A DNA stretch of 64,000 nucleotides from Actinocorallia populi (GTDB lineage Bacteria > Actinomycetota > Actinomycetes > Streptosporangiales > Streptosporangiaceae): the NCBI RefSeq assembly GCF_002995495.1, contig NZ_PVZV01000006.1:124001-188000 (forward strand), in the 5' to 3' direction. A model generated the notes under the pieces. The model searched no databases and was not told where the DNA came from. It was given only the letters and a program-made list of their open reading frames with translations. This document shows positions 1 to 64,000 of the stretch, in pieces (the stretch's first letter is position 1; the number at the start of each line of letters is the position of its first letter). Both the position numbers and the translations under genes were made by a program.

Positions 1-519
1 GAGATGAAAGGAGATCATCGGGTCCGTGGCGCTCTCGGACAGGTAGCCGAGCGTCTTTCCATAGCGGGGATTACTGCCGCCGAAGAGGATCGACGGCGGC
101 CCGAAGGCCTCGAGAACGTCGGACAACATACGGTCCTGCGCCACCCATCTGCCGATGGCGTCGACCATCGCGGAATGGTCGCCTTCCGACAGCATCCGTT
201 CGGCTCGCAACCACCCCTGATCACGGGCGGATTCCGCGTAGACGGAGGCCATGCCCGAGTCATAGGGGTACTCGTCCGGAACGAGCGAGGCGAACGCCCC
301 GGAGACCCCGGTCGAGGTGAACGCGGTGCGCTTTCGCATCGCTTCAAGCCCGCAGGCCCACGCCTCTTCCCGGCCTTCGACATACGCCAGGTGATCGAAC
401 ATGATCCGAACAGCCGTCTCGCCCCCGTACATGCCCGGCCTGCGAAGCGTCAGATTGAGCTGTTCGATGAGATGGTCACGGATCTCCAGCGAAGTGCGAA
501 GCGCTCGTTCGTTCGACAT
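1..519 (-). CDS. Hypothetical protein, 3' end beyond the left edge
   Basis: An open frame of 173 codons runs from an ATG at 517-519 to the left edge without a stop, so the C-terminus is missing. The start is preceded by a GAGG-like ribosome binding site about 8 nt upstream. The visible protein is soluble, mixed alpha/beta in character, with an Arg-rich N-terminus followed by an RRPGMYGGE stretch near residue 30, and no signal peptide or membrane segment. Codon third positions are GC-rich, as in its neighbours, which favours this frame over the opposite-strand frame covering the same bases. I do not recognise the family and assign no function. Confidence 0.6.
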   Translation of the reverse strand, partial: MSNERALRTSLEIRDHLIEQLNLTLRRPGMYGGETAVRIMFDHLAYVEGREEAWACGLEAMRKRTAFTSTGVSGAFASLVPDEYPYDSGMASVYAESARDQGWLRAERMLSEGDHSAMVDAIGRWVAQDRMLSDVLEAFGPPSILFGGSNPRYGKTLGYLSESATDPMISFHL

Positions 520-690
520 GAAGATCAGCCTCGCACAACGAGAATCGTCGACGGATCCAAGGAGACAAAGCGCCACGGGCTGTGATCATGGACGATGCCC
601 GTGGAGGTGCAATGCGGGAGCGCATCGCCTGTTCGTTTCAGGGAGTGGGGGTCGCGCGGCTGTGCCTGGTGGGTGTCGCCGGTCGTTCGG

Positions 691-1164
691 TCATCGGGGT
701 CGTCTTTGCAGGGCGGTGTAGGCGTTGGCGATCGGTCGTTCTGGGACGAGGAGATCTGGTGGCAGGTGTTCGGGGTCGAAGAAGCGGAAGGAGCGGACTT
801 CGCCGGGGTCGGGCCGGAAGACGGCATCGGCGGGCGCGTCGGCCAGGAAGGCGGCCGTGACGTTGAAGACCTCGTCGCCGTTGGGATAGCGGTAGTAGCA
901 CTCGGGGCCGGAGAACACGCCCAAGAGGGAGAGGCCGGCTATCTCGATGCCGAGCTCTTCGCGGACTTCGCGGCGGGCGGCGTCCTCGAAGGATTCTCCC
1001 GGTTCCATGAACCCTCCGGGCAGGCCCCACCCGCCGGTGTCGGCCCGCTCGATCAGCAGGAGCCGGCCGGACTCGTCCACGAGCACGACGGAGCTGCCGG
1101 GGAGGATCAGCGGGCGCGTCCCGACCAGTGCTCGCAGTTCGGTGATGTAGTCGGAAGCGCTCAT
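691..1164 (-). CDS. NUDIX hydrolase
   Basis: A protein of about 157 residues with a clear Nudix box in its first half: GFMEPGE, then REVREELGI, fitting G-x5-E-x7-REUxEExGU. This loop binds Mg2+ and catalyses pyrophosphate cleavage of nucleoside-diphosphate derivatives. Substrate cannot be read from the box. The start is the ATG at 1164, with a GTG two codons upstream at 1170 as an alternative; a GTGGGG stretch just before either could serve as the ribosome binding site. The gene stands alone and does not obviously belong to a pathway with its neighbours. Confidence 0.88.
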   Translation of the reverse strand: MSASDYITELRALVGTRPLILPGSSVVLVDESGRLLLIERADTGGWGLPGGFMEPGESFEDAARREVREELGIEIAGLSLLGVFSGPECYYRYPNGDEVFNVTAAFLADAPADAVFRPDPGEVRSFRFFDPEHLPPDLLVPERPIANAYTALQRRPR

Positions 1165-1239
1165 CCACACCCCACTCGTCCGCGTGTCCGGCCAGCGTAT
1201 CCGTGGGTCACGAAGTCAGAGCGGTTTGTTCGCCGCTGC

Positions 1240-1809
1240 TCATGGTCGGTGGGATTCGGCCGTCGAGGATCGCCGGAGGGAGGCGTCCAGTTGGCGGAGT
1301 AGTTCTCCGACTCGGCCGCCGCCGTTGGGGGCGGTCGGGTAGCGCCTTAGGACGTCTACTACGACGGGAGGGGCGAGGGCTTGGGAGCGGGTGATGTGGG
1401 TGGCTCCGATGGCGGGGTCGTCTCCGGCGCAGAGTTCGAGTGCGCGTGCGGTGTGGGCGGCGGCTCCGAGGATGTGTTTGACCTGGGTGGCTTTTGCCAG
1501 GGGGTGGAGGAACGCGGCGCTGGCCGCGCCGACGGCTGCGCGTGCGGCGTCGCTCGCGGCGGTTTGTCCCGCCTCGTGGGCCTCCTGGGCCGCGCGCCAT
1601 GCCGCCCACGCGTTGTCGCGTAGTGCCTTGGTCCGCTTGGCTCCGTCCGCGAACGCCTGCGCGGCTTCGATCGCGGCTCGGGGGCGCTGGTCGTCAGGGC
1701 GTTCTTGTTCGAAGACCGCCAGTGCGGGTCGTGCGCACGCCACCGCGTAGCTCGCGACCTCGCGGAGTTCGGACAGGCTGAGTTCGATCGTCGTGGAGTC
1801 ATCCGCCAT
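1240..1809 (-). CDS. Imm5-like putative immunity protein
   Basis: About 189 residues, almost entirely Ala-rich helix, with evenly spaced repeats of the AWAAWRAAQEA and AHTARALELCAG kind. The pattern resembles the Imm5-like putative immunity proteins common in Streptomyces, judged from memory of the family only. The ATG at 1809 is preferred over the frame's earlier start at 1845 because AAGGA lies 7 nt upstream of it. No toxin gene is visible beside it, so a polymorphic-toxin immunity role is a family label and not shown here. It is transcribed divergently from the AraC gene. Confidence 0.6.
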   Translation of the reverse strand: MADDSTTIELSLSELREVASYAVACARPALAVFEQERPDDQRPRAAIEAAQAFADGAKRTKALRDNAWAAWRAAQEAHEAGQTAASDAARAAVGAASAAFLHPLAKATQVKHILGAAAHTARALELCAGDDPAIGATHITRSQALAPPVVVDVLRRYPTAPNGGGRVGELLRQLDASLRRSSTAESHRP

Positions 1810-1955
1810 GGCGGCGTCCTTCGGCACGGGTGACCATGTCTTCAACGGTATCGTTGAACCTTCGGTTGAGGCCTTCTCCCGGTATGCGTGTGATCATGGG
1901 GTGAAACCTTCAAACGACCTTCTCCGCAGCCCGATGTCTGGGCGATGATGGCGGG

Positions 1956-2753
1956 GTGTGGCAGCTTCATTCGTTCACGGACGCCGGGGCGGCGGGGTGC
2001 GAAGCGGTCGTCCGGCTGCCGGGGGCGTGGTTGCGGCCCTACGTGGTCGGGTATTCGGGATACCGGTCTTCGAGCGGTGCCCGTGATGCGCGGCGCCGGG
2101 TGCTGGCGCTGAACGTGACGACCCTGATCGTGGAGTTCGACGGCGGGGGCTACGTCACGGGGGCGCGGGGTGGTCCGTTCGTCCGGGACGGTGCCGGATG
2201 GCTGCACGGGATGACGATCGGCCTGACGCCGGTCGGCGTGTGCGCGCTGCTGGGGATGCCGATGCGCGAACTGGTCGGGGAGATCGTGCCGCTGGACGCC
2301 GTGTTCGGCCGGCGGTCGGCTTTCCTGGGGGAGCGGCTGGGCGGCGCGCGGACCTGGGATGAGCGGTTCGCCCTGCTGGACGAGCAGTTGACGCAATGGC
2401 TGGAGCCGCCGTCCGGGAGCGGCGGGCGTACCGTCCGGGCCTGGTGGCGGCTGCAGGAGACGGCGGGGCGGATCAGGGTCGCAACGCTGGCCGACGAGCT
2501 GGGAGTGGGGCGGCGGACCCTGGAGGTCGGCTTCCGACGGGAGATCGGGCTGCCGCCGAAGCAGGTGGCGCGGATCGCCCGGTTCCAGCGGGCCGTCCGG
2601 GCGCTGGCGGTGCCGTCGGCCGGACTGGGGACGGCGGTGGAATGCGGGTACGCCGACCAGCCGCACCTCACCCGCGAGGTGCGGGCACTCAGCGGGATCA
2701 CGCCGGGTGAGCTGTTCGCATTCGTTCAAGACAGGGGCCGTCCGGCTGGCTAA
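1956..2753 (+). CDS. AraC-family transcriptional regulator
   Basis: 265 residues. The last about 100 residues form an AraC/XylS double helix-turn-helix domain: first helices around VATLADELGVGRRTLEVGFRR, second in the VECGYADQPHLTREVRALSG region that carries the family's GYADQPH(L/F) signature and ends in TPGELF. The N-terminal about 150 residues resemble an AraC ligand/effector domain without a recognisable cupin motif. The stop lies 11 bp before the SDR gene, so the two are very likely co-transcribed and the regulator probably controls that enzyme. The effector is unknown. Confidence 0.85.
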   Translation: MWQLHSFTDAGAAGCEAVVRLPGAWLRPYVVGYSGYRSSSGARDARRRVLALNVTTLIVEFDGGGYVTGARGGPFVRDGAGWLHGMTIGLTPVGVCALLGMPMRELVGEIVPLDAVFGRRSAFLGERLGGARTWDERFALLDEQLTQWLEPPSGSGGRTVRAWWRLQETAGRIRVATLADELGVGRRTLEVGFRREIGLPPKQVARIARFQRAVRALAVPSAGLGTAVECGYADQPHLTREVRALSGITPGELFAFVQDRGRPAG

Positions 2754-2764
2754 CGTCCGGCGGT

Positions 2765-3484
2765 ATGGCACTCACTGGGAAAACGGCGTTGGTGACCGGG
2801 GGCTCGCGGGGCATCGGGCGGGCCATCGTACGGCGGCTGGCCGCGGACGGGGCGCGGGTCGTCTTCGGATACCGGCAGGACCGCGCCGCGGCCGAGGCGC
2901 TGACGCGGGAACTGGACGGTGTCGTGGCCGTGCAGGCGGACCTGGCCGATCCGGGAAGCGTGGACGCGCTCTTCGCGCCGGTCGGCGACGGGCTCGACAT
3001 CCTGGTCAACAACGCGGCGGTCAATCCGCCCTGCCCGATCAGCGAGCTCACGGCCGCGGACTTCGACCGGGTGATGGCGGTGAACGCCAGGTTCCCGCTG
3101 CTGGCGATGCAACGGGCGGCGACTCTGCTGCGCGACGGCGGGCGCATCATCAACATCTCGACGCTCAACACCGCGATGCCTGCGCCCGGAATCGCCCTCT
3201 ACGCGGCGAGCAAGGCGGCGCTCGAGCAGTTCACCGCAGTGGCCTCCCGCGAGTTCGGCGGCCGGGGCATCACGGTGAACACGGTCTCGCCGGGAGCGAC
3301 GGACACCGATCTGCTGCGCGCCACCAACCCACCGGAGGTTCTGGAGCAGACCACATCGTTCACGGCCCTGGGACGGATCGGCGAGCCCGCGGACATCGCG
3401 GCGGTCGTGGCCTTCCTGGCCGGGCCGGACGCCGGTTGGATCACCGGTCAGAATCTGCGCGCGACCGGAGGCCTCCTCATCTGA
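2765..3484 (+). CDS. SDR-family NAD(P)-dependent oxidoreductase
   Basis: 239 residues with the classical short-chain dehydrogenase layout. There is a TGGSRGIG cofactor loop near residue 11, NNA near residue 80, a catalytic Ser in the NISTLNT stretch, and the YAASK active site. The C-terminus has SPGATDTD and ends near the WITGQNLRATGG motif typical of classical SDRs. It reduces or oxidises a carbonyl/alcohol using NAD(P)H; the substrate is not indicated. It sits directly downstream of the AraC gene, which suggests an inducible two-gene unit. Confidence 0.9.
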   Translation: MALTGKTALVTGGSRGIGRAIVRRLAADGARVVFGYRQDRAAAEALTRELDGVVAVQADLADPGSVDALFAPVGDGLDILVNNAAVNPPCPISELTAADFDRVMAVNARFPLLAMQRAATLLRDGGRIINISTLNTAMPAPGIALYAASKAALEQFTAVASREFGGRGITVNTVSPGATDTDLLRATNPPEVLEQTTSFTALGRIGEPADIAAVVAFLAGPDAGWITGQNLRATGGLLI

Positions 3485-3592
3485 CGAAGCCCGCCCCGGA
3501 CGGTCGAACGGCAGGTCGGCCACGGGCACGCCCGAACACCGGCTCACCAGGTTCACGGACGTCGCCTCGGGAACTCACCGCCGGGCCCGGGT

Positions 3593-4669
3593 TCACCGGC
3601 GAGTTCGCGTGCGGGCCCGGTGTTCGAGCAACCGTCCCAGGACGTGGCGGGCGTCGGGGCCGACGCCGCGCAGCGTCGCCGAGGCGAAGGAGCGCTGCCA
3701 TTCCAGCCCGACGAACCCCAGCCCGGGGCAGGCGGACGAGACGCCGCCGCGATGCAGCGGCCGCCCGTCGTCGTCCAGCGCCCCGGTGCCGGACAGGTAG
3801 TCCACGCCGGGACGGTATCCGGTGGCCAGGAGTACCGTGTCGATGCGCTCGCGTGTCCCATCGCTCCAGAACACCTGGTCGCCGTCCAGGCGGGTGAACA
3901 TCGGGCGGCGGTCGGGACGGCCCGCCGCGATGGCCTGGCGGTAGGTGCCGGTGTCGAAGACGGGGGTGCCCTTGCCGCCGGTCAGCAGCGGGCGGGCCCA
4001 GCCGGCGCCGTCCAGTCCGCTCCAGGCGAGCCACCGGTGCACGTCGTGCCCCAGCAGCCGCTGCGGCATGAACCGCAGCGGATGCCGGGTGGCCAGGGTG
4101 ACGTGCGCGTGCTCGGCGAGTTCGATGGCGATCTGGACGGCGGAGTTGCCCCCGCCGACCACCACGACGCGCTGACCGGCCGACGGCTCGGGCCGCCGGT
4201 AGTCCGAGGAGTGCAGGACGGTGCCGGTGAACGACTCGATCCCCGGCAGTTCGGGCAGGTGCGGGCGGCTGAAAGCCCCTGTCGCGGCGATCACCATCGG
4301 CGCGGTGAGGCTCTCGGCTCCGTCGGCGGCGACCTCGAACGTGTCCGAGCCGTTCGAGGCCACCTTCGAGACGCGGTGGCCGGTGCGGATGTCGGCGCCC
4401 AGCCGTGCGGCGTAGTCGCCCAGGTAGGCCACCACCTCGTCGCGGGCGGGGTAGTGGCCGGGGTCCGCGGGGAACGGCAGGCCGGGCAGGGCGCTGCGGC
4501 GGGCGGGGGAGAACAGGGTGAGGCTGTCGTAGTAGCGCGGCCATGATCCTGCAGCCTGCTGCGAGGCCTCCAGCACGACGGCGGAGAGCCCTGCGTCGCG
4601 GGCGGCGTGCGCGGTGGCCAGCCCGGCCTGACCAGCGCCGATGATGATCAGATCGAAGTGCCGGGTCAT
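3593..4669 (-). CDS. FAD-dependent monooxygenase, ArsO-like
   Basis: 358 residues of a two-dinucleotide-domain flavoprotein. GAGQAGLA near residue 12 binds FAD and GGGNSAVQIA near residue 165 binds NAD(P)H; ATGYRPG closes the fold near residue 285. This is the architecture of flavin-containing monooxygenase-like proteins found in actinobacterial ars operons (ArsO), though the exact reaction of ArsO is not settled in what I know. It is transcribed divergently from an ArsR repressor across a 111-bp AT-rich promoter region, so it is probably under that repressor. An unrelated thioredoxin-reductase-like monooxygenase role remains possible. Confidence 0.78.
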   Translation of the reverse strand: MTRHFDLIIIGAGQAGLATAHAARDAGLSAVVLEASQQAAGSWPRYYDSLTLFSPARRSALPGLPFPADPGHYPARDEVVAYLGDYAARLGADIRTGHRVSKVASNGSDTFEVAADGAESLTAPMVIAATGAFSRPHLPELPGIESFTGTVLHSSDYRRPEPSAGQRVVVVGGGNSAVQIAIELAEHAHVTLATRHPLRFMPQRLLGHDVHRWLAWSGLDGAGWARPLLTGGKGTPVFDTGTYRQAIAAGRPDRRPMFTRLDGDQVFWSDGTRERIDTVLLATGYRPGVDYLSGTGALDDDGRPLHRGGVSSACPGLGFVGLEWQRSFASATLRGVGPDARHVLGRLLEHRARTRTRR

Positions 4670-4713
4670 CTTCCGTGCTCCTGCAGGTGAGTTCGCTGTG
4701 GCATGTAAAACGT

Positions 4714-4745
4714 ATCTTCATTTCGTAATATGTCAATATGATGAT
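4714..4745. promoter_or_regulatory. Divergent promoter/operator between the ArsO-like gene and arsR
   Basis: This AT-rich stretch stands out in GC-rich DNA. ATCTTCAT at 4714-4721 is an imperfect inverted repeat of ATGATGAT at 4738-4745 (7 of 8). The interior AATATGTCAATAT is also suited to an ArsR/SmtB dimer. The position between two divergent starts (4669 and 4781) makes it the likely binding site of the ArsR protein encoded at 4781. The operator assignment is inference. Confidence 0.5.
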
Positions 4746-4780
4746 GTGGAGCTTAGGCTGCCGTCCCAGGAGGTGTTCTC

Positions 4781-5146
4781 ATGACTGAGGCGTTCCCCGG
4801 CCCATCGGGTGCGGAGGCGACCGCGCCGGGCTGCGGCGCGGCGGGGGACTGCGGCGCGGTACCCGAGCTGTCGGAGGCCACGCACGATTTCCTCAAGGCG
4901 CTGGCCAGTCCGACCCGGCAGCAGATCATGCTGCTGTTCGCCCACGGCGCCGAACTGTCGGTGAACGAGATCGCCGAGCGCGCCGGGATCGGCCAGTCCA
5001 CCGCCTCCCAGCAGCTGGCCCTGCTGCGTCGCGGCGGTATCGTCGCCTCCCGCCGCGACGGCAAGGCCGTGCTGTACCGCGGTGACAAGGAGCGCGCCGC
5101 CCGAGCCCTGGCCGACCTGCAGGACTACCTGAAGTTCTGCTGCTGA
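4781..5146 (+). CDS. arsR: ArsR/SmtB-family metalloregulator
   Basis: 121 residues with a winged helix-turn-helix (LSVNEIAERAGIGQSTASQQLALLRRGGIV, about residues 65-95). Metal-ligand candidates lie outside the classical ELCVCDL box: Cys residues in a CGAAGDC motif near residue 20 at the N-terminus and a terminal LKFCC. A thiolate site made of N- and C-terminal cysteines would suit As(III), Sb(III) or a soft metal. It probably represses itself and the divergent flavoprotein gene. Confidence 0.85.
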   Translation: MTEAFPGPSGAEATAPGCGAAGDCGAVPELSEATHDFLKALASPTRQQIMLLFAHGAELSVNEIAERAGIGQSTASQQLALLRRGGIVASRRDGKAVLYRGDKERAARALADLQDYLKFCC

Positions 5147-5215
5147 GCACCTGCGCCCGTCGTCTCGGACGGCGGAGTTGCATCCGGTACCGGGGTACAG
5201 GCCTACCGTCGGAAC

Positions 5216-5563
5216 ATGACCGAACGAGAGATCACGGTGAATCCCGCCTGGGTGCCCTCGGCCTGCACCCTGCCCGACGCGGAGCGGCCGCTGCGGGTCG
5301 CGGAGTTCGACGGGTTCTTCGCCCAGGCCGTGCGCACCCTCGACCGTCCGCTCCCCACACGGCTGCGGCTCGGCCTGGACGCCGGTCCGGCCATCGCCGT
5401 CCGGGCCGCCGAGCTGGCGGCCCGTGAGAGCGGCTGCTGCTCGTTCTTCGCCTTCGCTCTCACCATCACCGGTGAAGGCACGACGCTGGAGGTGGAGGTC
5501 CCCGAAGGGCGGGCCGCCGTCCTGGACGCGCTGCACACCGCCGCGCAGGGCAGGATCCGGTGA
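5216..5563 (+). CDS. Small conserved protein with ESGCCSFF motif, coupled to MerR
   Basis: 115 residues, soluble, no signal peptide. It has a WVPSACTLP motif near residue 12 and a central AARESGCCSFFAFAL motif near residue 74; the adjacent cysteines plus the upstream Cys could form a thiolate site. The stop overlaps the GTG of the next gene (GTGA), so it is translationally coupled to a MerR-type regulator. I recall similar unannotated proteins beside MerR genes in actinobacteria but no established function. A role in metal binding, reduction or handover to MerR is inference. Confidence 0.7.
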   Translation: MTEREITVNPAWVPSACTLPDAERPLRVAEFDGFFAQAVRTLDRPLPTRLRLGLDAGPAIAVRAAELAARESGCCSFFAFALTITGEGTTLEVEVPEGRAAVLDALHTAAQGRIR

Positions 5564-5985
5564 ACGGCCGGTACGAGGGACTGCGCTCCGGCCAGGTCGC
5601 CGAGGCGGCCGGAGTGAACCCCCAGACCCTGCGTTACTACGAACGTCGCGGGCTGCTGGCCGAACCGCGGCGCACCCTGGGCGGGCACCGCCTGTACCCG
5701 GCCGAAGCGGTCACCGTCCTGCGGGTGATCAAGACCGCCCAGCGGCTCGGGTTCACCCTGGAAGAGGTCGCCGACCTGCTGGAGACCTCCCGCCACCGGC
5801 ACGGACGGCATGACGCCGGCCTGCAGGAACGGGCACGGGCGAAACTGCTTGAGGTGGAGCGGCGCATCGCCGACCTGCAGACCGTCCGCACCACACTCCA
5901 GGAGGCCCTCGACGCGGGCTGCGACGACCTGGTCTCCTGCGCGGAGCAGTCGTGCTGCCCGTTGCCGTTCTCCGACACGCGATAG
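5560..5985 (+). CDS. MerR-family heavy-metal-type regulator
   Basis: 141 residues, GTG start overlapping the preceding stop. The N-terminal helix-turn-helix reads SGQVAEAAGVNPQTLRYYERRGLL, followed by the GHRLYP wing. The C-terminal end carries four cysteines in CDDLVSCAEQSCC. Mercury-type MerR uses one Cys just before the dimer helix and two after it. Here the first position falls in a His-rich RHRHGRHD stretch instead, so the metal site may be mixed His/Cys and the inducer may not be Hg(II). It distorts promoter DNA to activate transcription when metal binds; target promoters are probably local. Confidence 0.82.
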   Translation: MNGRYEGLRSGQVAEAAGVNPQTLRYYERRGLLAEPRRTLGGHRLYPAEAVTVLRVIKTAQRLGFTLEEVADLLETSRHRHGRHDAGLQERARAKLLEVERRIADLQTVRTTLQEALDAGCDDLVSCAEQSCCPLPFSDTR

Positions 5986-6043
5986 CCCTCCGACAGGCGC
6001 GTGCCGAGCGTCCGCAGGCCTCGCCGTGGGACGGAGCCGGTGG

Positions 6044-7549
6044 TCAGTGGCCGCCGGACAGCTCGCCGCTGAGGGTTCCATGCATCTTGGCGCTGGGCGG
6101 GTTGAGGCCGACGATCTCGACGGTCTTGCCGCGCTGGGCGTACTTGGTCTCGACGGCGTCCAGGGCGGCGACGGTGGAGGCGTCCCAGATGTGGGCGTCG
6201 GTCAGGTCGATCGTGACGTGGTCGGGGTCGCCCGCGTAGTCGAACCGGTGGACGAGGTCGTTGCTGGAGGCGAAGAACAGCTCGCCGGTGACGGCGTAGA
6301 CCACGCGCCCGCCGTCGGGGTCGGTCACGGAGGTGACGTCGACCAGGTGCGCGACGCGCCGGGCGAAGACGACCATGGCGGTCAGGGAGCCGACCACCAC
6401 CCCGATCGCCAGGTTGTGGGTGGCGACCACGACGGCGACGGTGACGACCATGACGGTCAGCTCACCGGCGGGCATGCGCCGCAACGTCCTGGGGGCGATG
6501 GAGTGCCAGTCGAAGGTCGCGAGCGACACGAACACCATCACCGCCACCAGCGCGGCCATCGGGATGTCGGAGACGATCGGGCCGAAGGCGATGCACAGCA
6601 CCATCAGGAACGCCCCGGCCAGGAAGGTGGAGAGGCGGGTGCGCGCTCCGTTCCTCACGTTGATCATCGTCTGGCCGATCATGGCGCAGCCGCCCATGCC
6701 GCCGAAGAACCCGGTGACGATGTTGGCGATGCCCTGGCCGATGGACTCGCGGGTCTTGTTCGAGCGGGTGTCGGTGAGGTCGTCGACGAGCTTGGCGGTC
6801 ATCAGCGACTCCATCAGCCCCACCAGCGCCAGGGCGAGCGCGTAGGGGGCGATGGTCTGCAGGGTCTCGAGGGTGAACGGCACGTCCGGCAGGCCCGGGA
6901 CGGGCAGGGTGGAGGGCAGGTCGCCCCGGTCGCCGACGGTCGGCACCGCGATCCCCGCCCCGACCGTCAGGGCGGTCAGCGCGATGATCGACACCAGGGG
7001 GGCGGGCACGGCCGTGGTCAGGCGCGGCAGCAGCAGGATGAGCGCCAGGCCGCCGAGCATCAGCGGGTAGACCGCCCACGGCACGTCCCGCAGCTCGGGC
7101 AGCTGCGCCAGGAAGATCAGGATGGCGAGGGCGTTGACGAACCCGACCATCACGCTGCGCGGCACGAACCTCATCAGCCGCGCCACCCCGAGCGCGCCCA
7201 GCACGATCTGGAACACCCCGCCCAGGATCACGGCGGCGATCAGGTGGCCGAGTCCGTGCTCGTTGTTGAGGGGGGCGATGACCAGCGCGACCGCGCCGGT
7301 CGCGGCCGAGATCATCGCGGGGCGGCCGCCGACGACCGCGATGGTGACGGCCATGGTGAACGAGGCGAACAGCCCGATCGAGGGGTCGACGCCGGCGATG
7401 ATGGAGAACGAGATCGCCTCCGGGATCAGCGCGAGCGCGACGACCAGCCCGGACAGCACCTCGGTGCGCAGCACCTTCGGCGAGATCCAGGCCGGACGGG
7501 ACGGGCGTGGCAGTGACGCGGACGACGTCGGCACAGACGGATACCTCAC
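6044..7549 (-). CDS. SulP-family anion transporter with STAS domain
   Basis: About 501 residues. The first 370 or so are strongly hydrophobic with 10-12 predicted membrane segments, including the SulP-like LSGLVVALALIPEAISFSIIAGV opening segment and a GFFGGMGGCAMIGQT region. The C-terminal about 110 residues form a STAS domain containing the DLTDAHIWDASTVAALDA motif. The family moves sulfate, bicarbonate or other oxyanions, often with Na+ or H+. A longer frame reaches 7831, but its first 95 residues are Arg/Pro-rich with no transporter character. I take the GTG at 7549, though no strong ribosome binding site is visible. It is divergent from a MerR gene. Confidence 0.85.
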   Translation of the reverse strand: MRYPSVPTSSASLPRPSRPAWISPKVLRTEVLSGLVVALALIPEAISFSIIAGVDPSIGLFASFTMAVTIAVVGGRPAMISAATGAVALVIAPLNNEHGLGHLIAAVILGGVFQIVLGALGVARLMRFVPRSVMVGFVNALAILIFLAQLPELRDVPWAVYPLMLGGLALILLLPRLTTAVPAPLVSIIALTALTVGAGIAVPTVGDRGDLPSTLPVPGLPDVPFTLETLQTIAPYALALALVGLMESLMTAKLVDDLTDTRSNKTRESIGQGIANIVTGFFGGMGGCAMIGQTMINVRNGARTRLSTFLAGAFLMVLCIAFGPIVSDIPMAALVAVMVFVSLATFDWHSIAPRTLRRMPAGELTVMVVTVAVVVATHNLAIGVVVGSLTAMVVFARRVAHLVDVTSVTDPDGGRVVYAVTGELFFASSNDLVHRFDYAGDPDHVTIDLTDAHIWDASTVAALDAVETKYAQRGKTVEIVGLNPPSAKMHGTLSGELSGGH

Positions 7550-7883
7550 GGTGAGGCGCGACCCACGGCAGAACCGGACGAGGCCGCGCGACGAGAAGGC
7601 GCGGCCCCGGGACGGGCGTCCGCGCAGGGCCCTCACGGCGGACGGACGCCGGGGCGAGAGCCGGGCACGCGGACCGCGCTTCCCGTCACAGGCGGGTAAG
7701 GCGGGGTCCGCGGACGGGTCCATCACGGCGGAATCGACGCGGACGGCGGCAACGGCATGCGCACGGCGTCGTTCTCCTCGCGTGGATGCGGGTGGAAGCG
7801 CGGCTTCCCGGTCTGAAGGATCCTCCGGCACGGACGGAGCCGGGGGGCGGGACGGATCGGTAGATCGCTTACCGACCCGGGCA
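7550..7883. other. Leader region between sulP and merR
   Basis: About 330 bases of GC-rich sequence upstream of the transporter start. I find no gene with coding character and no convincing RNA fold or riboswitch. It is either a long 5' leader of the transporter mRNA or spacer; the promoter signals lie at its right end. Confidence 0.4.
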
Positions 7884-7904
7884 ACTCTACCCTCACGTTA
7901 GAGT
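7884..7904. promoter_or_regulatory. MerR-type operator
   Basis: ACTCTA at 7884-7889 and TAGAGT at 7899-7904 form a perfect inverted repeat with 9 bases between. A second overlapping pair is CTCTAC (7885-7890) and GTAGAG (7903-7908). Size and position upstream of the MerR gene at 7989 fit the spacer dyad bound by MerR-family activators. It could control merR, the divergent sulP, or both. Confidence 0.6.
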
Positions 7905-7988
7905 AGAGATGACGGGGAAGGGGTGTGGCGGCGCTCACCTCGCGCAACGAGGACGGACGACACGGACGGGACGGCCGCGGTGGACAGG

Positions 7989-8387
7989 ATGCAGATCGGT
8001 GAGGTCGCCGAGACGACCGGCCTGTCGCTGCGGACCATCCGCCACTACGACGAGGCCGGCCTGGTCGCCCCCTCCGGCCGCTCGCCCGGCGGCTTCCGCC
8101 TCTACACCCGCGCCGACGTCGACCGGCTCCTGCTGATCCGCCGGATGAAGCCCCTGGGCTTCACCCTGGAGCAGATGCGCGACCTCCTGGACGTCGCCGA
8201 CCGGCTGGAGACCCCGGGCCTGCCCGAGGCCGAGCGCCGAGCCCTCACCGGGCGGCTGGACGCCTACGCCACCGCCGCCGACGAGCGCATCACGGCCCTG
8301 CGCACCCAGCTGGCCCACGCCGAGGACTTCGCCGCCACCCTGCGCGACCGGCTCGCGCCCCGCGTCGTGCCGCCCCCACGGTCCTGA
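7989..8387 (+). CDS. MerR-family regulator without cysteines
   Basis: About 132 residues. The MerR helix-turn-helix is MQIGEVAETTGLSLRTIRHYDEAGLV, followed by the GGFRLYTRADVDRL wing and a long dimerisation helix. There is not a single cysteine, so it cannot be a thiolate metal sensor of the MerR/CueR kind. The ATG at 7989 is used because it opens directly into the conserved domain; a GTG at 7980 is possible. Divergence from the SulP gene and the dyad at 7884-7904 make it the likely regulator of that transporter. Confidence 0.83.
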   Translation: MQIGEVAETTGLSLRTIRHYDEAGLVAPSGRSPGGFRLYTRADVDRLLLIRRMKPLGFTLEQMRDLLDVADRLETPGLPEAERRALTGRLDAYATAADERITALRTQLAHAEDFAATLRDRLAPRVVPPPRS

Positions 8388-8535
8388 ATCCGCATCCTCG
8401 ACCCGGACTCCCCGGACGGCCGGACGCGGGACGTACCGGTGTTCTCGCGCAGGAGCGGCGACGCACGACGAGCGGCCTCATGGCCTGAACGAGGACCATT
8501 CCAGCCGAAAGGGCACGTCGGGATCTTCCGGCCGA

Positions 8536-8937
8536 TCAGACGCCGAGTTCGGCGATGAGGCCCTGGACACGGGTCTTGATCTCGTCCCGGATGGGGCGGA
8601 CGGCCTCGACGCCCCGACCGGCGGGGTCGGGCAGGGTCCAGTCGAGGTAGCGCTTGCCGGGGAAGACGGGGCAGACGTCGCCGCAGCCCATGGTGATGCA
8701 CACGTCGGAGGCCTCGACGGCGTCGGGGGTGAGGATCTTGGGCTGCTGGTCGGTGATGTCGATGCCGACCTCGGCCATGGCCTCCACCACCGCCGGGTTG
8801 ACGGAGTCGGCGGGGGCGGACCCTGCGGAGCGGACTTCGACCTTGTCTCCGGCCAGGTGGGAGAGGAATCCTGCGGCCATCTGGGAGCGTCCGGCGTTGT
8901 GGACGCAGACGAACAGGACGCTGGGCTTGTCGGACAT
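8536..8937 (-). CDS. arsC: Arsenate reductase, LMW-phosphatase fold
   Basis: 133 residues. The N-terminal CVHNAGRSQ is the C-x5-R phosphate/arsenate-binding loop of the low-molecular-weight tyrosine phosphatase-like ArsC family, and DWTLPDP near residue 108 supplies the general acid. Two further cysteines in a CITMGCGDVC cluster (about residues 80-90) could complete a thiol relay to thioredoxin, or to mycothiol/mycoredoxin in actinomycetes. It reduces As(V) to As(III), which Acr3 exports. AAGGAG lies 7 nt before the ATG at 8937. It is the third gene of an arsR-acr3-arsC operon. Confidence 0.93.
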   Translation of the reverse strand: MSDKPSVLFVCVHNAGRSQMAAGFLSHLAGDKVEVRSAGSAPADSVNPAVVEAMAEVGIDITDQQPKILTPDAVEASDVCITMGCGDVCPVFPGKRYLDWTLPDPAGRGVEAVRPIRDEIKTRVQGLIAELGV

Positions 8938-9027
8938 GGAAGGCTCCTTCAGTTCTGCCGGAGGCCCGGCGTCGTCTCGGTCGGTTCGTTGAGCAGTTCG
9001 CGGACGCGCCCGTCGATGCGGCGCACC

Positions 9028-10110
9028 CTACTTGTCCACGGAGAACTTGCGGCGCCAGGCCAGGGAGACGTACACGAGGGCGACCAGGACGGGGACTTCG
9101 ATGAGGGGGCCGACGACGCCTGCGAGGGCCTGGCCGGAGGTGACGCCGAAGGTGGCGACGGCGACGGCGATGGCGAGTTCGAAGTTGTTGCCCGCCGCGG
9201 TGAACGCCAGGGTCGCGGTGCGGTCGTAGGGCAGGCCGATGGCCTTGCCGAGGGCGAAGGTGCCGAACCACATGAGGGCGAAGTAGACGAGCAGGGGCAG
9301 GGCGATGCGCACGACGTCCAGCGGCTGGGAGGTGATGGTCTCGCCTTGGAGGGCGAAGAGGATCACGATGGTGAACAGCAGCCCGTACAGCGCCCAGGGT
9401 CCGATCTTGGGCAGGAAGGCGTTCTCGTAGCGTTCGCGTCCGAGCTTCTTCTCGCCCAGGCGGCGGGTGAGGAATCCGGCGACGAGCGGCACGCCGAGGA
9501 AGACCACGACGTTGAGGGCGATCTCCCACATGGAGATGTCGAGGTTCTCGCCTTCGCCCAGGCCCAGCCAGCCGGGGAGCAGGTCGAGGTAGAACCAGCC
9601 GAGCAGCCCGAAGGCCAGTACCTGGAAGACGGAGTTGAGCGCGACCAGGACGGCGGCGGCTTCGCGGTCTCCGCAGGCGAGGTCGTTCCAGATGATGACC
9701 ATCGCGATGCAGCGGGCGAGGCCGACGATGATCAGACCGGTGCGGTATTCGGGCAGGTCGGGCAGGAACAGCCAGGCGAGGGCGAACATCACCGCCGGGC
9801 CGATGATCCAGTTGATCACCAGGGAGGAGGCCATGAGGCGGCGGTCGCCGGTGACGGCGTCGAGCTTGTCGTAGCGGACCTTGGCCAGCACCGGGTACAT
9901 CATGATCAGCAGGCCGAGCGCGATGGGCAGGGAGATCCCACCGAGCTCGACCGCGGTCAGCACATCGTCGAGGCCGGGTACGAGTCGTCCAAGGCCGAGG
10001 CCGGCGGCCATGGCGAGGAGGATCCACACCGCCAGGAACCGGTCGAGCGTGGAGAGCTTGGCGACGACGGAATTCTGCCCGCCGGGAGCGGGAGCGTCTA
10101 TGGAGGTCAT
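9028..10110 (-). CDS. acr3: ACR3-family arsenite efflux transporter
   Basis: 360 residues with about 10 membrane segments. The GLARCIAMVIIWNDLACGD stretch contains the conserved Acr3 cysteine and the WNDLACGD motif; FTAAGNNFELAIAVA follows near residue 290. It extrudes arsenite (and usually antimonite) across the membrane. The ATG at 10110 shares its A with the TGA of arsR (TGATG), so the two are translationally coupled. About 90 nt separate it from arsC. The frame continues upstream to 10332, but that stretch lies inside arsR and is not part of the protein. Confidence 0.95.
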   Translation of the reverse strand: MTSIDAPAPGGQNSVVAKLSTLDRFLAVWILLAMAAGLGLGRLVPGLDDVLTAVELGGISLPIALGLLIMMYPVLAKVRYDKLDAVTGDRRLMASSLVINWIIGPAVMFALAWLFLPDLPEYRTGLIIVGLARCIAMVIIWNDLACGDREAAAVLVALNSVFQVLAFGLLGWFYLDLLPGWLGLGEGENLDISMWEIALNVVVFLGVPLVAGFLTRRLGEKKLGRERYENAFLPKIGPWALYGLLFTIVILFALQGETITSQPLDVVRIALPLLVYFALMWFGTFALGKAIGLPYDRTATLAFTAAGNNFELAIAVAVATFGVTSGQALAGVVGPLIEVPVLVALVYVSLAWRRKFSVDK

Positions 10111-10421
10111 CAGCAGGCCCTCTTGCGTCCGGTCTCGGCTGTGGCGCGAGCGGTCTCGGCGAGGTCGCCCAGCGCTCCGGCGAGCTGGGAGATGACCTCC
10201 GGCCGCAGCCGGTAGTAGGTGTACCGCCCGCACGGCTCGGTCTCCACCACCCCGGCCTCGCGCAGGACGCGCAGGTGGTTGGACAGGTTCGTCTGCCGCG
10301 CCCCGGTCTCGTCGACCAGGTGCGTGGTGCACAACGTCTCGCGCGCCAGCAGGCTGATGATCTGCAACCGCAGCGGGTCGGCCAGCACCCGCATGAGATC
10401 ATTATGAACTGATGTCAGCAT
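10110..10421 (-). CDS. arsR: ArsR-family repressor of the arsenite operon
   Basis: 103 residues with a winged helix-turn-helix (TNLSNHLRVLREAGVVETEPCGRYTYYRL). Cysteines in TLCTTHL on the sensing helix, in EPCGRY and at the C-terminus could bind As(III). The start at 10421 keeps the first helix of the fold; starting at the in-frame ATG at 10394 would remove it. No ribosome binding site precedes 10421, and a TGATAACAT -10-like element ends about 9 nt upstream, so the message may be leaderless. Stop and acr3 start overlap by one base. Confidence 0.9.
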   Translation of the reverse strand: MLTSVHNDLMRVLADPLRLQIISLLARETLCTTHLVDETGARQTNLSNHLRVLREAGVVETEPCGRYTYYRLRPEVISQLAGALGDLAETARATAETGRKRAC

Positions 10422-10448
10422 GCGGTGATGTTATCAGGGCCTGCTGAT
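10398..10448. promoter_or_regulatory. Paired ArsR operator dyads at the arsR-acr3-arsC promoter
   Basis: Two dyads of identical form ATCA-N8-TGAT lie at 10398-10413 and 10433-10448, with centres 35 bp apart. One covers the first codons of arsR and the other sits just upstream of the -10-like element. Repression from either would block initiation. Binding by ArsR is inferred from position and symmetry. Confidence 0.55.
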
Positions 10449-10485
10449 GTGTAGCTGTTCGGCGGCCTGGCGGGCGCTGCCGCGG

Positions 10486-11751
10486 TCAGGCGCAGTGGGT
10501 CAGGGCGAGGGTGGTGAGGGTCTGGGCGGCGGTCACCACTTCGGCGAGGGGGACGAACTCGTCGGGGCCGTGTGCGCGTTCGATGTCGCCGGGGCCGTAC
10601 TGGACGGTGGGGATGCCGCCCAGGCCGGTCAGCAGGCGCAGGTCGCTGCCGAACGGGGCGCCCCAGCGGGCGGGGGTGCGGCCGGTGACCGCGGCGTGCG
10701 CGCGGGTGAGGCGGTGCAGCAGGCCGGCGTCGCGGGACGGCAGGCGGCCGGCGGCGTACTGGCCGCCCCACCACTGCACCCGGACGGGGTGGGCGGACAG
10801 CCAGGGGTCCGCGGCGCACGCGGCGGCGACGGACTCCTCCAGGGCGCGGCGGGCCCGCGCGGGGTCCTCGTCCAGGGCGACGCCGATCCTGCCTTCGGCG
10901 ACCAGTTCCCCGGGCACGGAGGAGGACCAGTCCCCGCTGCGCACCATGCCCACTTCGATGGCGTAGGGCAGGGGCCAGCGGCGCATCAGCGGATCGACGT
11001 CGGTGTTGCGGCGGGCTTCCAGGGAGCGCAGGGCGGAGAAGACCGGCCAGAACTTCTCCACCGCGCTCACCCCGGTCTCACGGCGCGCGGCGTGGGCGGC
11101 GCGGCCGGTGACGTGCAGCCGGAAGGTGAGCGCTCCGGCGTTGGCGGGAACGACGTCCAGGCCGGTCGGCTCGGCGACGACGCACGCGTCGGCGCGCCAG
11201 CCGCGTTCCAGCAGCCCGTAGGTGCCCACGCCCCCGTCCTCCTCGCCGACCACGCAGGCCAGCAGGACGTCTCCGCGCAGGTTCGCCTCGCGCAGCGCGC
11301 GCAACGCGAACAGCTGGGCGACCAGGCCGCCCTTCATGTCGCAGGCGCCGCGGCCGTACAGGCGCCCGTCGCGGACCCGGGCGCTGAAGGGCGGGTCGCT
11401 CCAGGCCCCCGGGTCGCCGGGCGGCACGACGTCCACGTGCCCGTTGAACATCAGGGAGCGGCCGCCGCCGGTGCCGGGCAGCCGGGCGACCAGGCCCCAC
11501 GCCCGCTCCCGGGGCGCCTCCATGCCCGGGAAGCCCGGGGAGGCGCGCAGCAGGTCCAGGTCGAGGGGCCAGCGGTCGACCTCCAGTCCCTGCCCGCGCA
11601 GCCAGCCGGCCAGGTGCTCCTGGACGGCGTGCTCGCCGGGGGAGCCCCCCACGCTGGGGATGCGCACGAGTTCGGCGAGCAGGCCGGTCATGGCGTCGGC
11701 CTGCCCGGCGAGCGCCGCGGCCGGGGCGGGCAGGGCGGAGGGGCGGCTCAC
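10486..11751 (-). CDS. M20-family metallopeptidase (ArgE/DapE-like)
   Basis: 421 residues. The di-zinc ligands of the M20 family are visible: GHVDVVPPGD near residue 105, GACDMKGG near 138, the catalytic GEED near 170, AEPT, and a C-terminal IERAHGPDEFVP histidine. Such enzymes deacylate N-acyl amino acids such as N-acetylornithine or succinyl-diaminopimelate. The GTG at 11751 overlaps the TGA of cchA (GTGA), so it is translationally coupled to a siderophore gene. Supplying L-ornithine from N-acetylornithine, or hydrolysing an acylated siderophore, would both fit. Neither is shown by sequence. Confidence 0.88.
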   Translation of the reverse strand: MSRPSALPAPAAALAGQADAMTGLLAELVRIPSVGGSPGEHAVQEHLAGWLRGQGLEVDRWPLDLDLLRASPGFPGMEAPRERAWGLVARLPGTGGGRSLMFNGHVDVVPPGDPGAWSDPPFSARVRDGRLYGRGACDMKGGLVAQLFALRALREANLRGDVLLACVVGEEDGGVGTYGLLERGWRADACVVAEPTGLDVVPANAGALTFRLHVTGRAAHAARRETGVSAVEKFWPVFSALRSLEARRNTDVDPLMRRWPLPYAIEVGMVRSGDWSSSVPGELVAEGRIGVALDEDPARARRALEESVAAACAADPWLSAHPVRVQWWGGQYAAGRLPSRDAGLLHRLTRAHAAVTGRTPARWGAPFGSDLRLLTGLGGIPTVQYGPGDIERAHGPDEFVPLAEVVTAAQTLTTLALTHCA

Positions 11752-12692
11752 GGGTGGCGTGACAGGTAGCCGCCCATCGTCTTGAACACCTCGCCGGCCG
11801 GGAGGTCGGTGCCGTCCTCGGTGCGGACCCGCTCGATGACCAGGCCGTGGCTGCGGCCGCGGCGGGCCTCGGCGCCGGCGACGATGACGATGCCGTCGCC
11901 CTCGCGGATGAAGACGCGGCCGGGGGTGCCGCCGTAGATCCCCTGGGAGACCGAGGCCTTCAGGACGCGGACGCGCTCGCCCTTGTAGTAGGTGAAGGCG
12001 TTGGGGTACGGGTCGGACTGGGCGCGCACCAGCCGTTCGATCTCCTCGGCGGTCCAGGTCCAGTCGATGTTGCCGTCCTCGACCGAGCGCTTGTGGAAGA
12101 AGCTGGCCTTGGAGCGGTCCTGGGGCGTCCACTCGGTGCGGCCGGAGGCGATGAGCTCCAGGGCCTCGGTGACGATGGGGGCGATGAGGTCGACGGTGCG
12201 GTGGAAGAGGTCGGTGGCGGTGTCGTGCGGGCCGACCGGGACGGCGCGCTGCACCACGATGTCGCCGGCGTCGAGTTCGGCGTCCATCATGTGGGCGGTG
12301 ACGCCGACCTCCTTCTCGCCGTTGATGAGCGCCCAGATGAGCGGGGAGAAGCCGGCGTAGGACGGCAGCAGCGAGTCGTGCACGTTGAGGATGCCGTGCC
12401 GGGGGAGGGTGAGGAACTGGGGCGGGATCCAGGTGCGCCAGTTGTTGGCGACGATGAGATCGGGTTCGGCCTCCTTGAGGGCCAGGAGGAGGTCGTCGTC
12501 GGGGCGGTCGCGCAGCAGGACCGGGACGCCGTGGTCCCGGGCCAGTTCGGCCACCGAGTCGCTCCAGATCTTCTCGTAGGCGTGCTCGCTCTGGGGGTGG
12601 GTGACCGCAAGGACGACGTCGTGTCCTGAATCCAGTAGGGCCTGGAGGGTGCGGTGTCCCCAGGTCTGGTAGCCGAACATCACGACCCGCAT
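11748..12692 (-). CDS. cchA: Hydroxyornithine formyltransferase (methionyl-tRNA formyltransferase-like)
   Basis: 314 residues. The N-terminal two-thirds is a formyltransferase domain: VANNW around residue 83, the HDSLLPSY motif at 105-112 with its catalytic His, and HMMDAELDAGDIV around 132 contributing the catalytic Asp. The C-terminal third is the OB-like methionyl-tRNA formyltransferase C-domain (FHKRSVEDGNIDWTW). Transfer of a formyl group from N10-formyltetrahydrofolate to N5-hydroxyornithine gives the first NRPS substrate. It is divergent from cchB across a double iron box and coupled to the downstream peptidase. Confidence 0.92.
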   Translation of the reverse strand: MRVVMFGYQTWGHRTLQALLDSGHDVVLAVTHPQSEHAYEKIWSDSVAELARDHGVPVLLRDRPDDDLLLALKEAEPDLIVANNWRTWIPPQFLTLPRHGILNVHDSLLPSYAGFSPLIWALINGEKEVGVTAHMMDAELDAGDIVVQRAVPVGPHDTATDLFHRTVDLIAPIVTEALELIASGRTEWTPQDRSKASFFHKRSVEDGNIDWTWTAEEIERLVRAQSDPYPNAFTYYKGERVRVLKASVSQGIYGGTPGRVFIREGDGIVIVAGAEARRGRSHGLVIERVRTEDGTDLPAGEVFKTMGGYLSRHP

Positions 12693-12720
12693 CGAAGCTC
12701 TCCTTGTGGGGGGACGGCAT

Positions 12721-12758
12721 GGAGGTTAGGCTCACCTAATTAGGCGAGCCTAACCTAA
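12721..12758. promoter_or_regulatory. Double iron box (DmdR/IdeR type) between cchA and cchB
   Basis: Two abutting 19-bp elements. Positions 12721-12739 match the DmdR consensus TTAGGTTAGGCTCACCTAA at 17 of 19 bases. Positions 12740-12758, TTAGGCGAGCCTAACCTAA, match it on the other strand at 18 of 19. They sit between the divergent starts at 12692 and 12818, so an iron-loaded DmdR/IdeR dimer pair should repress both directions. Confidence 0.9.
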
Positions 12759-12817
12759 GACCAGCTCCGGTTCCACCCCCGGACCCCGTCCCGGACCGTT
12801 CTCTCGAAAGGCTTTCC

Positions 12818-14134
12818 ATGCGCACTGCCGAGCAGCACGTCCACGACCTCGTCGGCATCGGTTTCGGACCCTCCAACCTCGCTCTGGCCATCGCGCTGCG
12901 CGAGCGCCGGGCGCGCACGGGCGAGCGGATCGACGCGGTGTTCCTGGAAAGGCAGCCCTCTTTCGGATGGCATCGCGGCATGCTCCTGGAGGGCACCACG
13001 ATGCAGGTCTCCTTTCTCAAGGACCTGGTCACCATGCGAAATCCCGCCAGCGAGTTCAGTTTCCTGTGCTACCTGAAAGAGCGCGGCCGGATGGTCGATT
13101 TCATCAACCACAAGACGATGTTCCCCTCCCGCATGGAATTCCACGACTACCTGGAATGGGCGGCGGCCCCCTTCGCCGACCAGGTCGAATACGGCTCGGA
13201 GGTCGTCGCGGTCACCCCCGTCACCGTCGACGGCGCGGTGGAGTACCTCGACGTGGTGGCCCGCGGGAGCGGGGGCGGGCTGAGCACCCGCCGCGCCCGC
13301 AATTTGGTCGTCGCCGTCGGCCTGGACCCGGTGCTGCCCGACGGGGTGGCCTGCGACGAACGCGTCTGGCACAGCGAGGAGCTGCTGGACCGGCTCCCCT
13401 CGGTGACGGACCCCCGCCGGTTCGTGGTGATCGGCGCGGGCCAGAGCGCCGCCGAGGTGACCGACCACCTGCACGGCCGCTTCCCCGACGCCGAGGTGTG
13501 CGCGGTGTTCGCCAAGTACGGCTACACCCCGGCCGACGACAGCTCCTTCGCCAACCGCATCTTCGACCCCTCCGCGGTCGACCAGTACTTCGACGCGCCC
13601 GAGGCGGTCAAGGAGAGCCTGCGCTCCTACCACGCCTCCACCAACTACTCCGTGGTCGACCTCGACCTCATCGACGAGCTGTACCGCAGGCACTACCAGG
13701 AGAAGGTGCAGGGCAGGCAGAGGCTGCGCATCCTCAACGCCTCCAGGGTCGTCGAAGTCGCCCGGGGCCCCGGGAACGTGCGCGCCACCGTCCAGTTCCT
13801 GCCCACCGGGGAACGGGCCGTCCTGGAGGCCGACGTGCTCGTCTACGCCACCGGTTACCGGCCCGGCGACCCGCTGTCCCTGCTGGGCGCCGCGGGCGAG
13901 TACTGCAAGCGGCTGCCCACGGGCGCCCTGCGCATCGAGCGCGACTACCGGATCGCCACCTCGGCGTCCCTGCGCTGCGGCATCTACGTGCAGGGGGCCA
14001 CCGAGCACACCCACGGCCTGACCTCGACGCTGCTGTCCAACACCGCGGTGCGGGCCGGGGAGATCGCCGAGTCGGTGGCCGGGCGGCTGGCCGGCGGCGG
14101 CCGGGAACCCGACCCGATCGACGGCCTCGTCTGA
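12818..14134 (+). CDS. cchB: L-ornithine N5-monooxygenase
   Basis: 438 residues of the SidA/PvdA/IucD family. GIGFGPSNLA at residues 13-22 binds FAD, VVIGAGQSAAEV near 202 binds NADPH, and ATGYRPG near 345 completes the flavoprotein signature. The WHRGMLLEGTTMQVSFLKDL region is typical of the N-hydroxylases. It hydroxylates the side-chain nitrogen of L-ornithine using O2 and NADPH, the committed step for the hydroxamate ligands. The same transcript continues into cchJ 47 bp later. Confidence 0.95.
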   Translation: MRTAEQHVHDLVGIGFGPSNLALAIALRERRARTGERIDAVFLERQPSFGWHRGMLLEGTTMQVSFLKDLVTMRNPASEFSFLCYLKERGRMVDFINHKTMFPSRMEFHDYLEWAAAPFADQVEYGSEVVAVTPVTVDGAVEYLDVVARGSGGGLSTRRARNLVVAVGLDPVLPDGVACDERVWHSEELLDRLPSVTDPRRFVVIGAGQSAAEVTDHLHGRFPDAEVCAVFAKYGYTPADDSSFANRIFDPSAVDQYFDAPEAVKESLRSYHASTNYSVVDLDLIDELYRRHYQEKVQGRQRLRILNASRVVEVARGPGNVRATVQFLPTGERAVLEADVLVYATGYRPGDPLSLLGAAGEYCKRLPTGALRIERDYRIATSASLRCGIYVQGATEHTHGLTSTLLSNTAVRAGEIAESVAGRLAGGGREPDPIDGLV

Positions 14135-14181
14135 GACGGCCTCAGCCGCCGGCCGATGGAGAAGAACGGAGTGGTACGTCA

Positions 14182-15267
14182 ATGAAGAACACCTTCGCCG
14201 AGTTCGGGCTGCCCGGTGAACCCGGTACCGACGGGTTCTGGGCGGCGGCGGGGGCACCCGCGTCGGTGCCCGCAGGCGACGGCGGCTGGACGGCCCTGTT
14301 CCTGTGGCGCGGGTCCCCGGCGAGCATCGACTTCGAGAGCTGGTCGGAGCCGGTGCCGCTGAGCCGGTGGGGCGACACGGACTGCTGGTACGCCGAGGTG
14401 GCCATGCCCGCGCGGCTGAGGGTGACCTACTGGTTCCGCACGGACGACGGGTCGGCGTACGCCGACCCGTTCAACCCGGTCGGCGCGGGCGGCGACCGGT
14501 CCATCGCCGCGACCCCGGACGCCCCCGCCCAGCCGCACTGGCCCGCCGTCGGCGCCGCCGACGTCCTGCCCCTCCCGCGCACCCGCCTGCGCTGGACCAG
14601 CGAACGGCTCGGCGGACGGCGCACCGTGCGCGTCCACCCGGTGGGCGGCGGGGGGCCGGTGGTCCTGCTGCTCGACGGGGACGACTGGCTGTACCTGCAC
14701 CCGGCCATGGCCGCGTTCGACTCGGCCGCCGCCCAGGGCGAGATGCCCGCGGCCACGCTCGTCTTCCTGCCCGCCCGGGACAGGGAGGCCGAGTTCGGGT
14801 GCAGGCCCGAGCTGTGGGAGGCGGTCCGGGACGAGCTGCTGCCGCTGGTGGCCGGCAGCGGCGTCCCCGCCGACCCGGACCGGCTGGTGGTCGCCGGGCA
14901 GAGCCTCGGCGGGCTGAGCGCGATGTACGCGGCACTGGAGTTCCCGGACCTGGTGTCCGGCATCGCCTGCCAGTCGGCTTCGTTCTGGTGGGAGCCCGGC
15001 GCCGCGGACCTGCCGGACCCCCTGGGCGGCACGGTCGGCGGCGCCGTCGCCGCGCGCCTGCGCGAGGAGCGCCGCGACCTGTCCGGCCTGCGGGCCGCGT
15101 TCGACGTGGGGGAGCACGAGACGCGCATGCTGCCGCACTGCGAGCTGGTCGAGACCCTGGCCGAACGGGCGGGCGCGGCCGTTCGGGTCTCCCGTTCGGC
15201 CGCGCACCACGACCGGGCGGGCTGGCGGCACGCCCTGCTCAGGGACGTGGCCTGGCTGCTGTCCTGA
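14182..15267 (+). CDS. cchJ: Siderophore esterase/release hydrolase (Fes/IroE-like)
   Basis: 361 residues. The first about 150 form an enterochelin-esterase N-terminal-like domain (SRWGDTDCWYAEV ... FRTDDGSAYADPFNP). The rest is an alpha/beta hydrolase with GQSLGG (nucleophile Ser about residue 240) and a C-terminal HHDRAGWRHAL histidine. The ATG at 14182 has GGAG about 10 nt upstream; the frame extends far upstream inside cchB, but that part is not protein-like. Because the NRPS lacks a thioesterase, this enzyme is the candidate for releasing the tetrapeptide from the last carrier domain. Iron release by cleavage is the alternative role. Confidence 0.9.
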   Translation: MKNTFAEFGLPGEPGTDGFWAAAGAPASVPAGDGGWTALFLWRGSPASIDFESWSEPVPLSRWGDTDCWYAEVAMPARLRVTYWFRTDDGSAYADPFNPVGAGGDRSIAATPDAPAQPHWPAVGAADVLPLPRTRLRWTSERLGGRRTVRVHPVGGGGPVVLLLDGDDWLYLHPAMAAFDSAAAQGEMPAATLVFLPARDREAEFGCRPELWEAVRDELLPLVAGSGVPADPDRLVVAGQSLGGLSAMYAALEFPDLVSGIACQSASFWWEPGAADLPDPLGGTVGGAVAARLREERRDLSGLRAAFDVGEHETRMLPHCELVETLAERAGAAVRVSRSAAHHDRAGWRHALLRDVAWLLS

Positions 15268-15288
15268 GGCCGCCGGGCCGCGCCGGGA

Positions 15289-16989
15289 TCACCGGGCCAC
15301 GGCCAGCCGGTAGTCCTCGTCGGTGGTGAGGAGGTTGCGGTGGGTGTCCTCGGCGGTGATGACGCCGTCGTCCAGGACGAGGACGCGGTCGGCGGCGTCC
15401 AGGAAGGCGGGGCTGCTGGTGATCACGATGGTGGTGCGGTCCCGGCGGAGCTTCGCGACGTTGCGCGCGATGAGCTGCTCGGTGACCGCGTCGACGGCCG
15501 TCGTCGGGTCGTGCAGCACCAGGACGTCGGTGTCGGCGGCGAGGGCGCGTGCCAGGGACAGCCGCTGGCGCTGCCCGCCGGAGAGGTTCGCGCCGCGGTC
15601 GCGGACCGCGTGGTCGAGCCCTTCGCGGTGGAGGGCCACGACGTCGGTCAGCATGGAGGCCTCGACGGCCTCGGAGACCGTCCGGCTGGTGCCCGACGGG
15701 TCGATGTTGGTGCGCAGGGTGCCCGCGAAGATCTCCCCGTCGTACGGGTTCACCAGCATGTGCTCGCGGACCGCCTCGACGGACAGCTCCGCCGCCTCCC
15801 GCCCGCTGATGCGCACCACGCCCTCGTACGAGCCGGGCGGGACGTGCACGGCCAGGATCGACGCGAGGTCGGCCGCCGCGCGCGGCTGGTAGGCGGCGAT
15901 CGCCACGAACTCCCCGGCGGTCACGTGGAACTTCACCTCGCGCAGGGCACCGTGCCGGACGCCGTCGACCTCCAGGTCGCCGCCCGCGGACGGGCGCTCC
16001 GACCCCGGCGTCATCACCGGCGGCGCGGCCAGCACCAGCGCCATCCGCTCGGCCGACGCACGCGCGATCATCACGTACTTCGGCATCTCCGAGAACAGCC
16101 TGAGCGGTTCCATGATGAACTGCGCCAGACCCACGGCCATGACGAGCTCGCCGATGGTGATCCGGCCGTCGAACGCCAGCCAGCCCGCGGTCAGGGTCAC
16201 CGCGGCGGCGAGCACCGCGTTGAGCGCCAGCGCGGTCCCCGCGTACACGCCGTTCGCCCTGGCGACGGTGACCGCCTGGCTCCTCGCCTCGGTGCTGACC
16301 CTCCGGTAGGACCGGAACGCCGCCTGGTTGCCGCCGAAGCCGTGCAGCGGGCGCAGGCCGGTGATCAGGTCGGCGACCTTCGCGCCGGCCCGCGCCACCC
16401 GGGCCTGCTGCTCCTTGGTGCTGGCGCCGATGCGCCTGGACATCACGCTGAGGATCGACAGGATCGCGACGGTCCCCGCGATCACCAGCAGGCCGAGCCG
16501 CAGGTCGGCCATGCCCAGCGCGACCGCCGCGATGAGCACCGCGACCAGCGAGCTGATCAGCAGCGGCACCACCTCGATGATGTCGGCGGTCTGGTCGGCG
16601 TCCTCGGTGGCGATGGTCAGGACCTCGCCGGACCTGAGGTCGACGTCCCTGGCCACCGGCTGCAGGCCGCAGGCCGCGACCCGCACCCGCCAGCGGTGCG
16701 CCTCGGTCGTGTTGGCCTTCTGCAGGATGCGCATCCCGAACCGCCACGAGTACGACACGACCGTGATGATCACGGCCAGCGCGGCGATCGACAGGCCGAG
16801 CGCCTCGAGGCCGCGCCCGCGCATCGTGTGCTCGACGATCAGGCCGAGCGCGATGGGGAAGGCGGTTTCGCCCGCCTGGTACATGCCCATGAGGACGGTG
16901 CCGCCGGTCATGGCGCCCGCGTTGCGCCGCAGCGCGGTCCGGAGGATGTCGGACCCCGTGCGGGGCCGCTGCGTGTCAGATGTTTTCAT
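15289..16989 (-). CDS. cchI: ABC exporter half-transporter with degenerate ATPase site
   Basis: 566 residues: six membrane segments (about 20-310), then a nucleotide-binding domain. The signature [15 protein letters not shown] is intact. The P-loop, expected after GEFVAIA, reads AYQPRAAAD with no GKS/T. Walker B ends LVLHDP, so Asp-Glu is replaced by His-Asp, and the switch His is replaced (VITSSPA). The ATG at 16989 lies inside the last codons of the NRPS and overlaps it by 14 nt. With its partner at 27935-29737 it should form a heterodimeric siderophore exporter with one working ATP site. Confidence 0.88.
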
Positions 16990-19900
16990 CGAGATGGCGG
17001 GCAATCGCTTCCGGGGTTCGTAGGGTGAGCAGATCACGGACTGTGATCACGGGACCGTATTCACGGCGGAGCAGCCCGTTCAGCCGCACCGCCAGCATGG
17101 AGTGTCCCCCGAGGGACAGGAAATCGCTCACCGCGCTCACCTCATCATCATCCAGGTCCAGTGCCTCGGCGAAGTACTCGCACACCACGGCCTCGGTCTC
17201 GGTCGCCGGGCCGCGCTCGCCCGAGGTGGTCAGCGCGCCCAGCGGCCTGGCCTCCGGCAGCGCCCTGGTGTCGGCCTTGCCGTTCACCGTCAGCGGGATG
17301 GCGTCGACCTCGGCGTAGTGGGAGGGGCGCAGGTAGTCCGGCAGCCCGGCCCCCACCTCGGCGGCGACCGCGGCCAGGTCGGCGCCGTCCAGCACGAGGT
17401 AGGCGGCCAGCCGGTACGCGCCGTCGACCTGCGGGTCCGGCTGGGCGACCGCGGCGGCGAACCGCACCGCGGGGTGCGCGGCGAACGCGGCCTCGACCTC
17501 GCCCGGCTCGACCCGGTGCCCCCGGATCTTGACTTGCTGGTCGGTGCGGCCCAGGTACATCAGGTTCCCGTCGGGCCGCCGGACCACGAGGTCCCCGGTG
17601 CGGTACATGCGCTCGCCGGGCCCGCCGAACGGGCACGCGACGAACCGGTGCGCGGTCTGGGCCGGCTGCCCGAGGTAGCCGCGCGCGATGCCGACGCCCG
17701 ACACGTACAGCTCGCCGGGCACCCCGTCCGGCACGGGCCGCAGCCACGGGTCCAGGACGTACACGTCGGTGTTGTCGATCGCCACGCCCACCACCGGGTC
17801 CTGGCATTCGAAGGTGCCGACGCCGAGGGTGTTGATGGTGTACTCGGTGGGCCCGTAAAGGTTGTAGCCGACCGTCCCCTCGGTCTCGGCGAGCTGCTGC
17901 CACAACTTCGGGGTGACCGCCTCACCGCCCAGCAGCACCAGCGCGGGCCGCCGTGCGGGATCGTCGAGCAGTCCCTCGGCCACCAGCTGCTGCGCGTAGG
18001 TGGGGGTCACGTTGATGACGTCGATCCCGTGCTCGAGGCAGTACTCGACGAGACGGGGCGCGTCGCGGCGCAGCTCCTCGTCGCAGATGTGCACCTCGTG
18101 GCCGTCGGCGAGCCACAGCAGCTCCTCCCACGACATGTCGAACGCGAACGACACGGTGTGCGCGATCCGGAAGACCCGGTGGCCGTGCTCCGCCAGCACC
18201 GGCTCGAAGATCCGGCGCCGGTGGTTGATCAGCATGTTGGTGAGCCCGGCGTACTCGGTCACCACGCCCTTGGGCTTCCCGGTCGATCCGGAGGTGTAGA
18301 TCGTGTACGCGGGGTGCCGCAGGCGGTCCGGGTCGTCCGGCGCGAACGTGGTGAACGGCTCGGCCTCGGGCAGGGGGCGGTCCAGCTCGATCAGGTCGCC
18401 GGACAGCCGCGGCGACACGGAGCTCACGGTGAGGATGACGTCGGGGCGGGCGTCCGCGACGATCGCGGCGATCCGCTCGTCCGGGTGGTCCAGCTCCAGC
18501 GGCACGTAGGCGGCGCCGACGCGCAGCACGGCGAACAGCGCCACGATCGAGTCGAGGGAGCGCGGGACCGCCAGGCCCACGGTCGTCTCGGGTCCCACGC
18601 CGCGCCGGGCGAGCACGCCCGCCACCGCGCGGCTGCGGTCCCGGAGTCCGGCGAACGTCATGGTCCGGCCGTGGGCGACGAGCGCGACCCGCTGCGGGTC
18701 GCGGTCCGCCGCCCGGTCGAACCGGTCGACGACCGTGTCCGTGCCGATCTCCGTGCGCCCGGCGGGCTCGGGCCGCGGCCCCGCGCCCGGCAGCGCGCCC
18801 AGCGGCCCGGTCGACCGGGCCAGGTCTTCGAGCACGCGCAGGTAGTCGTCCAGGAGGCGGCGGGCGTTCTCCGTGTCGCCGTCGCGGTACTCCAGCTTGA
18901 CCGTGAGCCGCTCGCCGGGCGTGACGACCCAGGTGAACGGGTAGTGCGTGGAGTCGTCGGCCTGCACCGAGGTGATGCCGTGCCTGGCGTTCATCTCGGC
19001 GAACGCGTCCAGGTCCAGGAAGTTCTGGAGCACGAAGAGGTTGTCGAACAGGGTGTCGTGCCCGCCGGCCCGCTGGATCTCGCCGAGCCCCAGGTGCTCG
19101 TGCTCCATCGCCTCGACCCGGGCCGCCTGCACGGCCGACAGGTACTCCCGCGCCGTGTCGTCCGGCCGTGCCCGCGTCCACATGGGCACGGTGTTGAGCA
19201 GCACGCCGACGACATCGGCCAGGCCCTCGCCCTCCCGGCCGGAGACCGTTACGCCGAACACGGCGTCGGCCCGGCCCGTGTGCGCGCCCAGCAGCAGGCC
19301 GAACGCGCCGGTCAGCATCGAGTTCAGCGTGACGCCGTGCGTCCTGGCCGCTTCCCGCAGCAGTTCCGACCGCTCGGCGGACAGGGTGTGCACGAGCATG
19401 AGCGGCAGGTCGTCCGAGAGCGACGGCGACGGTCCGGCGAGCAGCGTCGGGCCGGGGAGACCGGCCAGGTGCTCGGCCCAGAAGCGCTCCGAGGCGGCGG
19501 AGTCCCTGGCGTCGAGCGCTCGGGCGTAGTCCTCGAAACCCGGCGCGGCCGGGACGGGATCGAGCCGCTCGCCCGCGAGGACGGCCTCGTAGGCGTCGAA
19601 CAGGTCGCGCAGCACGATCTCGCGCGACCAGCCGTCCCACAACATCAGGTGGTAGCTCAGCAGCAGGCCGTCGCGGCCGCCGGGCAGCCGCACCACGGTC
19701 AACCGGATCAGCGGCGGCTCGTCGGGGTCGAAGCCCGTGTTGCGGTCCTCGGCGCGCAGGGCCTCGACCTGCGCGTCCGTCGCCAGTTCGACCGTGCGGA
19801 CGCCGGCCCGCCGGCCCGCCTTGAGGACCTGGACCGGGTTTCCGGCCTCGTCGGTGGTGAAACCGGCGCCCACGACCGGGTGCCGCGCGATCACATGGGC

Positions 19901-22900
19901 CATCGCCTCCGCCAGGGCGTCGGCGTCCAGGCGCCGGTCGAAGGCGAAGTAGCTCTGCGCGACGTAGTGTCCGGCCGGGCCCGCCATCTGGGCCTGGAAG
20001 AACAGGCCCCGCTGGAGCGGGGTGACCGGCGCCGTCCGCTCGGCCGTCGCGGCGGCGTCCGCGATGTGCTCCAGCGCGTTCCGCCAGTGTCCGGTGATCT
20101 CGTCGGGGACGCCCTCGGCGAGGGTGAAGGCCGCGCGCAGGCTTCCGGTGGCCGTGTCGATCCACGCGTTGACCTCGACGGCGTACGGGCTGCCCTGGTC
20201 GCCGCCGGTGATGTGCAGTGACTGGGACTCGCTGCCGCGGCCGAGGTAGTTGAACAGGACCTGCGGGCGCGCGTTCAGCAGCGGGGCCGTCTGCGGGTTG
20301 AGGTATCTGAGCCGGCCGTAGGCGACATGCCCTTGCTCGTCCGGCTGGCGTTCGGCGACCTCGCGCGCCGCCGCGACGGGATCGGTGTGCGCCGTGAGCC
20401 GCACGGGCGCGATGGAGGTGAACCAGCCGACCGTGCGGGTGTAGTCGTGGTGCTCGAGCACCGGGACCCTGCCGTGCCGCTCCAGTTCGATCGCGAGATC
20501 GGAGGGCGACGGCTGGACGTGCGTCAGCGCGGTCCGCAGCGCGCCGCACAACAACTCGGTGAGGCCGACTCCGAGCGCGGCGGGCGCGGTGCGCACCACG
20601 CGGTCGGTCACGTCGGGCGCGATGTCCACGGTGGCCTCGCGCAGACCCGCGACCGCGGGCAGCAGCGGGGGCGCCTCGAGCGCGGTGACCCAGCGGCCGA
20701 GGTCGTCGATCGCGTGGGCGGACCCGGCCGCCAGCGCGTCGGCGTACTCGGTGTAGGACGTGGTCGGCGGCGCCAGGGGCTCTCCGCGCATCGCGGCGGC
20801 CAGATCGTCCAGCAGGATCAGCCAGGACACCGCGTCGACGGCCAGGTGGTGCGCGGTGACCACCAGGGTGCGGCTCGCCTCCAGCCACGCGAACGCGATC
20901 ACCTCCCCGGCCTCGGGGTCGAGCCGTCCGGCGGCCTCGTTCGCCACCGCCGTAGCGTCCGTCGCGTCGGCCCGGAGGACGGTGACCTCGCGGGCGGGCT
21001 CGGTGCGCAGCGCCCACACCCCGCGCTCGACGCGCAGCCGCAGCCTGAGGGCCGGATGTGCGGCCACGACGGCGTTCGCGGCGCGCTCGGCGTCGGCGAA
21101 TCCGGCGCCCTCGGGCGCCGCCAGCGTCCTGGCCTGGGCGAACCGGTCGAGGGATCCGCCCAGGTCCCGCTGGCGCAGGATGATCGGCGTCGGCGCCAGC
21201 GGACCGTCCTCGCGGCGGGCGGGCGCGGGGGCCTGGGGAGCGTGCGTTCCCAGGTGTTCGGCGAGCGCGCGCGGGGTCCGGAACAGGAAGACGTCCCGGG
21301 GGACGATCGGCAGGCCGCGCGCCCTCGCCCGGTTGATCAGGGAGATGGCGACGATGCTGTCGCCCCCGGCCCTGAAGAAGTCGGTGTCGCCGTCCACGTC
21401 GGCGCCGGGCAGCGTCTCGGCGAAGAGGGCGACCAGCGCGGCGAGCGAGGAGCCCTCCGCGGCGGCCACCGGCGCGTCGTCCCGCGCGGCGCGCTCGGCC
21501 AGGGCCTTGCGGTCCAGCTTGCCGTTGACCGTCAGCGGCAGGGCGTCGACCGCCAGCACCCGGGCCGGCACCATGTGCACGGGCAGCTTCGCCGACAGGA
21601 GGCCGGTGAGGTCGCCGGGCACGCGGCCCACGACGTGCGCGACCAGGTGGTCGCCGTCACCCGCCACGGTGACGGCCGCGTCCACCACGCCGTCGAGCTC
21701 CCGGATCGCCGACTCGACCTCGCCGAGCTCGATGCGGAAGCCCTTGAGCTGCACCTGGTCGTCGGCGCGCCCGACGAACTCCAGCCCGCCGTCGAGCGTG
21801 CGGCGGGCGAGGTCGCCCGTGTGGTACATGCGGGAGCCGTCGGCCGCGAACGGGTCGGCCACGAAGCGGGACGCGGTGAGCCCCGGCCTGCCCAGGTAGC
21901 CGAGCGACACCTGGTCCCCGGCGACGTAGATGGCGCCCACCCGGCCCGGCGGCACCGGCCGGAGCCGGTCGTCGAGCAGGTGGACGGACAGGCCGGGGAT
22001 CGGGCCGCCGATCGGTCCGGCGGCGCCGGAGGAGAAGTCCTCGCCGGTCAGCACCCGGTGCGTGACGTGGACGGTGGTCTCGGTGATGCCGTACATGTTG
22101 ACCAGCTCGGGCGAGGCGGTGCCGTGCCGCTCCACCCAGCCGCGCAGCCGCTCGAGGTCCAGCGCCTCGCCGCCGAAGATGATCCGGCGCAGCGAGGTCA
22201 CCGGCTCCCCGGCGTGCCGGTCGGCCTCGATGAACCGGTGGAACGCCGACGGGGTCTGGTTGAGCACGGTCACGCCGCGCTCGCGGACCAGCCGGTGGAA
22301 GTCGACCGGGGAGCGGGTCAGCCCGTACTCCGGCACCAGCAGCTCACCGCCGTGCGCCAGCGCGCCCCACAACTCCCACACCGCGAAGTCGAACGAGTAG
22401 GAGTGGAACTGGACCCACACGTCGTGCGGGCCGAAGTCCATGTCGGGCCGGGTGTTGGCGAGCAGGGCCACCACGCTGGAGTGCGGGACGACGACGCCCT
22501 TGGGCCTGCCGGTCGAGCCGGACGTGTAGATCACGTACGCCGGGTCGTGCCAGCCCGCCGCGGAGACGTCGGCCGCGGACGCGCCGGGCGCGGTGCCGTC
22601 CGGCGGCGCTCCGTCCCCCTGCACGAGCACGCGGGCCGGCACGCCCGCCCTGGCCAGCAGCTCCGTGAAGCGCTCCCGCTGGTCCCGGTCCACGAGGACG
22701 ACCTGCGGGGCGGCGTCGGCGAGGACGTACTCCAGCCGTTCGTCCGGGTACGCCAGGTCCAGCGGCACGTACGCGCCGCCCGCGGTGACGATCGCGACCA
22801 GGGCGACGACCTGTTCGAGGGAGCGCGGGACGGCGACGGCGACCCGCTTGCCCCGCCCGACACCGGCCGCGCGCAGCATCGAGGCGAGCGTGTCCTTCGC

Positions 22901-25900
22901 GTCCGCCAGTTCGCCGTAGGTCAGTGAACGGGTGCCGCCGTCGAGGCCGCACTGAGTGACGGCGGTGGCGGCCGGGTCGCGGTGCGCGGCGGCGTCGAAC
23001 AGCTCGCCCAAGGTCGTCGGGACGATCCGAGCGGGGCTGCGGGCACCGTCGGGCGCCTGGTCGACGATGTCGCGGACCAGGTCTTGCGGCCCGGCGAGCA
23101 GCCTGGACAGGGCCCGGGTGAACGTGCGCAGGATCGCCTGGGCGCCCGCCTCCCGCAGCAGCTCGCCGTCGTAGATCAGGTTGAAGCGCGGACGCCCGTC
23201 GAGCGAGCGCTCCACCACGAGGGTCAGCGGGTAGTGCGGGGCGCCCTCGTTCACGATGCCGGTGACGGCGAACTCGTCGTCCGGTCCCCGCAGGCTCTCG
23301 ACGTCGGTCGCGACGTCGAAGACCACCAGGGTGTCGAACAGGTTGCCCACACCGGCCTGGCGGCCGATCCGGGCCAGCGAGACGTGCTGGTGGGCGAGCA
23401 CCGCGCTCTGGTGCTCCCGCATCGAGGCGAGCAGGCCGCGCGCCGTGGTGGTGCCGTCCCAGCGGGCGCGCACGGGGATCGTGTTGATGAACAGGCCCAC
23501 CATGTCCTCGATACCGGACACGTCCGCGTCACGTCCGGACACCGTGGAACCGAACACCACGTCCCCGGAGTGCAGGATGCCGCCCAGCGTCGCCGCCCAC
23601 GCGCTGTGCACGGCCACGCTCAGCGGGACGCCCGCCGACCGCGCGGCCGCGTCGACGTCCCCGTCCGGCTCGGCGGCGGTGTCGGCGAACCGGTCGGAGG
23701 GGGTGTGCCCCTCGGCGACCAGCGAGGGGCCGGGCAGCCCGGCGAGCTGCCCGCGCCACACCCGGTCGCTCTCGTCGTCGTCGCGTCCGGCGAGCCAGCG
23801 CACGTAGTCGGAGAAGCCGCCGCGCGGGTACACGCTCCCCGGCGCGTGGTACTCGGCCAGCAGCGCGCGCAGCATCGGCGGCACCGACCAGCCGTCGGCG
23901 ATGATGTGGTGCACGGTCTGCACCAGGACGTTCCGGCCGGAACCCGCGCGGATGAGCGTGTACCGCATCAGCGGTCCGGTGGCCAGGTCGAATCCGGCGC
24001 GCCGGTCCCGCTCGGCGTGGTCGCGGATCTCCTCGTCGGTGATTCCCGGACGGTCCAGTGTGGTGAACGGCGCCGCCGCCCCGCTCTCCAGCACCGAGAC
24101 GACGCGGCCGTCGGCGAGCGCGGTGAACCGCGCGGCCAGGTTCGGGTGCAGCGCGAGCAGCCGGGTGGCCGCCGCCGCGAGCCTGTCGGCGTCCACGTCG
24201 CCGTCCAGCGTCAGGAGCTGCTGCTCGACGTAGCTGCCCGCCGCGTCGTCGTCGAAGACCGAGTGGAAGTACAGGCCCTCCTGCAGCGGGGTCAGCGGCA
24301 GGATGTCACGCAGTGCGGGACCGTCCAGGGCGTCGACGTCGTCCTGGGTGAGGGAGAGCAGTCCGAAGTCGCTGGGGGAGTGGCCGCCTCGCTCGAGGGC
24401 CGCCAGCCCCGTCAGGGCCGCTTGGAAGTAGCCGCCGATCGTCGCGATGTCGTCGTCGGTGAACACCCCGTCCGGCCACGAGATGGTGGTGACCAGCTCG
24501 TACTCGCCGCTCGTGCCCGGTTCGGCGATGGCGTTGAACTCCAGGGCGCGCGGCAGGCGCATCCTCGGGTCGCGCTTCTCGCCCAGCTGCCCCGTGGTGC
24601 CCGCGAGCCGCCAGTCCCCGGACGTACCCGCGTCGAAGCGGCCCAGGTAGTTGAAGAGCACCTGCGGCGCGGGCGCGTCGAACCCGGTGCCGGCCAGGTA
24701 GCGCAGGGCGCCGTAGGACACGCCGTTGTCCGGCACCCGGGCGAGGTCCTCCTTGACCGCCTTGAGCGCGGCGGACAGGTAGCCGGGGGCGGTGAAATCG
24801 GCAGTCGCGCCGGGGTCCACGACCACCGGGAACAGGGTGGTGAACCAGCCCACCGTCCGCGACAGCTCCGGCTCGAAACCGGCGGTGTCCGCGACGAACC
24901 GCCCTTCGCGGCCGTGGCCTTCGAGTTCGATGTGCGCGAACGTCTGCTTTTGGCCGAGGTCGCGGCGCCACCGGGCGAGGGCGACGGCGAGCGCGGTCAG
25001 CAGCACGTCGTTGACGCCCGCGTGGAACTTTGCGGGGATCTCTCCCAGCAGGGCGGCCGTGGCCTCGGGGCCGACGGAGACGGTCCGGACCTTCTCCCGC
25101 GCGACGGTGTCGGCTTCGGTCAGCGGGCGTCTGCCCACCGGTCCGTCCGCCTCCGGGAGAGGGCGCTGGAAGTAGGCGGGGTCCGCGTCGAGTGCCGCGC
25201 GCTCCAGCAACTGCGTCCAGCGCCGGAACGACGTGCCCACCGGGGGCGGCTCGACCGGTGCGCCCGAGGTGAGCTGCCGCCAGGCCGTGGCCAGGTCCTC
25301 CGTCAGGATCCGCCACGACACGCCGTCGATCACCACGTGGTGGACGACCACGACCAGCTGCCGTGCCTCGCGCCGCCAGACGGCGCGCAACATCACGCCG
25401 CCGTCCGGGTCCAGCCCGCCGGCGGCGAGCGCGACGCACTCGTCGAGCGGCAGGTCGCTCTCCTGCCATTCCGCGACGGCTCCGTCCGCCTCCGGGATGT
25501 CGAAGCCCCAGCGGTCGCCGCGCACCAGCCTGGCGCGCAGCATGTCGTGCCGCCTGACCACGGCGGTGAGCATCTCGTCGAGGGCGTCGGCGGTCAGTTC
25601 CTCAGGGGTGTTCAGCACCACGGACTGCACGAAGCCGTCGATCGCGTCCGTGGTCTCGCCGAGCCACTGCACGATGGGCGAACCCGCGACGGAACCGGTC
25701 GCGGCGTCGCCGTGGTCCACGGTGGAGATGTCGTCGCGGCTCGCCACCGCCGCCAGAGCCCCCACGGTGTCGCTGGCGAAGATCTGCCTGGCCGTGACGT
25801 AGAGGCCCGTGTCGCGCAGCGCGCTCAGCAGCGAGATCGCCAGGATGCTGTCTCCGCCGAGGGCGAAGAAGTTCTGGTCGACGCCGACCTCGTCCAGCCG

Positions 25901-27892
25901 CAGCACCGACGCGACCGCCGCGCACACCGCGCGCTCGTCCTCGGTGGCGGGCGGGACGAACGCGCCCGTCCCGATCTCCGGCTCCGGCAGCGCGCGCCGG
26001 TCCAGCTTGCCGTTCGGGGTGAGCGGGAACTCCTTCATCACCACGATGTGCGCGGGCACCATGTACTCGACCATGTGCCGGGAGGCCCAGTCCTTGACCT
26101 CGTCCGCGCGCAGGTCCTCGCTCCCGGCCGCCGGGATCACGTACCCCACCAGGTACGTGCCGCCCGCCGCGTTCTTCTTCGCGACGGCGCAGGTGTGCCG
26201 GACCCCGGGGTGCTCGGCGAGGCCGACCTCGACGTCCTCGATCTCCAGCCGCATACCGCGGATCTTGATCTGGTTGTCGGCACGGCCGAGGAAGTCCAGC
26301 GTCCCGTCGGGGGCGAACCGCGCGAGGTCGCCGGTGCGGTACAGCCGCGAGCCGTCCCCGGCGAAGGGGTTCGCCACGAAGCGGGACGCCGTCAGGCCGG
26401 GCGCGTTGACGTACCCGCGTCCCAGCAGGAACCCGCCCACGTACAGCTCGCCGCCGACACCGACTGGGACGGGGCGCAGCTCCTCGTCCAGCACGTACAG
26501 CTGGGTGTTGGGGTTCGCCCTGCCGATCGACGTCGACAGGCGCTCCGCCGCCCCCCGGTAGATGACGTGGGAGACGCCGATCGTCGTCTCGGCCGGGCCG
26601 TATCCGTGGTACAGGGGGATGTCGAGCCGGGCGCGGAACCGTTCGTACAGCTCCGGGGTCAGCACCTCCCCACCGCACCACACGTGCCGCAGGCTGTCCA
26701 GCCGCCCGGAGTCGCCCGCGATCTCCAGCAGCACGTCCAGCATGGACGACACCAGGTAGGCGAAGGTGACGCGCTGCTCGGCGATGACGCCCAGCAGATG
26801 GTGCGGGTCGCGTTCGCCGCCGGGCCGCAGGATGACCAGCCTGCCGCCGCACACCAGCGGCAGGAAGATCTCGTTGATGGAGATGTCGAACGACAGCGGT
26901 GCCTTGAACAGCGACGCGTCGTCGTGGCCGAAGCCCAGGATCTCGTTCACCTGCCACAGCAGGCGCTCGCTGATCGCCTCGTGCCGGATCATCGCGCCCT
27001 TGGGCCGCCCGGTCGAACCGGACGTGAAGATCACGTACGCCAGGGCGGGGCCGGGGACGGCGACGTCGGGGCCCTGCCGGGGGTAGGAGCCGAACCGCCA
27101 GTCGCCGAGGTCGACGGCCACGGCTTCCGGTTCGTCCGGGTCGTGTTCACCGGAGCCGTTGAGCTGGAGCACGACCCGGGCGTCGTCGATGACGACGGCA
27201 CGGCGCGCGGCGGGCCACTGCGGATCGAGAGGCACGAAGGCGCACCCCGCCTGGAGCACGCCGAGCAGGCCGATCACCATCTCGGCGGAGCGGTCCAGCG
27301 AGACGCCGACCACCTGTTCGGCGGTGAGCCCCCGCTCGATCAGGTGGTGGGCCAGCTGGCCGGACAGCTCGGCCGCCTCGCGGTAGGTCAGAGAGCGGTG
27401 CTCGTCGACGATGGCGACGGCGTCCGGCCTGGTCCGCGCCTGTTCGCGGAACATCTCCATGATGGTCGGGCGGGCCCGGTCGACCTCGTCGCCGTGCCAT
27501 CCGGCCAGTGCCTCCAGCCGCGCCGCCACGCTGGACGGGCCGATGGTGCCCACGGGCCGGTCCGGGAAGTCGGCGAGGTCGTCCAGCGCGAGCCGCGCCT
27601 CGGCCAGGTCGACGCCCTCGGGGACGGTGACGCCCCACCCGGCTCCGCCGGTCCGGTGGGCCTCCCAGCCGGCGACCCCGCGTCCGCCGCCGTCGATCCA
27701 GTCGAGGACGTCGGCGAAGCGGGTGTCGGGGGTGAGGTCCAGGCCCTCGGGGCCGCGGCCCGTCGCCCAGTACGCCAGTCCGACGGCGCACGCTGCGAGG
27801 ACGGTCCCGTCGGAGTGGCCGCCGGTCCGCCGGCGCGCGCCGGCCAGGCGCGAGGGGGAGAGCCGCAGGAGACGAGCGCTCGGTTCCACCAT
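16976..27892 (-). CDS. cchH: Trimodular NRPS, coelichelin synthetase
   Basis: About 3638 residues arranged A1-T1-E1-C2-A2-T2-E2-C3-A3-T3. Phosphopantetheine serines lie near residues 682, 2179 and 3598 (GGDS, GGDS, GGHS). E1 has [10 protein letters not shown] near 850, C2 HHIIADGWS near 1328, E2 [10 protein letters not shown] near 2348, C3 [10 protein letters not shown] near 2747. Specificity residues read DINYWGGIGK (formyl-hydroxy-Orn), DFWNIGMVHK (Thr) and DMENLGLINK (hydroxy-Orn), identical to my recollection of S. coelicolor CchH. There is no thioesterase, as in CchH. The ATG at 27892 is preferred to a GTG at 27907, which has no room for a ribosome binding site. The product should be coelichelin or very close to it. 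Confidence 0.95.
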
Positions 27893-27919
27893 CGAAGACT
27901 CAACCACCCTTCAAGTAAT

Positions 27920-27938
27920 GAAGGTTAGCCTAACCTAA
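27920..27938. promoter_or_regulatory. Iron box upstream of the NRPS
   Basis: GAAGGTTAGCCTAACCTAA at 27920-27938 contains the near-perfect palindrome AGGTTAGCCTAACCT. It lies 28 bp before the NRPS start and overlaps the stop codon of the upstream exporter gene. The NRPS therefore probably has its own iron-repressed promoter as well as possible read-through. Confidence 0.88.
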
Positions 27939-29737
27939 GTTGACCTTTCCGCACTACCCTCTCGCCACGCGCTCCACAGCCGGGCGTACCCGCCCTCCAG
28001 CGCCACCAGCTCCTCGTGCGTCCCCTGCTCCACGACGCGTCCCGCGTCGAGCACGGCGATGCGGTCCGCCGCCATCGCCTGGGTCAGCCGGTGCGCCACG
28101 AACAGCGTGGTGCGGCCCCGGCACGCGGCCAGCACGGCCCGCTCCAGCTCGGCGGCGCCCTGGCTGCCGGCCTCCGCGGTCGACTCGTCCAGCACCACCA
28201 CCGGCGACCGGCCCAGCACCAGCCGGGCCAGCGCGATCTGGGCGACCTTGGTGCCGTCCAGGCGCTCGCCGCCCTCGCCGACCACGGTGTCCAGCCCGTC
28301 GGGCAGCTCCGCGACCCACGTGCCGGCGCCGACGGTGTGCAACGCGTCCATCAGCTCGGCGTCGGTCGCCTCCGGCGCGGCCAGCCGCAGGTCGTCGGCG
28401 AGCGGGCCGGAGAACACGTGCGTCTCCTGCGTCAGGATGCTCACCAGCGCCCGCGCCTCGGCCTCGTCCAGCCCGGCGAGGTCGGTCCGCCCGATGCGCA
28501 CCGACCCGGCCTGCGGAGTGCCGATGCCCGCGATCAGCGCGGCCAGCGTCGACTTGCCCGCGCCCGTCGCGCCCACCAGCGCGAGCGAACCGCCCGCCGG
28601 GATCGCCAGGTCGACGTTCCGCAGGACCGGCTCCTCGGAGCCGGGGTAGCCGAACGTCAGCCCCTCCACCGTCACCGGGTACGCCCCTGCCGCGGCCGGA
28701 GCGACGGCGGCGTCGCCCACCAGCCGTTCCTCCGTGGCCTCGCCCAGCACACCGACCAGCCGGGTCAGGCTCGCGCCCGACTTCTGCGCCTCGTCGAAGG
28801 TGAACATGATGGAGCCCAGCGGCGTGAACAGCCGGTGGAACAGCAGCGGGGCCGCCGACACGTCGCCCAGCGTGGCGGCGTCGGCCTCCAGCAGGAAGTA
28901 CCCCGTCACGATGATCAGGACGAGGCCGATGAACTCGGCGCGGTTCTCCCTGCCGACGAACCGGCCGAAGAACCGGAACACCTCGATGCCGAGGTCGCGC
29001 ACCCGCCACGACTCGGTGGTGACCTTCTCGCGGAAGGAGTCCTCGAGGCGGTAGGCGCGGACCGTGTCGATGCCGTTCAGGCCGCTGATCAGCGCCTGCG
29101 CGCGGTCGGCCTGTGCCTCCCGCTGCCGCTGGTACAGCGGGGCGGACCGGGGGAGGTACCAGCGCAGGGCCAGCGCGTACGCGGGCAGCGCGCCGGCGCC
29201 GGCCAGGCCGAGCCGCCAGTCCAGCCCGAACATGCCGACCGTGGCGATGGCGACCAGCACCCCGGCCGAGAACACCGTGGGGACGGCCGTCCGGATGCCC
29301 TTGGAGATGACCGCCACGTCGTCGCCGACCCGGGACAGCACGTCGCCCCGGCCGACCTGCTCGATCCGCGCGCTCGGCATGCCCAGCACCGCCCGGACGG
29401 CGCCTTCGCGCAGCCGTGCGAGCAGGTCCGCGCCGAGCCGTCCGATCAGGTACGTGGAAGCGGCGGTGGCCGCCGCGCCGAGCAGCGCGGCGGCCACCAT
29501 CAGGACCCCGACCGTGACCAGGATCGAACGTGACTCGCCCCCGACCACCCCGTCGACCACCCGGCCGAGCAGGAGCACCGGCAGCACCTGGAGCGCCGCC
29601 CCGGCCACCGTGGTGAGCACGGTGGAGGCCGTCAGCCCAGGCCTTTCGCGGCAGTGCGCCGCCACCCACCGGGTGGCCTCGCGTCCGGTCGCCGTGCGCA
29701 GGATGGCCGGCGCCTCGCGTGTCGCGGTGCCGTTCAC
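27935..29737 (-). CDS. cchG: ABC exporter half-transporter with intact Walker motifs
   Basis: 600 residues, GTG start: six membrane segments in residues about 30-320, then an ATPase domain. Walker A GATGAGKST, a Q-loop SILTQETH, Walker B VVVLDES and switch His VAHRL are all intact. The signature that should be LSGGQ reads LDGTK. This complements the homologue at 15289, which has a good signature but a dead P-loop. In a heterodimer, only the composite of this P-loop with the other signature would hydrolyse ATP. Its place beside the NRPS points to export of the desferri-siderophore. It follows the binding-protein gene by 45 bp. Confidence 0.9.
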   Translation of the reverse strand: MNGTATREAPAILRTATGREATRWVAAHCRERPGLTASTVLTTVAGAALQVLPVLLLGRVVDGVVGGESRSILVTVGVLMVAAALLGAAATAASTYLIGRLGADLLARLREGAVRAVLGMPSARIEQVGRGDVLSRVGDDVAVISKGIRTAVPTVFSAGVLVAIATVGMFGLDWRLGLAGAGALPAYALALRWYLPRSAPLYQRQREAQADRAQALISGLNGIDTVRAYRLEDSFREKVTTESWRVRDLGIEVFRFFGRFVGRENRAEFIGLVLIIVTGYFLLEADAATLGDVSAAPLLFHRLFTPLGSIMFTFDEAQKSGASLTRLVGVLGEATEERLVGDAAVAPAAAGAYPVTVEGLTFGYPGSEEPVLRNVDLAIPAGGSLALVGATGAGKSTLAALIAGIGTPQAGSVRIGRTDLAGLDEAEARALVSILTQETHVFSGPLADDLRLAAPEATDAELMDALHTVGAGTWVAELPDGLDTVVGEGGERLDGTKVAQIALARLVLGRSPVVVLDESTAEAGSQGAAELERAVLAACRGRTTLFVAHRLTQAMAADRIAVLDAGRVVEQGTHEELVALEGGYARLWSAWREGSAERST

Positions 29738-29782
29738 GCTCGGACCGCGGGGTTTCGGGGATGGGACACGTCACGGACCTCT

Positions 29783-30832
29783 CTAGCCGACCGACTTGAC
29801 GATCTCGTCGATCGCGTACGGAAGGGACAGCAGGGTGCTCTGCGACACGGCCGCGCCGATCGCCGGCCCCTCGCTGTCCAGCAGGTACGACACCTTGCCG
29901 TCCTTGACCGCGGACAGGTTGGCGAACAGCTCGAACTTCTTCAGCGCGTCCTGGTCCGCCTGGTCGTTGATGACGAAGATGCGGTCCACGTCGATCAGGT
30001 CGATGCGCTCGGGGGACAGCGTGGTGGAGAAGCTGCCGCCCGCGATCTCGTCGATCTCCGTCGCGCCCTTGAAGCCCATGCCCGTCAGCATCTGCCCGCG
30101 GACGTCGGTGGTGGTGAACGGCGAGATGGCGTTCTTGTACCACGACAGCGCGACGGCGGTCTGGTCGGCGAACTCCGGGTGCTCCTTGCGGACCGCGTCG
30201 AGCTTGTCCTGGATGCCCTGCACCAGCTTGGCGCCCTCGGCCTCCCGGCCGAGCGCCTTGGCGATGTGCACCGTGTTGTCCTGCCACGGCGCGCTGAACG
30301 GCTCGGCCTCGCCCTTGGTGCGGCCCACCGTCGGGGCGATCTTGGAGAGCTTGTCGTAGGCGGCCTGGTCGATCTCGGAGTAGACCGCGATGATCAGGTC
30401 GGGACGCAGGGCGGCGATCTTCTCGTAGTTCGGGCCGGGGTCGCCGTTGTTCATGATGACCTCGGGGCGGGTGTCGCCCCACTTGTCCTTCACCCAGGGC
30501 CACTGGGTGTTGATGTCGGGGGACTGGCCCGCCGGGTTCGGGTACTGGTCGACCATGCCGACCGGCTTGATGCCGAACGCCAGGATGTTCTGGTCGTCGG
30601 TGTAGCCGACGGAGACGACCCGCTGGGGCTCCTTGGTGACCTCCGTGGACCCGAACGCGTGCTCCACGGTGACGGGGAACGTGCCGCCGGTGGCGGTCGG
30701 AGCGCTCTCGGCGGTCTTGTCCGTCGAGTCGGAACCGCATCCGGCGAGGAGGCCGACGCTGAGGGTGGCCGCCGACAACGCCGCCGCGACCCTTCGCAAG
30801 GTCGTCGTCATTGTCTTTCTCTGCAGAAACAT
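29783..30832 (-). CDS. cchF: Ferric-siderophore-binding lipoprotein
   Basis: About 349 residues of the class III periplasmic-binding-protein fold (FepB/FhuD group). A lipoprotein signal peptide ends in LLAGC with the lipidated Cys near residue 31 from the chosen start. The mature protein has RVVSVGYTDDQN and the LRPDLIIAVYSE motif typical of the family. The ATG at 30832 is chosen because AAGGGA lies 7 nt upstream; ATG at 30811 is an alternative. Anchored outside the membrane, it delivers the ferric complex to the permease. An iron box lies about 75 bp upstream. Confidence 0.92.
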   Translation of the reverse strand: MFLQRKTMTTTLRRVAAALSAATLSVGLLAGCGSDSTDKTAESAPTATGGTFPVTVEHAFGSTEVTKEPQRVVSVGYTDDQNILAFGIKPVGMVDQYPNPAGQSPDINTQWPWVKDKWGDTRPEVIMNNGDPGPNYEKIAALRPDLIIAVYSEIDQAAYDKLSKIAPTVGRTKGEAEPFSAPWQDNTVHIAKALGREAEGAKLVQGIQDKLDAVRKEHPEFADQTAVALSWYKNAISPFTTTDVRGQMLTGMGFKGATEIDEIAGGSFSTTLSPERIDLIDVDRIFVINDQADQDALKKFELFANLSAVKDGKVSYLLDSEGPAIGAAVSQSTLLSLPYAIDEIVKSVG

Positions 30833-30906
30833 GCGGAATCCCTTGCTCTCGTCCTGTTCATTTGGCAGCCCAGCCCCCAGGGCAGGCAAACCCTAACACG
30901 CAGAGA

Positions 30907-30925
30907 TTAGGCAAGGCTAACCTTA
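30907..30925. promoter_or_regulatory. Iron box upstream of the binding-protein gene
   Basis: TTAGGCAAGGCTAACCTTA at 30907-30925 fits the DmdR/IdeR dyad with a few mismatches and overlaps the stop codon of cchE. It should control cchF and the exporter gene behind it. Confidence 0.85.
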
Positions 30926-31777
30926 CTTTTTGTCGAGGGGGGCGTGAACGTGGGCGCGGCCGATCGGCACGATGAGCGGACGGTCGCTCACCGGGTCGTC
31001 GATCACCCGGGCACGCAGCCCGAACGCCTCGTGCAGCAGCTCGGCGGTGACCACCTCTCGCGGGTGGCCCTGCGCCAGGATCGCGCCCGACTTCATCACG
31101 ATCAGGTTGTCGCTGTAGCGGACGGCGAGGTTGAGGTCGTGCAGCACCATGACCACGGTGCACCCCGACTCGTGCAGGTCGTCCACCAGGTCGATCACGT
31201 CGAGCGCGTGCGCCAGGTCGAGGTAGGTGGTCGGCTCGTCCAGCAGCAGCAGGTCGGTGCCCTGGGCCAGCGTCATCGAGATCCAGACGCGCTGGCGCTG
31301 CCCGCCGGACAACGCGTCGACCGGGCGGTCGGCCAGGTCGGACACCCCGGTCATCGCCAGCGCGCGCTCCACGACGTCGGCGTCGTCCGACGACCACTGC
31401 CGCAGCCAGCTCTGGTGCGGATGGCGGCCCCGGGCGACCAGGTCGGCCACCGTCAGCCCCTCCGGCGCGACGGGGGCCTGCGGCAGCAGGCCGAGCTTCT
31501 TGGCCACGTCCCTGGTCCTGAGCCGGGCGATGTCCTCGCCGTCCAGCACGACCGTTCCCCTGGCCGGTTTGAGCAGCCGCGACAAGGTCCGCAGCAGGGT
31601 GGACTTCCCACAGCCGTTGGGGCCGATGATCGTGGTGATCACCCCTGGCGGGATCGCCACGTCGAGGTCGTCGATGACGACACGGCCGCCGTATCCGACG
31701 GTGACGCCCCTGGCCGAAAGCCGCGAGACGTCCTTGAGCCCGAGTTCGACCTCGGTGGTGCTGCGCTGAGGGGTCAC
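30923..31777 (-). CDS. cchE: Ferric-siderophore ABC importer, ATPase
   Basis: 284 residues, GTG start. Walker A GPNGCGKST near residue 53, Q-loop LLPQAP, signature [17 protein letters not shown], Walker B LLLLDEPTTYLD and switch His VLHDLNLA are all canonical for FepC/FhuC-type importers. It powers uptake of the ferric siderophore through the two FecCD-type permeases encoded just upstream. A separate iron box precedes it, so it can be expressed apart from the permeases. Confidence 0.95.
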   Translation of the reverse strand: MTPQRSTTEVELGLKDVSRLSARGVTVGYGGRVVIDDLDVAIPPGVITTIIGPNGCGKSTLLRTLSRLLKPARGTVVLDGEDIARLRTRDVAKKLGLLPQAPVAPEGLTVADLVARGRHPHQSWLRQWSSDDADVVERALAMTGVSDLADRPVDALSGGQRQRVWISMTLAQGTDLLLLDEPTTYLDLAHALDVIDLVDDLHESGCTVVMVLHDLNLAVRYSDNLIVMKSGAILAQGHPREVVTAELLHEAFGLRARVIDDPVSDRPLIVPIGRAHVHAPLDKK

Positions 31778-31791
31778 GAGATCTACTTTAC

Positions 31792-31810
31792 TTAGGCTAG
31801 CCTACCCTTC
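31792..31810. promoter_or_regulatory. Iron box upstream of cchE
   Basis: The palindrome TAGGCTAGCCTA (31793-31804) is the core of a 19-bp element that matches the DmdR consensus at about 14 of 19 bases on the minus strand. It lies 15 bp before the GTG of cchE and reaches the stop of cchD. It is the weakest of the iron boxes in this locus. Confidence 0.75.
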
Positions 31811-32879
31811 ACATCCCTTTCCTGAGGTTCGCCCGTACCAGCAGGTAGACCAGGAAGGGGCCGCCGACCGCGGCGGTGACGATGCCGACGGGCAGGGCCA
31901 CCGGAAGCGCCGTGCGCGCCACCAGGTCCGCGCCGATCAGCAGCAGCGCGCCCACCAGCCCGGAGGCCACCAGCGGCGGTGTCGGATACCTCGTCAGGCG
32001 CATCGCCACCTGCGGGGCCACCAGCGCGACGAACGGGATGGGGCCCGCCGTGCTCACCGCCACCCCGGCCAGCAGCACCGCGCACAGCAGCAGGACCGCC
32101 CGCACCGGCGAGTACCGCACGCCCAGGCCCGCCGCTATCTCGTCGCCGAAGTGCATCGGCCTGAGCTGGAACGCGACGTACGCCATGACGGCCAGCAGGG
32201 CGAGCGTGCCCCACAGCGCCATCCAGACCTCGCTCCACGAACGGGCGTCCAGCGAGCCGACCAGCCACACCTGCGCCCGGGTCACGTCATGGATGTCGGC
32301 CCTGACCAGCAGCCAGGTCGTGATCGCCTCCATCACCGCGCTCACCGAGATGCCGATGAGGATGAGGCGGAAGCCGTCGATCCCGCGCCGCCACGCCAGG
32401 AAGTACACCAGCAGCCCGGTGCCGAGCCCGCCCGCGAGCGCCGCCGCGGTCAGGCTCACCGAGCCGGCGATCGCCGCGGCGGCCCCGCCCGACGCCGTCA
32501 CCAGGAACACCGCGGCCGCGCTCGAGCCCGGGATGATCCCCAGGATGTCCGGGCTGGCCAGGGGGTTGCGCGCGATGGACTGCGTGATCGCCCCGGACAT
32601 CCCCAGCGCGACGCCCACGATGAGCCCGACCAGGGCGCGCGGCATCCGCAGATCCATGATCACGAACTCGTCGACCTGCTCGCCCCGCCCGAAGATCGTG
32701 GCGATCACCTGGGGCAGTCCGATGGGGAAGTCCCCGACGCCGATGGACACGCAGAACACCAGGAAGGTCGCCGCCGACAGCAGCAGCACGGAGGAGACCA
32801 TCCAGGGGCGCCACACGAACGACACGGGGCCGAGCCGCACTCCCGGTGCGACCGGCCTCTTCACAGTTGTCCCGCTCAT
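31809..32879 (-). CDS. cchD: FecCD-family siderophore permease
   Basis: 356 residues with about 9-10 membrane segments. Family motifs are visible: RMPRALVGLIVGVALGMSGAITQ, ARNPLASPDILGI and GPIPFVALVAPQVAMRL. It forms half of the inner-membrane channel for the ferric siderophore. The ATG at 32879 overlaps the TGA of cchC (ATGA). A longer frame continues through cchC and the phosphotransferase but lacks coding character. Confidence 0.95.
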   Translation of the reverse strand: MSGTTVKRPVAPGVRLGPVSFVWRPWMVSSVLLLSAATFLVFCVSIGVGDFPIGLPQVIATIFGRGEQVDEFVIMDLRMPRALVGLIVGVALGMSGAITQSIARNPLASPDILGIIPGSSAAAVFLVTASGGAAAAIAGSVSLTAAALAGGLGTGLLVYFLAWRRGIDGFRLILIGISVSAVMEAITTWLLVRADIHDVTRAQVWLVGSLDARSWSEVWMALWGTLALLAVMAYVAFQLRPMHFGDEIAAGLGVRYSPVRAVLLLCAVLLAGVAVSTAGPIPFVALVAPQVAMRLTRYPTPPLVASGLVGALLLIGADLVARTALPVALPVGIVTAAVGGPFLVYLLVRANLRKGM

Positions 32880-33931
32880 GCCTTCTTCAACTTCCCGCGC
32901 CACACCAGCACCGCGAAGAACGGGGCGCCGACGAGGGCGACGACGATGCCGGACTGCAGCTCGCCCGGCCGCGCCACCACGCGCCCGAGGATGTCGCAGG
33001 CCAGCAGGATGAGGGCGCCGAGCAGACCCGCGTACGGCACCGACCAGCGGTAGTCCGGCCCGGTGATGGACCGTGACACGTGGGCCACCATGAGCCCCAG
33101 GAACGCGATGGGGCCGCACGCCGCCGTCGCCGCGCCGGCCAGCAGGGTGATGGCGGCGATGCCGACGGTCCGGCTCAGCGCGATGTTCACGCCCAGCCCC
33201 CGGGCCACGTCGTCGCCCAGGTTGAGCAGGTTGACGGCGGGCAGCGTGGCCAGTGCCAGCACCAGCCCGACCACGATGAACCCCGTCACCGGCCAGATGA
33301 CGTCGAACCCCGCTCCGGCCACCGAGCCCGCGTTCCAGAACCGCAGCGCGTTCAGGGACGCCTGGTCCGACAGCGCGACCGCCGTGGTCATCGCGAGCAG
33401 GAACACCGTGACCCCCTGCCCGGCCAGCGCGAGCGTCAGCGGGTTGCCCGCCCCCCGGCCGATGCTCGCCAGCCCGAACACCACGGCACCGGCGCCCGCC
33501 GCGCCGAGGAAGGCGAACCAGACGTACTGGAACGGGTCGGTGAACCCGAAGAGGGCGATCACCGACACCACGGCGAACGAGGCGCCGGTGTTGATCCCCA
33601 GCAGCCCCGTGTCGGCGATCGGGTTGCGCGTGTGCCCCTGGATCAGCGCCCCGCTGACCCCCAGGGCGATGCCCGCCACGATGGCGAGCACGGTCCGCGG
33701 CACCCGCACCGTCTGCACGATGAGCCGGATCTCGGTGAGCCGCTGGTCGGGGTCCGGTGCGGCGAACAATCCATGCCACACCTCGGCGGGACTCAGCGCG
33801 CGCGTACCGACGGCCAGCGACATCACCGCCGCGACCACGAGACCCGCCACCAGCGCGCCCAGACCCGCGAGCCGCCGCCGCCGTACGTCCGGCAATCCGG
33901 ACTCGAGGCGTTTCTCCACAGTCGTGCCCAT
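32876..33931 (-). CDS. cchC: FecCD-family siderophore permease
   Basis: About 351 residues with 9-10 membrane segments and the motifs VPRTVLAIVAGIALGVSGALIQ, TRNPIADTGLLGIN and GPIAFLGLMVAHVSRS. It pairs with cchD. The ATG at 33931 places the first membrane helix about 20 residues in; a start at 33982 would add 17 residues of unremarkable sequence. No iron box is visible upstream, unlike the other transport genes of the locus. Confidence 0.93.
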   Translation of the reverse strand: MGTTVEKRLESGLPDVRRRRLAGLGALVAGLVVAAVMSLAVGTRALSPAEVWHGLFAAPDPDQRLTEIRLIVQTVRVPRTVLAIVAGIALGVSGALIQGHTRNPIADTGLLGINTGASFAVVSVIALFGFTDPFQYVWFAFLGAAGAGAVVFGLASIGRGAGNPLTLALAGQGVTVFLLAMTTAVALSDQASLNALRFWNAGSVAGAGFDVIWPVTGFIVVGLVLALATLPAVNLLNLGDDVARGLGVNIALSRTVGIAAITLLAGAATAACGPIAFLGLMVAHVSRSITGPDYRWSVPYAGLLGALILLACDILGRVVARPGELQSGIVVALVGAPFFAVLVWRGKLKKA

Positions 33932-34042
33932 GCCGCCGTACGTTATCTCGTTGATCCCCCGCAGCGGCACGGCCTGCGGCATCTCGCGGCTCAGGAGCGC
34001 GTCGGCGCCCGGACCGGGGTCGGCCCCTCGCAGGCGGTCGGC

Positions 34043-34855
34043 TCAGGCGAGCAGCCGGGTCAGGCGTTCGGCCTGGCGTTCGGCGGTGCCGGCGGGGTTC
34101 CTCCCCTGGTCGAAGGCGAGCAGGAGCAGCCAGACGAGTGCCAGGAGCCTGCGGCAGTCCCGCAGCCGGGCGGTCTCGGCCGGTGTGAGGTCGAACTGCG
34201 CCAGGAAGAGCGGGACGTCCAAGGGGTGCTCCACCCAGGCGGCCACGTGCTCGGTGATCTCGGCCAGCTCGAAGGCCCGGTCGCTGCGGCCGGATTCCTC
34301 GAAGTCCACCACCTGGACGCGGCGCCCGTCCCACAGGTAGTTGGCGATGTTGCCGTCTCCGGGCCCGAAGACCGGTGCGACGTCCGGCACTTCCGCGGCC
34401 CGCAGGCCCGAACGGTCCAACCACGCCAGCCCGCGATCCAGGGCCCGTCGCACGGTGCCGGGAAGAGAGACGCCGGAGGCCGCGGACGCCCGGTCTCGGA
34501 GCCATGCCAGGATCTCCCGTTGGTGGCCGGGCCGCAGCGGAAGACCGGCCAGGACGTCCGGCGGCACCGCGCCGTGCAACCTGCGCACCGCCGCCGCCAG
34601 CGCCTTGACCTTCTGCTCGGTCAATGGAGCACCGCGCAGCGGTTCGCCGGGCAGCCGTGACATCACCACGGTCGGCTGCTCGGCCGCCAGGTCCAGGCGC
34701 AGGGGTTCGGGGGCCAGCCCCGGTGCGTGGGTGGCCAGTAGCTCCAGGGCTCGCCACTCCCGCTCACACGCCTCCCGTCCGCCTTCCGGGAAACGTTTGG
34801 TCACGCTGCGGGAGGACGACACGATTCCGTGCGTGCTCCAGGCTGGAGAACTCAT
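34043..34855 (-). CDS. Phosphotransferase of the APH/choline kinase fold
   Basis: 270 residues. The kinase-like fold shows a FGPGDGNIANYL catalytic loop (Asp and Asn around residues 180-184) and VVDFEE metal-binding motif near 197, arranged as in aminoglycoside and homoserine/choline phosphotransferases. The usual HGD is GPGD here. Substrate is unknown; resistance should not be assumed. It lies about 110 bp upstream of the permease genes in the same direction and could share their transcript. Confidence 0.78.
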   Translation of the reverse strand: MSSPAWSTHGIVSSSRSVTKRFPEGGREACEREWRALELLATHAPGLAPEPLRLDLAAEQPTVVMSRLPGEPLRGAPLTEQKVKALAAAVRRLHGAVPPDVLAGLPLRPGHQREILAWLRDRASAASGVSLPGTVRRALDRGLAWLDRSGLRAAEVPDVAPVFGPGDGNIANYLWDGRRVQVVDFEESGRSDRAFELAEITEHVAAWVEHPLDVPLFLAQFDLTPAETARLRDCRRLLALVWLLLLAFDQGRNPAGTAERQAERLTRLLA

Positions 34856-34903
34856 GGGCGGGATCCTTGCAAAGTCCGAGGTTCTGCGTGACGCCCGTCG
34901 GCT

Positions 34904-35833
34904 TCAGCGCGGCCGGTCGGCCGATGGGGGCCGTGTGCTCGTCGCGGTGGTGATGCGGTCGGGGGACGGCAGGTCCATCGATGCGAGTTTGGCGGGGTCG
35001 ATCACGATCGTGATGTCGGTGATCCGGTCGTCGGCGACGGTGAACGCGATGACCGAGAGCGGGGTGCCGTCCTCGTGCCAGGAGAGGATTCCGGGGAGGC
35101 CGTTGACGAGCACCGCTCGTCCCTGGGCGGCCGCTCCGGCGGACAGCCGTGCTCCGGCGGCGACCTTGGTGGCGCCGAGGGCGACGGCGACGCCGTCGGG
35201 CGCCTCGACGGTCAGCCTCACCTCGGGGTCGAGCACGCGCAGCAGCCCTTCGAAGTCGCCGTGGCGGGCCGCCGCCAGGAAGGCCTGGACCACCTGCCGC
35301 TGCTCCCGTCCGGCGGACGAGGGCCGCTCGGCCGCCCGCACCTTCCTGCGGGCGCGGCTGGCGAGCATCTTGGCGGCGTCGGCGGACCTGCCGAGGATCC
35401 GGCCGATCTCGTCGAACGGCACCGCGAACAGGTCGTGCAGCACGAACGCCAGCCGTTCGCCCGGCTTGAGCGAGTCCAGGACGACGAGGAGCGCGAGCCC
35501 GACCGAGTCGGCGAGCGCCACGTCGTCCTCCGGCGCGGGGCCGTCGTCGGCCGTCACCACGAACTCGGGCAGCCGGTCGTCGTAGGACGCCTCGGGGCGG
35601 GTCTGGCGCGACCGCAGGACGTCGAGGCTGATCCGGCCGACGACCGTGGTCAGCCAGCCGGAAAGGTTGTGGATGGCCGCCGTGTCCTGGCGGGAGAGCC
35701 GCAGCCAGGCCTCCTGGACCACGTCCTCGGCGTCGGCGTGCGATCCGAGCATGCGGTAGGCGACCGCGCGCAACCGCCCGCGCTGGCCCTCGAACGCCTC
35801 GGCCATCGGATCGGTCTGGTCGGTGTCGGACAT
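34904..35833 (-). CDS. ECF41-type sigma factor with SnoaL-like C-terminal domain
   Basis: 309 residues: sigma region 2 (about 15-75, AYRMLGSHADAEDVVQEAWLRL), sigma region 4 (about 110-165, PFDEIGRILGRSADAAKMLASRARRKV) and a SnoaL/NTF2-like domain to the end. Linker and tail motifs resemble ECF41 landmarks (RLPEF for WLPEP, IDPAKL for NPDKL). ECF41 factors have no anti-sigma factor; the fused domain controls activity. GAGGAAGG precedes the ATG. It faces a carboxymuconolactone decarboxylase gene, the classical ECF41 partner, across twin promoters. Confidence 0.92.
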   Translation of the reverse strand: MSDTDQTDPMAEAFEGQRGRLRAVAYRMLGSHADAEDVVQEAWLRLSRQDTAAIHNLSGWLTTVVGRISLDVLRSRQTRPEASYDDRLPEFVVTADDGPAPEDDVALADSVGLALLVVLDSLKPGERLAFVLHDLFAVPFDEIGRILGRSADAAKMLASRARRKVRAAERPSSAGREQRQVVQAFLAAARHGDFEGLLRVLDPEVRLTVEAPDGVAVALGATKVAAGARLSAGAAAQGRAVLVNGLPGILSWHEDGTPLSVIAFTVADDRITDITIVIDPAKLASMDLPSPDRITTATSTRPPSADRPR

Positions 35834-35836
35834 GTT

Positions 35837-35917
35837 GTTACCTTCCTCGGTTCTGCTCCGTCATGGGTGATGACGGGCCCGGAAGGGCGCAGGTAACCGA
35901 CGAAGGAGCAGAACCGA
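35837..35917. promoter_or_regulatory. Twin divergent ECF41-like promoters and shared inverted leader
   Basis: On the plus strand GTTACC (35837-35842), 16 bases, then CGTC (35859-35862). On the minus strand GTTACC (35897-35892), 16 bases, then CGTC (35875-35872). The ECF41 consensus I recall is TGTCACA-N16-CGTC, so both fit in spacing and -10 and partly in -35. A perfect 13-bp inverted repeat, TCGGTTCTGCTCC at 35847-35859 and its complement at 35905-35917, puts the same leader in front of both genes. Confidence 0.8.
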
Positions 35918-36366
35918 TGGAAGCACGTATGAAGAGCCCGGCGAGTCCCGAGGTGCTCACCGCGATCCAGCAGCTCTACAAGGTGATGTACGCCGGTGGC
36001 GTCGACCCGCTCGTGCTGGACCTGGTCCACCTGCGGGCCAGCCAGATCAACGGCTGCAGCCCGTGTGTGTTCGCCGGGGCCGCCGCGGCTCGGAAGCACG
36101 GCGAGACCGACGAGCGGCTGCACAACGTGGTCGCCTGGCGGGAGACCCCCTTCTTCACCGAGGGGGAGCGGGCGGCGCTCGCCCTGACCGAGGCCGCCAC
36201 TCGCATCCAGGACGGCGCTCCGGGCGTGACCGACGAGATCTGGGACGCCGCCTCCGCCTGCTTCGACGAGAGGCAGCTGGGCGCGATCACCCTGAACATC
36301 GCGCTGACCAACTTCTTCAACCGGATCAACCACACGAACCGGGAGCAGGCCGGCAAGGCCTGGTGA
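35917..36366 (+). CDS. Carboxymuconolactone decarboxylase (AhpD-like) family protein
   Basis: 149 residues. The AhpD core reads HLRASQINGCSPC followed by a run ending RKHGE, with a CxxC pair near residue 50 and a His seven to eight residues on, as in alkylhydroperoxidase-like carboxymuconolactone decarboxylases. These proteins usually handle peroxides or serve as small redox enzymes. The ATG at 35917 has AAGGAG 8 nt upstream. It is the predicted target of the divergent ECF41 factor. Confidence 0.92.
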   Translation: MEARMKSPASPEVLTAIQQLYKVMYAGGVDPLVLDLVHLRASQINGCSPCVFAGAAAARKHGETDERLHNVVAWRETPFFTEGERAALALTEAATRIQDGAPGVTDEIWDAASACFDERQLGAITLNIALTNFFNRINHTNREQAGKAW

Positions 36367-36380
36367 GCTGAGCGGGAGAA

Positions 36381-36410
36381 GCGGCCTGGGACACGGGTGG
36401 TCCAGGCCGC
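36381..36410. terminator. Hairpin terminator between convergent genes
   Basis: GCGGCCTGG (36381-36389) pairs perfectly with CCAGGCCGC (36402-36410) across a 12-base loop. It lies 15 bp after the decarboxylase stop and before the end of the convergent PaaX gene. There is no T-run, as is usual in these genomes. Confidence 0.65.
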
Positions 36411-36454
36411 CTCTCGCGCGGACCGGCGTATGAACTGCGCCGTCCGCTCTGCCT

Positions 36455-37339
36455 TCAGGGTCCGGCCTGGTCCGCCGCTTCGCGGGTGATGTCGGCGTAG
36501 ATGCGGAAGACGGCCGGGTGGGTCTCGCCGTGTTCTCGTTCGTGCAGCGCCGTCCAGCACCGGGCGGCGAGCTCCCGTGCCAGGGAGCCGGGCCAGGGCC
36601 GGGGGAGGAGCTGGGGCGGCAGCAGCGGGTCGGGTTCCATGGCGCGGGTGAGTTCGGCGGCCAGCTCCACGGCGATGGTGAGCCGTTCGGACGGGGCGAG
36701 GCCGTCGGGGGCGGTGAGCCGGTCGAGGCGGTGGCGGGCGACGTGGACGAGGCGGTTGTAGCGGGCGGCGATCTCCGGCAGGGGCCACAGGTCGCGGGCG
36801 AGCTCGACGGGGTCGCGGGTGTCGCCTCTGCGCAGGTCCGTCGTGGTGAGGAGGGCGAGCGAGCCGTGGGCGTCGAGGCGGCGGGCCGCGTCCTCGACGT
36901 ACGGCTCCCAGGCGTTGGCGCAGACGTACAGGCCGCCTTGGAGCGCGGAGCCGCCGAGGCGGACGAGGGTCTCGCGCAGGGCGTCCCGGGTGGTGCGCGC
37001 CGATTCGGGCACCGCGAAGGCCGCCAGGTGCCAGACGCCGTCCCAGGGGGAGTGCCCGGCGTCCTGGCGGAACGCGTGCCGGAGGAAGTCCGCGTTGGGA
37101 ACGAGGGCCCGCGTGGTGGCCTCGGTGGCGTGCAGCAGCGCTTTGCGGCCGCGGCCCTCATGGGTGAAGCGGCCCTCGGCGACCAGGCGTTTGACGCAGA
37201 GCCGCACCTGCTGGTCGCTCATGCCCAGGGTGGCGGCGACGGTGTAGAGCTCGTCGGCGTCGACCGTGCCGTCCTCGCGGATGAGCGCGTGGACGAGCAT
37301 GCGGGTGGGGACCTCGACCCGGTCGGTCACGGCGTTCAC
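36455..37339 (-). CDS. PaaX-family transcriptional regulator
   Basis: 294 residues. An N-terminal winged helix (LIREDGTVDADELYTVAATLGMSDQQVRLCVKRLVAEGRF) is followed by the PaaX central domain (WDGVWHLAAFAVPES ... LRETLVRLGGSALQGGLYV) and C-terminal domain. PaaX proteins repress aromatic-acid (phenylacetyl-CoA) genes; no such genes are nearby, so the target is unknown. The GTG at 37339 overlaps the stop of the upstream GNAT gene, so they form one unit. Confidence 0.85.
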   Translation of the reverse strand: MNAVTDRVEVPTRMLVHALIREDGTVDADELYTVAATLGMSDQQVRLCVKRLVAEGRFTHEGRGRKALLHATEATTRALVPNADFLRHAFRQDAGHSPWDGVWHLAAFAVPESARTTRDALRETLVRLGGSALQGGLYVCANAWEPYVEDAARRLDAHGSLALLTTTDLRRGDTRDPVELARDLWPLPEIAARYNRLVHVARHRLDRLTAPDGLAPSERLTIAVELAAELTRAMEPDPLLPPQLLPRPWPGSLARELAARCWTALHEREHGETHPAVFRIYADITREAADQAGP

Positions 37340-37956
37340 CGCCCGCTCGCCGCGACGGCGCGGCGCATGGTGGTCACCGCGCCGAAGCCCAGCAGCCCGC
37401 GCAGGCAGGGCGTCTGCTCGGTCCGTACGGCCGTGAAGCCGCGCCGCTCGTACAGGGCCCTGGCCCGCGGGTTGGTGTCGATCACGTCCAGCCTCACCTC
37501 ACGGCAGCTCCGCTCCGCCGCGAGGGCCGCCACCTCTTCGAGGAGCAGGCCGCCGACGCCGCGGCCGCGCATGTCCGGGTCCACGGCGATGCCGTCCATG
37601 ACGAGCTGCCGGGGCGCCGGGCGGCGTTCGAACAGGGCGAGGATCAGGAGCCGGTGCAGCCCTCGCACGCGGCCGTACGCGCGCAGCACGGCGGAGGCCG
37701 ATCCGCCGGTCAGCGACCGGCCGTCGAGCTGGTATCCGGCGAGACCGACGAGCCGTCCGCCGAGAAGCGCGCAGACCGCGCGGTCGGCGTGGAGATGGGC
37801 GGCGATGAAGGGCACCGCCTTGTCCGGCGGGTTCAGAGCGGGTCCGAGTTTGCGGCCGAAGGCCTCCCAGTACAGCTCGGCCGCCCGCCGTTCGGATCCC
37901 GCCGGAACACCCCGCCGGACCACGACCGGTCCGAGGTCCGCCGTGTCGCCTCCCAT
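37336..37956 (-). CDS. GNAT-family N-acetyltransferase
   Basis: 206 residues. The acetyl-CoA-binding motif A is clear: MDGIAVDPDMRGRGVGGLLLEEV around residues 115-140, followed by NPRARALYERRGF of motif B. The substrate is not predictable. It is translationally coupled to the PaaX-like gene and divergent from the hydrolase at 38036. Confidence 0.88.
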   Translation of the reverse strand: MGGDTADLGPVVVRRGVPAGSERRAAELYWEAFGRKLGPALNPPDKAVPFIAAHLHADRAVCALLGGRLVGLAGYQLDGRSLTGGSASAVLRAYGRVRGLHRLLILALFERRPAPRQLVMDGIAVDPDMRGRGVGGLLLEEVAALAAERSCREVRLDVIDTNPRARALYERRGFTAVRTEQTPCLRGLLGFGAVTTMRRAVAASGR

Positions 37957-37986
37957 GCCGTGACCTTTCGCCAGCTCTCAAGTCCA

Positions 37987-38028
37987 AAACTATCGTATTG
38001 CACACGATCGTACATCCAATGATAGTTT
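37987..38028. promoter_or_regulatory. Overlapping divergent promoters inside an inverted repeat
   Basis: AAACTATC (37987-37994) and GATAGTTT (38021-38028) are perfect inverted repeats 26 bp apart. On the plus strand TTGCAC (37998-38003), 17 bases, then GATAGT (38021-38026) forms a good sigma-70-type promoter ending 10 bp before the hydrolase ATG, so that message is probably leaderless. The minus strand has TTGGAT-N16-TACGAT. A repressor binding the repeat would close both. Confidence 0.6.
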
Positions 38029-38035
38029 CGCCGCC

Positions 38036-39199
38036 ATGCGAACCCGTCCAGAGGCACCCGGCACCGAGCCGGAACAGGCAGGGACCCGGCGTCGCGGGCT
38101 CCGCGTCGCCGTGCGGCCGCTCATCACGGTCCTGGCCGCGGTCTGCGGTCTCGGCGGCGTGGTGCTGTGGCAGAACACCTACGACATGGACGAGCGGCGC
38201 GTCTCGATCCGCCACGGCGGCCACACGCTCAACGGCGTGCTGACCGTCCCCGAGGACGGCCGCGCACGCCACGGCCTGGTCGTGTACGTCCACGGTGACG
38301 GTCCCGTCGACGCCGCTCACGAAGGCGGCTACCGGCCCCTGTGGGAGGCGAACGCCAGGGCCGGGTACGCCTCCCTGTCCTGGGACAAGCCCGGCGTCGC
38401 GGGCGCTCCCGGCGACTGGCTCGACCAGTCCATGGACGACCGGGCGGACGAGGCGGCCGCCGCCATCGCCTGGGCCCGCGCCCGCCCCGACATCGACGGG
38501 GACCGGATCGGGCTCTGGGGCGCCAGCCAGGCGGGCTGGGTCCTGCCGAAGATCGCGGCAAGGACGCCCGTGCGCTTCGCCATCGCCGTCTCGCCCGCGG
38601 TCAACTGGCTCCGGCAGGGCCGCTACAACCTCCTCGCCGAGCTGCGCGCCGACGGCGCCTCCCCGGCACGCATCAAGACCGAGACCGCGAAGAGCGACGC
38701 CATCCGCCGGCTGCTGGAACGCCGCGCGACCTTCGAGGAGTACGTCGAGGCCATGGACGGCGACACGGACGGCATGACCTCCGCCCGCTGGAATTTCATC
38801 TCCAAGAACCACACCGCGGACGCGACGCGGGACCTTCGCGAGCTGCGCGGCGTACCGGTGCTGCTCGCCCTCGCGGGCCACGACATGAACGTGGACACGG
38901 CCGACACCGAGCGCGTCTACCGCGAGGTGCTGGCCGGGGAAGGCCCGTTGAAGGTCGAACGCTACCCGGACGCGGCGCACTCGCTGCTCAGGTGGTCCAT
39001 CGAGCGGTCGGACGTCAGGACCGTGCTCACCGCGCTCTTCTCGCCTCGCCGGCTCTTCGCTGACGGATTCCTGGAAGACCAGCGGCGGTTCCTGGAGGGC
39101 CTCGGCCAGGACGGCGCCGCCGCACCGTCACAGGGCGAGCGCGGCTCCGCTGGCGACGCCCAGGGCGAGGGAGAGTCCCGCGGCCGTGATGGCGAGTGA
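38036..39199 (+). CDS. Membrane-anchored alpha/beta hydrolase
   Basis: 387 residues. One N-terminal membrane segment (about 27-46, LITVLAAVCGLGGVVLW) anchors an extracytoplasmic alpha/beta-hydrolase. The oxyanion region is VYVHGDGPVD, the nucleophile elbow GASQAG (Ser near residue 165), and a late His sits in YPDAAHSLLRW. It resembles dienelactone-hydrolase-type acyl esterases. The last about 30 residues are Gly/Glu/Arg-rich and lie over the 3' end of nuoN on the other strand, so the natural stop may have been lost. Confidence 0.82.
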   Translation: MRTRPEAPGTEPEQAGTRRRGLRVAVRPLITVLAAVCGLGGVVLWQNTYDMDERRVSIRHGGHTLNGVLTVPEDGRARHGLVVYVHGDGPVDAAHEGGYRPLWEANARAGYASLSWDKPGVAGAPGDWLDQSMDDRADEAAAAIAWARARPDIDGDRIGLWGASQAGWVLPKIAARTPVRFAIAVSPAVNWLRQGRYNLLAELRADGASPARIKTETAKSDAIRRLLERRATFEEYVEAMDGDTDGMTSARWNFISKNHTADATRDLRELRGVPVLLALAGHDMNVDTADTERVYREVLAGEGPLKVERYPDAAHSLLRWSIERSDVRTVLTALFSPRRLFADGFLEDQRRFLEGLGQDGAAAPSQGERGSAGDAQGEGESRGRDGE

Positions 39200-40507
39200 T
39201 GTGGCTGTGCGGTGCGGAGTACGGGGGAAGGGGGACCGCGCGCGGTAGAGGGGGACGACCCAGCGCAGGTAGTAGAAGACGCTGGCGACGGTGTTGACGG
39301 CCATGACCACGGCGAGCCAGGCGTAGCCGCCGTCCAGGGCCGCTCCGAAGACCAGGAGCTTGCCGACGAACACGGCGGTGGGCGGGGTGCCGATCAGCCC
39401 GAGCAGGCAGACCACCAGGGAGAGGGCCAGCCAGGGGGCGCGGCGGGCCAGGCCGGTGTAGCCGGTCAGGTCGTCGGCGCCCCAGGCGATGACCACGGCG
39501 AAGGCGCCGAGGTTCGTGACGGCGTAGGCGGCCAGGTAGAACAGCAGCGCGGGTTCGGCCAGGCCGCTGTCGCCCGCCACCACGACCGGCACCAGCAGGT
39601 AGCCGGCCTGGCTGACCGTCGAGTACGCCAGCAGCCTCCGCACGTTGTCCTGCCCGAAGGCGGCGAGGTTGCCCAGCGTCATGGTGGCGGCGGCCAGCAC
39701 CGCGACCAGGACCCGCCAGTCGGCCGCCGTGCGGTCCAGCACCTCCGAGGCCAGCCGGAACACGGCGGCGAGCCCGCCGATCTTGGGAACGGTGGTGACG
39801 AACGCCGCGACGACGGGAGGCGCGCCCTCGGTCACGTCGGGCACCCAGTACTGGGCGGGCACCGCTCCGGCCTTGAACAGGAGCCCGGCGAGCAGCGCCA
39901 CGGTCCCGGCGGCCACCACGCCCCCCGGTGCGGCGGCCAGGCCGTCGGCCAGCACCGGGTAGGCGGTGCCGCGCCCGGCGCCGTACAGCATCGTCATCCC
40001 GGTCAGCATCGAGATGCCCAGCAGCGCACCCATCAGGAAGTACTTCAGCGCGGCCTCGGTGCCGCGGGCGTCCTTGGCGAACCCGGCGAGGGCGTACCCG
40101 GGGATGCTCGCCAGCAGGTAGGCGGCCATCAGGACCAGCAGGTCCGAGGCGGCGGCCATCATGACCGATCCCAGCGAGGCCAGCAGCACCAGCACGTACA
40201 GCTCGGTCTCCCGGGGGTGCCCGCGCAGCGGCCCGGCCAGGCCGAGCACCAGCAGCGCCGAGACCGCCACGACGGCGCGTACGGCGTGGGTGACCGGGTC
40301 GAGCGCGAAGGCCTCGAACGCCGTCATCTCCGGGCCGCGCGCCGCCAGCGCCGTGGCGGCCAGCGCTCCCGCCAGCCCGGCGGCGCAGACGGCGGCGACG
40401 ATCCGCTGCCGGTCGCGCGGCAGCCAGAGCCCCGCCACGAGCCCGCACACCGCGGCGCCCAGGAAGAGCAGCTCGGGCAGCAGGTCGGCCGGGTTCTCCC
40501 GCATCAT
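39128..40507 (-). CDS. nuoN: NADH-quinone oxidoreductase subunit N-like
   Basis: About 459 residues with some 14 membrane segments of the antiporter-like complex I family. The broken-helix lysine regions are present (FKAGAVPAQYWVPDVTEGAP, and TVPKIGG about 30 residues on). In the fifth segment, where the family has a conserved Glu in an ELLSLPLY-like stretch, this protein reads YLLASIPGY. The ATG at 40507 overlaps the nuoM stop. Last gene of the reduced nuo operon; its 3' end overlaps the convergent hydrolase by 72 bp. Confidence 0.92.
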   Translation of the reverse strand: MMRENPADLLPELLFLGAAVCGLVAGLWLPRDRQRIVAAVCAAGLAGALAATALAARGPEMTAFEAFALDPVTHAVRAVVAVSALLVLGLAGPLRGHPRETELYVLVLLASLGSVMMAAASDLLVLMAAYLLASIPGYALAGFAKDARGTEAALKYFLMGALLGISMLTGMTMLYGAGRGTAYPVLADGLAAAPGGVVAAGTVALLAGLLFKAGAVPAQYWVPDVTEGAPPVVAAFVTTVPKIGGLAAVFRLASEVLDRTAADWRVLVAVLAAATMTLGNLAAFGQDNVRRLLAYSTVSQAGYLLVPVVVAGDSGLAEPALLFYLAAYAVTNLGAFAVVIAWGADDLTGYTGLARRAPWLALSLVVCLLGLIGTPPTAVFVGKLLVFGAALDGGYAWLAVVMAVNTVASVFYYLRWVVPLYRARSPFPRTPHRTATSLAITAAGLSLALGVASGAALAL

Positions 40508-41988
40508 CGCGACACCAGCGACACCAGGACGGCGGAGGCGGGCTCGATCACGTCCAGCAGGAACCGGGGGGCGATGCCGATGAGCAGGGAGAGCGCCAGC
40601 AGCGGCACGACCGCGGTGGTCTCGGCGGCGCGCAGGTCGGTGACCCTGCCGGTGTCCGGGCCGGGACCGCCGAGCATCGTGCGGTGCAGCATCCGCAGGA
40701 ACAGGGCGGCGGTGAGCAGGATGCCCGGCAGCGCCAGCGCCCCGGCGACCGCGGTCGCCGTACCGCCGCCGCCGATCGTGCCGGTGAAGATCTGGAACTC
40801 GGCGATGAAGCCCGACAGGCCGGGCAGCCCGAAGGCGCCGAACGCGGCGATCGCGGTGAGGCCCGCGAACACCGGGGCGTTGCGGGCGATCCCTCCGTAG
40901 CGGCCCATGTCGTAGGCGCCGGCGCGGTCGTAGAACACCCCGGACAGCAGGAACAGCGCACCGGTGAGCAGCCCGTGGCTGACCATCTGGGTCACGCCGC
41001 CCGCCACCGCCAGCCGGTGGGCGGCGGCGTCGCCCGCCATCCCGGCGGCGCCCAGGCCGAGCACGATGTAGCCCATGTGGCTGACCGAGGTGTAGGCGAT
41101 CATCCGTTTGACGTTCTCCTGGGCGAGCGCCACCAGCGCCCCGTAGACGGCGCCGACCAGGCCGATCACGAGGATCACCCCCGCGTAGCGGCGCCAGGCC
41201 TCCGGCAGCATCGGCATCGCGATGCGCAGCATGCCGTAGACGCCCATCTTCAGCAGGACACCGGCCAGGATCGCCGAGCCCGCCGCGGGGGCGTCGGTGT
41301 GCGCGGGCGGCAGCCAGGTGTGCACCGGCACGGTGGGCGTCTTGACGGCCAGCCCGATCCCGACCGCCAGCAGCACCAGCGCTGCGGTGCCGGGCGAGTC
41401 CTTCAGCGGCGGCTCGGCCGTCAGGTCGACGATGTCGAAGGTGTGCGGCTCGGATCCCAGGTAGAGGCCGATGAAGCCCAGCAGCAGGGCCAGTGAGCCG
41501 AGGAAGGTGTAGAGGAAGAACTTCAGCGCCGACCGCAGCCGGTCGCCGTGCCCCCAGCCCGCGATGACGAAGTACATGCCGACGATCGACAGGTCGAAGA
41601 AGACGAAGAACAGCAGCAGGTCGAGCGCCGAGAACAGGCCCAGGCAGACGCTCTGCAGGAAGAGGAACAGCGCGGCGAACGCCCTTCCGCGGCCGAGGGA
41701 GTAGACGGCGCAGACCAGGAACAGCAGGGAGGTGAGCGCCAGCATCGGCAGCGACAGCCCGTCGACGCCCACATGGTAGGAGGCGTTGACCGAGGGGATC
41801 CAGCGCACTCGCGTCTCGTGGTCCATGCCGCCGCCGTAGGTGGCCCACAACACCAGGACCAGCGCCAGGTCGAGGGCGGTGACCGTGATCCAGAACGCGC
41901 CGGCGGCGCGCTCGCCCAGGCGGGGCAGGACGAGCAGGGCCAGCGTGCCGGCCAGCGGCAGGAAGATCACCAGGTTCAGCACGGTCAC
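40504..41988 (-). CDS. nuoM: NADH-quinone oxidoreductase subunit M-like
   Basis: 494 residues, 14 membrane segments. VKTPTVPVHTWLPPAHTDAP and ILAGVLLKMGVYGMLR carry the channel lysines, and the QENVKRMIAYTSVSHMGYI stretch is typical of NuoM. The fifth-segment glutamate of the family (FFEAMLIPMY-like) is aspartate here (FFDLSIVGMY). The GTG at 41988 overlaps the stop of nuoL (GTGA). It is predicted to be one of three proton- or cation-translocating subunits. Confidence 0.94.
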   Translation of the reverse strand: MTVLNLVIFLPLAGTLALLVLPRLGERAAGAFWITVTALDLALVLVLWATYGGGMDHETRVRWIPSVNASYHVGVDGLSLPMLALTSLLFLVCAVYSLGRGRAFAALFLFLQSVCLGLFSALDLLLFFVFFDLSIVGMYFVIAGWGHGDRLRSALKFFLYTFLGSLALLLGFIGLYLGSEPHTFDIVDLTAEPPLKDSPGTAALVLLAVGIGLAVKTPTVPVHTWLPPAHTDAPAAGSAILAGVLLKMGVYGMLRIAMPMLPEAWRRYAGVILVIGLVGAVYGALVALAQENVKRMIAYTSVSHMGYIVLGLGAAGMAGDAAAHRLAVAGGVTQMVSHGLLTGALFLLSGVFYDRAGAYDMGRYGGIARNAPVFAGLTAIAAFGAFGLPGLSGFIAEFQIFTGTIGGGGTATAVAGALALPGILLTAALFLRMLHRTMLGGPGPDTGRVTDLRAAETTAVVPLLALSLLIGIAPRFLLDVIEPASAVLVSLVSR

Positions 41989-43916
41989 CCCAGCAGGACG
42001 AGGACGGCGGCCAGCGCGAACAGCAGGACGACGGCCTGGACGTAGTAGATGTGCACCTGCCCGGTCTGCGGGCGGCGCGCCAGCCGGCCGAGCCGCCTGG
42101 CCGCCGAGCCGACGCCCCGCACCACGGAGTCGACCGGGCTCTCCGCCCGGCGCACGCTGAACGCGGCCGCCCGGATCCCCGAGGCGGCGATCGCGTGCAC
42201 CGCGCCGTCCACCCCGGCCTCGATCCGCCGGGCGACGGGGGAGGAGGCGCGCAGCGCGGCCGCGGCCGACGCCCGGACGGCGCCGTCGACGATCCGGTCG
42301 TCGAAACGGGCGAGCGCTCCGGCCAGCGCCAGGACGGGCCGCACGATCACGGCCGACACCGCCCGTTCCAGGTGCAGCCAGTTCACGGCGGTCGATGACG
42401 CCCACCGCGGACCCGTCATGACGACGGGCTGGAGGGACCCGCGAACGTAGCGGCGCACCGCCCAGGAGAACGTCATGAGCACCAGGACGGCCGAGGCGGC
42501 GAGCCCCGTCAGCGCCGGCGGGGGTTCGGGCGGGCCGCCGACCAGCCGGTGCCAGGGCGTCCAGAACACCACGACCAGCCCGAAACCCGCGGCGACCAGG
42601 GCGAGCGGGGGCAGCGGTGCCTTCTCCAGCGGTGAGATGGCACGCGTGGTGGCGGAGGTCTCGTCGTCGGCGGGCAGCCAGACGAGGAGCATCGCCTTGG
42701 CCGCGTACGCCGCCGACAGCACCGTGGCCGCCAGGCCGACCGCGTACAGCGGCCATGAGGTGCGGAGGGCGGCGTCCAGCACGGTGTCCTTGGTGATCCA
42801 CAGGGACAGCGGCGGAATTCCGGCCAGGGCCAGCGCCCCCACCGTGAACATGGCGCCGACGAAGGGATGCCGGCGGGCGACGCCGTGCAGCCTGCCCAGG
42901 TCCTTGGTGCCGAGCGCGGCCAGCCACGCCCCTGCCACCAGGAACAGCAGGCTCTTGACCGCCGCGTGCGCGACCAGGTGCGCCGTGCCTCCGGCCACCG
43001 CGCCGGTCCCCGCCGCCAGCACCATGAAACCGAGCTGCGCCGAGGTCGAGGCCGCCAGCAGCTGCTTGAGGTCGGACTGGGCCAGGGCCACGGTGCCCAG
43101 CAGCAGTGCCGTGGCCGCCCCCGCCCAGGCGGCCGCCGGCGCCGCCCATCCCGTGGCGGCGAGCAGAGGCTGCGTCCGCAGCAGGAGGTAGGCACCGGCG
43201 GCGACCATGGTCGCCGAGTGCAGCAGCGCGGAGACCGGGCTGGGGCCCGCCATCGCGCGCGACAACCAGAACGAGAACGGCAGCTGCGCCGACTTGCCGA
43301 GCGCAGCTGCGAGCAGGCCCGCGGCCACCACGTTCCGCCAGGGCCCGGCGGTCGCTTCCAGCCCGTCGAGAGACAGCGTCCCGGCTCCGGCGAAGGCGGC
43401 GCCCGCGGCCAGGTACAGGCCGAGATCCCCGGTCCGGGTGGTGAGGAACGCGGTGTCCGCCGAGCGCACCCTGCCGTCCTCGCGCCACCAGAAGCCGATC
43501 AGCGCGTACGACATCGCGCCCATGACCTCCCAGGCCATGAGGAGCAGCAGCAGGTCGGTCGCGGTGACGGTGACCAGCATCGCGCCGGAGAACACCAGCA
43601 TCAGACCGTGGAAGCGGGCGCTCGGCGGCATCTCCCCGGCGGCGAAGACCAGGACGGCCAGGGTCACCGCCGACACCGTCACCACCAGCACCGACGACAT
43701 CCCGTCCACGGCCATGCCGACCGGCAGCCCGGCGAGCATCGGAGCCTCGACCGAGGGCCGCAGCAGCGCCGCCGCGACCGCCAGCCCCGCCGTGACGGCG
43801 GCCACCGCCACCGCCACCGCGGGAGCCGGGCGGTCGGCCCGTCTCCCGCCCACCGCCAGCAGCCCGCCCGCCACCGTCGGCAGTGCGGGAAGGGCCCACC
43901 CCAGCGCGCCGCTCAC
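41985..43916 (-). CDS. nuoL: NADH-quinone oxidoreductase subunit L-like
   Basis: 643 residues, the largest antiporter-like subunit. The fifth-segment Glu is kept (MAWEVMGAMSYALIG), as are KSAQLPFSFWLSRAMAGPSPVSALLHSATMV and HAAVKSLLFLVAG. The C-terminus after about residue 520 is an amphipathic, Arg/Ala-rich stretch ending in one membrane helix, consistent with the NuoL lateral helix. The GTG at 43916 overlaps the nuoK stop and has AAGGAG just upstream. The frame extends further upstream through nuoK but is not coding there. Confidence 0.94.
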   Translation of the reverse strand: MSGALGWALPALPTVAGGLLAVGGRRADRPAPAVAVAVAAVTAGLAVAAALLRPSVEAPMLAGLPVGMAVDGMSSVLVVTVSAVTLAVLVFAAGEMPPSARFHGLMLVFSGAMLVTVTATDLLLLLMAWEVMGAMSYALIGFWWREDGRVRSADTAFLTTRTGDLGLYLAAGAAFAGAGTLSLDGLEATAGPWRNVVAAGLLAAALGKSAQLPFSFWLSRAMAGPSPVSALLHSATMVAAGAYLLLRTQPLLAATGWAAPAAAWAGAATALLLGTVALAQSDLKQLLAASTSAQLGFMVLAAGTGAVAGGTAHLVAHAAVKSLLFLVAGAWLAALGTKDLGRLHGVARRHPFVGAMFTVGALALAGIPPLSLWITKDTVLDAALRTSWPLYAVGLAATVLSAAYAAKAMLLVWLPADDETSATTRAISPLEKAPLPPLALVAAGFGLVVVFWTPWHRLVGGPPEPPPALTGLAASAVLVLMTFSWAVRRYVRGSLQPVVMTGPRWASSTAVNWLHLERAVSAVIVRPVLALAGALARFDDRIVDGAVRASAAAALRASSPVARRIEAGVDGAVHAIAASGIRAAAFSVRRAESPVDSVVRGVGSAARRLGRLARRPQTGQVHIYYVQAVVLLFALAAVLVLLG

Positions 43917-44218
43917 TCCTTCAGTTCTCCCGCGCCCTCGGTCATGTCGACCTCCTGGGCGCGGAACAAAGCGGTGACGACGGCGAAGCCCGTCGCCATC
44001 TCCAGCGCCATCACGGTGATCGCCACCAGGACGAGGACCTGCCCGTCGGCGGTTCCGGGCGTCACGTGGTACCAGAACGCCGCGCCCGCCAGCACGATCG
44101 CGTTGACCATGAGCTCCAGGCCCATCATCACCATCACGATCGACTGCTGGGACAGCGCCCCGTACAGGCCGGTCGCGAACAGCGCGGAGGCGGTCAGGAG
44201 GAACGCCTGCAGGGTCAC
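43913..44218 (-). CDS. nuoK: NADH-quinone oxidoreductase subunit K-like
   Basis: 101 residues with three membrane segments. Both membrane glutamates of the family are visible: MMGLELMVNA (about residue 34) and MALEMATGFA (about 70). It belongs to the E-channel that links the quinone region to the antiporter-like subunits. GTG start overlapping the nuoJ stop (GTGA). Confidence 0.93.
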   Translation of the reverse strand: MTLQAFLLTASALFATGLYGALSQQSIVMVMMGLELMVNAIVLAGAAFWYHVTPGTADGQVLVLVAITVMALEMATGFAVVTALFRAQEVDMTEGAGELKE

Positions 44219-44769
44219 GGCGCACCCCTGCCGGGATCGGCGGGGCGGCGCGCGTCCAGCCGGTCGCCGTGGCGGTCGTAGCGGCCCCGGCCGGTCGCGA
44301 GCACGACCGAGGTGATCATGGTGGCCAGGATGGCGACGCCGACCAGCATCATCACCGCCATCTTCGGCCCCATGACCGCCTCGCCGAGGGCGAAGGTCGT
44401 GTCGTGCGCGGGGACCCCCCTGCGCTCCGGCCAGGGCGTCAGGAGCGCCCCGGCGGCCAGCGCGGCGAAGACCGCGGCGGAGACGGCCGCCGAGCCGCGG
44501 CGGTTGTGCACCATCGTCATCGGCATCAGCCCCGCCGGGTTCATCATGTACATGACCATGAACACCGCCATGATCAGCATCTCCATGATCATCATCAGCA
44601 CCACCAGCAGGCCCAGGTAGGGCAGGCCGATCAGCAGCAGTTCCGCGCCGACGCACAGGAACGACAGCAGCAGCGCGAAGGTGGCGCGGGCCATGGAATC
44701 GACGGCGAACACCGCGATCCCGCCCGCCACGGCACCCGCCGCCAGCACCCAGAACACCACGACGCCCAC
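44215..44769 (-). CDS. nuoJ: NADH-quinone oxidoreductase subunit J-like
   Basis: 184 residues with about five membrane segments. It includes the pi-bulge-type helix region YLGLLVVLMMIMEMLIMAVFMVMYMMNP, here unusually Met-rich, and a Met-rich PMTMVHNRR loop. GTG start at 44769, ten bases after the nuoH stop. It packs next to NuoA and NuoK in the membrane arm. Confidence 0.9.
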   Translation of the reverse strand: MGVVVFWVLAAGAVAGGIAVFAVDSMARATFALLLSFLCVGAELLLIGLPYLGLLVVLMMIMEMLIMAVFMVMYMMNPAGLMPMTMVHNRRGSAAVSAAVFAALAAGALLTPWPERRGVPAHDTTFALGEAVMGPKMAVMMLVGVAILATMITSVVLATGRGRYDRHGDRLDARRPADPGRGAP

Positions 44770-44779
44770 CGGCGGCTCC

Positions 44780-45703
44780 TCACAGAACGGCGATCCCCAC
44801 CACGAGCATCTGCACCAGCACGGCGGGGATCAGCACCGTCCACGCCGCCTCGGCGAACCTGTCCATCCGCACCACCGGGAAACGGCGGCCCGCCCAGACC
44901 AGCCCGCCCAGCACCACGGCCGTCTTGACCAGCGACCACGCCCAGGCGGGCAGCAGCGGACCGGCACCGCCGCCCAGGAAGAGCGGCACCGCGAACGCCG
45001 CCGCCACCGCCAGCAGCGCGTACCGTCCGGCCAGGAAGAACAGCCGGTCCGGCCCCGACAGCTCCACCGCCGCGCCGCCCGCGGCGTCGTCCGCGACGGG
45101 ATGGGCCAGCGGCCCCCAGAACGCCATGGCCAGCACCGACAGCAGGTAGACGGCGAAGGCCACCGGCATCCACACCACGAACCACAACCCCTGCTGCGCC
45201 TGCACGATCTCGCCGACCCGCAACGACTGCGCGCCCAGCCCCACGGTGGTGAGCGCGAACATGTGCGGCAGTTCGTACGCCAGCCCCTGCGCCAGGAACC
45301 GGTACCCGCCGACCAGGCCGAACGCCGAGTTCGAACCCCAGCCGACCAGCCACACCGCCGCCCAGACGGCCACCTCCACGGCGTTGAACCACACCACGCC
45401 GACCGCCGGATCCATCACCATCGCGTTCCCGAGCGGCACCACCATGGCGGCCAGCAGCGCGACGGCCGGAAGCAGCACCACACCTGCTCTCAGCAGCAGC
45501 CGGTCGGCGGCCGCCACGGTGCGCGGGGGACGCAGCAGCAGCCGTGCCGCCTCCCGCAGCGGATCGGCGGCGGCCCGCAGCGCACGGCCGCGACCGGCGT
45601 CCCGCGCGGCCAGAACGGAATCCCACCCGGCCGCCCCCAGCGCCAGCCCGGCCACCACCGGCGGCAGCACGGCGACCGCCCACACCGCCCCCGGCTCACC
45701 CAT
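44780..45703 (-). CDS. nuoH: NADH-quinone oxidoreductase subunit H-like
   Basis: 307 residues with eight membrane segments, the subunit that in complex I forms the floor of the quinone cavity. The overall NuoH order is kept (WFNAVEVAVWAAVWLVGWGSNSAFGLVGGYRFLAQGLAYELP; LFFLAGRYALLAV). The acidic loop normally reading like PEAESELVAGYNVEYSG is reduced to PVADDAAGGAAVELSG, with fewer carboxylates and no tyrosines. It may no longer handle quinone in the standard way. ATG at 45703 overlaps the upstream gene. Confidence 0.9.
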   Translation of the reverse strand: MGEPGAVWAVAVLPPVVAGLALGAAGWDSVLAARDAGRGRALRAAADPLREAARLLLRPPRTVAAADRLLLRAGVVLLPAVALLAAMVVPLGNAMVMDPAVGVVWFNAVEVAVWAAVWLVGWGSNSAFGLVGGYRFLAQGLAYELPHMFALTTVGLGAQSLRVGEIVQAQQGLWFVVWMPVAFAVYLLSVLAMAFWGPLAHPVADDAAGGAAVELSGPDRLFFLAGRYALLAVAAAFAVPLFLGGGAGPLLPAWAWSLVKTAVVLGGLVWAGRRFPVVRMDRFAEAAWTVLIPAVLVQMLVVGIAVL

Positions 45704-46775
45704 GGGTCGCCGACGCCGCGGGTCGGTCGAGATCAGGGTCCAGACTCGCCACGATCAGCCGGGCCGCACCCAGATCGGCGCCCGCCAGCAGGTCCGGCAG
45801 CAGCGACACCGGCGCCGTGTCCGGCGCATCATGTGCCTCGTTGCCCGGGTCCAGGGGAGTGGGATCGTCGAGCAGCCCCATGGCCGTTCCGGCCTCCGCG
45901 AGCAGCGCGTGCAACCGGTCCGCGGCGTCTCCTGCGAGCCGGGCGGGCGGCGCGGTTACCGGCCCCAGGTCGCGCAGCATCCAGCGCAGCGTCCGGGAAC
46001 GTCCGACGGAGTCCGACAGCCGTTCGAATCGTGCGGTGAGCCGCTCCGACGGGTGGTCGGCCAGCAGGTCGTCCCGCAGCCACCGGGCCTGGGCGGACAT
46101 CCGATCCCAGCCCGCCACGGCCAGGAGCCGTCCCAAGGTGTCCAGGGAGCGTGCGGCTCCGCGCCGCTCCGCGGTACCGCGTGCCACCGGGTCTCCGGTC
46201 CGGGCCGCCGTCCAGGGCTCCGTCCAGAACGACCCGCGGCCCGTCCCCTCAGCGGTCGCCACCTCGGCCCGCTGCACGACGTCCCCCTGCATCACCGCCC
46301 GGACGACCAGGCCCGCCGGCCAGTCCGCCAGCACCGGGCCGAGCTGCACGTGGAGCACGTCCAGCTTGAGCCCGTCACGGTCGGCCTCCCGGTCCGCCAT
46401 CCCCGGCTCGTCGCCGGATTCGTGTCCTTCCGCCGCGTGATCCCCGGAGTCCCGGCGGTCAGGGGCCGCCAGCTCGTGCTCCGCCCGGTCCAGGAGCGTG
46501 ATGAGATGCTCTCGCCCGGGAACGGAAGCCCGGACCAGGGCGCGGGGCCGGGGAATCTGGCGCCACACCCGTTCGACGGCCTGTTCCAGGTCCGGTCCGG
46601 GCTCCCCGCAGACCACCAGGACCGAGCACGCCGCCGGAGACGCGACGCTTCGCCAGCCCCGCTCGCGCGCCTCGGCCTCGACCCCGAGCCGGGCGGCCGT
46701 CCCCCCTGCCGCCGTGACGACGAAGAAGGGAGGCCGCCCGGCGGCGAAGCACGACAACCGGGAGATCAGGCCCAC
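45696..46775 (-). CDS. Degenerate NuoB/NuoD-like fusion subunit
   Basis: 359 residues. Residues about 45-95 (SVLVVCGEPGPDLEQAVERVWRQIPRPRALVRASV, in two pieces around a short gap) resemble the NuoB segment before its last cysteines. Residues about 155-260 resemble NuoD: HVQLGPVLADWPAGLVVRAVM aligns with the GPQHPAAHGVLRL region, followed by a helical part like AVEKLLGIEVPERAQYIR. The NuoB Cys-Cys and Cys ligands and both quinone-site histidines of NuoD are absent. It replaces NuoB, C, D and I between nuoA and nuoH, overlapping both. A structural cap for the membrane arm is my inference; in Streptomyces nuo2 operons a gene at this place has been called nuoB2, as I recall. Confidence 0.7.
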   Translation of the reverse strand: MGLISRLSCFAAGRPPFFVVTAAGGTAARLGVEAEARERGWRSVASPAACSVLVVCGEPGPDLEQAVERVWRQIPRPRALVRASVPGREHLITLLDRAEHELAAPDRRDSGDHAAEGHESGDEPGMADREADRDGLKLDVLHVQLGPVLADWPAGLVVRAVMQGDVVQRAEVATAEGTGRGSFWTEPWTAARTGDPVARGTAERRGAARSLDTLGRLLAVAGWDRMSAQARWLRDDLLADHPSERLTARFERLSDSVGRSRTLRWMLRDLGPVTAPPARLAGDAADRLHALLAEAGTAMGLLDDPTPLDPGNEAHDAPDTAPVSLLPDLLAGADLGAARLIVASLDPDLDRPAASATHG

Positions 46776-47113
46776 CGCAGCGCGCCTTCCCGCCAGGCGT
46801 ACAGCACCCCGACCAGGATCAGCGCCAGGAAGACGAACATCTCCACCACCGCTGTGGCGCCGACGGCCGAGACCACCACCGCCCACGGGTACATGAAGAC
46901 CATCTCCATGTCGAAGGCCAGGAAGACCATCGTCAGCGCGTACCAGCGCACGTGGTAGCGGGACACGGCATGCTCCTGAGGAGCCCCTCCCGACAGGAAC
47001 GGTTCGGAGCGAACGGCCTCCGGCAGCCCCACCGCGGACGAGAAGGCGTAACCGGCCGTCACGAGGACGCCGAGCAGCCCCAGATACGCAGCGGCCACAA
47101 CGTACGGCTGCAT
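46766..47113 (-). CDS. nuoA: NADH-quinone oxidoreductase subunit A-like
   Basis: 115 residues with three membrane segments. The FDMEMVFMYPWAVV segment keeps the Asp and Glu of NuoA helix 2. The cytoplasmic loop that normally carries YECGFEP reads EPFLSGGAPQEHAVSRYHVRWY, so the conserved Cys and its neighbours are lost. First gene of the operon; ATG at 47113. The promoter should lie in the 165 bp before it, where I see no clear element. Confidence 0.88.
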   Translation of the reverse strand: MQPYVVAAAYLGLLGVLVTAGYAFSSAVGLPEAVRSEPFLSGGAPQEHAVSRYHVRWYALTMVFLAFDMEMVFMYPWAVVVSAVGATAVVEMFVFLALILVGVLYAWREGALRWA

Positions 47114-47278
47114 CGCTCTCCCCCCGAAGAGTCCCCCGTTACGTTCCGGCGATACCCGTGGCCCCCCGAGGAAAACGGCAGGGAGTGACCGGATCGGTCA
47201 GGAATCGAGAAGCCCTCCGGATGCCTCCGTCCCTAGCGTGAACGCGAAGTCATCGAAACGAGCGACTGGAGGAGACCG

Positions 47279-47737
47279 TTGTCAGGTGGACAGAAGACGC
47301 AAAGCCGTAGAGGGCACGGAGCGTTCTCCCGGTGGATGCAGCACCGCGCGAACGCTCGCATGATCCGTAAGGTCCGCGGCGGGCGCGGGGCGTTCATGGG
47401 GATGGAGATCCTGATCCTCCACACGGCGGGCCGCCGGAGCGGCGTGCTGCGGGAGACGCCCGTGGCGTGGTTCGCCGACGGCGAGGGCGCCTGGCTGGTC
47501 GTCGCGTCGGGAGGCAAGGGCGGTCACCCGGACTGGCACCTGAACCTGATGGGGCGCCCCGACCGGGCGGCGGTCGAGCTGCCCGGCCGTGACGCCGTGC
47601 CGGTGGAGCCGCGTGTGCTCGAAGGCGCCGAGCGCGAGCGGGCGTGGAAGCGCATCGCCGCCGCTCAGCCCCGTATGGAGAAATACCAGCACAAGTCCGG
47701 CCAGGAGTACCCGGTGGTCAGGCTCATCTCGCGGTGA
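47279..47737 (+). CDS. Deazaflavin (F420)-dependent nitroreductase-family protein
   Basis: 152 residues of the Ddn/FDOR split-barrel family: MEILILHTAGRRSGVLRETPVAWF near residue 42, followed by WLVVASGGKGGHPDWHLNLMGRP, the core that binds F420 or related cofactors. These enzymes reduce varied substrates with F420H2, which mycobacteria and many actinomycetes make. The start is TTG at 47279, fixed by a strong GGAGGAGA 5-6 nt upstream. Confidence 0.9.
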   Translation: MSGGQKTQSRRGHGAFSRWMQHRANARMIRKVRGGRGAFMGMEILILHTAGRRSGVLRETPVAWFADGEGAWLVVASGGKGGHPDWHLNLMGRPDRAAVELPGRDAVPVEPRVLEGAERERAWKRIAAAQPRMEKYQHKSGQEYPVVRLISR

Positions 47738-47750
47738 CGCCCTCTGGTGC

Positions 47751-48422
47751 TCAGGAGCGTCGCGGACGGTCGTCGCCGTACTCGTCGTGGAGGCGCCACC
47801 AGCCGTAGGGCGGGGTCTGGGGCCGGCCGGCGGGGGAGTCCTCCCAGGTCTCCTGCCTGCCGAAGGGGGTCAGGTCCAGGAAGGTCCAGTTGCTTCCGAG
47901 GCGCTCGACGCCCCGCCCCGTGGTGGAGTAGGTGCGGTAGACCTCGTCGCCGTCGCGCAGGAAGACGTTGAGGGCGAATCCGTCGCCGGCTCCGACATCG
48001 GTGTTGAAGTCGTTCCCCAGCGAGGAGAACCACGGGATCGTCCAGCCCATGCGCTGCTTGACCCGGGTGATCTCGTCCAGGGGGCCGCGGGACACCAGGG
48101 CCAGCGAGACGTCCCGGGCGTGCAGGTGGGCCGGGTGCCCGATGTTGTCGGTGAACATCGCGCATCCCGAGCAGACGTCGTCGGGGCCGTGCCACATGAA
48201 GCAGTACGTGATGAGCTGGCTGCGCCCGTCGAACAGGTCGAGCAGGCTCGCGGGGCCGTCGGGGCCCTGGAACCGGTACTCCGCGCCGACGCGGACCATC
48301 GGCATCCGGCGCCGTTCGGCGGCCAGGGCGTCCAGCGCGCGGGTGAGCTCCTTCTCCTTGACCAGCAGTGCCTCCCGCTCGGCCTGCCACTGCTGTTCCG
48401 AGACGATCCGAGGTGACTCCAT
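47751..48422 (-). CDS. DUF899-family thioredoxin-like protein
   Basis: 223 residues. The region around YCFMWHGPDDVCSGCAMFTD (residues about 73-92, CxxC) sits in a thioredoxin-like fold, followed by VSRGPLDEITRVKQRMGW and FLRDGDEVYRTYSTTGRGVE, the pattern of DUF899 proteins. Function unknown; a thiol-redox role is suggested by CxxC. It is divergent from an HxlR regulator, with two copies of a palindromic operator between them, so it is probably the regulated gene. Confidence 0.88.
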   Translation of the reverse strand: MESPRIVSEQQWQAEREALLVKEKELTRALDALAAERRRMPMVRVGAEYRFQGPDGPASLLDLFDGRSQLITYCFMWHGPDDVCSGCAMFTDNIGHPAHLHARDVSLALVSRGPLDEITRVKQRMGWTIPWFSSLGNDFNTDVGAGDGFALNVFLRDGDEVYRTYSTTGRGVERLGSNWTFLDLTPFGRQETWEDSPAGRPQTPPYGWWRLHDEYGDDRPRRS

Positions 48423-48435
48423 GACCTGATCCTCC

Positions 48436-48503
48436 AGTTACTTTCTTGAAGAAAGGGACTGGGTGGGAGCCTACCCCGAGCGACTTCCTTCAGGGAAGTA
48501 ACT
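48436..48503. promoter_or_regulatory. Paired HxlR operators
   Basis: AGTTACTTTCTTGAAGAAAG at 48436-48455 and, on the other strand, AGTTACTTCCCTGAAGGAAG ending at 48503 agree at 17 of 20 bases and are each partly palindromic (CTTnCnTGAAGnAAG). They lie between the divergent starts at 48422 and 48521. The HxlR protein encoded at 48521 is the natural candidate to bind both. Confidence 0.7.
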
Positions 48504-48520
48504 GGGCCTAGAATGTCCCC

Positions 48521-48991
48521 ATGCAGCGAACCCGGTTCGGAGACATGGCCTGCTCGATCGCCCGTACGCTCGACGTCGTCGGAGAGCCGTGGTCCCCGCT
48601 GATCCTGCGCGACGTCTACGTCGGCATGAACCGCTTCGAGCAACTCCAGCGCGATCTGGGGATCTCCAGCAAGGTGCTCGCCGAACGGCTGAAATGGCTG
48701 GTCGAGAACGGCGTCCTGGAGCGCCGGGAGTACTCGAGCCGGCCGCCGCGCCACGAGTACGCGCTGACGGCCAAGGGCGAGGAGCTCTGCGACCTGCTCC
48801 TGGTGATGGCGCGATGGGGGGACCGCTGGACGGCAGGGGAGGCGGGGCCGCCCGTGCTCTACCGGCACCACGCCTGCGGCCGGATCTCCCATGTCGAACC
48901 GCACTGCTCGGAGTGCGGCCGGCCGATGCACGCCACCGACGTCGACGTGCTGCCGGGACCGGGGTCGAAGACCGGGGCGGACGAGGCCTGA
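48521..48991 (+). CDS. HxlR-family transcriptional regulator
   Basis: 156 residues. The HxlR winged helix is complete: CSIARTLDVVGEPWSPLILRDVYVGMNRFEQLQRDLGISSKVLAERLKWLVENGVLERR, in consecutive helices. The C-terminal tail has four cysteines and several histidines (HHACGR, HCSECGRP), suggesting a zinc-binding knuckle or thiol switch. Divergent from the DUF899 gene and likely its repressor. Confidence 0.9.
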   Translation: MQRTRFGDMACSIARTLDVVGEPWSPLILRDVYVGMNRFEQLQRDLGISSKVLAERLKWLVENGVLERREYSSRPPRHEYALTAKGEELCDLLLVMARWGDRWTAGEAGPPVLYRHHACGRISHVEPHCSECGRPMHATDVDVLPGPGSKTGADEA

Positions 48992-49020
48992 AGCCCTTGG
49001 AGGCGGGTGCTCCAGGCCTC
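48983..49020. terminator. Possible terminator hairpin after hxlR
   Basis: GAGGCCTG (48983-48990) pairs with CAGGCCTC (49013-49020) around a 22-base loop. It overlaps the hxlR stop and sits before the convergent DinB gene. The loop is long, so the call is tentative. Confidence 0.4.
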
Positions 49021-49060
49021 GGTTTCCGCGCTCACCTGCGGGGGATCGGCCCCGGTGCGC

Positions 49061-49639
49061 TCAGGACGACTTCCGGCCGTCGAGCGTCTCGCGCAGGATG
49101 TCGGCGTGTCCGGCGTGCTGGGCGGTCTCGGCGATGAGGTGCATCAGCACCCGGCGCACGCTGCGCACCGATCCCGGCTCGTGCCAGGGGGCCTCCGGCA
49201 ACGGGTGCGTCGCCGACAGGTCGGGGACGGCGGCGATGGTCTCCTCGGTGCGGGCGGCGACCTCTTCGTAACGGGCGAGGACCCCGGCCAGGGTATCGCC
49301 GGGCAGCATCTGGAAGTCGTTCTGGTGGTCGATCGCCCACTGCGGGAACTCGCGTGCGGTACCGGCGGCGAAGTCGGCCCAGGTGACGCCGTCGGGCAGG
49401 TCGTAGCGCATCGCCGACGGGCCCTCGGTCACGAACCGCATCCACTCCTCCTCGGTGGACGCGGCGTGCTTGATCAGCCCGCCCAGGCACAGCGCGCTGA
49501 CCGTCGGGCGCTCGCCGAGCCGCTCGTCGTCGAGCCCGTGGACGGTCCCGGTCAGGGCGGAGCGCGCGGTCGCGAGCGCGGCGAGCAGGTCGGCACGCTC
49601 GGTGTCGAGGGCGGAGGAGGGGGCGGCGGTGGTGGTCAC
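49061..49639 (-). CDS. DinB-family protein (DUF664-like)
   Basis: About 192 residues of a four-helix bundle. LGGLIKHAASTEEEWMRFV and RVLMHLIAETAQHAGHADILRETLDG supply histidines at positions typical of the metal site of DinB/mycothiol-dependent transferase-like proteins. The GTG at 49639 has AAGGGA 9 nt upstream and is preferred to one at 49672. It is divergent from the WYL regulator, a common pairing, so they may be co-regulated. Activity unknown. Confidence 0.85.
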   Translation of the reverse strand: MTTTAAPSSALDTERADLLAALATARSALTGTVHGLDDERLGERPTVSALCLGGLIKHAASTEEEWMRFVTEGPSAMRYDLPDGVTWADFAAGTAREFPQWAIDHQNDFQMLPGDTLAGVLARYEEVAARTEETIAAVPDLSATHPLPEAPWHEPGSVRSVRRVLMHLIAETAQHAGHADILRETLDGRKSS

Positions 49640-49725
49640 GGGGTCGTGTCCCTTCGTGTCGTTGACTGGCACGTGAGAACAGTCGCAGGGGAAGCGGCCA
49701 GGGAGTGTCCTCTTCTCCGGGCAGT

Positions 49726-50739
49726 ATGGAGACCATGCCGAAGACCTCAGCGCGACTGTTGTCGTTGCTCTCCCTCCTGCAGACGCGCCGGGACTGGCCG
49801 GGGGCGCTGCTGGCCGAGCGGATGGAGGTCAGCCCGCGCACCGTGCGCCGCGACGTCGACCGCCTGCGCGAACTCGGCTATCCCATAGCGGCCTTCAAGG
49901 GACCCGACGGCGGGTACCGGCTCGAGGCCGGCACGGAACTGCCCCCGTTGTTGTTCGACGACGAGCAGGCCGTCGCCCTGGCCGTCGCGCTCCAGACGGC
50001 CGCCGCCACCGGCGCGGGCATCGGGGAGGCCTCGGCACGCGCGCTGAACACCGTCCGGCAGGTCATGCCCGCACGGCTGCGCCACCGCATCGACACCCTC
50101 CGGGTCACCGCCGTCGAGCGGCCCTCCACCCGGCCGGACCCGCGGGTCGACGGCAGCGTGCTCACCGCGCTCGGCGCCGCCGTCCACGCCCGCGAAGAGC
50201 TGCGCTTCGACTACGCTCCCGCGCCCTCGCCGGGGAGAGGCGGTGACGGCGTGCAGGGCCCGCCGCGCCGGGTCCAGCCCCACCACCTCGTCACCTGGGG
50301 CGGGCGCTGGTACCTCGTCGCCTGGGACCTCGACCGCGACGACTGGCGCACCTTCCGCGCCGACCGGATCACCCCTCGCATCCCCACGGGCCCCCGCTTC
50401 ACCCCGCGCGAACTGCCCGGAGGAGAGGTGGCCGCCTTCGTGGCGGACAGGTTCCGGGGCTCCGGCGGCTCCGGTGGCTGGCCCTGCCGCGGCGAGGTGA
50501 TCCTGGACCTTCCCGCGTCCTCGGTGTCCCGCTACGTCCGCGACGGGATCGTCGAGGAACTCGGCCCGGACCGCTGCCGGCTCGTCCTGGGCTCGTGGTC
50601 GTGGACCGGCCTGGCCGCCGCCGTGGGCGCCTTCGACGCCGGTATCGAGGTCGTCGGCCCGGCCGAGCTCAAGGACGCCTTCGCCCGCCTGGCCCGCCGC
50701 TGCGCCGACGCCGCGGCCGGCCGGTCCGCGACCCCCTGA
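49726..50739 (+). CDS. HTH-WYL transcriptional regulator (YafY/DeoR-like)
   Basis: About 337 residues. N-terminal helix-turn-helix LLAERMEVSPRTVRRDVDRLRELGYPI, then FKGPDGGYRLEAG, then a WYL-type domain (VTWGGRWYLVAWDLDRDDWRTFRADRI) and a C-terminal WCX-like part. WYL domains sense small ligands or nucleic acids. The exact start is unclear: ATGs at 49726 and 49735 and a GTG at 49705 are all possible. Confidence 0.9.
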   Translation: METMPKTSARLLSLLSLLQTRRDWPGALLAERMEVSPRTVRRDVDRLRELGYPIAAFKGPDGGYRLEAGTELPPLLFDDEQAVALAVALQTAAATGAGIGEASARALNTVRQVMPARLRHRIDTLRVTAVERPSTRPDPRVDGSVLTALGAAVHAREELRFDYAPAPSPGRGGDGVQGPPRRVQPHHLVTWGGRWYLVAWDLDRDDWRTFRADRITPRIPTGPRFTPRELPGGEVAAFVADRFRGSGGSGGWPCRGEVILDLPASSVSRYVRDGIVEELGPDRCRLVLGSWSWTGLAAAVGAFDAGIEVVGPAELKDAFARLARRCADAAAGRSATP

Positions 50740-50800
50740 ACCGGGCGCAGGCCGGGCGTCGTGGAACTCGCGGCGGGCCCGGGCGTCCGGGGCGCCGGCG

Positions 50801-51358
50801 TCACGGTCGCCGGTCGAGGACGAGCTCGGCCATCGCGCGCGCGGCCAGGGCCGGGTGCGCGTCGGGGCGGGTGACGGCGTGGGCGAGCACCCCGTCGATG
50901 AGCACGAGGAGCTGGTCGGCGCCGAGTCCGGGGTCCGGGTGGCCGTGGCGGGCCAGCTCGGTGGCGAAGAGCCGGTGGAGGCCGTCCTTGTAGACGCGCA
51001 CTTCCGCGTGCGCGGGGTGGCCCGGGTCGGTGAAGGCGAGTTCGGCCGCGGTGTGGCGGCAGCCGTGGAACGACGGGCGCGTGGTGACCTTCTCCAGCTC
51101 GTCGAAGACGGCCAGGATCCGCGACCGGGGGTCGTCGCCGGCCTCGTCCATGGCGCGCCGGTAGCGGTCGGTGATGCCGCCGGTGCGCAGGACCTCGACG
51201 ATCAGGCCGTCCTTGCCGCCGAAATGCTGGTAGAGCGAGCGGCGGGCGACGTCGGCGTGCTTGAGGATCGCGTCCACGCCCACGTGGACGCCCTGCGTGT
51301 AGGTGAGTTCGCGCGCGGCCTCGAGCAGCCGCTCGCGGGGTCCGGGTCTCGTCGCCAT
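50801..51358 (-). CDS. TetR-family repressor
   Basis: About 185 residues. Helix-turn-helix VDAILKHADVARRSLYQHFGGKDGLIVEVL near residues 28-58; the rest is a TetR ligand-binding/dimer domain (FHGCRHTAAELAF). It is divergent from an MFS exporter, the usual partner. The ATG at 51358 is preferred because it begins the conserved RERLLEAARELTY segment within 10 residues. Confidence 0.9.
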   Translation of the reverse strand: MATRPGPRERLLEAARELTYTQGVHVGVDAILKHADVARRSLYQHFGGKDGLIVEVLRTGGITDRYRRAMDEAGDDPRSRILAVFDELEKVTTRPSFHGCRHTAAELAFTDPGHPAHAEVRVYKDGLHRLFATELARHGHPDPGLGADQLLVLIDGVLAHAVTRPDAHPALAARAMAELVLDRRP

Positions 51359-51386
51359 GGTCTGGATTCTGGCACGCTGTTGACAG

Positions 51387-51439
51387 TAGACCAACCATTC
51401 TATCTAATGATCTCCCGCGTATACCGATCGTTCTATCTA
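51387..51439. promoter_or_regulatory. Two direct-repeat TetR operators
   Basis: TAGACCAACCATTCTATCTA (51387-51406) and TATACCGATCGTTCTATCTA (51420-51439) agree at 16 of 20 bases and are spaced 33 bp apart, about three helical turns. They lie between tetR and the MFS gene, overlapping where both promoters must be. Confidence 0.65.
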
Positions 51440-51450
51440 CAGGAGCTGTC

Positions 51451-52809
51451 ATGGTTCGCGCGGGAACCCTCCCCGTCGTGCTGACCGGCGTTTTCATCAC
51501 CATCCTCGATTTCTTCATCGTCAACGTCGCCGTCCCTCCCATCCAGGACGACCTGCACGCGAGCGACTCCGCCGTGCAGTGGATCGTCGCCGGGTACGGG
51601 CTGGCGTACGGCTCGGGCCTCATCCTGGGCGGGCGGCTCGGCGACGTCTTCGGCCGCCGCCGGATGTTCGCCGCGGGCATGGCCCTGTTCACGCTCGCCT
51701 CGGCCGCGTGCGGCCTGGTCCCCGACGCGGGGGCGCTGGTCGCCGCCCGCGTCGCCCAGGGCGCCGCGGCCGCCCTGCTCGCCCCGCAGGTACTGGCCAT
51801 CCTGCGCACCGCCTACAGCGGGGCCGCCCAGGTCAGGGCCGTCAACGCCTACGCGCTGACCATGGGCCTGGCCGCGGTGCTCGGCCAGCTCATCGGCGGC
51901 CTGCTCATCCGGGCCGACCTGTTCGGGGCGGGCTGGCGCGCCTGTTTCCTGATCAACCTGCCGATCGGCCTGGCGGCCCTGGCGATGACCCGGCGCGCGG
52001 TCCCGGAGAGCCGGCAGGACGGCGCGGGCCGCGTCGACCTCGGCGGCGCCGTCCTGGTCACGCTCGCGCTGGCGGCGGTCCTCCTGCCGCTGATCGAGGG
52101 CCGCGAGCAGGGCTGGCCGTGGTGGACGTGGGCGTCGTTCGCCGTGGCGGGCCTGCTCCTCCTCGGCTACGCCGGGCGGCGGCACGCCTCCCCCCTGATC
52201 GACCTGGCCCTGTTCCGCGAGCGCGCGTTCACCGCGGGACTGCTCACCCAGCTCGCCTTCACCATGGGCATGGCCGCCTACTTCCTGATCTTCGCCCTCT
52301 ACGTCCAGGAGGGCCGCGGCATGGACGCCCTCCAGGCGGGCCTGGTCTTCACGCCGATCGGGGCCGGCTACCTGGCGGCCTCGTCGTTCGCGCCCCGGCT
52401 CGCCGCGCGGTTCGGCCGCCAGGCCATCGCGTTCGGCGGCCTCACCAGGGTCGCCGGCCTCGCCCTGATCCTGCTCGCCGTCCACCGGGAGGCGCCGATC
52501 GGCTGGCTGGTCCCCGCGCTGGCCCTCGACGGGATCGGCATGGGCCTGGCCCTCGCCCCGATCATGGGCACCGTCCTGGCCAGGGTCTCGCCGCGGCACG
52601 CCGGGGCCGCCGCGGGCCTGCTCTCCACGACCCAGCAGGTGGGCGGGGCGCTCGGGGTCGGCATCGCGGGCATCGTCTTCTACGGCGCGCTGCCCGGCGG
52701 CGTGGCCCACGCGTTCCAGTACGGGCTGGTCTACCTGATCGCCGCCGCCCTGCTCCTCGTCGGCCTCGTCCAGCTGCTGCCGCGCACCTCCGCCCGCGCC
52801 GCCGCCTGA
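51451..52809 (+). CDS. MFS transporter, DHA2 drug:H+ antiporter type
   Basis: 452 residues with about 14 membrane segments. Motif C-type and A-type signatures are visible: LDFFIVNVAVPPIQDDL at the start, GGRLGDVFGRRRMF near residue 55, and QGAAAALLAPQVLAIL. It probably exports a hydrophobic compound in exchange for protons, induced through the adjacent TetR. AGGAG lies 5 nt before the ATG. Confidence 0.93.
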   Translation: MVRAGTLPVVLTGVFITILDFFIVNVAVPPIQDDLHASDSAVQWIVAGYGLAYGSGLILGGRLGDVFGRRRMFAAGMALFTLASAACGLVPDAGALVAARVAQGAAAALLAPQVLAILRTAYSGAAQVRAVNAYALTMGLAAVLGQLIGGLLIRADLFGAGWRACFLINLPIGLAALAMTRRAVPESRQDGAGRVDLGGAVLVTLALAAVLLPLIEGREQGWPWWTWASFAVAGLLLLGYAGRRHASPLIDLALFRERAFTAGLLTQLAFTMGMAAYFLIFALYVQEGRGMDALQAGLVFTPIGAGYLAASSFAPRLAARFGRQAIAFGGLTRVAGLALILLAVHREAPIGWLVPALALDGIGMGLALAPIMGTVLARVSPRHAGAAAGLLSTTQQVGGALGVGIAGIVFYGALPGGVAHAFQYGLVYLIAAALLLVGLVQLLPRTSARAAA

Positions 52810-52823
52810 GGAGCCCGGCGGGT

Positions 52824-52857
52824 CTCCCCGGCACCGGTGCGGACCGGTGCCGGGGAG
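52824..52857. terminator. Strong bidirectional terminator
   Basis: A perfect 15-bp stem (52824-52838 with 52843-52857) and a four-base loop, placed 14 bp after the MFS stop and before the convergent gene ending at 52871. Confidence 0.85.
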
Positions 52858-52870
52858 CGGGGCCCGGGGC

Positions 52871-53305
52871 TCAGATCCGGGTCATGGTGGAGGAGTACCC
52901 GCCGCCGCCCGGGTAGACCCACGCGCCGGTGACGGTGCGGCCGTCGGCGCTGAAGGTGCCCTCGTAGTACGCCGGACCCCCCTTGACGCCGCCCCAGATG
53001 GTCAGCTTGTCGCCGGTGAGCTCGTAGACGTAGTCCAGGGTGTTGCCGGCCGAGTCGTAGAACCGCGACACCACGTCCGCGCCGGCCGGCTCGCCGAACG
53101 GGCGCAGGTTGCCGATCAGCTCCAGGCCGGTGACCGGCTCGCCGAACTGGGTGAGCTCGACGTGCTGGAGCAGGAAGAACCCGCCCGGCATCCACTCGTA
53201 CCGCACGGTCCCCTCGGCGCCGCCTTCGACCGCCCAGGCGCCGACCAGGCGGTCCAGGGCCTTCAGCTCGGCGCTCGGCTGGTAGGTCTCGGTCATTTCG
53301 GTCAT
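52871..53305 (-). CDS. DUF1579-like small beta-barrel protein
   Basis: 144 residues, soluble. LDRLVGAWAVEGGAEGTVRYEWMPGGFFLLQHVEL followed by repeated beta strands ending in WVYPGGGGYSSTMTRI resembles DUF1579/lipocalin-like proteins. Function unknown. It is one of two divergent genes whose promoters share the same ECF-like -35 and -10 elements, so it probably belongs to the regulon of the ECF42 factor encoded at 54504. Confidence 0.82.
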   Translation of the reverse strand: MTEMTETYQPSAELKALDRLVGAWAVEGGAEGTVRYEWMPGGFFLLQHVELTQFGEPVTGLELIGNLRPFGEPAGADVVSRFYDSAGNTLDYVYELTGDKLTIWGGVKGGPAYYEGTFSADGRTVTGAWVYPGGGGYSSTMTRI

Positions 53306-53335
53306 CGTGTCCTCCTTGGTGAGTGTTCACCGGTA

Positions 53336-53425
53336 CCTCGGAGGCGCCCGAGCGATCTCGACACCTCATTCGTGTGACGTGGAACACTCCGTCGTCGTGT
53401 CGAGATCCGGTCTCCGGCCACGAGG
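53336..53425. promoter_or_regulatory. Twin divergent ECF42-like promoters
   Basis: Minus strand: TGTCGA (53363-53358), 17 bases, CGAGG (53340-53336). Plus strand: TGTCGA (53398-53403), 17 bases, CGAGG (53421-53425). Identity extends to TGTCGAGATC at -35 and CGAGGTAsCGG at -10. TGTCGA is the -35 element I recall for ECF42 sigma factors, and an ECF42-type gene lies 1.1 kb away. The left copy drives the DUF1579-like gene and the right copy drives the DUF998 gene and probably the genes behind it. Confidence 0.8.
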
Positions 53426-53456
53426 TAGCGGCAGGAACCCATCAAGGAGGAGAAAC

Positions 53457-54092
53457 ATGGCCGACCCCACCGCCCCCGCGGTCCACCGCCCGTCCGAGCC
53501 CCTGCTGATCGCGGGCGCCCTCGCAGGGCCGGTCTTCTTCACCTCGGCAGTCGCCCAGATGCTCACGCGGGAGGGCTTCGACATCACCCGGCACCCGATC
53601 AGCCAGCTCGCCACCGGCGGTCTCGGCTGGATCCAGGTCACGACGTTCGTGCTCGCGGGACTGGGCGGCCTGGCTCTGGCCGCGGGCATCGGGCGCACCG
53701 TCACCGAGGGGACCGGCCGGCGGGCGCTGCCGGTCCTCGTCGGGATCTTCGGCATCGGGATGATCGCCGCGGGTGTCTTCCGCATGGACCCGGAGAACGG
53801 CTTCCCGGTCGGCACCCCTGACGGACCGGTCGCCCAGATGTCCTGGCACGGCATCGCCCACTCGGCTTCGGCCGCCGTCGCCTTCACCGCGCTGGCCGTC
53901 GCCGCCGTCGTGCTGGCGGTCCGGTTCGCCCGTCGCCGGGCCGCGGGCCCGGCCCTCCTGAACGGCGTCGCCGCGCTCGTCCTGCTGCTGCCCATGTCCC
54001 CCGATCACATGAGCATCCAGATCGCCGTGAACGGCCTGGTCGCCTTCACCTGGACGACCGCCCTGGCCCTGTCCCTGCGCCGCCGGGCCTGA
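53457..54092 (+). CDS. DUF998 membrane protein
   Basis: 211 residues with six membrane segments. FDITRHPISQLATGGLGWIQ in the first loop and GVFRMDP and SWHGIAHSASA later are the polar landmarks of DUF998. GGAGGAG precedes the ATG at 53457 by 6 nt; the frame's earlier start is not supported. Function unknown. It follows the right-hand ECF-like promoter and is 43 bp from the DGPF gene, so a common transcript is likely. Confidence 0.87.
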   Translation: MADPTAPAVHRPSEPLLIAGALAGPVFFTSAVAQMLTREGFDITRHPISQLATGGLGWIQVTTFVLAGLGGLALAAGIGRTVTEGTGRRALPVLVGIFGIGMIAAGVFRMDPENGFPVGTPDGPVAQMSWHGIAHSASAAVAFTALAVAAVVLAVRFARRRAAGPALLNGVAALVLLLPMSPDHMSIQIAVNGLVAFTWTTALALSLRRRA

Positions 54093-54135
54093 CCCCCGTA
54101 GTGTCCGCTGAGAACGACCGACGAAAGGACAGACC

Positions 54136-54507
54136 GTGAAGTACCTGCTGCTCAGCTACACCCCCGCCGCCGCCTGGGACGCCGCCACGGCCGACACGCC
54201 GTCGGAGGAGGCGCTGGCCGCGTTCGCCGCGTACCAGGAGTTCGAACGGGAGCTGGTCGAGACCGGTGAGTTCGTCGCCAGCGAGGGGCTCGGCCATCCG
54301 GTGGTCGCCACCACGGTCCGCAGGGCCCCGGAGGGCGTGGTGGCGACCGACGGGCCGTTCGCCGAGCTCAAGGAGGTGCTGGCCAGCTTCGCCGTGATCG
54401 ACGTGGCGGGCCGGGAGCGCGCCGTCGAGATCGCCTCGCGGATCGTCGGGGTGCTGGGCGAGCCGATCGAGATCCGGCCGATCATGGGCGAGGACTTCGC
54501 GGCATGA
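54136..54507 (+). CDS. YCII-related DGPF protein
   Basis: 123 residues. MKYLLLSYTP opens the dimeric alpha+beta barrel, and ATDGPFAELKEVLASF carries the DGPF motif near residue 75. Proteins of this kind accompany ECF42 sigma factors throughout actinobacteria. GTG start; the stop overlaps the ATG of the sigma gene (ATGA), so the two are translationally coupled. Biochemical activity is unknown. Confidence 0.92.
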   Translation: MKYLLLSYTPAAAWDAATADTPSEEALAAFAAYQEFERELVETGEFVASEGLGHPVVATTVRRAPEGVVATDGPFAELKEVLASFAVIDVAGRERAVEIASRIVGVLGEPIEIRPIMGEDFAA

Positions 54508-55745
54508 CCACGGACATCGAGCACCTGCTGCGCGCCGAGGCGCCGCAGGTGCTCGGCGCGCTGGTGCGCCGCTTCGGCCACTTCGACGTCGCCGAGGACG
54601 CGGTGCAGGAGGCGCTGCTGACCGCGAGCCGGGCCTGGCCGGCCGAGGGTGTGCCGGAGAACCCGCGCAGCTGGCTGATCCGGATCGGCTACCGGCGGAT
54701 GGTCGACCTGCTCCGCTCCGAGCAGGCACGGCGCCGCCGCGAGCAGGAGGCCGGCGCGGCCGAGCTGGCCATGGGGGAGCCGGCCCGCCGGGCGGGCCCC
54801 GTGCAGGAGACCGACGACAGCCTCACCCTGCTGCTGCTGTGCTGCCACCCCGCGCTGAGCGCCACCTCCCAGGTGGCGCTCACGCTGCGGGCGGTGGGCG
54901 GCCTGACGACGGCCGAGATCGCGCACGCCCACGGGGTCGCCGAGAACACCATGGGCACGCGGATCAGCCGCGCCAAGCAGCAGCTCGCCCGCGCCGGGGC
55001 CCGTTTCACCCCGCCGGTCGACGCCGACCGGGAGAGCCGGATGTCCGCCGTCATGCGGGTGCTCTACCTGATCTTCAACGAGGGCTACACGGCCTCCGCG
55101 GGCGACGAGCTCGCCCGCGTCGACCTGACCCGCGAGGCGATCAGGCTGACCCGGATGCTCCGCGACCGCCTGCCGGACGACGCCGAGGTGACCGGCCTGC
55201 TCGCGCTGATGCTGCTCACCGAATCGCGGCGGGCCGCCCGCACCGGCGGTGACGACGAGCTGGTGCCGCTGGACGAGCAGGACCGCACCCGGTGGGACCC
55301 CGACCTGATCCGCGAGGGCACCGAACTGATCGACGGCGTCTGGAACCGCCGCCAGGTGGGGCAGTACCAGCTGCAGGCGGCGATCGCGGCCGTGCACGCC
55401 GCCGCAGCGTCGCCGGAGCGGACGGACTGGCCGCAGATCGCGGCCCTGTACCTGTGGCTCGAGCGGCTCGCCCCGACCGCGCCGGTACGGCTGAGCCGGG
55501 TGGTCGCGGTGGCCCGCGCGTACGGCCCGGTCCGGGGCCTGGCGCTGCTCGACGACCTCAACCGGCGCCACCGGCTGGACGAGGAGCCGCTGACCCGGCG
55601 GCGCGAACGCGCGGTACGCGCCCACCTGCTCCAGATGACCGGCGACACGGCCGGGGCCGCGGCGCTGTACCGCGAGGCCGCCTCCCTGACGGACAATCTG
55701 GTCGAGCGGCGCTACCTGCTCGCCAGAGCCGACGACCTGGGCTGA
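54504..55745 (+). CDS. ECF42-type sigma factor with TPR-like C-terminal domain
   Basis: 413 residues. Region 2 around FGHFDVAEDAVQEALLTASRAWPAEGVPENPRSWLIRIGYRRMVD (in successive helices) and region 4 (LTTAEIAHAHGVAENTMGTRISRAKQQL) occupy the first 170 residues. The long helical C-terminal domain (RVLYLIFNEGYTASAG; DRLPDDAEVTGLLALMLL; LQAAIAAVHAAA) is the ECF42 hallmark and acts in place of an anti-sigma factor. Coupled to its DGPF partner. Confidence 0.94.
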   Translation: MTTDIEHLLRAEAPQVLGALVRRFGHFDVAEDAVQEALLTASRAWPAEGVPENPRSWLIRIGYRRMVDLLRSEQARRRREQEAGAAELAMGEPARRAGPVQETDDSLTLLLLCCHPALSATSQVALTLRAVGGLTTAEIAHAHGVAENTMGTRISRAKQQLARAGARFTPPVDADRESRMSAVMRVLYLIFNEGYTASAGDELARVDLTREAIRLTRMLRDRLPDDAEVTGLLALMLLTESRRAARTGGDDELVPLDEQDRTRWDPDLIREGTELIDGVWNRRQVGQYQLQAAIAAVHAAAASPERTDWPQIAALYLWLERLAPTAPVRLSRVVAVARAYGPVRGLALLDDLNRRHRLDEEPLTRRRERAVRAHLLQMTGDTAGAAALYREAASLTDNLVERRYLLARADDLG

Positions 55746-55768
55746 GGATCGGGGCGGCCGGGGTGCCG

Positions 55769-57217
55769 TCAGGTGTTGGCGATGCGGACGACGCCGGTCG
55801 TGGTGCCCTGGTAGACGACGCCGGGGGTGATGGTGCCGACCATCTGGAGGGAGTCGAAGAGGAAGCCGGTGCCGAGGTTCCTGGCACGGACGGTGGCTCC
55901 GGTGGCGGGGTCGATCTCGGTGTAGGCGTAGGTGTCGAGGACCGAGGTCGCGGTCGAGCCGGCGACGACCGGTTTGCGGACGATCGTGCGGAGCAGGCCG
56001 TCCGCGGTGGACAGGCGCGGAACGGCGGCGGAGCGGACGACGACGTCCCAGGCCAGGGTGCAGCCGGAGGCGGTGACGTTCACGCGCGACAGGCCGCCGG
56101 GGAAGTCGGCGGACGAGGGGACGCTGGTGCCGGCGTCCTCGGGCAGCGCCGGGTAGGGGTAGCCGTAGGTGCTGGCGACGAAGACCGCGCTTCCGGAGGC
56201 GACCGGCGAGTTCTCACTGCCGCTGCCCCCGGCCTTGAGGACCGGGACCTTGCAGACCTGCCGTCCCGTCCCCGTCGCGTACACGAGCAGGTTCACCGTC
56301 GGGGCGGCGTTGTCGACGACGGTGACGTAGTCGGTGCCGTTCGGGCCGAAGAAGGTCGGGGTGGAGCCCGAACCCCAGCTGAGCTGTCCGGGCTTGCGGC
56401 CAGGGCCGCGGTCGTAGGCCTGCCGCCACACGACGGACGGCCTCCCGGCGGCGTCGGCGCGCAGCAGGTAGGTGGCGTGGGTGGTGGTGACCGCGGTGCC
56501 TTCGGGCACGGTGGAGATGCTGTTGGCGACCTTCTCCCCGGCCGGGAGGGCGACGGTCTTCACGACGCCTGCGGTGTCGTCGGCGGTGCCCACGACGCCC
56601 GCGCCCGTGGCGAACCACACGCGGCCCTGCCAGTCGGGAGAGAGGCCGATGACGGAGTCGTTCTCGGAGATGGCGGAGTCCAGGGGAAGGCGGCTCGCCA
56701 CGTAGAGCTCCCAACCGCCCGAGGAGTTCCTGCGGTGGCCGACGCGCAGCAGGTCGCGGGTGCCGTCGACGACGACCAGGCGGTCGGCGTCGTCGAGGTA
56801 GGCGTAGACGCCGCCGAGCAGCGAGCCTTTGGCGAGGCCGAGCTCGGCGACGGAGTCTCCGGAGGCGGGGTCGAGCAGGTGGACCGTCGGCGCCCGGCCG
56901 AAGATCTCGGTGCACAGCGCCACGGGGTACCCGTCCGCGCCGACCAGGACCGTCGGGCAGGCCGAGGCGAGGGCGGCGCGGCGCGAGGTCAACGGCCCGG
57001 CGGAGGGTCCGGCGTGCGGGGTGGCGTCGGAGGACGCGGTGTCGCCGTGCATGGTGGCGGTGCCGAGGGGGCCTGCGTGGGGATTGGCGGGCGGCAGCGG
57101 TTCGAAGGGACCGGCCGCGGAGGCGGGGGAGGCGGCCGCGCCGAGCAGCGCGACGGCGGCGGCACGGACCAGGACGGCACGGACCAGGACGGCACGGGAC
57201 GAGACGGAGGAACGCAA
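55769..57217 (-). CDS. Secreted protein of unknown function
   Basis: About 482 residues. A signal peptide rich in Ala/Val/Leu (AVLVRAVLVRAAAVALLG) ends near ASPASAAG. The mature part has repeated beta-type segments (VHLLDPASGDSVAELGL; VYAYLDDADRLVVVDG; GRVWFATGAGVVG), like a PQQ/six-bladed propeller, and four cysteines likely to pair. The start taken is TTG at 57217 with GGGGAG 5 nt upstream; the frame reaches a GTG at 57292 that lies in the promoter area. Divergent from the acyl-CoA synthetase gene. Confidence 0.75.
   Translation of the reverse strand: MRSSVSSRAVLVRAVLVRAAAVALLGAAASPASAAGPFEPLPPANPHAGPLGTATMHGDTASSDATPHAGPSAGPLTSRRAALASACPTVLVGADGYPVALCTEIFGRAPTVHLLDPASGDSVAELGLAKGSLLGGVYAYLDDADRLVVVDGTRDLLRVGHRRNSSGGWELYVASRLPLDSAISENDSVIGLSPDWQGRVWFATGAGVVGTADDTAGVVKTVALPAGEKVANSISTVPEGTAVTTTHATYLLRADAAGRPSVVWRQAYDRGPGRKPGQLSWGSGSTPTFFGPNGTDYVTVVDNAAPTVNLLVYATGTGRQVCKVPVLKAGGSGSENSPVASGSAVFVASTYGYPYPALPEDAGTSVPSSADFPGGLSRVNVTASGCTLAWDVVVRSAAVPRLSTADGLLRTIVRKPVVAGSTATSVLDTYAYTEIDPATGATVRARNLGTGFLFDSLQMVGTITPGVVYQGTTTGVVRIANT
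57161..57200. repeat. 15-bp tandem repeat in signal-peptide coding region
   Basis: GGCACGGACCAGGAC occurs at 57161-57175 and again, identically, at 57176-57190, followed by a partial third copy. It encodes a repeated five-residue unit (AVLVR) of the signal peptide on the minus strand. Slippage here would lengthen or shorten the signal peptide in frame. Confidence 0.85.
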
Positions 57218-57298
57218 CGGGACTCCCCGGAGAACGGCGGGACCGCGGAAGCGGCCGTCGCAGGCGATGAGGGCGTCGTGATCATAAATCACACTTTG

Positions 57299-57315
57299 CC
57301 GACTGGTCTAGTCGG
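57299..57315. promoter_or_regulatory. Inverted-repeat operator between secreted-protein and acyl-CoA synthetase genes
   Basis: CCGACTGGTCTAGTCGG: six-base arms CCGACT and AGTCGG around GGTCT. The form suits a TetR-family repressor of fatty-acid genes, but no such regulator is encoded nearby. Confidence 0.5.
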
Positions 57316-57385
57316 AATAAAGGGGGGTTCGGCGGCGGAAACTCGACCTATCGCTTGCTTGCTCGGTTGATCTACGCTGGCCCCC

Positions 57386-58924
57386 GTGACGGCTTTCAAT
57401 CTGGCGGACCTGTTCGAGATCGTGGCCGACGCCTGCCCTGACAGGCTGGCGCTGGTGGCCGGTGACGTCCGGCTGACCTATCGGCAGTTGGACGAGCGTG
57501 CCACGCGGGTGGCCAACCATCTGATCGACGCGGGGGTGAGACCCGGGCAGCACGTCGGCATCCTCAGCTACAACCGGGCCGAATGGCTCGAGACGATGAT
57601 CGGGTGCTTCAAGGCCCGGGTGGCGCCCGTCAACGTCAACTACCGCTACGTCAAGGACGAGCTCACCCACCTGCTCGGCGACTCCGAATGCGTCGCGCTG
57701 GTCGCGGAGGCCGACCTCCTCGAGAACGTCAACCGGGCCGACCTGCCCCTTCTGCGGCACGTGGTGGCGCTCGACGGCCCCGCCCCGGACGCGCACGACT
57801 ACGAGAAGGCCCTGGCGGCGGCCTCCCCCTCCCGGGCGGACGTGCTGGACCGCACCGGCGAACGCAGCGGTGACGACCCGTACCTCCTGTACACCGGCGG
57901 GACGACCGGGCTGCCGAAGGGCGTGCTGTGGCGGTCGGAGGACATCTTCCTCTCCGGCATGGGCGGCGGGAACGTCGGCGGGCCGCCGATCTCCGACCCG
58001 TCCGAGCTCGCCGCGGCCGCCGACCGCGACGGCATGCGCACCCAGGTCCACGCGCCGCTGATGCACGGCGGCGGGCAGTGGGTCACCTGGATCAACCTGA
58101 CCACCGGCGGCACGGTCATCCTCTACACCGAGCGCAGGTTCGACGCCGCCAAGGCGCTGGAGATCGCCGCGCGGGAGCGCACGCAGGTCCTCATGCTCGT
58201 CGGCAACGGCATGGGCCACCCCGTCGCGGAGGAACTGGCGGCCCGCGAGTACGACCTGGAGATCTTCGCCTTCGGCTCCGGCGGCGCGCCCCTGTCCGAC
58301 GACGTCCGCGCCAAGCTGCTCGAAGCCATCCCGAACGCCTTCATCTCCGACAACCTCGGCGGCTCGGAGACCGGCGCGATCGGCCCGTCCCTCGGCGGCG
58401 GCCGCTTCCAGATGCACCCGCAGATGGCCGTGCTCTCCGACGACCTGCTCCCCGTGGCGCCCGGCGAGACCGGGACCGTCGCCCGCACCGGGAACATCCC
58501 CCTCGGCTACTGGAAGGACGAGGAGAAGACCGCGGCGACGTTCAAGACCGGCCCCGACGGCCGCCGCTGGGCGCTGCAGGGCGACTACGCGCGCCTCGAC
58601 GAGGAAGGCGTGGTCACGCTGCTCGGCCGCGGCTCCCTCGTCGTCAACACCGGCGGCGAGAAGGTCTTCACCGAGGAGGTCGAGGCGGCCCTGCGCACCT
58701 GCCCCGGCATCACCGACGCCATCGTCGTCGGCCTGCCGGACGAGCGCCTGGGCTCCAAGGTCGCCGCCGTGGTCGCGGGAACCGCCACCGAGGAGGGCGT
58801 CAAGGAGCACTGCCGCACCCTCCTGGCCGGTTACAAGATCCCCCGCGCCCTCGCGGTGGTCGGGGAACTCCAGCTCACCGCCGTGGGCAAACCCGACTAC
58901 GCCTGGGCCCGCGCCCAGTTCTGA
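57386..58924 (+). CDS. Acyl-CoA synthetase (FadD-like, AMP-forming)
   Basis: 512 residues of the ANL superfamily. The P-loop-like YTGGTTGLPKG is near residue 170, SDNLGGSETG near 325 gives the A5-type motif, and the catalytic Lys region is TAVGKPDYAWARAQF at the very C-terminus. The order and the SGGAPLSDDV segment match actinobacterial FadD acyl-CoA synthetases. It activates a fatty or other carboxylic acid to its CoA thioester. GTG start. A very strong terminator follows. Confidence 0.92.
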   Translation: MTAFNLADLFEIVADACPDRLALVAGDVRLTYRQLDERATRVANHLIDAGVRPGQHVGILSYNRAEWLETMIGCFKARVAPVNVNYRYVKDELTHLLGDSECVALVAEADLLENVNRADLPLLRHVVALDGPAPDAHDYEKALAAASPSRADVLDRTGERSGDDPYLLYTGGTTGLPKGVLWRSEDIFLSGMGGGNVGGPPISDPSELAAAADRDGMRTQVHAPLMHGGGQWVTWINLTTGGTVILYTERRFDAAKALEIAARERTQVLMLVGNGMGHPVAEELAAREYDLEIFAFGSGGAPLSDDVRAKLLEAIPNAFISDNLGGSETGAIGPSLGGGRFQMHPQMAVLSDDLLPVAPGETGTVARTGNIPLGYWKDEEKTAATFKTGPDGRRWALQGDYARLDEEGVVTLLGRGSLVVNTGGEKVFTEEVEAALRTCPGITDAIVVGLPDERLGSKVAAVVAGTATEEGVKEHCRTLLAGYKIPRALAVVGELQLTAVGKPDYAWARAQF

Positions 58925-58929
58925 GCACC

Positions 58930-58979
58930 CGCCTGCCGGTTCCCTCCGGCCGGGCACGGCCGGAGGGAACCGGCAGGCG
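58930..58979. terminator. Very strong terminator hairpin
   Basis: A perfect 22-bp stem (58930-58951 with 58958-58979) with a six-base loop begins six bases after the acyl-CoA synthetase stop. It cleanly separates that gene from the SARP regulator that starts at 59015. Confidence 0.9.
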
Positions 58980-59014
58980 CGAACCGGGCGCCGTCATCTG
59001 ACAGGCTGTCGCCC

Positions 59015-62000
59015 ATGGTGGATGCGACCGGTTCGTGCCGCGATGGCGGACGGGTGCGCGTCGGGATCCTCGGTTCCCTGACGCTGGACACCGCCGCCGG
59101 TCCGGCGCGGGTCGGGGGCGCGCGGCTGCGGACGCTGCTGGCCCGGCTGGTGCTGGACGCCGGGCGCGCCGTCCGGCCGGCGACCCTGGCCGAGGCGTTG
59201 TGGGGCGAGGAGGCCCCGGACGGCCACCTGCACGCGCTGCAGTCGCTGGTGTCCCGGTTGCGGCAGGTCCTGGGCGATCCCGGGCTGCTCACCTCGGGCC
59301 CGGCCGGGTACCGGCTGGCCGTCGAGCCGGACGCGGTCGACGCCGTCCGCTTCGAGCGGCTGGTCCGCGAGGGACGGAGCCCGCAGGCGCGGGCCCGGCC
59401 CGCCGAGGCCGCCGCCGTCCTGCGCGAGGCGCTGGGCCTGTGGCGCGGCCCCGCCCTGGCGGACGTGCGTGACGCGCCGTTCGCCGCCGCCGAGGCCGAA
59501 CGGCTCGAGCGGGTCCGGCTGGCCGCACTGGAGGACCGGATCGAGGCCGACCTGGCCCTGGGCGCCGGTCCCGACCTGGTCGCCGAGCTCGAGTCGCTGG
59601 CCGCCGCGCACCCGTTGCGCGAACGGCTGCACGCCCAGCTGATCCGGGCCCTGGCGCTGGACGGCCGCGGCGCCGAGGCGCTGGACGCCTACCAGCGGAT
59701 CCGCGGCCTGCTGGCGGACGGTTTCGGCGGCGATCCCGGACCGCGGCTCCAGGAGGCCCACCTGGCGGTGCTGCGCGGCGAACTCTCCCGGCCCCGCCGG
59801 CCGCACGGCAACCTGGACGTCCCGCTCACCAGCTTCGTGGGCCGCGACGACGACGTCCGCCGCGTGGTCGAACTGCTCGGCGGGGTCCGGCTGGTGACCC
59901 TGGCCGGTCCCGGCGGGGCGGGCAAGACACGGCTGGCCAACACCATCGGCAGGCGGCTCGCGCCGTCCGGCGGGGTGTGGTTCGTCCCGCTGGCCCCGGT
60001 CGGTGCGGACGACGTGCCCCGCGCCGTGCTCGACCTGCTGCGGGCGCGCGAGGAGGACATGCCTCGGCCCGCCACCTCCGAGGCGGTCCTGGACCAGCTG
60101 GCCGCGACGCTCGCGGACGACGATCTGGTGCTGGTACTGGACAACTGCGAGCACGTGATCGAGGCCGCCGCGACGCTCGCCGAGACCCTGCTCGGCCGGT
60201 GCCCGAGGCTGCGGGTGCTGGCCACCAGCCGGGAGGCCCTGCGGATCGACGGCGAGACCCTGCATCCGGTGGCCCCGCTGGAGCTGCCCGGACCGGAGGC
60301 GACGGCGGAGCAGGCCCGCGCCTGCGCGGCGGTCCGGCTGTTCCACGACCGGGCCGCCGCCGTGCGGCCGGACTTCGTCCTGGAAGGCGGCGCGCTGGCG
60401 GCGGCGGTCGAGATCTGCCGCCGCCTGGACGGCCTCCCGCTGGCGATCGAGCTGGCCGCGGCACGGTTGCGCTCCCTGCCAGTCGAGGCGGTCGCGGCAC
60501 GGCTGGACGACCGGTTCCGGCTGCTCACCGGCGGCAGCCGCACCGCACTGCCGCGGCACCGGACCTTGAGCGCAGCGGTGGCCTGGAGCTGGGACCTGCT
60601 CGAGGCCGACGAGCGAACGCTGCTGGAACGCCTGTCGGTCGTGCCCGGCAGCTTCACCGAGGACGCGGCGGAGGCGCTCGGCGGGACGCAGGACGTCGGA
60701 ACGCTGCTCGCGGCGCTGGTCGACAAGTCCCTGCTGCACCCGGTGGAGTCCGCAGACCCGGTCGAACCGCGCTACCGCGTCCTGGAGACCATCCGGGAGT
60801 ACGGCCTCGGACAGCTGGCACGGCGTGACGAGGTCGATGCCGTACGCAGGCGGCATGCCGCGTTCTTCCTCCAGCTGGCCGAGACCGCGGACCCGCACCT
60901 TCGCACGTCCGACCAGCTGCGCTGGCTGGCCCGCCTCACCGCGGAACGGGACAACCTGTCGGCCGCGATCCGCTGGGCGGTCGAGTCCGGCGACACCGGC
61001 CTGGCGGTCCGGTTCGGAGCCGCGCTGTGCTGGTTCTGGTTCCTGCGGGACCACCCGCCGGAGTCGCTGGACCTGCTCGGCCGGGTGCTCCAGGCCCGCG
61101 GCCCGGCCGAACCGCGGGCACGCGCGCTGGTGGTCGCCGCGCACGCGCTCGCCACCACCGAGGCCATCAGCGGCCCGGAGGAGGCGGAAGCGGCCTTCGA
61201 CCGGATCGAGGAGGTGCTGGAGCACGTCGCCCCCGGCGCCCACCCCCTTCTGGAGATGGCCGGTCTGGCGCTCGCCATAGGCTCCGGGCGCGACCGGGCA
61301 CCGGGCACGTCGGGCACTCCGCAAGAGCGGACGGACCCCTGGAGCCGGTCGCTGGCGCTGCTGGCCCAAGGCGTGCTGGCCATGAACACCGGACGCGCCG
61401 CCGAGGCGGCGCACTCGTTGTCGCGCGCGCTGTCCGGCTTCGAGGAGCTCGGCGAACGGTGGGGCCTGGCGACCACGCTGAGCACCCTGAACGCGGCGTT
61501 GCAGCGGGCCGGTGAACCGGCCGGCGGGTCCGGCCTGGCCGAACGGGCCACCCGGTACTTCCGGGAGCTCGGCATGCCCGAGCACTCGATGGAGAACGAG
61601 GTCGCGGCCGCGCTGCACCGGGCCCGGACCGGTGACGCCGACGGCGGGCGGCGTCGGCTGGCCGAGCTGCTCGACCAGGCCGAGCGGACCGGGTCGGCGG
61701 AGTCCCGGGCCCAGGTGCGCCTGGGTTCGGCGCGGTTGGAGTGGCGGGCCGGACGGCCGGGCGCGGCCCGCGAGCACGCTCGGGCGGGCCTGGCCGAGAC
61801 GCCGCCGGGCCGGTCGACCCCGCACCTGACCGCGCTGCTGCTGGCCGTGCTCGCCCACGTGGACGCGGCGGAGGGCCTCCCGGACGAGGCGGCGCGCCGG
61901 CTCGACCATCCCGCGGTGCACCTGATGCTGACCTGGAACACGCCGGTCGCGGCCTCGATCGCGGTCGCGGCGGCCGCGATCGAGTCGTGCCGCGACCGGC

Positions 62001-62230
62001 CGGAGCGGGCCGGGCGGCTGCTCGGGGCCGCCGTCGTGCTGCGGTGCCGGGACGATCCCGGCGACGACGACGTGCGGACGCTCACGGAGCAGGCCACGGC
62101 CGCCCTGGGCGCCGCCGGGTTCGCGGCCGCGCACGCCGCGGGCGCGGCGATGGCGCGGGCCGGGGCCGAGGAGCTGGTGTCCGCGGCCATCACCGCGTTC
62201 GGAGCCCGCCGCGCCGGTCAGCCGGTGTGA
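59015..62230 (+). CDS. SARP-type regulator with NB-ARC and TPR-like domains (AfsR-like)
   Basis: 1071 residues. An OmpR-type winged helix (about 14-95, RVGILGSLTLDTAAGP ... SLVSRLRQVLGD) is followed by the bacterial transcriptional activation domain (to about 250, AALEDRIEADLALG ... AYQRIRGLL). An NB-ARC ATPase follows with P-loop AGPGGAGKTRLA near 300, LVLVLDNCEHV (Walker B) and GLPLAIELAA. The rest is helical repeat. Such proteins activate secondary-metabolite genes after nucleotide-dependent switching. No biosynthetic cluster lies directly beside it; a link to the siderophore locus is not supported. Confidence 0.93.
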   Translation: MVDATGSCRDGGRVRVGILGSLTLDTAAGPARVGGARLRTLLARLVLDAGRAVRPATLAEALWGEEAPDGHLHALQSLVSRLRQVLGDPGLLTSGPAGYRLAVEPDAVDAVRFERLVREGRSPQARARPAEAAAVLREALGLWRGPALADVRDAPFAAAEAERLERVRLAALEDRIEADLALGAGPDLVAELESLAAAHPLRERLHAQLIRALALDGRGAEALDAYQRIRGLLADGFGGDPGPRLQEAHLAVLRGELSRPRRPHGNLDVPLTSFVGRDDDVRRVVELLGGVRLVTLAGPGGAGKTRLANTIGRRLAPSGGVWFVPLAPVGADDVPRAVLDLLRAREEDMPRPATSEAVLDQLAATLADDDLVLVLDNCEHVIEAAATLAETLLGRCPRLRVLATSREALRIDGETLHPVAPLELPGPEATAEQARACAAVRLFHDRAAAVRPDFVLEGGALAAAVEICRRLDGLPLAIELAAARLRSLPVEAVAARLDDRFRLLTGGSRTALPRHRTLSAAVAWSWDLLEADERTLLERLSVVPGSFTEDAAEALGGTQDVGTLLAALVDKSLLHPVESADPVEPRYRVLETIREYGLGQLARRDEVDAVRRRHAAFFLQLAETADPHLRTSDQLRWLARLTAERDNLSAAIRWAVESGDTGLAVRFGAALCWFWFLRDHPPESLDLLGRVLQARGPAEPRARALVVAAHALATTEAISGPEEAEAAFDRIEEVLEHVAPGAHPLLEMAGLALAIGSGRDRAPGTSGTPQERTDPWSRSLALLAQGVLAMNTGRAAEAAHSLSRALSGFEELGERWGLATTLSTLNAALQRAGEPAGGSGLAERATRYFRELGMPEHSMENEVAAALHRARTGDADGGRRRLAELLDQAERTGSAESRAQVRLGSARLEWRAGRPGAAREHARAGLAETPPGRSTPHLTALLLAVLAHVDAAEGLPDEAARRLDHPAVHLMLTWNTPVAASIAVAAAAIESCRDRPERAGRLLGAAVVLRCRDDPGDDDVRTLTEQATAALGAAGFAAAHAAGAAMARAGAEELVSAAITAFGARRAGQPV

Positions 62231-63504
62231 TCGGCGGCCGGGACGGGCTTGCCGAACATGGCGCAGATCGCGGTGGTCTGGAGCGTCTCGGCGACTTCGG
62301 CGATCTTCGGGTCGGCGCCGAACTCGGCCCAGAACTCCGTCGAGATGAGGATGTTCGCCGTGCGGCTTCCGGTGCGGTCGGCGACGCCGAAGGTGAGGTA
62401 GCCGGGGAGGCCGCCGTCATGGCCCCAGAAGGTGCCGCACGGGGTGTCGCCGGTCTGGACGCCCAGCCCGTAGCCGGGCCCGTCCGGCCGCTTCGGGTCG
62501 ACCGGCACGGTGGCGCGCATCTGCTCCAGCTGGTCGGGGGGCAGCAGCTCGCCGCCCAGCAGCGCGGCGGAGAACCGGGACCAGTCCTGGGCGGTGGAGA
62601 CCACCGCCCCTGACGCGCCGCCCCAGCCGGGGTCGTTGCCGGACACGTCCACGTGGCCGTGGCGGCGCGGCCCGGCGAGGTTCCTGAAGCCGGCCGGCAC
62701 CTCCGGCGGCATGTGGGCGGCGTCCCGTTCGTAGCCGCGGGCGTGGGGACCGCGCCAGGTGGCGTCCACGGCGTAGTAGGTGTGCTCGAGGCCGAGCGGC
62801 CGGGCGATCCGGTCCCGGACCAGGTCGGCCAGGCTCGCACCGGTGGCCCGCTCCAGGACGGCGCCGATCGCGGCGTAGTTGGTGTTGCTGTACGACCATT
62901 TCGCGCCCGGCGCGAACAGCGGATCGTGCCGCACCCCCACGGCGAGCAGCTTCGCCGAGGTCCACCGCCGCCGGTCCCTGCCGATCATCGACGGCCGGAT
63001 CACGGGGTCCTCGGTGTAGTCGAACAGGCCGCTGGTGTGGTTCAGCAGCATGCGCAACGTGACGGCCTCGCCGCCGGGCACCTTGCCCGGCAGCCACTTC
63101 TCCACGGAGTCGGTCAGGGCGAGCACGCCCTCGGCGGCCAGCTGGAGCACGAGCGCGGCCATCATGGTCTTGGTGCTGGACCCCATCCGGTACTCGTCTC
63201 CCGCCCTGAGCAGGTGATCTCGCCTGGTCCAGGGGGCCTGCTCGGCGATCTCGACCGGCCGGCCGCCGCCGTCGTCGACCCGCACGATCACGCCGGGCGC
63301 CCCGGCGTCGATGAGCGTCTCCGCCAGCTCCTGCAGCCGGGCGTGCTGCGCGCCGGTGTCGCTCCGGGCCACGGACGGCGCGGCGGTGCCGGCCGAGGCG
63401 CACGACGCGGTCGCGGCCAGGCTCACGGCCAGCGCCGAAGCCGTGAGCGTGCGCAGCCAACGCGGCAGCGCCGCACGATCCGACGAGAGAACACGTGGGG
63501 ACAT
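62218..63504 (-). CDS. Secreted serine hydrolase, beta-lactamase/D-Ala-D-Ala carboxypeptidase fold
   Basis: 428 residues. A signal peptide (ALAVSLAATASCASAG) is followed by the active-site motifs of class C/peptidase S12 enzymes: GSSTKTM (Ser-x-x-Lys) near residue 110, YSNTNY near 195 and WGHDGGLPGY (HxG) near 375. It may hydrolyse D-amino peptides or esters at the cell surface. GGAGGAA lies 7-8 nt before the ATG at 63504. Its 3' end overlaps the SARP gene by 13 bp in convergent orientation. Confidence 0.92.
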   Translation of the reverse strand: MSPRVLSSDRAALPRWLRTLTASALAVSLAATASCASAGTAAPSVARSDTGAQHARLQELAETLIDAGAPGVIVRVDDGGGRPVEIAEQAPWTRRDHLLRAGDEYRMGSSTKTMMAALVLQLAAEGVLALTDSVEKWLPGKVPGGEAVTLRMLLNHTSGLFDYTEDPVIRPSMIGRDRRRWTSAKLLAVGVRHDPLFAPGAKWSYSNTNYAAIGAVLERATGASLADLVRDRIARPLGLEHTYYAVDATWRGPHARGYERDAAHMPPEVPAGFRNLAGPRRHGHVDVSGNDPGWGGASGAVVSTAQDWSRFSAALLGGELLPPDQLEQMRATVPVDPKRPDGPGYGLGVQTGDTPCGTFWGHDGGLPGYLTFGVADRTGSRTANILISTEFWAEFGADPKIAEVAETLQTTAICAMFGKPVPAADHTG

Positions 63505-63606
63505 GGGACCGTTCCTCCGAGTGGCGGGTGATGCGAACGGCCCCACCCTCCGCTCCGCCGCTCACAGAACGCACACAGCACGCACACGGCCGCCGGGGCC
63601 GCGGTC

Positions 63607-63635
63607 TTGATAAATACATACGGTCGATCGTATGT
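63607..63635 (+). promoter_or_regulatory. Promoter with embedded TetR-like operator
   Basis: TTGATA (63607-63612), 17 bases, GTATGT (63630-63635) make a sigma-70-type promoter ending 7 bp before the ATG at 63643, so the message is probably leaderless. The palindrome ACATACGGTCGATCGTATGT (63616-63635) fills the spacer and -10, a repressor position typical of TetR proteins. No regulator is visible inside the window. Confidence 0.7.
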
Positions 63636-63642
63636 TTTCCTC

Positions 63643-64000
63643 ATGAACACTTCTCCCCTGACCCTGAACGAAGAGACCGACCCGTTCTGCCTGGCGCCGG
63701 AGGCCGCCGCTGCCCTGCTCGCCGAGGCTCCGTGGCGGAGGTTCGCGGTGATCGGGGACAGCCTCTCGGCCGGAACGGGGGACCCCAGCCCCGGCTACCT
63801 GGACCAGGGGTGGTCCGACAGGCTCGCCGACGTCCTGCGGCGCGTCCGCCCGGACCTGGAGTACCTCAACACCGCGCAGGTGGGGGCGACGACCGCCCGG
63901 GTGCTGGAGGACCAGATGGAGCGGATGGCCCGGTTCGCCCCCGGTCTGCTGCACGTGCCGTGCGGAGCCAACGACCTCCTCCGGCGGAGTCCGGACTTCG
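63643..64000 (+). CDS. SGNH/GDSL hydrolase, 3' end beyond the right edge
   Basis: The visible 119 residues open with a short lead and then FAVIGDSLSAGTGDPSPGYLDQGW, containing the GDSL-type block I nucleophile Ser, followed by NTAQVGATTA (block II Gly) and CGANDL (block III Asn). These are the landmarks of SGNH esterase/lipases acting on acyl or acetyl esters. No signal peptide is seen, so it is cytoplasmic. The C-terminus with the catalytic Asp-x-x-His lies outside the window. Confidence 0.9.
   Translation, partial: MNTSPLTLNEETDPFCLAPEAAAALLAEAPWRRFAVIGDSLSAGTGDPSPGYLDQGWSDRLADVLRRVRPDLEYLNTAQVGATTARVLEDQMERMARFAPGLLHVPCGANDLLRRSPDF

Follow-up and report, generated by a model that had tools for sequence, protein, structure and literature searches.

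A family of complex I-derived operons without redox modules, one of them in Actinocorallia populi, looks like a copper system

What can the membrane arm of complex I do when no electron input is visible? The question is raised by a 64,000-nucleotide stretch of the Actinocorallia populi genome (NZ_PVZV01000006.1, positions 124,001 to 188,000; the window), in which open reading frames place eight minus-strand genes, overlapping or close together, at 39128-47113 in the order nuoA, a NuoB/NuoD-derived fusion, nuoH, nuoJ, nuoK, nuoL, nuoM and nuoN. This eight-gene reading, proposed earlier from the letters alone (the original prediction), is borne out by Pfam for seven genes and by profile and fold comparisons for the fusion; as also proposed, NuoE, NuoF, NuoG, NuoC and NuoI are absent from the eight genes. 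The order A-H-J-K-L-M-N was fully called in 91/98 loci, window counted in, so the operon is not a product of chance; in the remaining seven loci, contig ends cut the operon or the gene caller missed genes. An Rfam scan of the window gave no match.

The fusion (45696-46775, minus strand; 359 aa, refined GTG start at 46775) overlaps nuoA by 10 bases and has no Pfam or NCBIfam match by itself. A profile of 66 fusion homologs (the window plus 65 of 77 extracted fusions, from 80 attempted extractions) matches NuoB of solved complex I (2fug_6, E 2.1e-5, profile positions 45-83), and hhalign of the fusion against NuoB gave a probability of 90. Fusions of relatives match PF00346 (Halomonas 2.7e-7, Rubrobacter 4.1e-17, Paracoccus 6.3e-10); hhalign of the D half from the window's clade against NuoD was not significant (probability 3, E 0.013). 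The AlphaFold model of the window fusion (pLDDT 91.3, pTM 0.90) retrieved with Foldseek, among the matches listed (50 of 536), entries for complex I and its relatives throughout, with chain letters and lengths that suit the NuoD/49-kDa subunit, chain identity being read from entry titles. The predicted degenerate NuoB/NuoD fusion thus holds up, by NuoB profile match and NuoD-type fold. The N2 ligands of complex I NuoB (a tandem CC and two further Cys) are not kept in the family: a CC pair occurs in 2/66 fusions and not in that of the window, and the single alignment column with >30% Cys lies outside the N2 positions. The NuoD quinone-site His motif (GPxHP or HPxxHG) was found in just three of the 66. 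With the NADH module, Fe-S ligands and quinone-site motif gone, the operon most likely encodes neither an NADH nor a quinone oxidoreductase.

Could the missing parts be supplied by another complex I in the cell? A complete nuoA-N operon lies elsewhere in the genome (L035; its genes identified by their order and by inspection), as does a second set, nuoABCHIJKLMN (L036), whose NuoB keeps its Cys ligands, making the operon at 39128-47113 the third set. The search for a full operon suggested by the original prediction was therefore positive, and the arrangement that it said would count against its reading, missing subunits encoded elsewhere in a genome with no second full operon, is not what the genome holds. 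The presence of both sets would suit an incomplete or decaying complex I working with borrowed subunits. However, a NuoF-type gene (PF10589) is missing from 19/44 operon-bearing genomes (NuoF-free complex I types fall outside this search); 14 of these 19 genomes are 91-100% complete, and 18 belong to one family (f45). The operon family also forms one clade, separate from the host genome's other two sets, and residues new to the family are kept in 98/98 members. Decay was rejected on the kept order and residues, and we consider the borrowing scenario very improbable. The NuoF counts likewise leave a general role as accessory to a full complex I, one of the originally listed options, unsupported, and it was set aside. 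The suggested comparison with Streptomyces nuo2 is apt in part, as it mixes two operons: nuoABCHIJKLMN, which corresponds to the second set, and nuoAHJKLMN, which matches the window. Identity with the Streptomyces-type nuo2 was rejected, since that set sits separately in the genome; it resembles the window operon in being an actinomycete nuo operon without NuoEFG and differs in retaining NuoB with Cys ligands, NuoC and NuoI, so that it appears to be of redox type. An F420H2_quin_red gene lying divergently next to nuoA was weighed as a possible electron partner and dropped; none was among the largest flank clusters inspected.

The original idea of an ion-translocating membrane arm without visible electron input is supported. 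In NuoL (41985-43916, minus strand; 643 aa; PF00361, 9.5e-55) all seven proton-path residues are kept, each in 97-98/98, and are intact in the window copy. The E-channel acids of NuoA (46766-47113, minus strand; 115 aa; PF00507, 3.7e-26) and NuoK (43913-44218, minus strand; 101 aa; PF00420, 2e-14) are also kept, with counterparts of D79 and E81 in the window NuoA and of E36 and E72 in its NuoK. The TM5 Glu is replaced in NuoM (E144 to Asp, 92/95) and NuoN (E133 to Leu, 92/94), including the window genes nuoM (40504-41988, minus strand, GTG start at 41988; PF00361, 2.5e-62) and nuoN (39128-40507, minus strand, ATG start at 40507; 459 aa; PF00361, 3.8e-51). The earlier statement on charged residues thus stands for NuoK and NuoL, and its 'most of M/N' needs correction. 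E133 of NuoN corresponds to E137 of MrpD, the coupling residue of Mrp, and its change to Leu argues against the copper transport proposed below. The top NCBIfam models for the three PF00361 genes are NuoL, NuoM and NuoN, the L and N scores falling below curated cut-offs. NuoH (44780-45703, minus strand; 307 aa; PF00146, 2.5e-43) has an altered quinone-loop region, with the E218 position deleted in 96/98 members and E216 non-acidic in most; some loop acids remain (E228 in 95/98, E220 as Asp in 93/98), a point against the non-redox copper reading proposed below. E216 is also Val in the second set of the same genome.

Conserved methionines have been gained at 20/136 columns in NuoA/J/K versus 3/550 in NuoH/L/M/N (Fisher P=2.8e-12), gain being defined by comparison with the canonical sets of E. 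coli and the two of the host genome, and with a few more in the alignments. Those of NuoA (M69, M71 and M74 in the window), NuoJ and NuoK (M29, M31, M70 and M74) surround acids at the site of Na+ passage in Mrp antiporters. NuoJ (44215-44769, minus strand; 184 aa; PF00499, 2.9e-10) carries a methionine-rich TM3 and following loop (M59-H88; 44506-44595, minus strand) with a new Glu, E63; the TM3 stretch holds 9-12 Met in 30/30 loci, window counted in. The Y59 position of NuoJ is Met in 98/98 members, with the new Glu three residues further in all 98. According to PMC7419157, Y59 is the counterpart of the Mrp Na+-path Glu E706, and the E-channel coincides with the Mrp Na+ exit path.

Metal-binding features also occur in the fusion. 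In most relatives a His/Met-rich linker joins its halves (median H+M 15% versus 2.7% outside the linker; at least five His/Met in 52/70 linkers), and the Pfam heavy-metal-binding domain HMBD (PF19335) lies within the fusions of Rubrobacter (8.3e-23) and Paracoccus (2.3e-41). HMBD is found in CusB of the CusCBA system. The linker varies across relatives and is almost gone in several Actinomadura; in the window, where it spans approximately residues 104-131 (46383-46466, minus strand) between the B-like and D-like halves, it is short, has two His and forms the low-confidence part of the AlphaFold model. Copper on the fusion might replace the Fe-S chain and hand electrons of Cu(I) on to an acceptor, with the arm pumping protons as a result, and the descent of the fusion from a redox module and the multicopper oxidases near some copies would suit such a pump. 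We regard it as improbable, given the lost quinone-site motif, the altered NuoH loop and a linker too variable to resemble a catalytic centre.

Copper genes lie close to many copies of the operon. Label-free clustering of flanking proteins ranked P-type ATPases (28 loci) and DUF305 proteins (22 loci) highest, cluster names being given by eye with ten proteins checked. At least one of four labelled copper gene types occurs in the called flanks of 43/97 loci and none in 54/97, and copper or heavy-metal genes occur in 10/12 plasmid neighbourhoods read, these 12 having been picked from 25 plasmid records to span genera rather than at random. Within 10 kb, DUF305 was matched in 11/46 operons (0.53 expected; ten rows omitted, namely further pieces of genes already counted, short fragments and three weak rows) and multicopper oxidase in 10/46 (0.51 expected; second-domain or fragment rows omitted), mainly in family f45 (9/11 and 8/10 matches, respectively). 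Outside f45, either gene lies within 20 kb of 7/27 operons versus 0/23 canonical nuoF loci (Fisher P=0.011), and within 10 kb of 3/27 versus 0/23 (P=0.24). These controls are canonical nuoF loci of operon-bearing genomes, 23 of 50 NuoF-marker rows with E below 1e-25; family f45 has no nuoF control. One row left out (G191:C1:142188, E 1.6e-18) lies approximately 2.5 kb from a multicopper-oxidase match. For the window copy, no copper gene was found in seven scanned flanking genes, and its contig has no DUF305 or multicopper-oxidase match.

Perfect TACCC-N5-GGGTA palindromes number 61 versus 1.8 expected (from base composition only, some loci being near copies of one another), and 11 of them precede nuoA, in ten loci. 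The motif fits the Streptomyces lividans CsoR consensus as given in PMC3902906. In five of the ten loci the site lies in a region common to nuoA and a divergent P-ATPase or CsoR gene. Over-represented 8-mers 5' of nuoA are mostly GC-rich words, against shuffles that preserve base composition only. A scan of the window for CsoR-like sites, one mismatch allowed, gave none. The window copy retains the methionines, yet its linker is slight, and neither copper neighbours nor a CsoR site turned up for it; the metal features, copper neighbours and CsoR-type sites escaped the original prediction because they are visible only in relatives.

The operon family looks like a copper system, a reading new here. 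From the sequence evidence we lean, by a little over even odds, towards a complex I derivative without redox function, in which proton flow through NuoL/M/N would be coupled to the passage of a soft monovalent metal, Cu(I) being the likeliest, via NuoA/J/K, probably outward; of the roles first listed, cation/proton transporter is supported as one option. Copper would relieve a CsoR-type repressor, as suggested by the operator-like sites of ten loci, the window copy not among them. The His/Met-rich or HMBD linker known from relatives may then gather cytosolic Cu(I), on a fusion that would cap the membrane arm at the former electron-module site. Through the observed Met and Glu residues, Cu(I) could enter a path lined by NuoJ TM3, NuoK and NuoA, where Na+ crosses in Mrp antiporters, and protons entering via the antiporter-like subunits, whose residues are observed, would drive the cycle. 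Beside the NuoN and NuoH residues named above, what counts against this reading is the plain state of the window copy, the 54 loci with none of the four copper gene types, the weight of family f45 in the 10-kb result, the CsoR-type sites shared with divergent genes in five loci and the published view of the operon as a salt or marine adaptation. The metal-binding features of the fusion and the CsoR-type sites equally suit a copper-gated proton or cation valve, in which metal on the fusion opens or shuts proton flow and copper itself is not moved; the intact NuoL path and kept E-channel acids agree with this. Yet methionines gained inside membrane subunits J, K and A fit a conduit better than a sensor, and we consider the valve unlikely, slightly more so than the salt antiporter discussed next.

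The same set of genes has been published as a partial NDH-1 or 'nuoAHJKLMN' marine-adaptation operon (PMC3314556, PMC4018334, PMC6002675, PMC6676996, PMC8622039), and the order in PMC6676996, nuoA, a hypothetical protein, nuoH, J, K, L, M and N, is that of the window; the 'hypothetical protein' corresponds here to the NuoB/NuoD-derived fusion. In the available text of these papers the operon is assigned to the pumping of protons or sodium or to osmoadaptation, with no link to copper. Presence patterns and phylogeny for Salinispora and marine Streptomyces (PMC3314556, PMC6676996, PMC6002675, PMC4018334, PMC8622039), together with mostly intact antiporter subunits, favour a Na+(K+)/H+ antiporter that serves adaptation to salt or osmotic conditions, an Mrp-like use of the arm. 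We judge it unlikely: the methionine lining and His/Met or HMBD linkers fit soft metals better than Na+, copper genes and CsoR-type sites occur near many copies, and the genome already has a putative Mrp operon (L038, assigned by eye). Many operon hosts, moreover, belong to soil genera. Literature searches aimed at the copper link returned, among open-licence papers, no report of a copper role for the operon, and the available sections of PMC12668529 and PMC7419157 do not describe it.

Compared with respiratory complex I (NDH-1), the operon shares NuoA, H, J, K, L, M and N homologs and NuoB/NuoD remnants, and differs in lacking the NADH module, NuoC, NuoI, Fe-S ligands and quinone-site His motif and in the Met gained in A/J/K. 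With Mrp antiporters it shares the absence of redox input and antiporter-like subunits, and its NuoJ-type helix bears a Glu close to the E706 position, which is itself Met; unlike Mrp, it adds NuoA, NuoH and the fusion, has three large antiporter-like subunits and is methionine-rich, and the gene list and Pfam place no MrpE, MrpF or MrpG among its eight genes. The copper exporters CopA (a P1B-ATPase) and CusCBA have similar genes beside many operon copies, with HMBD and CsoR-type operators in common, but the operon encodes a machine of another kind altogether, which is not an ATPase and not an RND pump. We give nearly, though not quite, even odds to the broader proposal of a non-respiratory branch of complex I that exports Cu(I)/Ag(I) and is driven by protons. 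In this branch, borne by chromosomes and plasmids in both Actinomycetota and Pseudomonadota and in some hosts under copper repressors, the former electron module would serve as a cap that collects metal, and the E-channel as a metal path lined with methionines.

If this is true, the complex I architecture has a branch that moves a transition metal, of which we found no description in the literature as far as the available texts extend. An operon known as a marine-adaptation marker since 2012, with a mechanism lacking, would be explained, and copper resistance would gain an additional kind, plasmid-borne too. With ions alone driving the same E-channel and antiporter subunits, the family would also offer a redox-free system in which to probe complex I coupling.

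Gene calls and Pfam placed an eight-gene operon at 39128-47113 on the minus strand, comprising nuoA, a 359-aa fusion gene and nuoH, J, K, L, M and N. Pfam assigned complex I families to seven of the eight genes, and the NuoB/NuoD-derived fusion had no family match of its own in a Pfam and NCBIfam scan of the window proteins. A full complex I elsewhere in the genome (8.25 Mb, 25 contigs), as envisaged in the original prediction, was located as a complete nuoA-N operon at locus L035. The genome also encodes a nuoABCHIJKLMN operon (L036:4958-13943; gene letters in both operons by order and by eye) and, assigned by eye, a stand-alone nuoD (L037:9384-10583) and a Mrp-looking operon (L038). The window operon is the third complex I-like set of this genome. 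The L036 operon adjoins genes resembling 2-oxoacid:ferredoxin oxidoreductase (by eye) and shares a contig with the stand-alone nuoD, approximately 100 kb off; together they may form a ferredoxin-type complex I. In the window, an F420H2-dependent quinone reductase-like gene (47279-47734, plus strand) is divergent from nuoA and is absent from the largest flank clusters of relatives. In excerpts of earlier papers, the identical gene order in Salinispora, Streptomyces and Kocuria is termed a partial NDH-1 operon and listed with marine-adaptation genes, and the proposed roles are proton or sodium pumping and osmoadaptation (PMC3314556, PMC4018334, PMC6002675, PMC6676996, PMC8622039). One gives the order as nuoA, hypothetical protein, nuoH to nuoN (PMC6676996), and another reports a marine Streptomyces with the same three sets: full, nuoABCHIJKLMN and nuoAHJKLMN (PMC8622039).

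Counting the source genome, the fusion was found in 11/100 genomes and NuoJ matches (E up to 1e-10) in 35/396 genomes of the phylum; 25 plasmid records, Pseudomonadota among them, also had NuoJ matches (E up to 1e-3). A scan of genome contigs confirmed 422 stretches, the best 80 of which served as genome-contig loci; in 77 of these 80 a fusion frame could be retrieved between the A and H genes. The order A-H-J-K-L-M-N was fully called in 91/98 loci, the remainder being cut or under-called. All members formed one clade in NuoM and NuoH trees (support 0.94 and 0.97; three sequences as outgroup, E. coli as root), separate from E. coli and both other sets of the source genome, with Rubrobacter and Paracoccus as earliest branches. 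Individual loci vary: one genome (G012) has two differing copies (L040 and L041), an IS3 element splits the fusion gene of a Pseudarthrobacter plasmid (L171:8533-10353), nuoM occupies two overlapping frames at L044:3910-5426 (possibly a frameshift or sequencing error), and on a Halomonas plasmid the operon is immediately followed by the ergothioneine genes egtB and egtD (L083:17798-20070).

Positions 45-83 of the fusion profile match NuoB from a solved complex I structure (2fug_6, E 2.1e-5; hhalign probability 90). The remainder is NuoD-type as judged from sequence and a predicted model (pLDDT 91.3): complex I-type entries made up all 50 listed of 536 structure matches (best E 3.5e-5, TM about 0.4) and PF00346 matched three distant fusions, and direct hhalign of window-clade fusions with NuoD was not significant. 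The fusions have lost the Fe-S ligands and the His motif of the quinone site: a CC pair occurs in 2/66 and a GPxHP or HPxxHG motif in 3/66. A His/Met-rich linker joins the halves (median H+M 15% vs 2.7% outside it), with at least five such residues in 52 of the 70 fusions where the boundary motif was located. Pfam HMBD domains lie inside the linker in Rubrobacter and Paracoccus, and a Nitratireductor fusion is likewise annotated with HMBD; the linker is scant in several Actinomadura and the window copy.

Members were mapped onto E. coli K-12 numbering (L166, L167). The seven proton-path residues of NuoL are kept (97-98/98), as are NuoK E36 (97/97), NuoK E72 (95 Glu, 2 Asp), NuoA E81 (95/95) and NuoA D79 (91 Asp, 4 Glu). 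The prediction that NuoM and NuoN mostly keep their charged residues was borne out for NuoM K234, K265 and E407 (95/95) and NuoN K217, K247 and K395 (92-93/94), but not for NuoM E144, which is Asp in 92/95, or NuoN E133, which is Leu in 92/94. Columns at least 90% conserved that gained Met relative to E. coli and both other sets numbered 13 in NuoJ, 4 in NuoK, 3 in NuoA, 2 in NuoH, 1 in NuoM and none in NuoL or NuoN (A/J/K vs H/L/M/N: 20/136 vs 3/550, P=2.8e-12; without NuoJ 7/80, P=4e-5). In HMMER alignments, NuoJ and NuoK of the solved structures from T. thermophilus, cyanobacteria and E. coli have different residues there. Methionine favours Cu(I) or Ag(I). NuoJ M60, M64, M67, M71 and M75 of TM3 fall within 80 degrees on a helical wheel, beside a new Glu, E63 (98/98), and Y59 is Met in 98/98. 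By complex I topology, the Met/His loop that follows TM3 presumably faces the cytoplasm, as do the His-rich tails of NuoJ in Roseivivax, Halomonas and Arthrobacter. Published excerpts place E706, the essential Na+-path Glu of Mrp antiporters, at the complex I Y59 position, and have the E-channel coincide with the Mrp Na+ exit path (PMC7419157); given E63, the family therefore places an acidic site close to that of Mrp, framed by methionines. Unlike MrpD, in which the TM5 Glu couples cation and proton, NuoN of the family lacks this residue, which speaks against a straightforward parallel with Mrp.

Flanking proteins of 96 loci were clustered without labels, ten being checked; the leading clusters, ranked without a genome-wide baseline, were P-type ATPase (28 loci), DUF305 (22), ABC (20) and MFS (16), followed by BlaI/CopY (13), a secreted His-rich protein (12), multicopper oxidase (11) and a BNR-repeat protein (cluster 7, 11), with CsoR at 9. 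The His-rich protein (cluster 5) has no Pfam match, and a CsoR-type site precedes 4/12. Copper genes of four labelled types were counted in the called flanks: 43/97 loci had at least one, among them 36/80 genome-contig loci (best 80 of 422). Across 44 genomes, DUF305 lay within 10 kb of 11/46 operons (0.53 expected), multicopper oxidase of 10/46 (0.51 expected) and either of 18/46, driven mainly by the dominant genome family, f45 (19 of 46 operons). Outside f45, DUF305 lay within 20 kb of 6/27 operons (0.38 expected, P=1e-6); for multicopper oxidase the count was 3/27 (0.49 expected, P=0.01). Either gene occurred within 20 kb of 7/27 vs 0/23 canonical nuoF loci (Fisher P=0.011) and within 10 kb of 3/27 vs 0/23 (P=0.24), f45 genomes not being represented in this control; the NuoF marker was missing in 18/18 f45 genomes of the set, all with the operon. 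Ten of the 12 plasmid neighbourhoods read contained copper or heavy-metal genes (for example CueR, CsoR-type regulators, P-ATPases, copper oxidases), those of M. avium and Paracoccus being heavy-metal P-ATPase-type genes, metal unstated; the Rhodococcus and Pseudarthrobacter plasmid neighbourhoods had none.

The Streptomyces CsoR consensus is given as ATATACCCCTNAGGGGTATAT in an excerpt of PMC3902906. Perfect TACCC-N5-GGGTA sites numbered 61 in 1.97 Mb of loci vs 1.8 expected from base composition; none lay more than 30 bases within a called gene, and many precede P-ATPase, CsoR or CopY-type genes. Eleven lie within 350 bp of operon nuoA, in ten loci, five of which share the site region with a divergently transcribed P-ATPase or CsoR gene. 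Sites occurred within 300 bp of gene starts for 9/94 nuoA, 14/40 P-ATPase, 4/10 CsoR, 0/625 other operon genes and 22/700 other flank genes, unlabelled copper genes among these. A scan of the window found no CsoR-type site.

The family is a conserved eight-gene unit that has lost redox parts and gained metal-type residues; its copper neighbours are frequent, and CsoR-type sites occur in a subset of loci. The window copy has the membrane-arm residues of its relatives and is without linker, neighbours or operator, so its function is read from homology and these shared residues. We infer copper binding, transport, direction and proton coupling, and give slightly better than an even chance that the operon product is a proton-driven Cu(I) exporter; export rather than import is suggested by the nearby detoxification genes and by metal-binding parts that probably lie on the cytoplasmic side.
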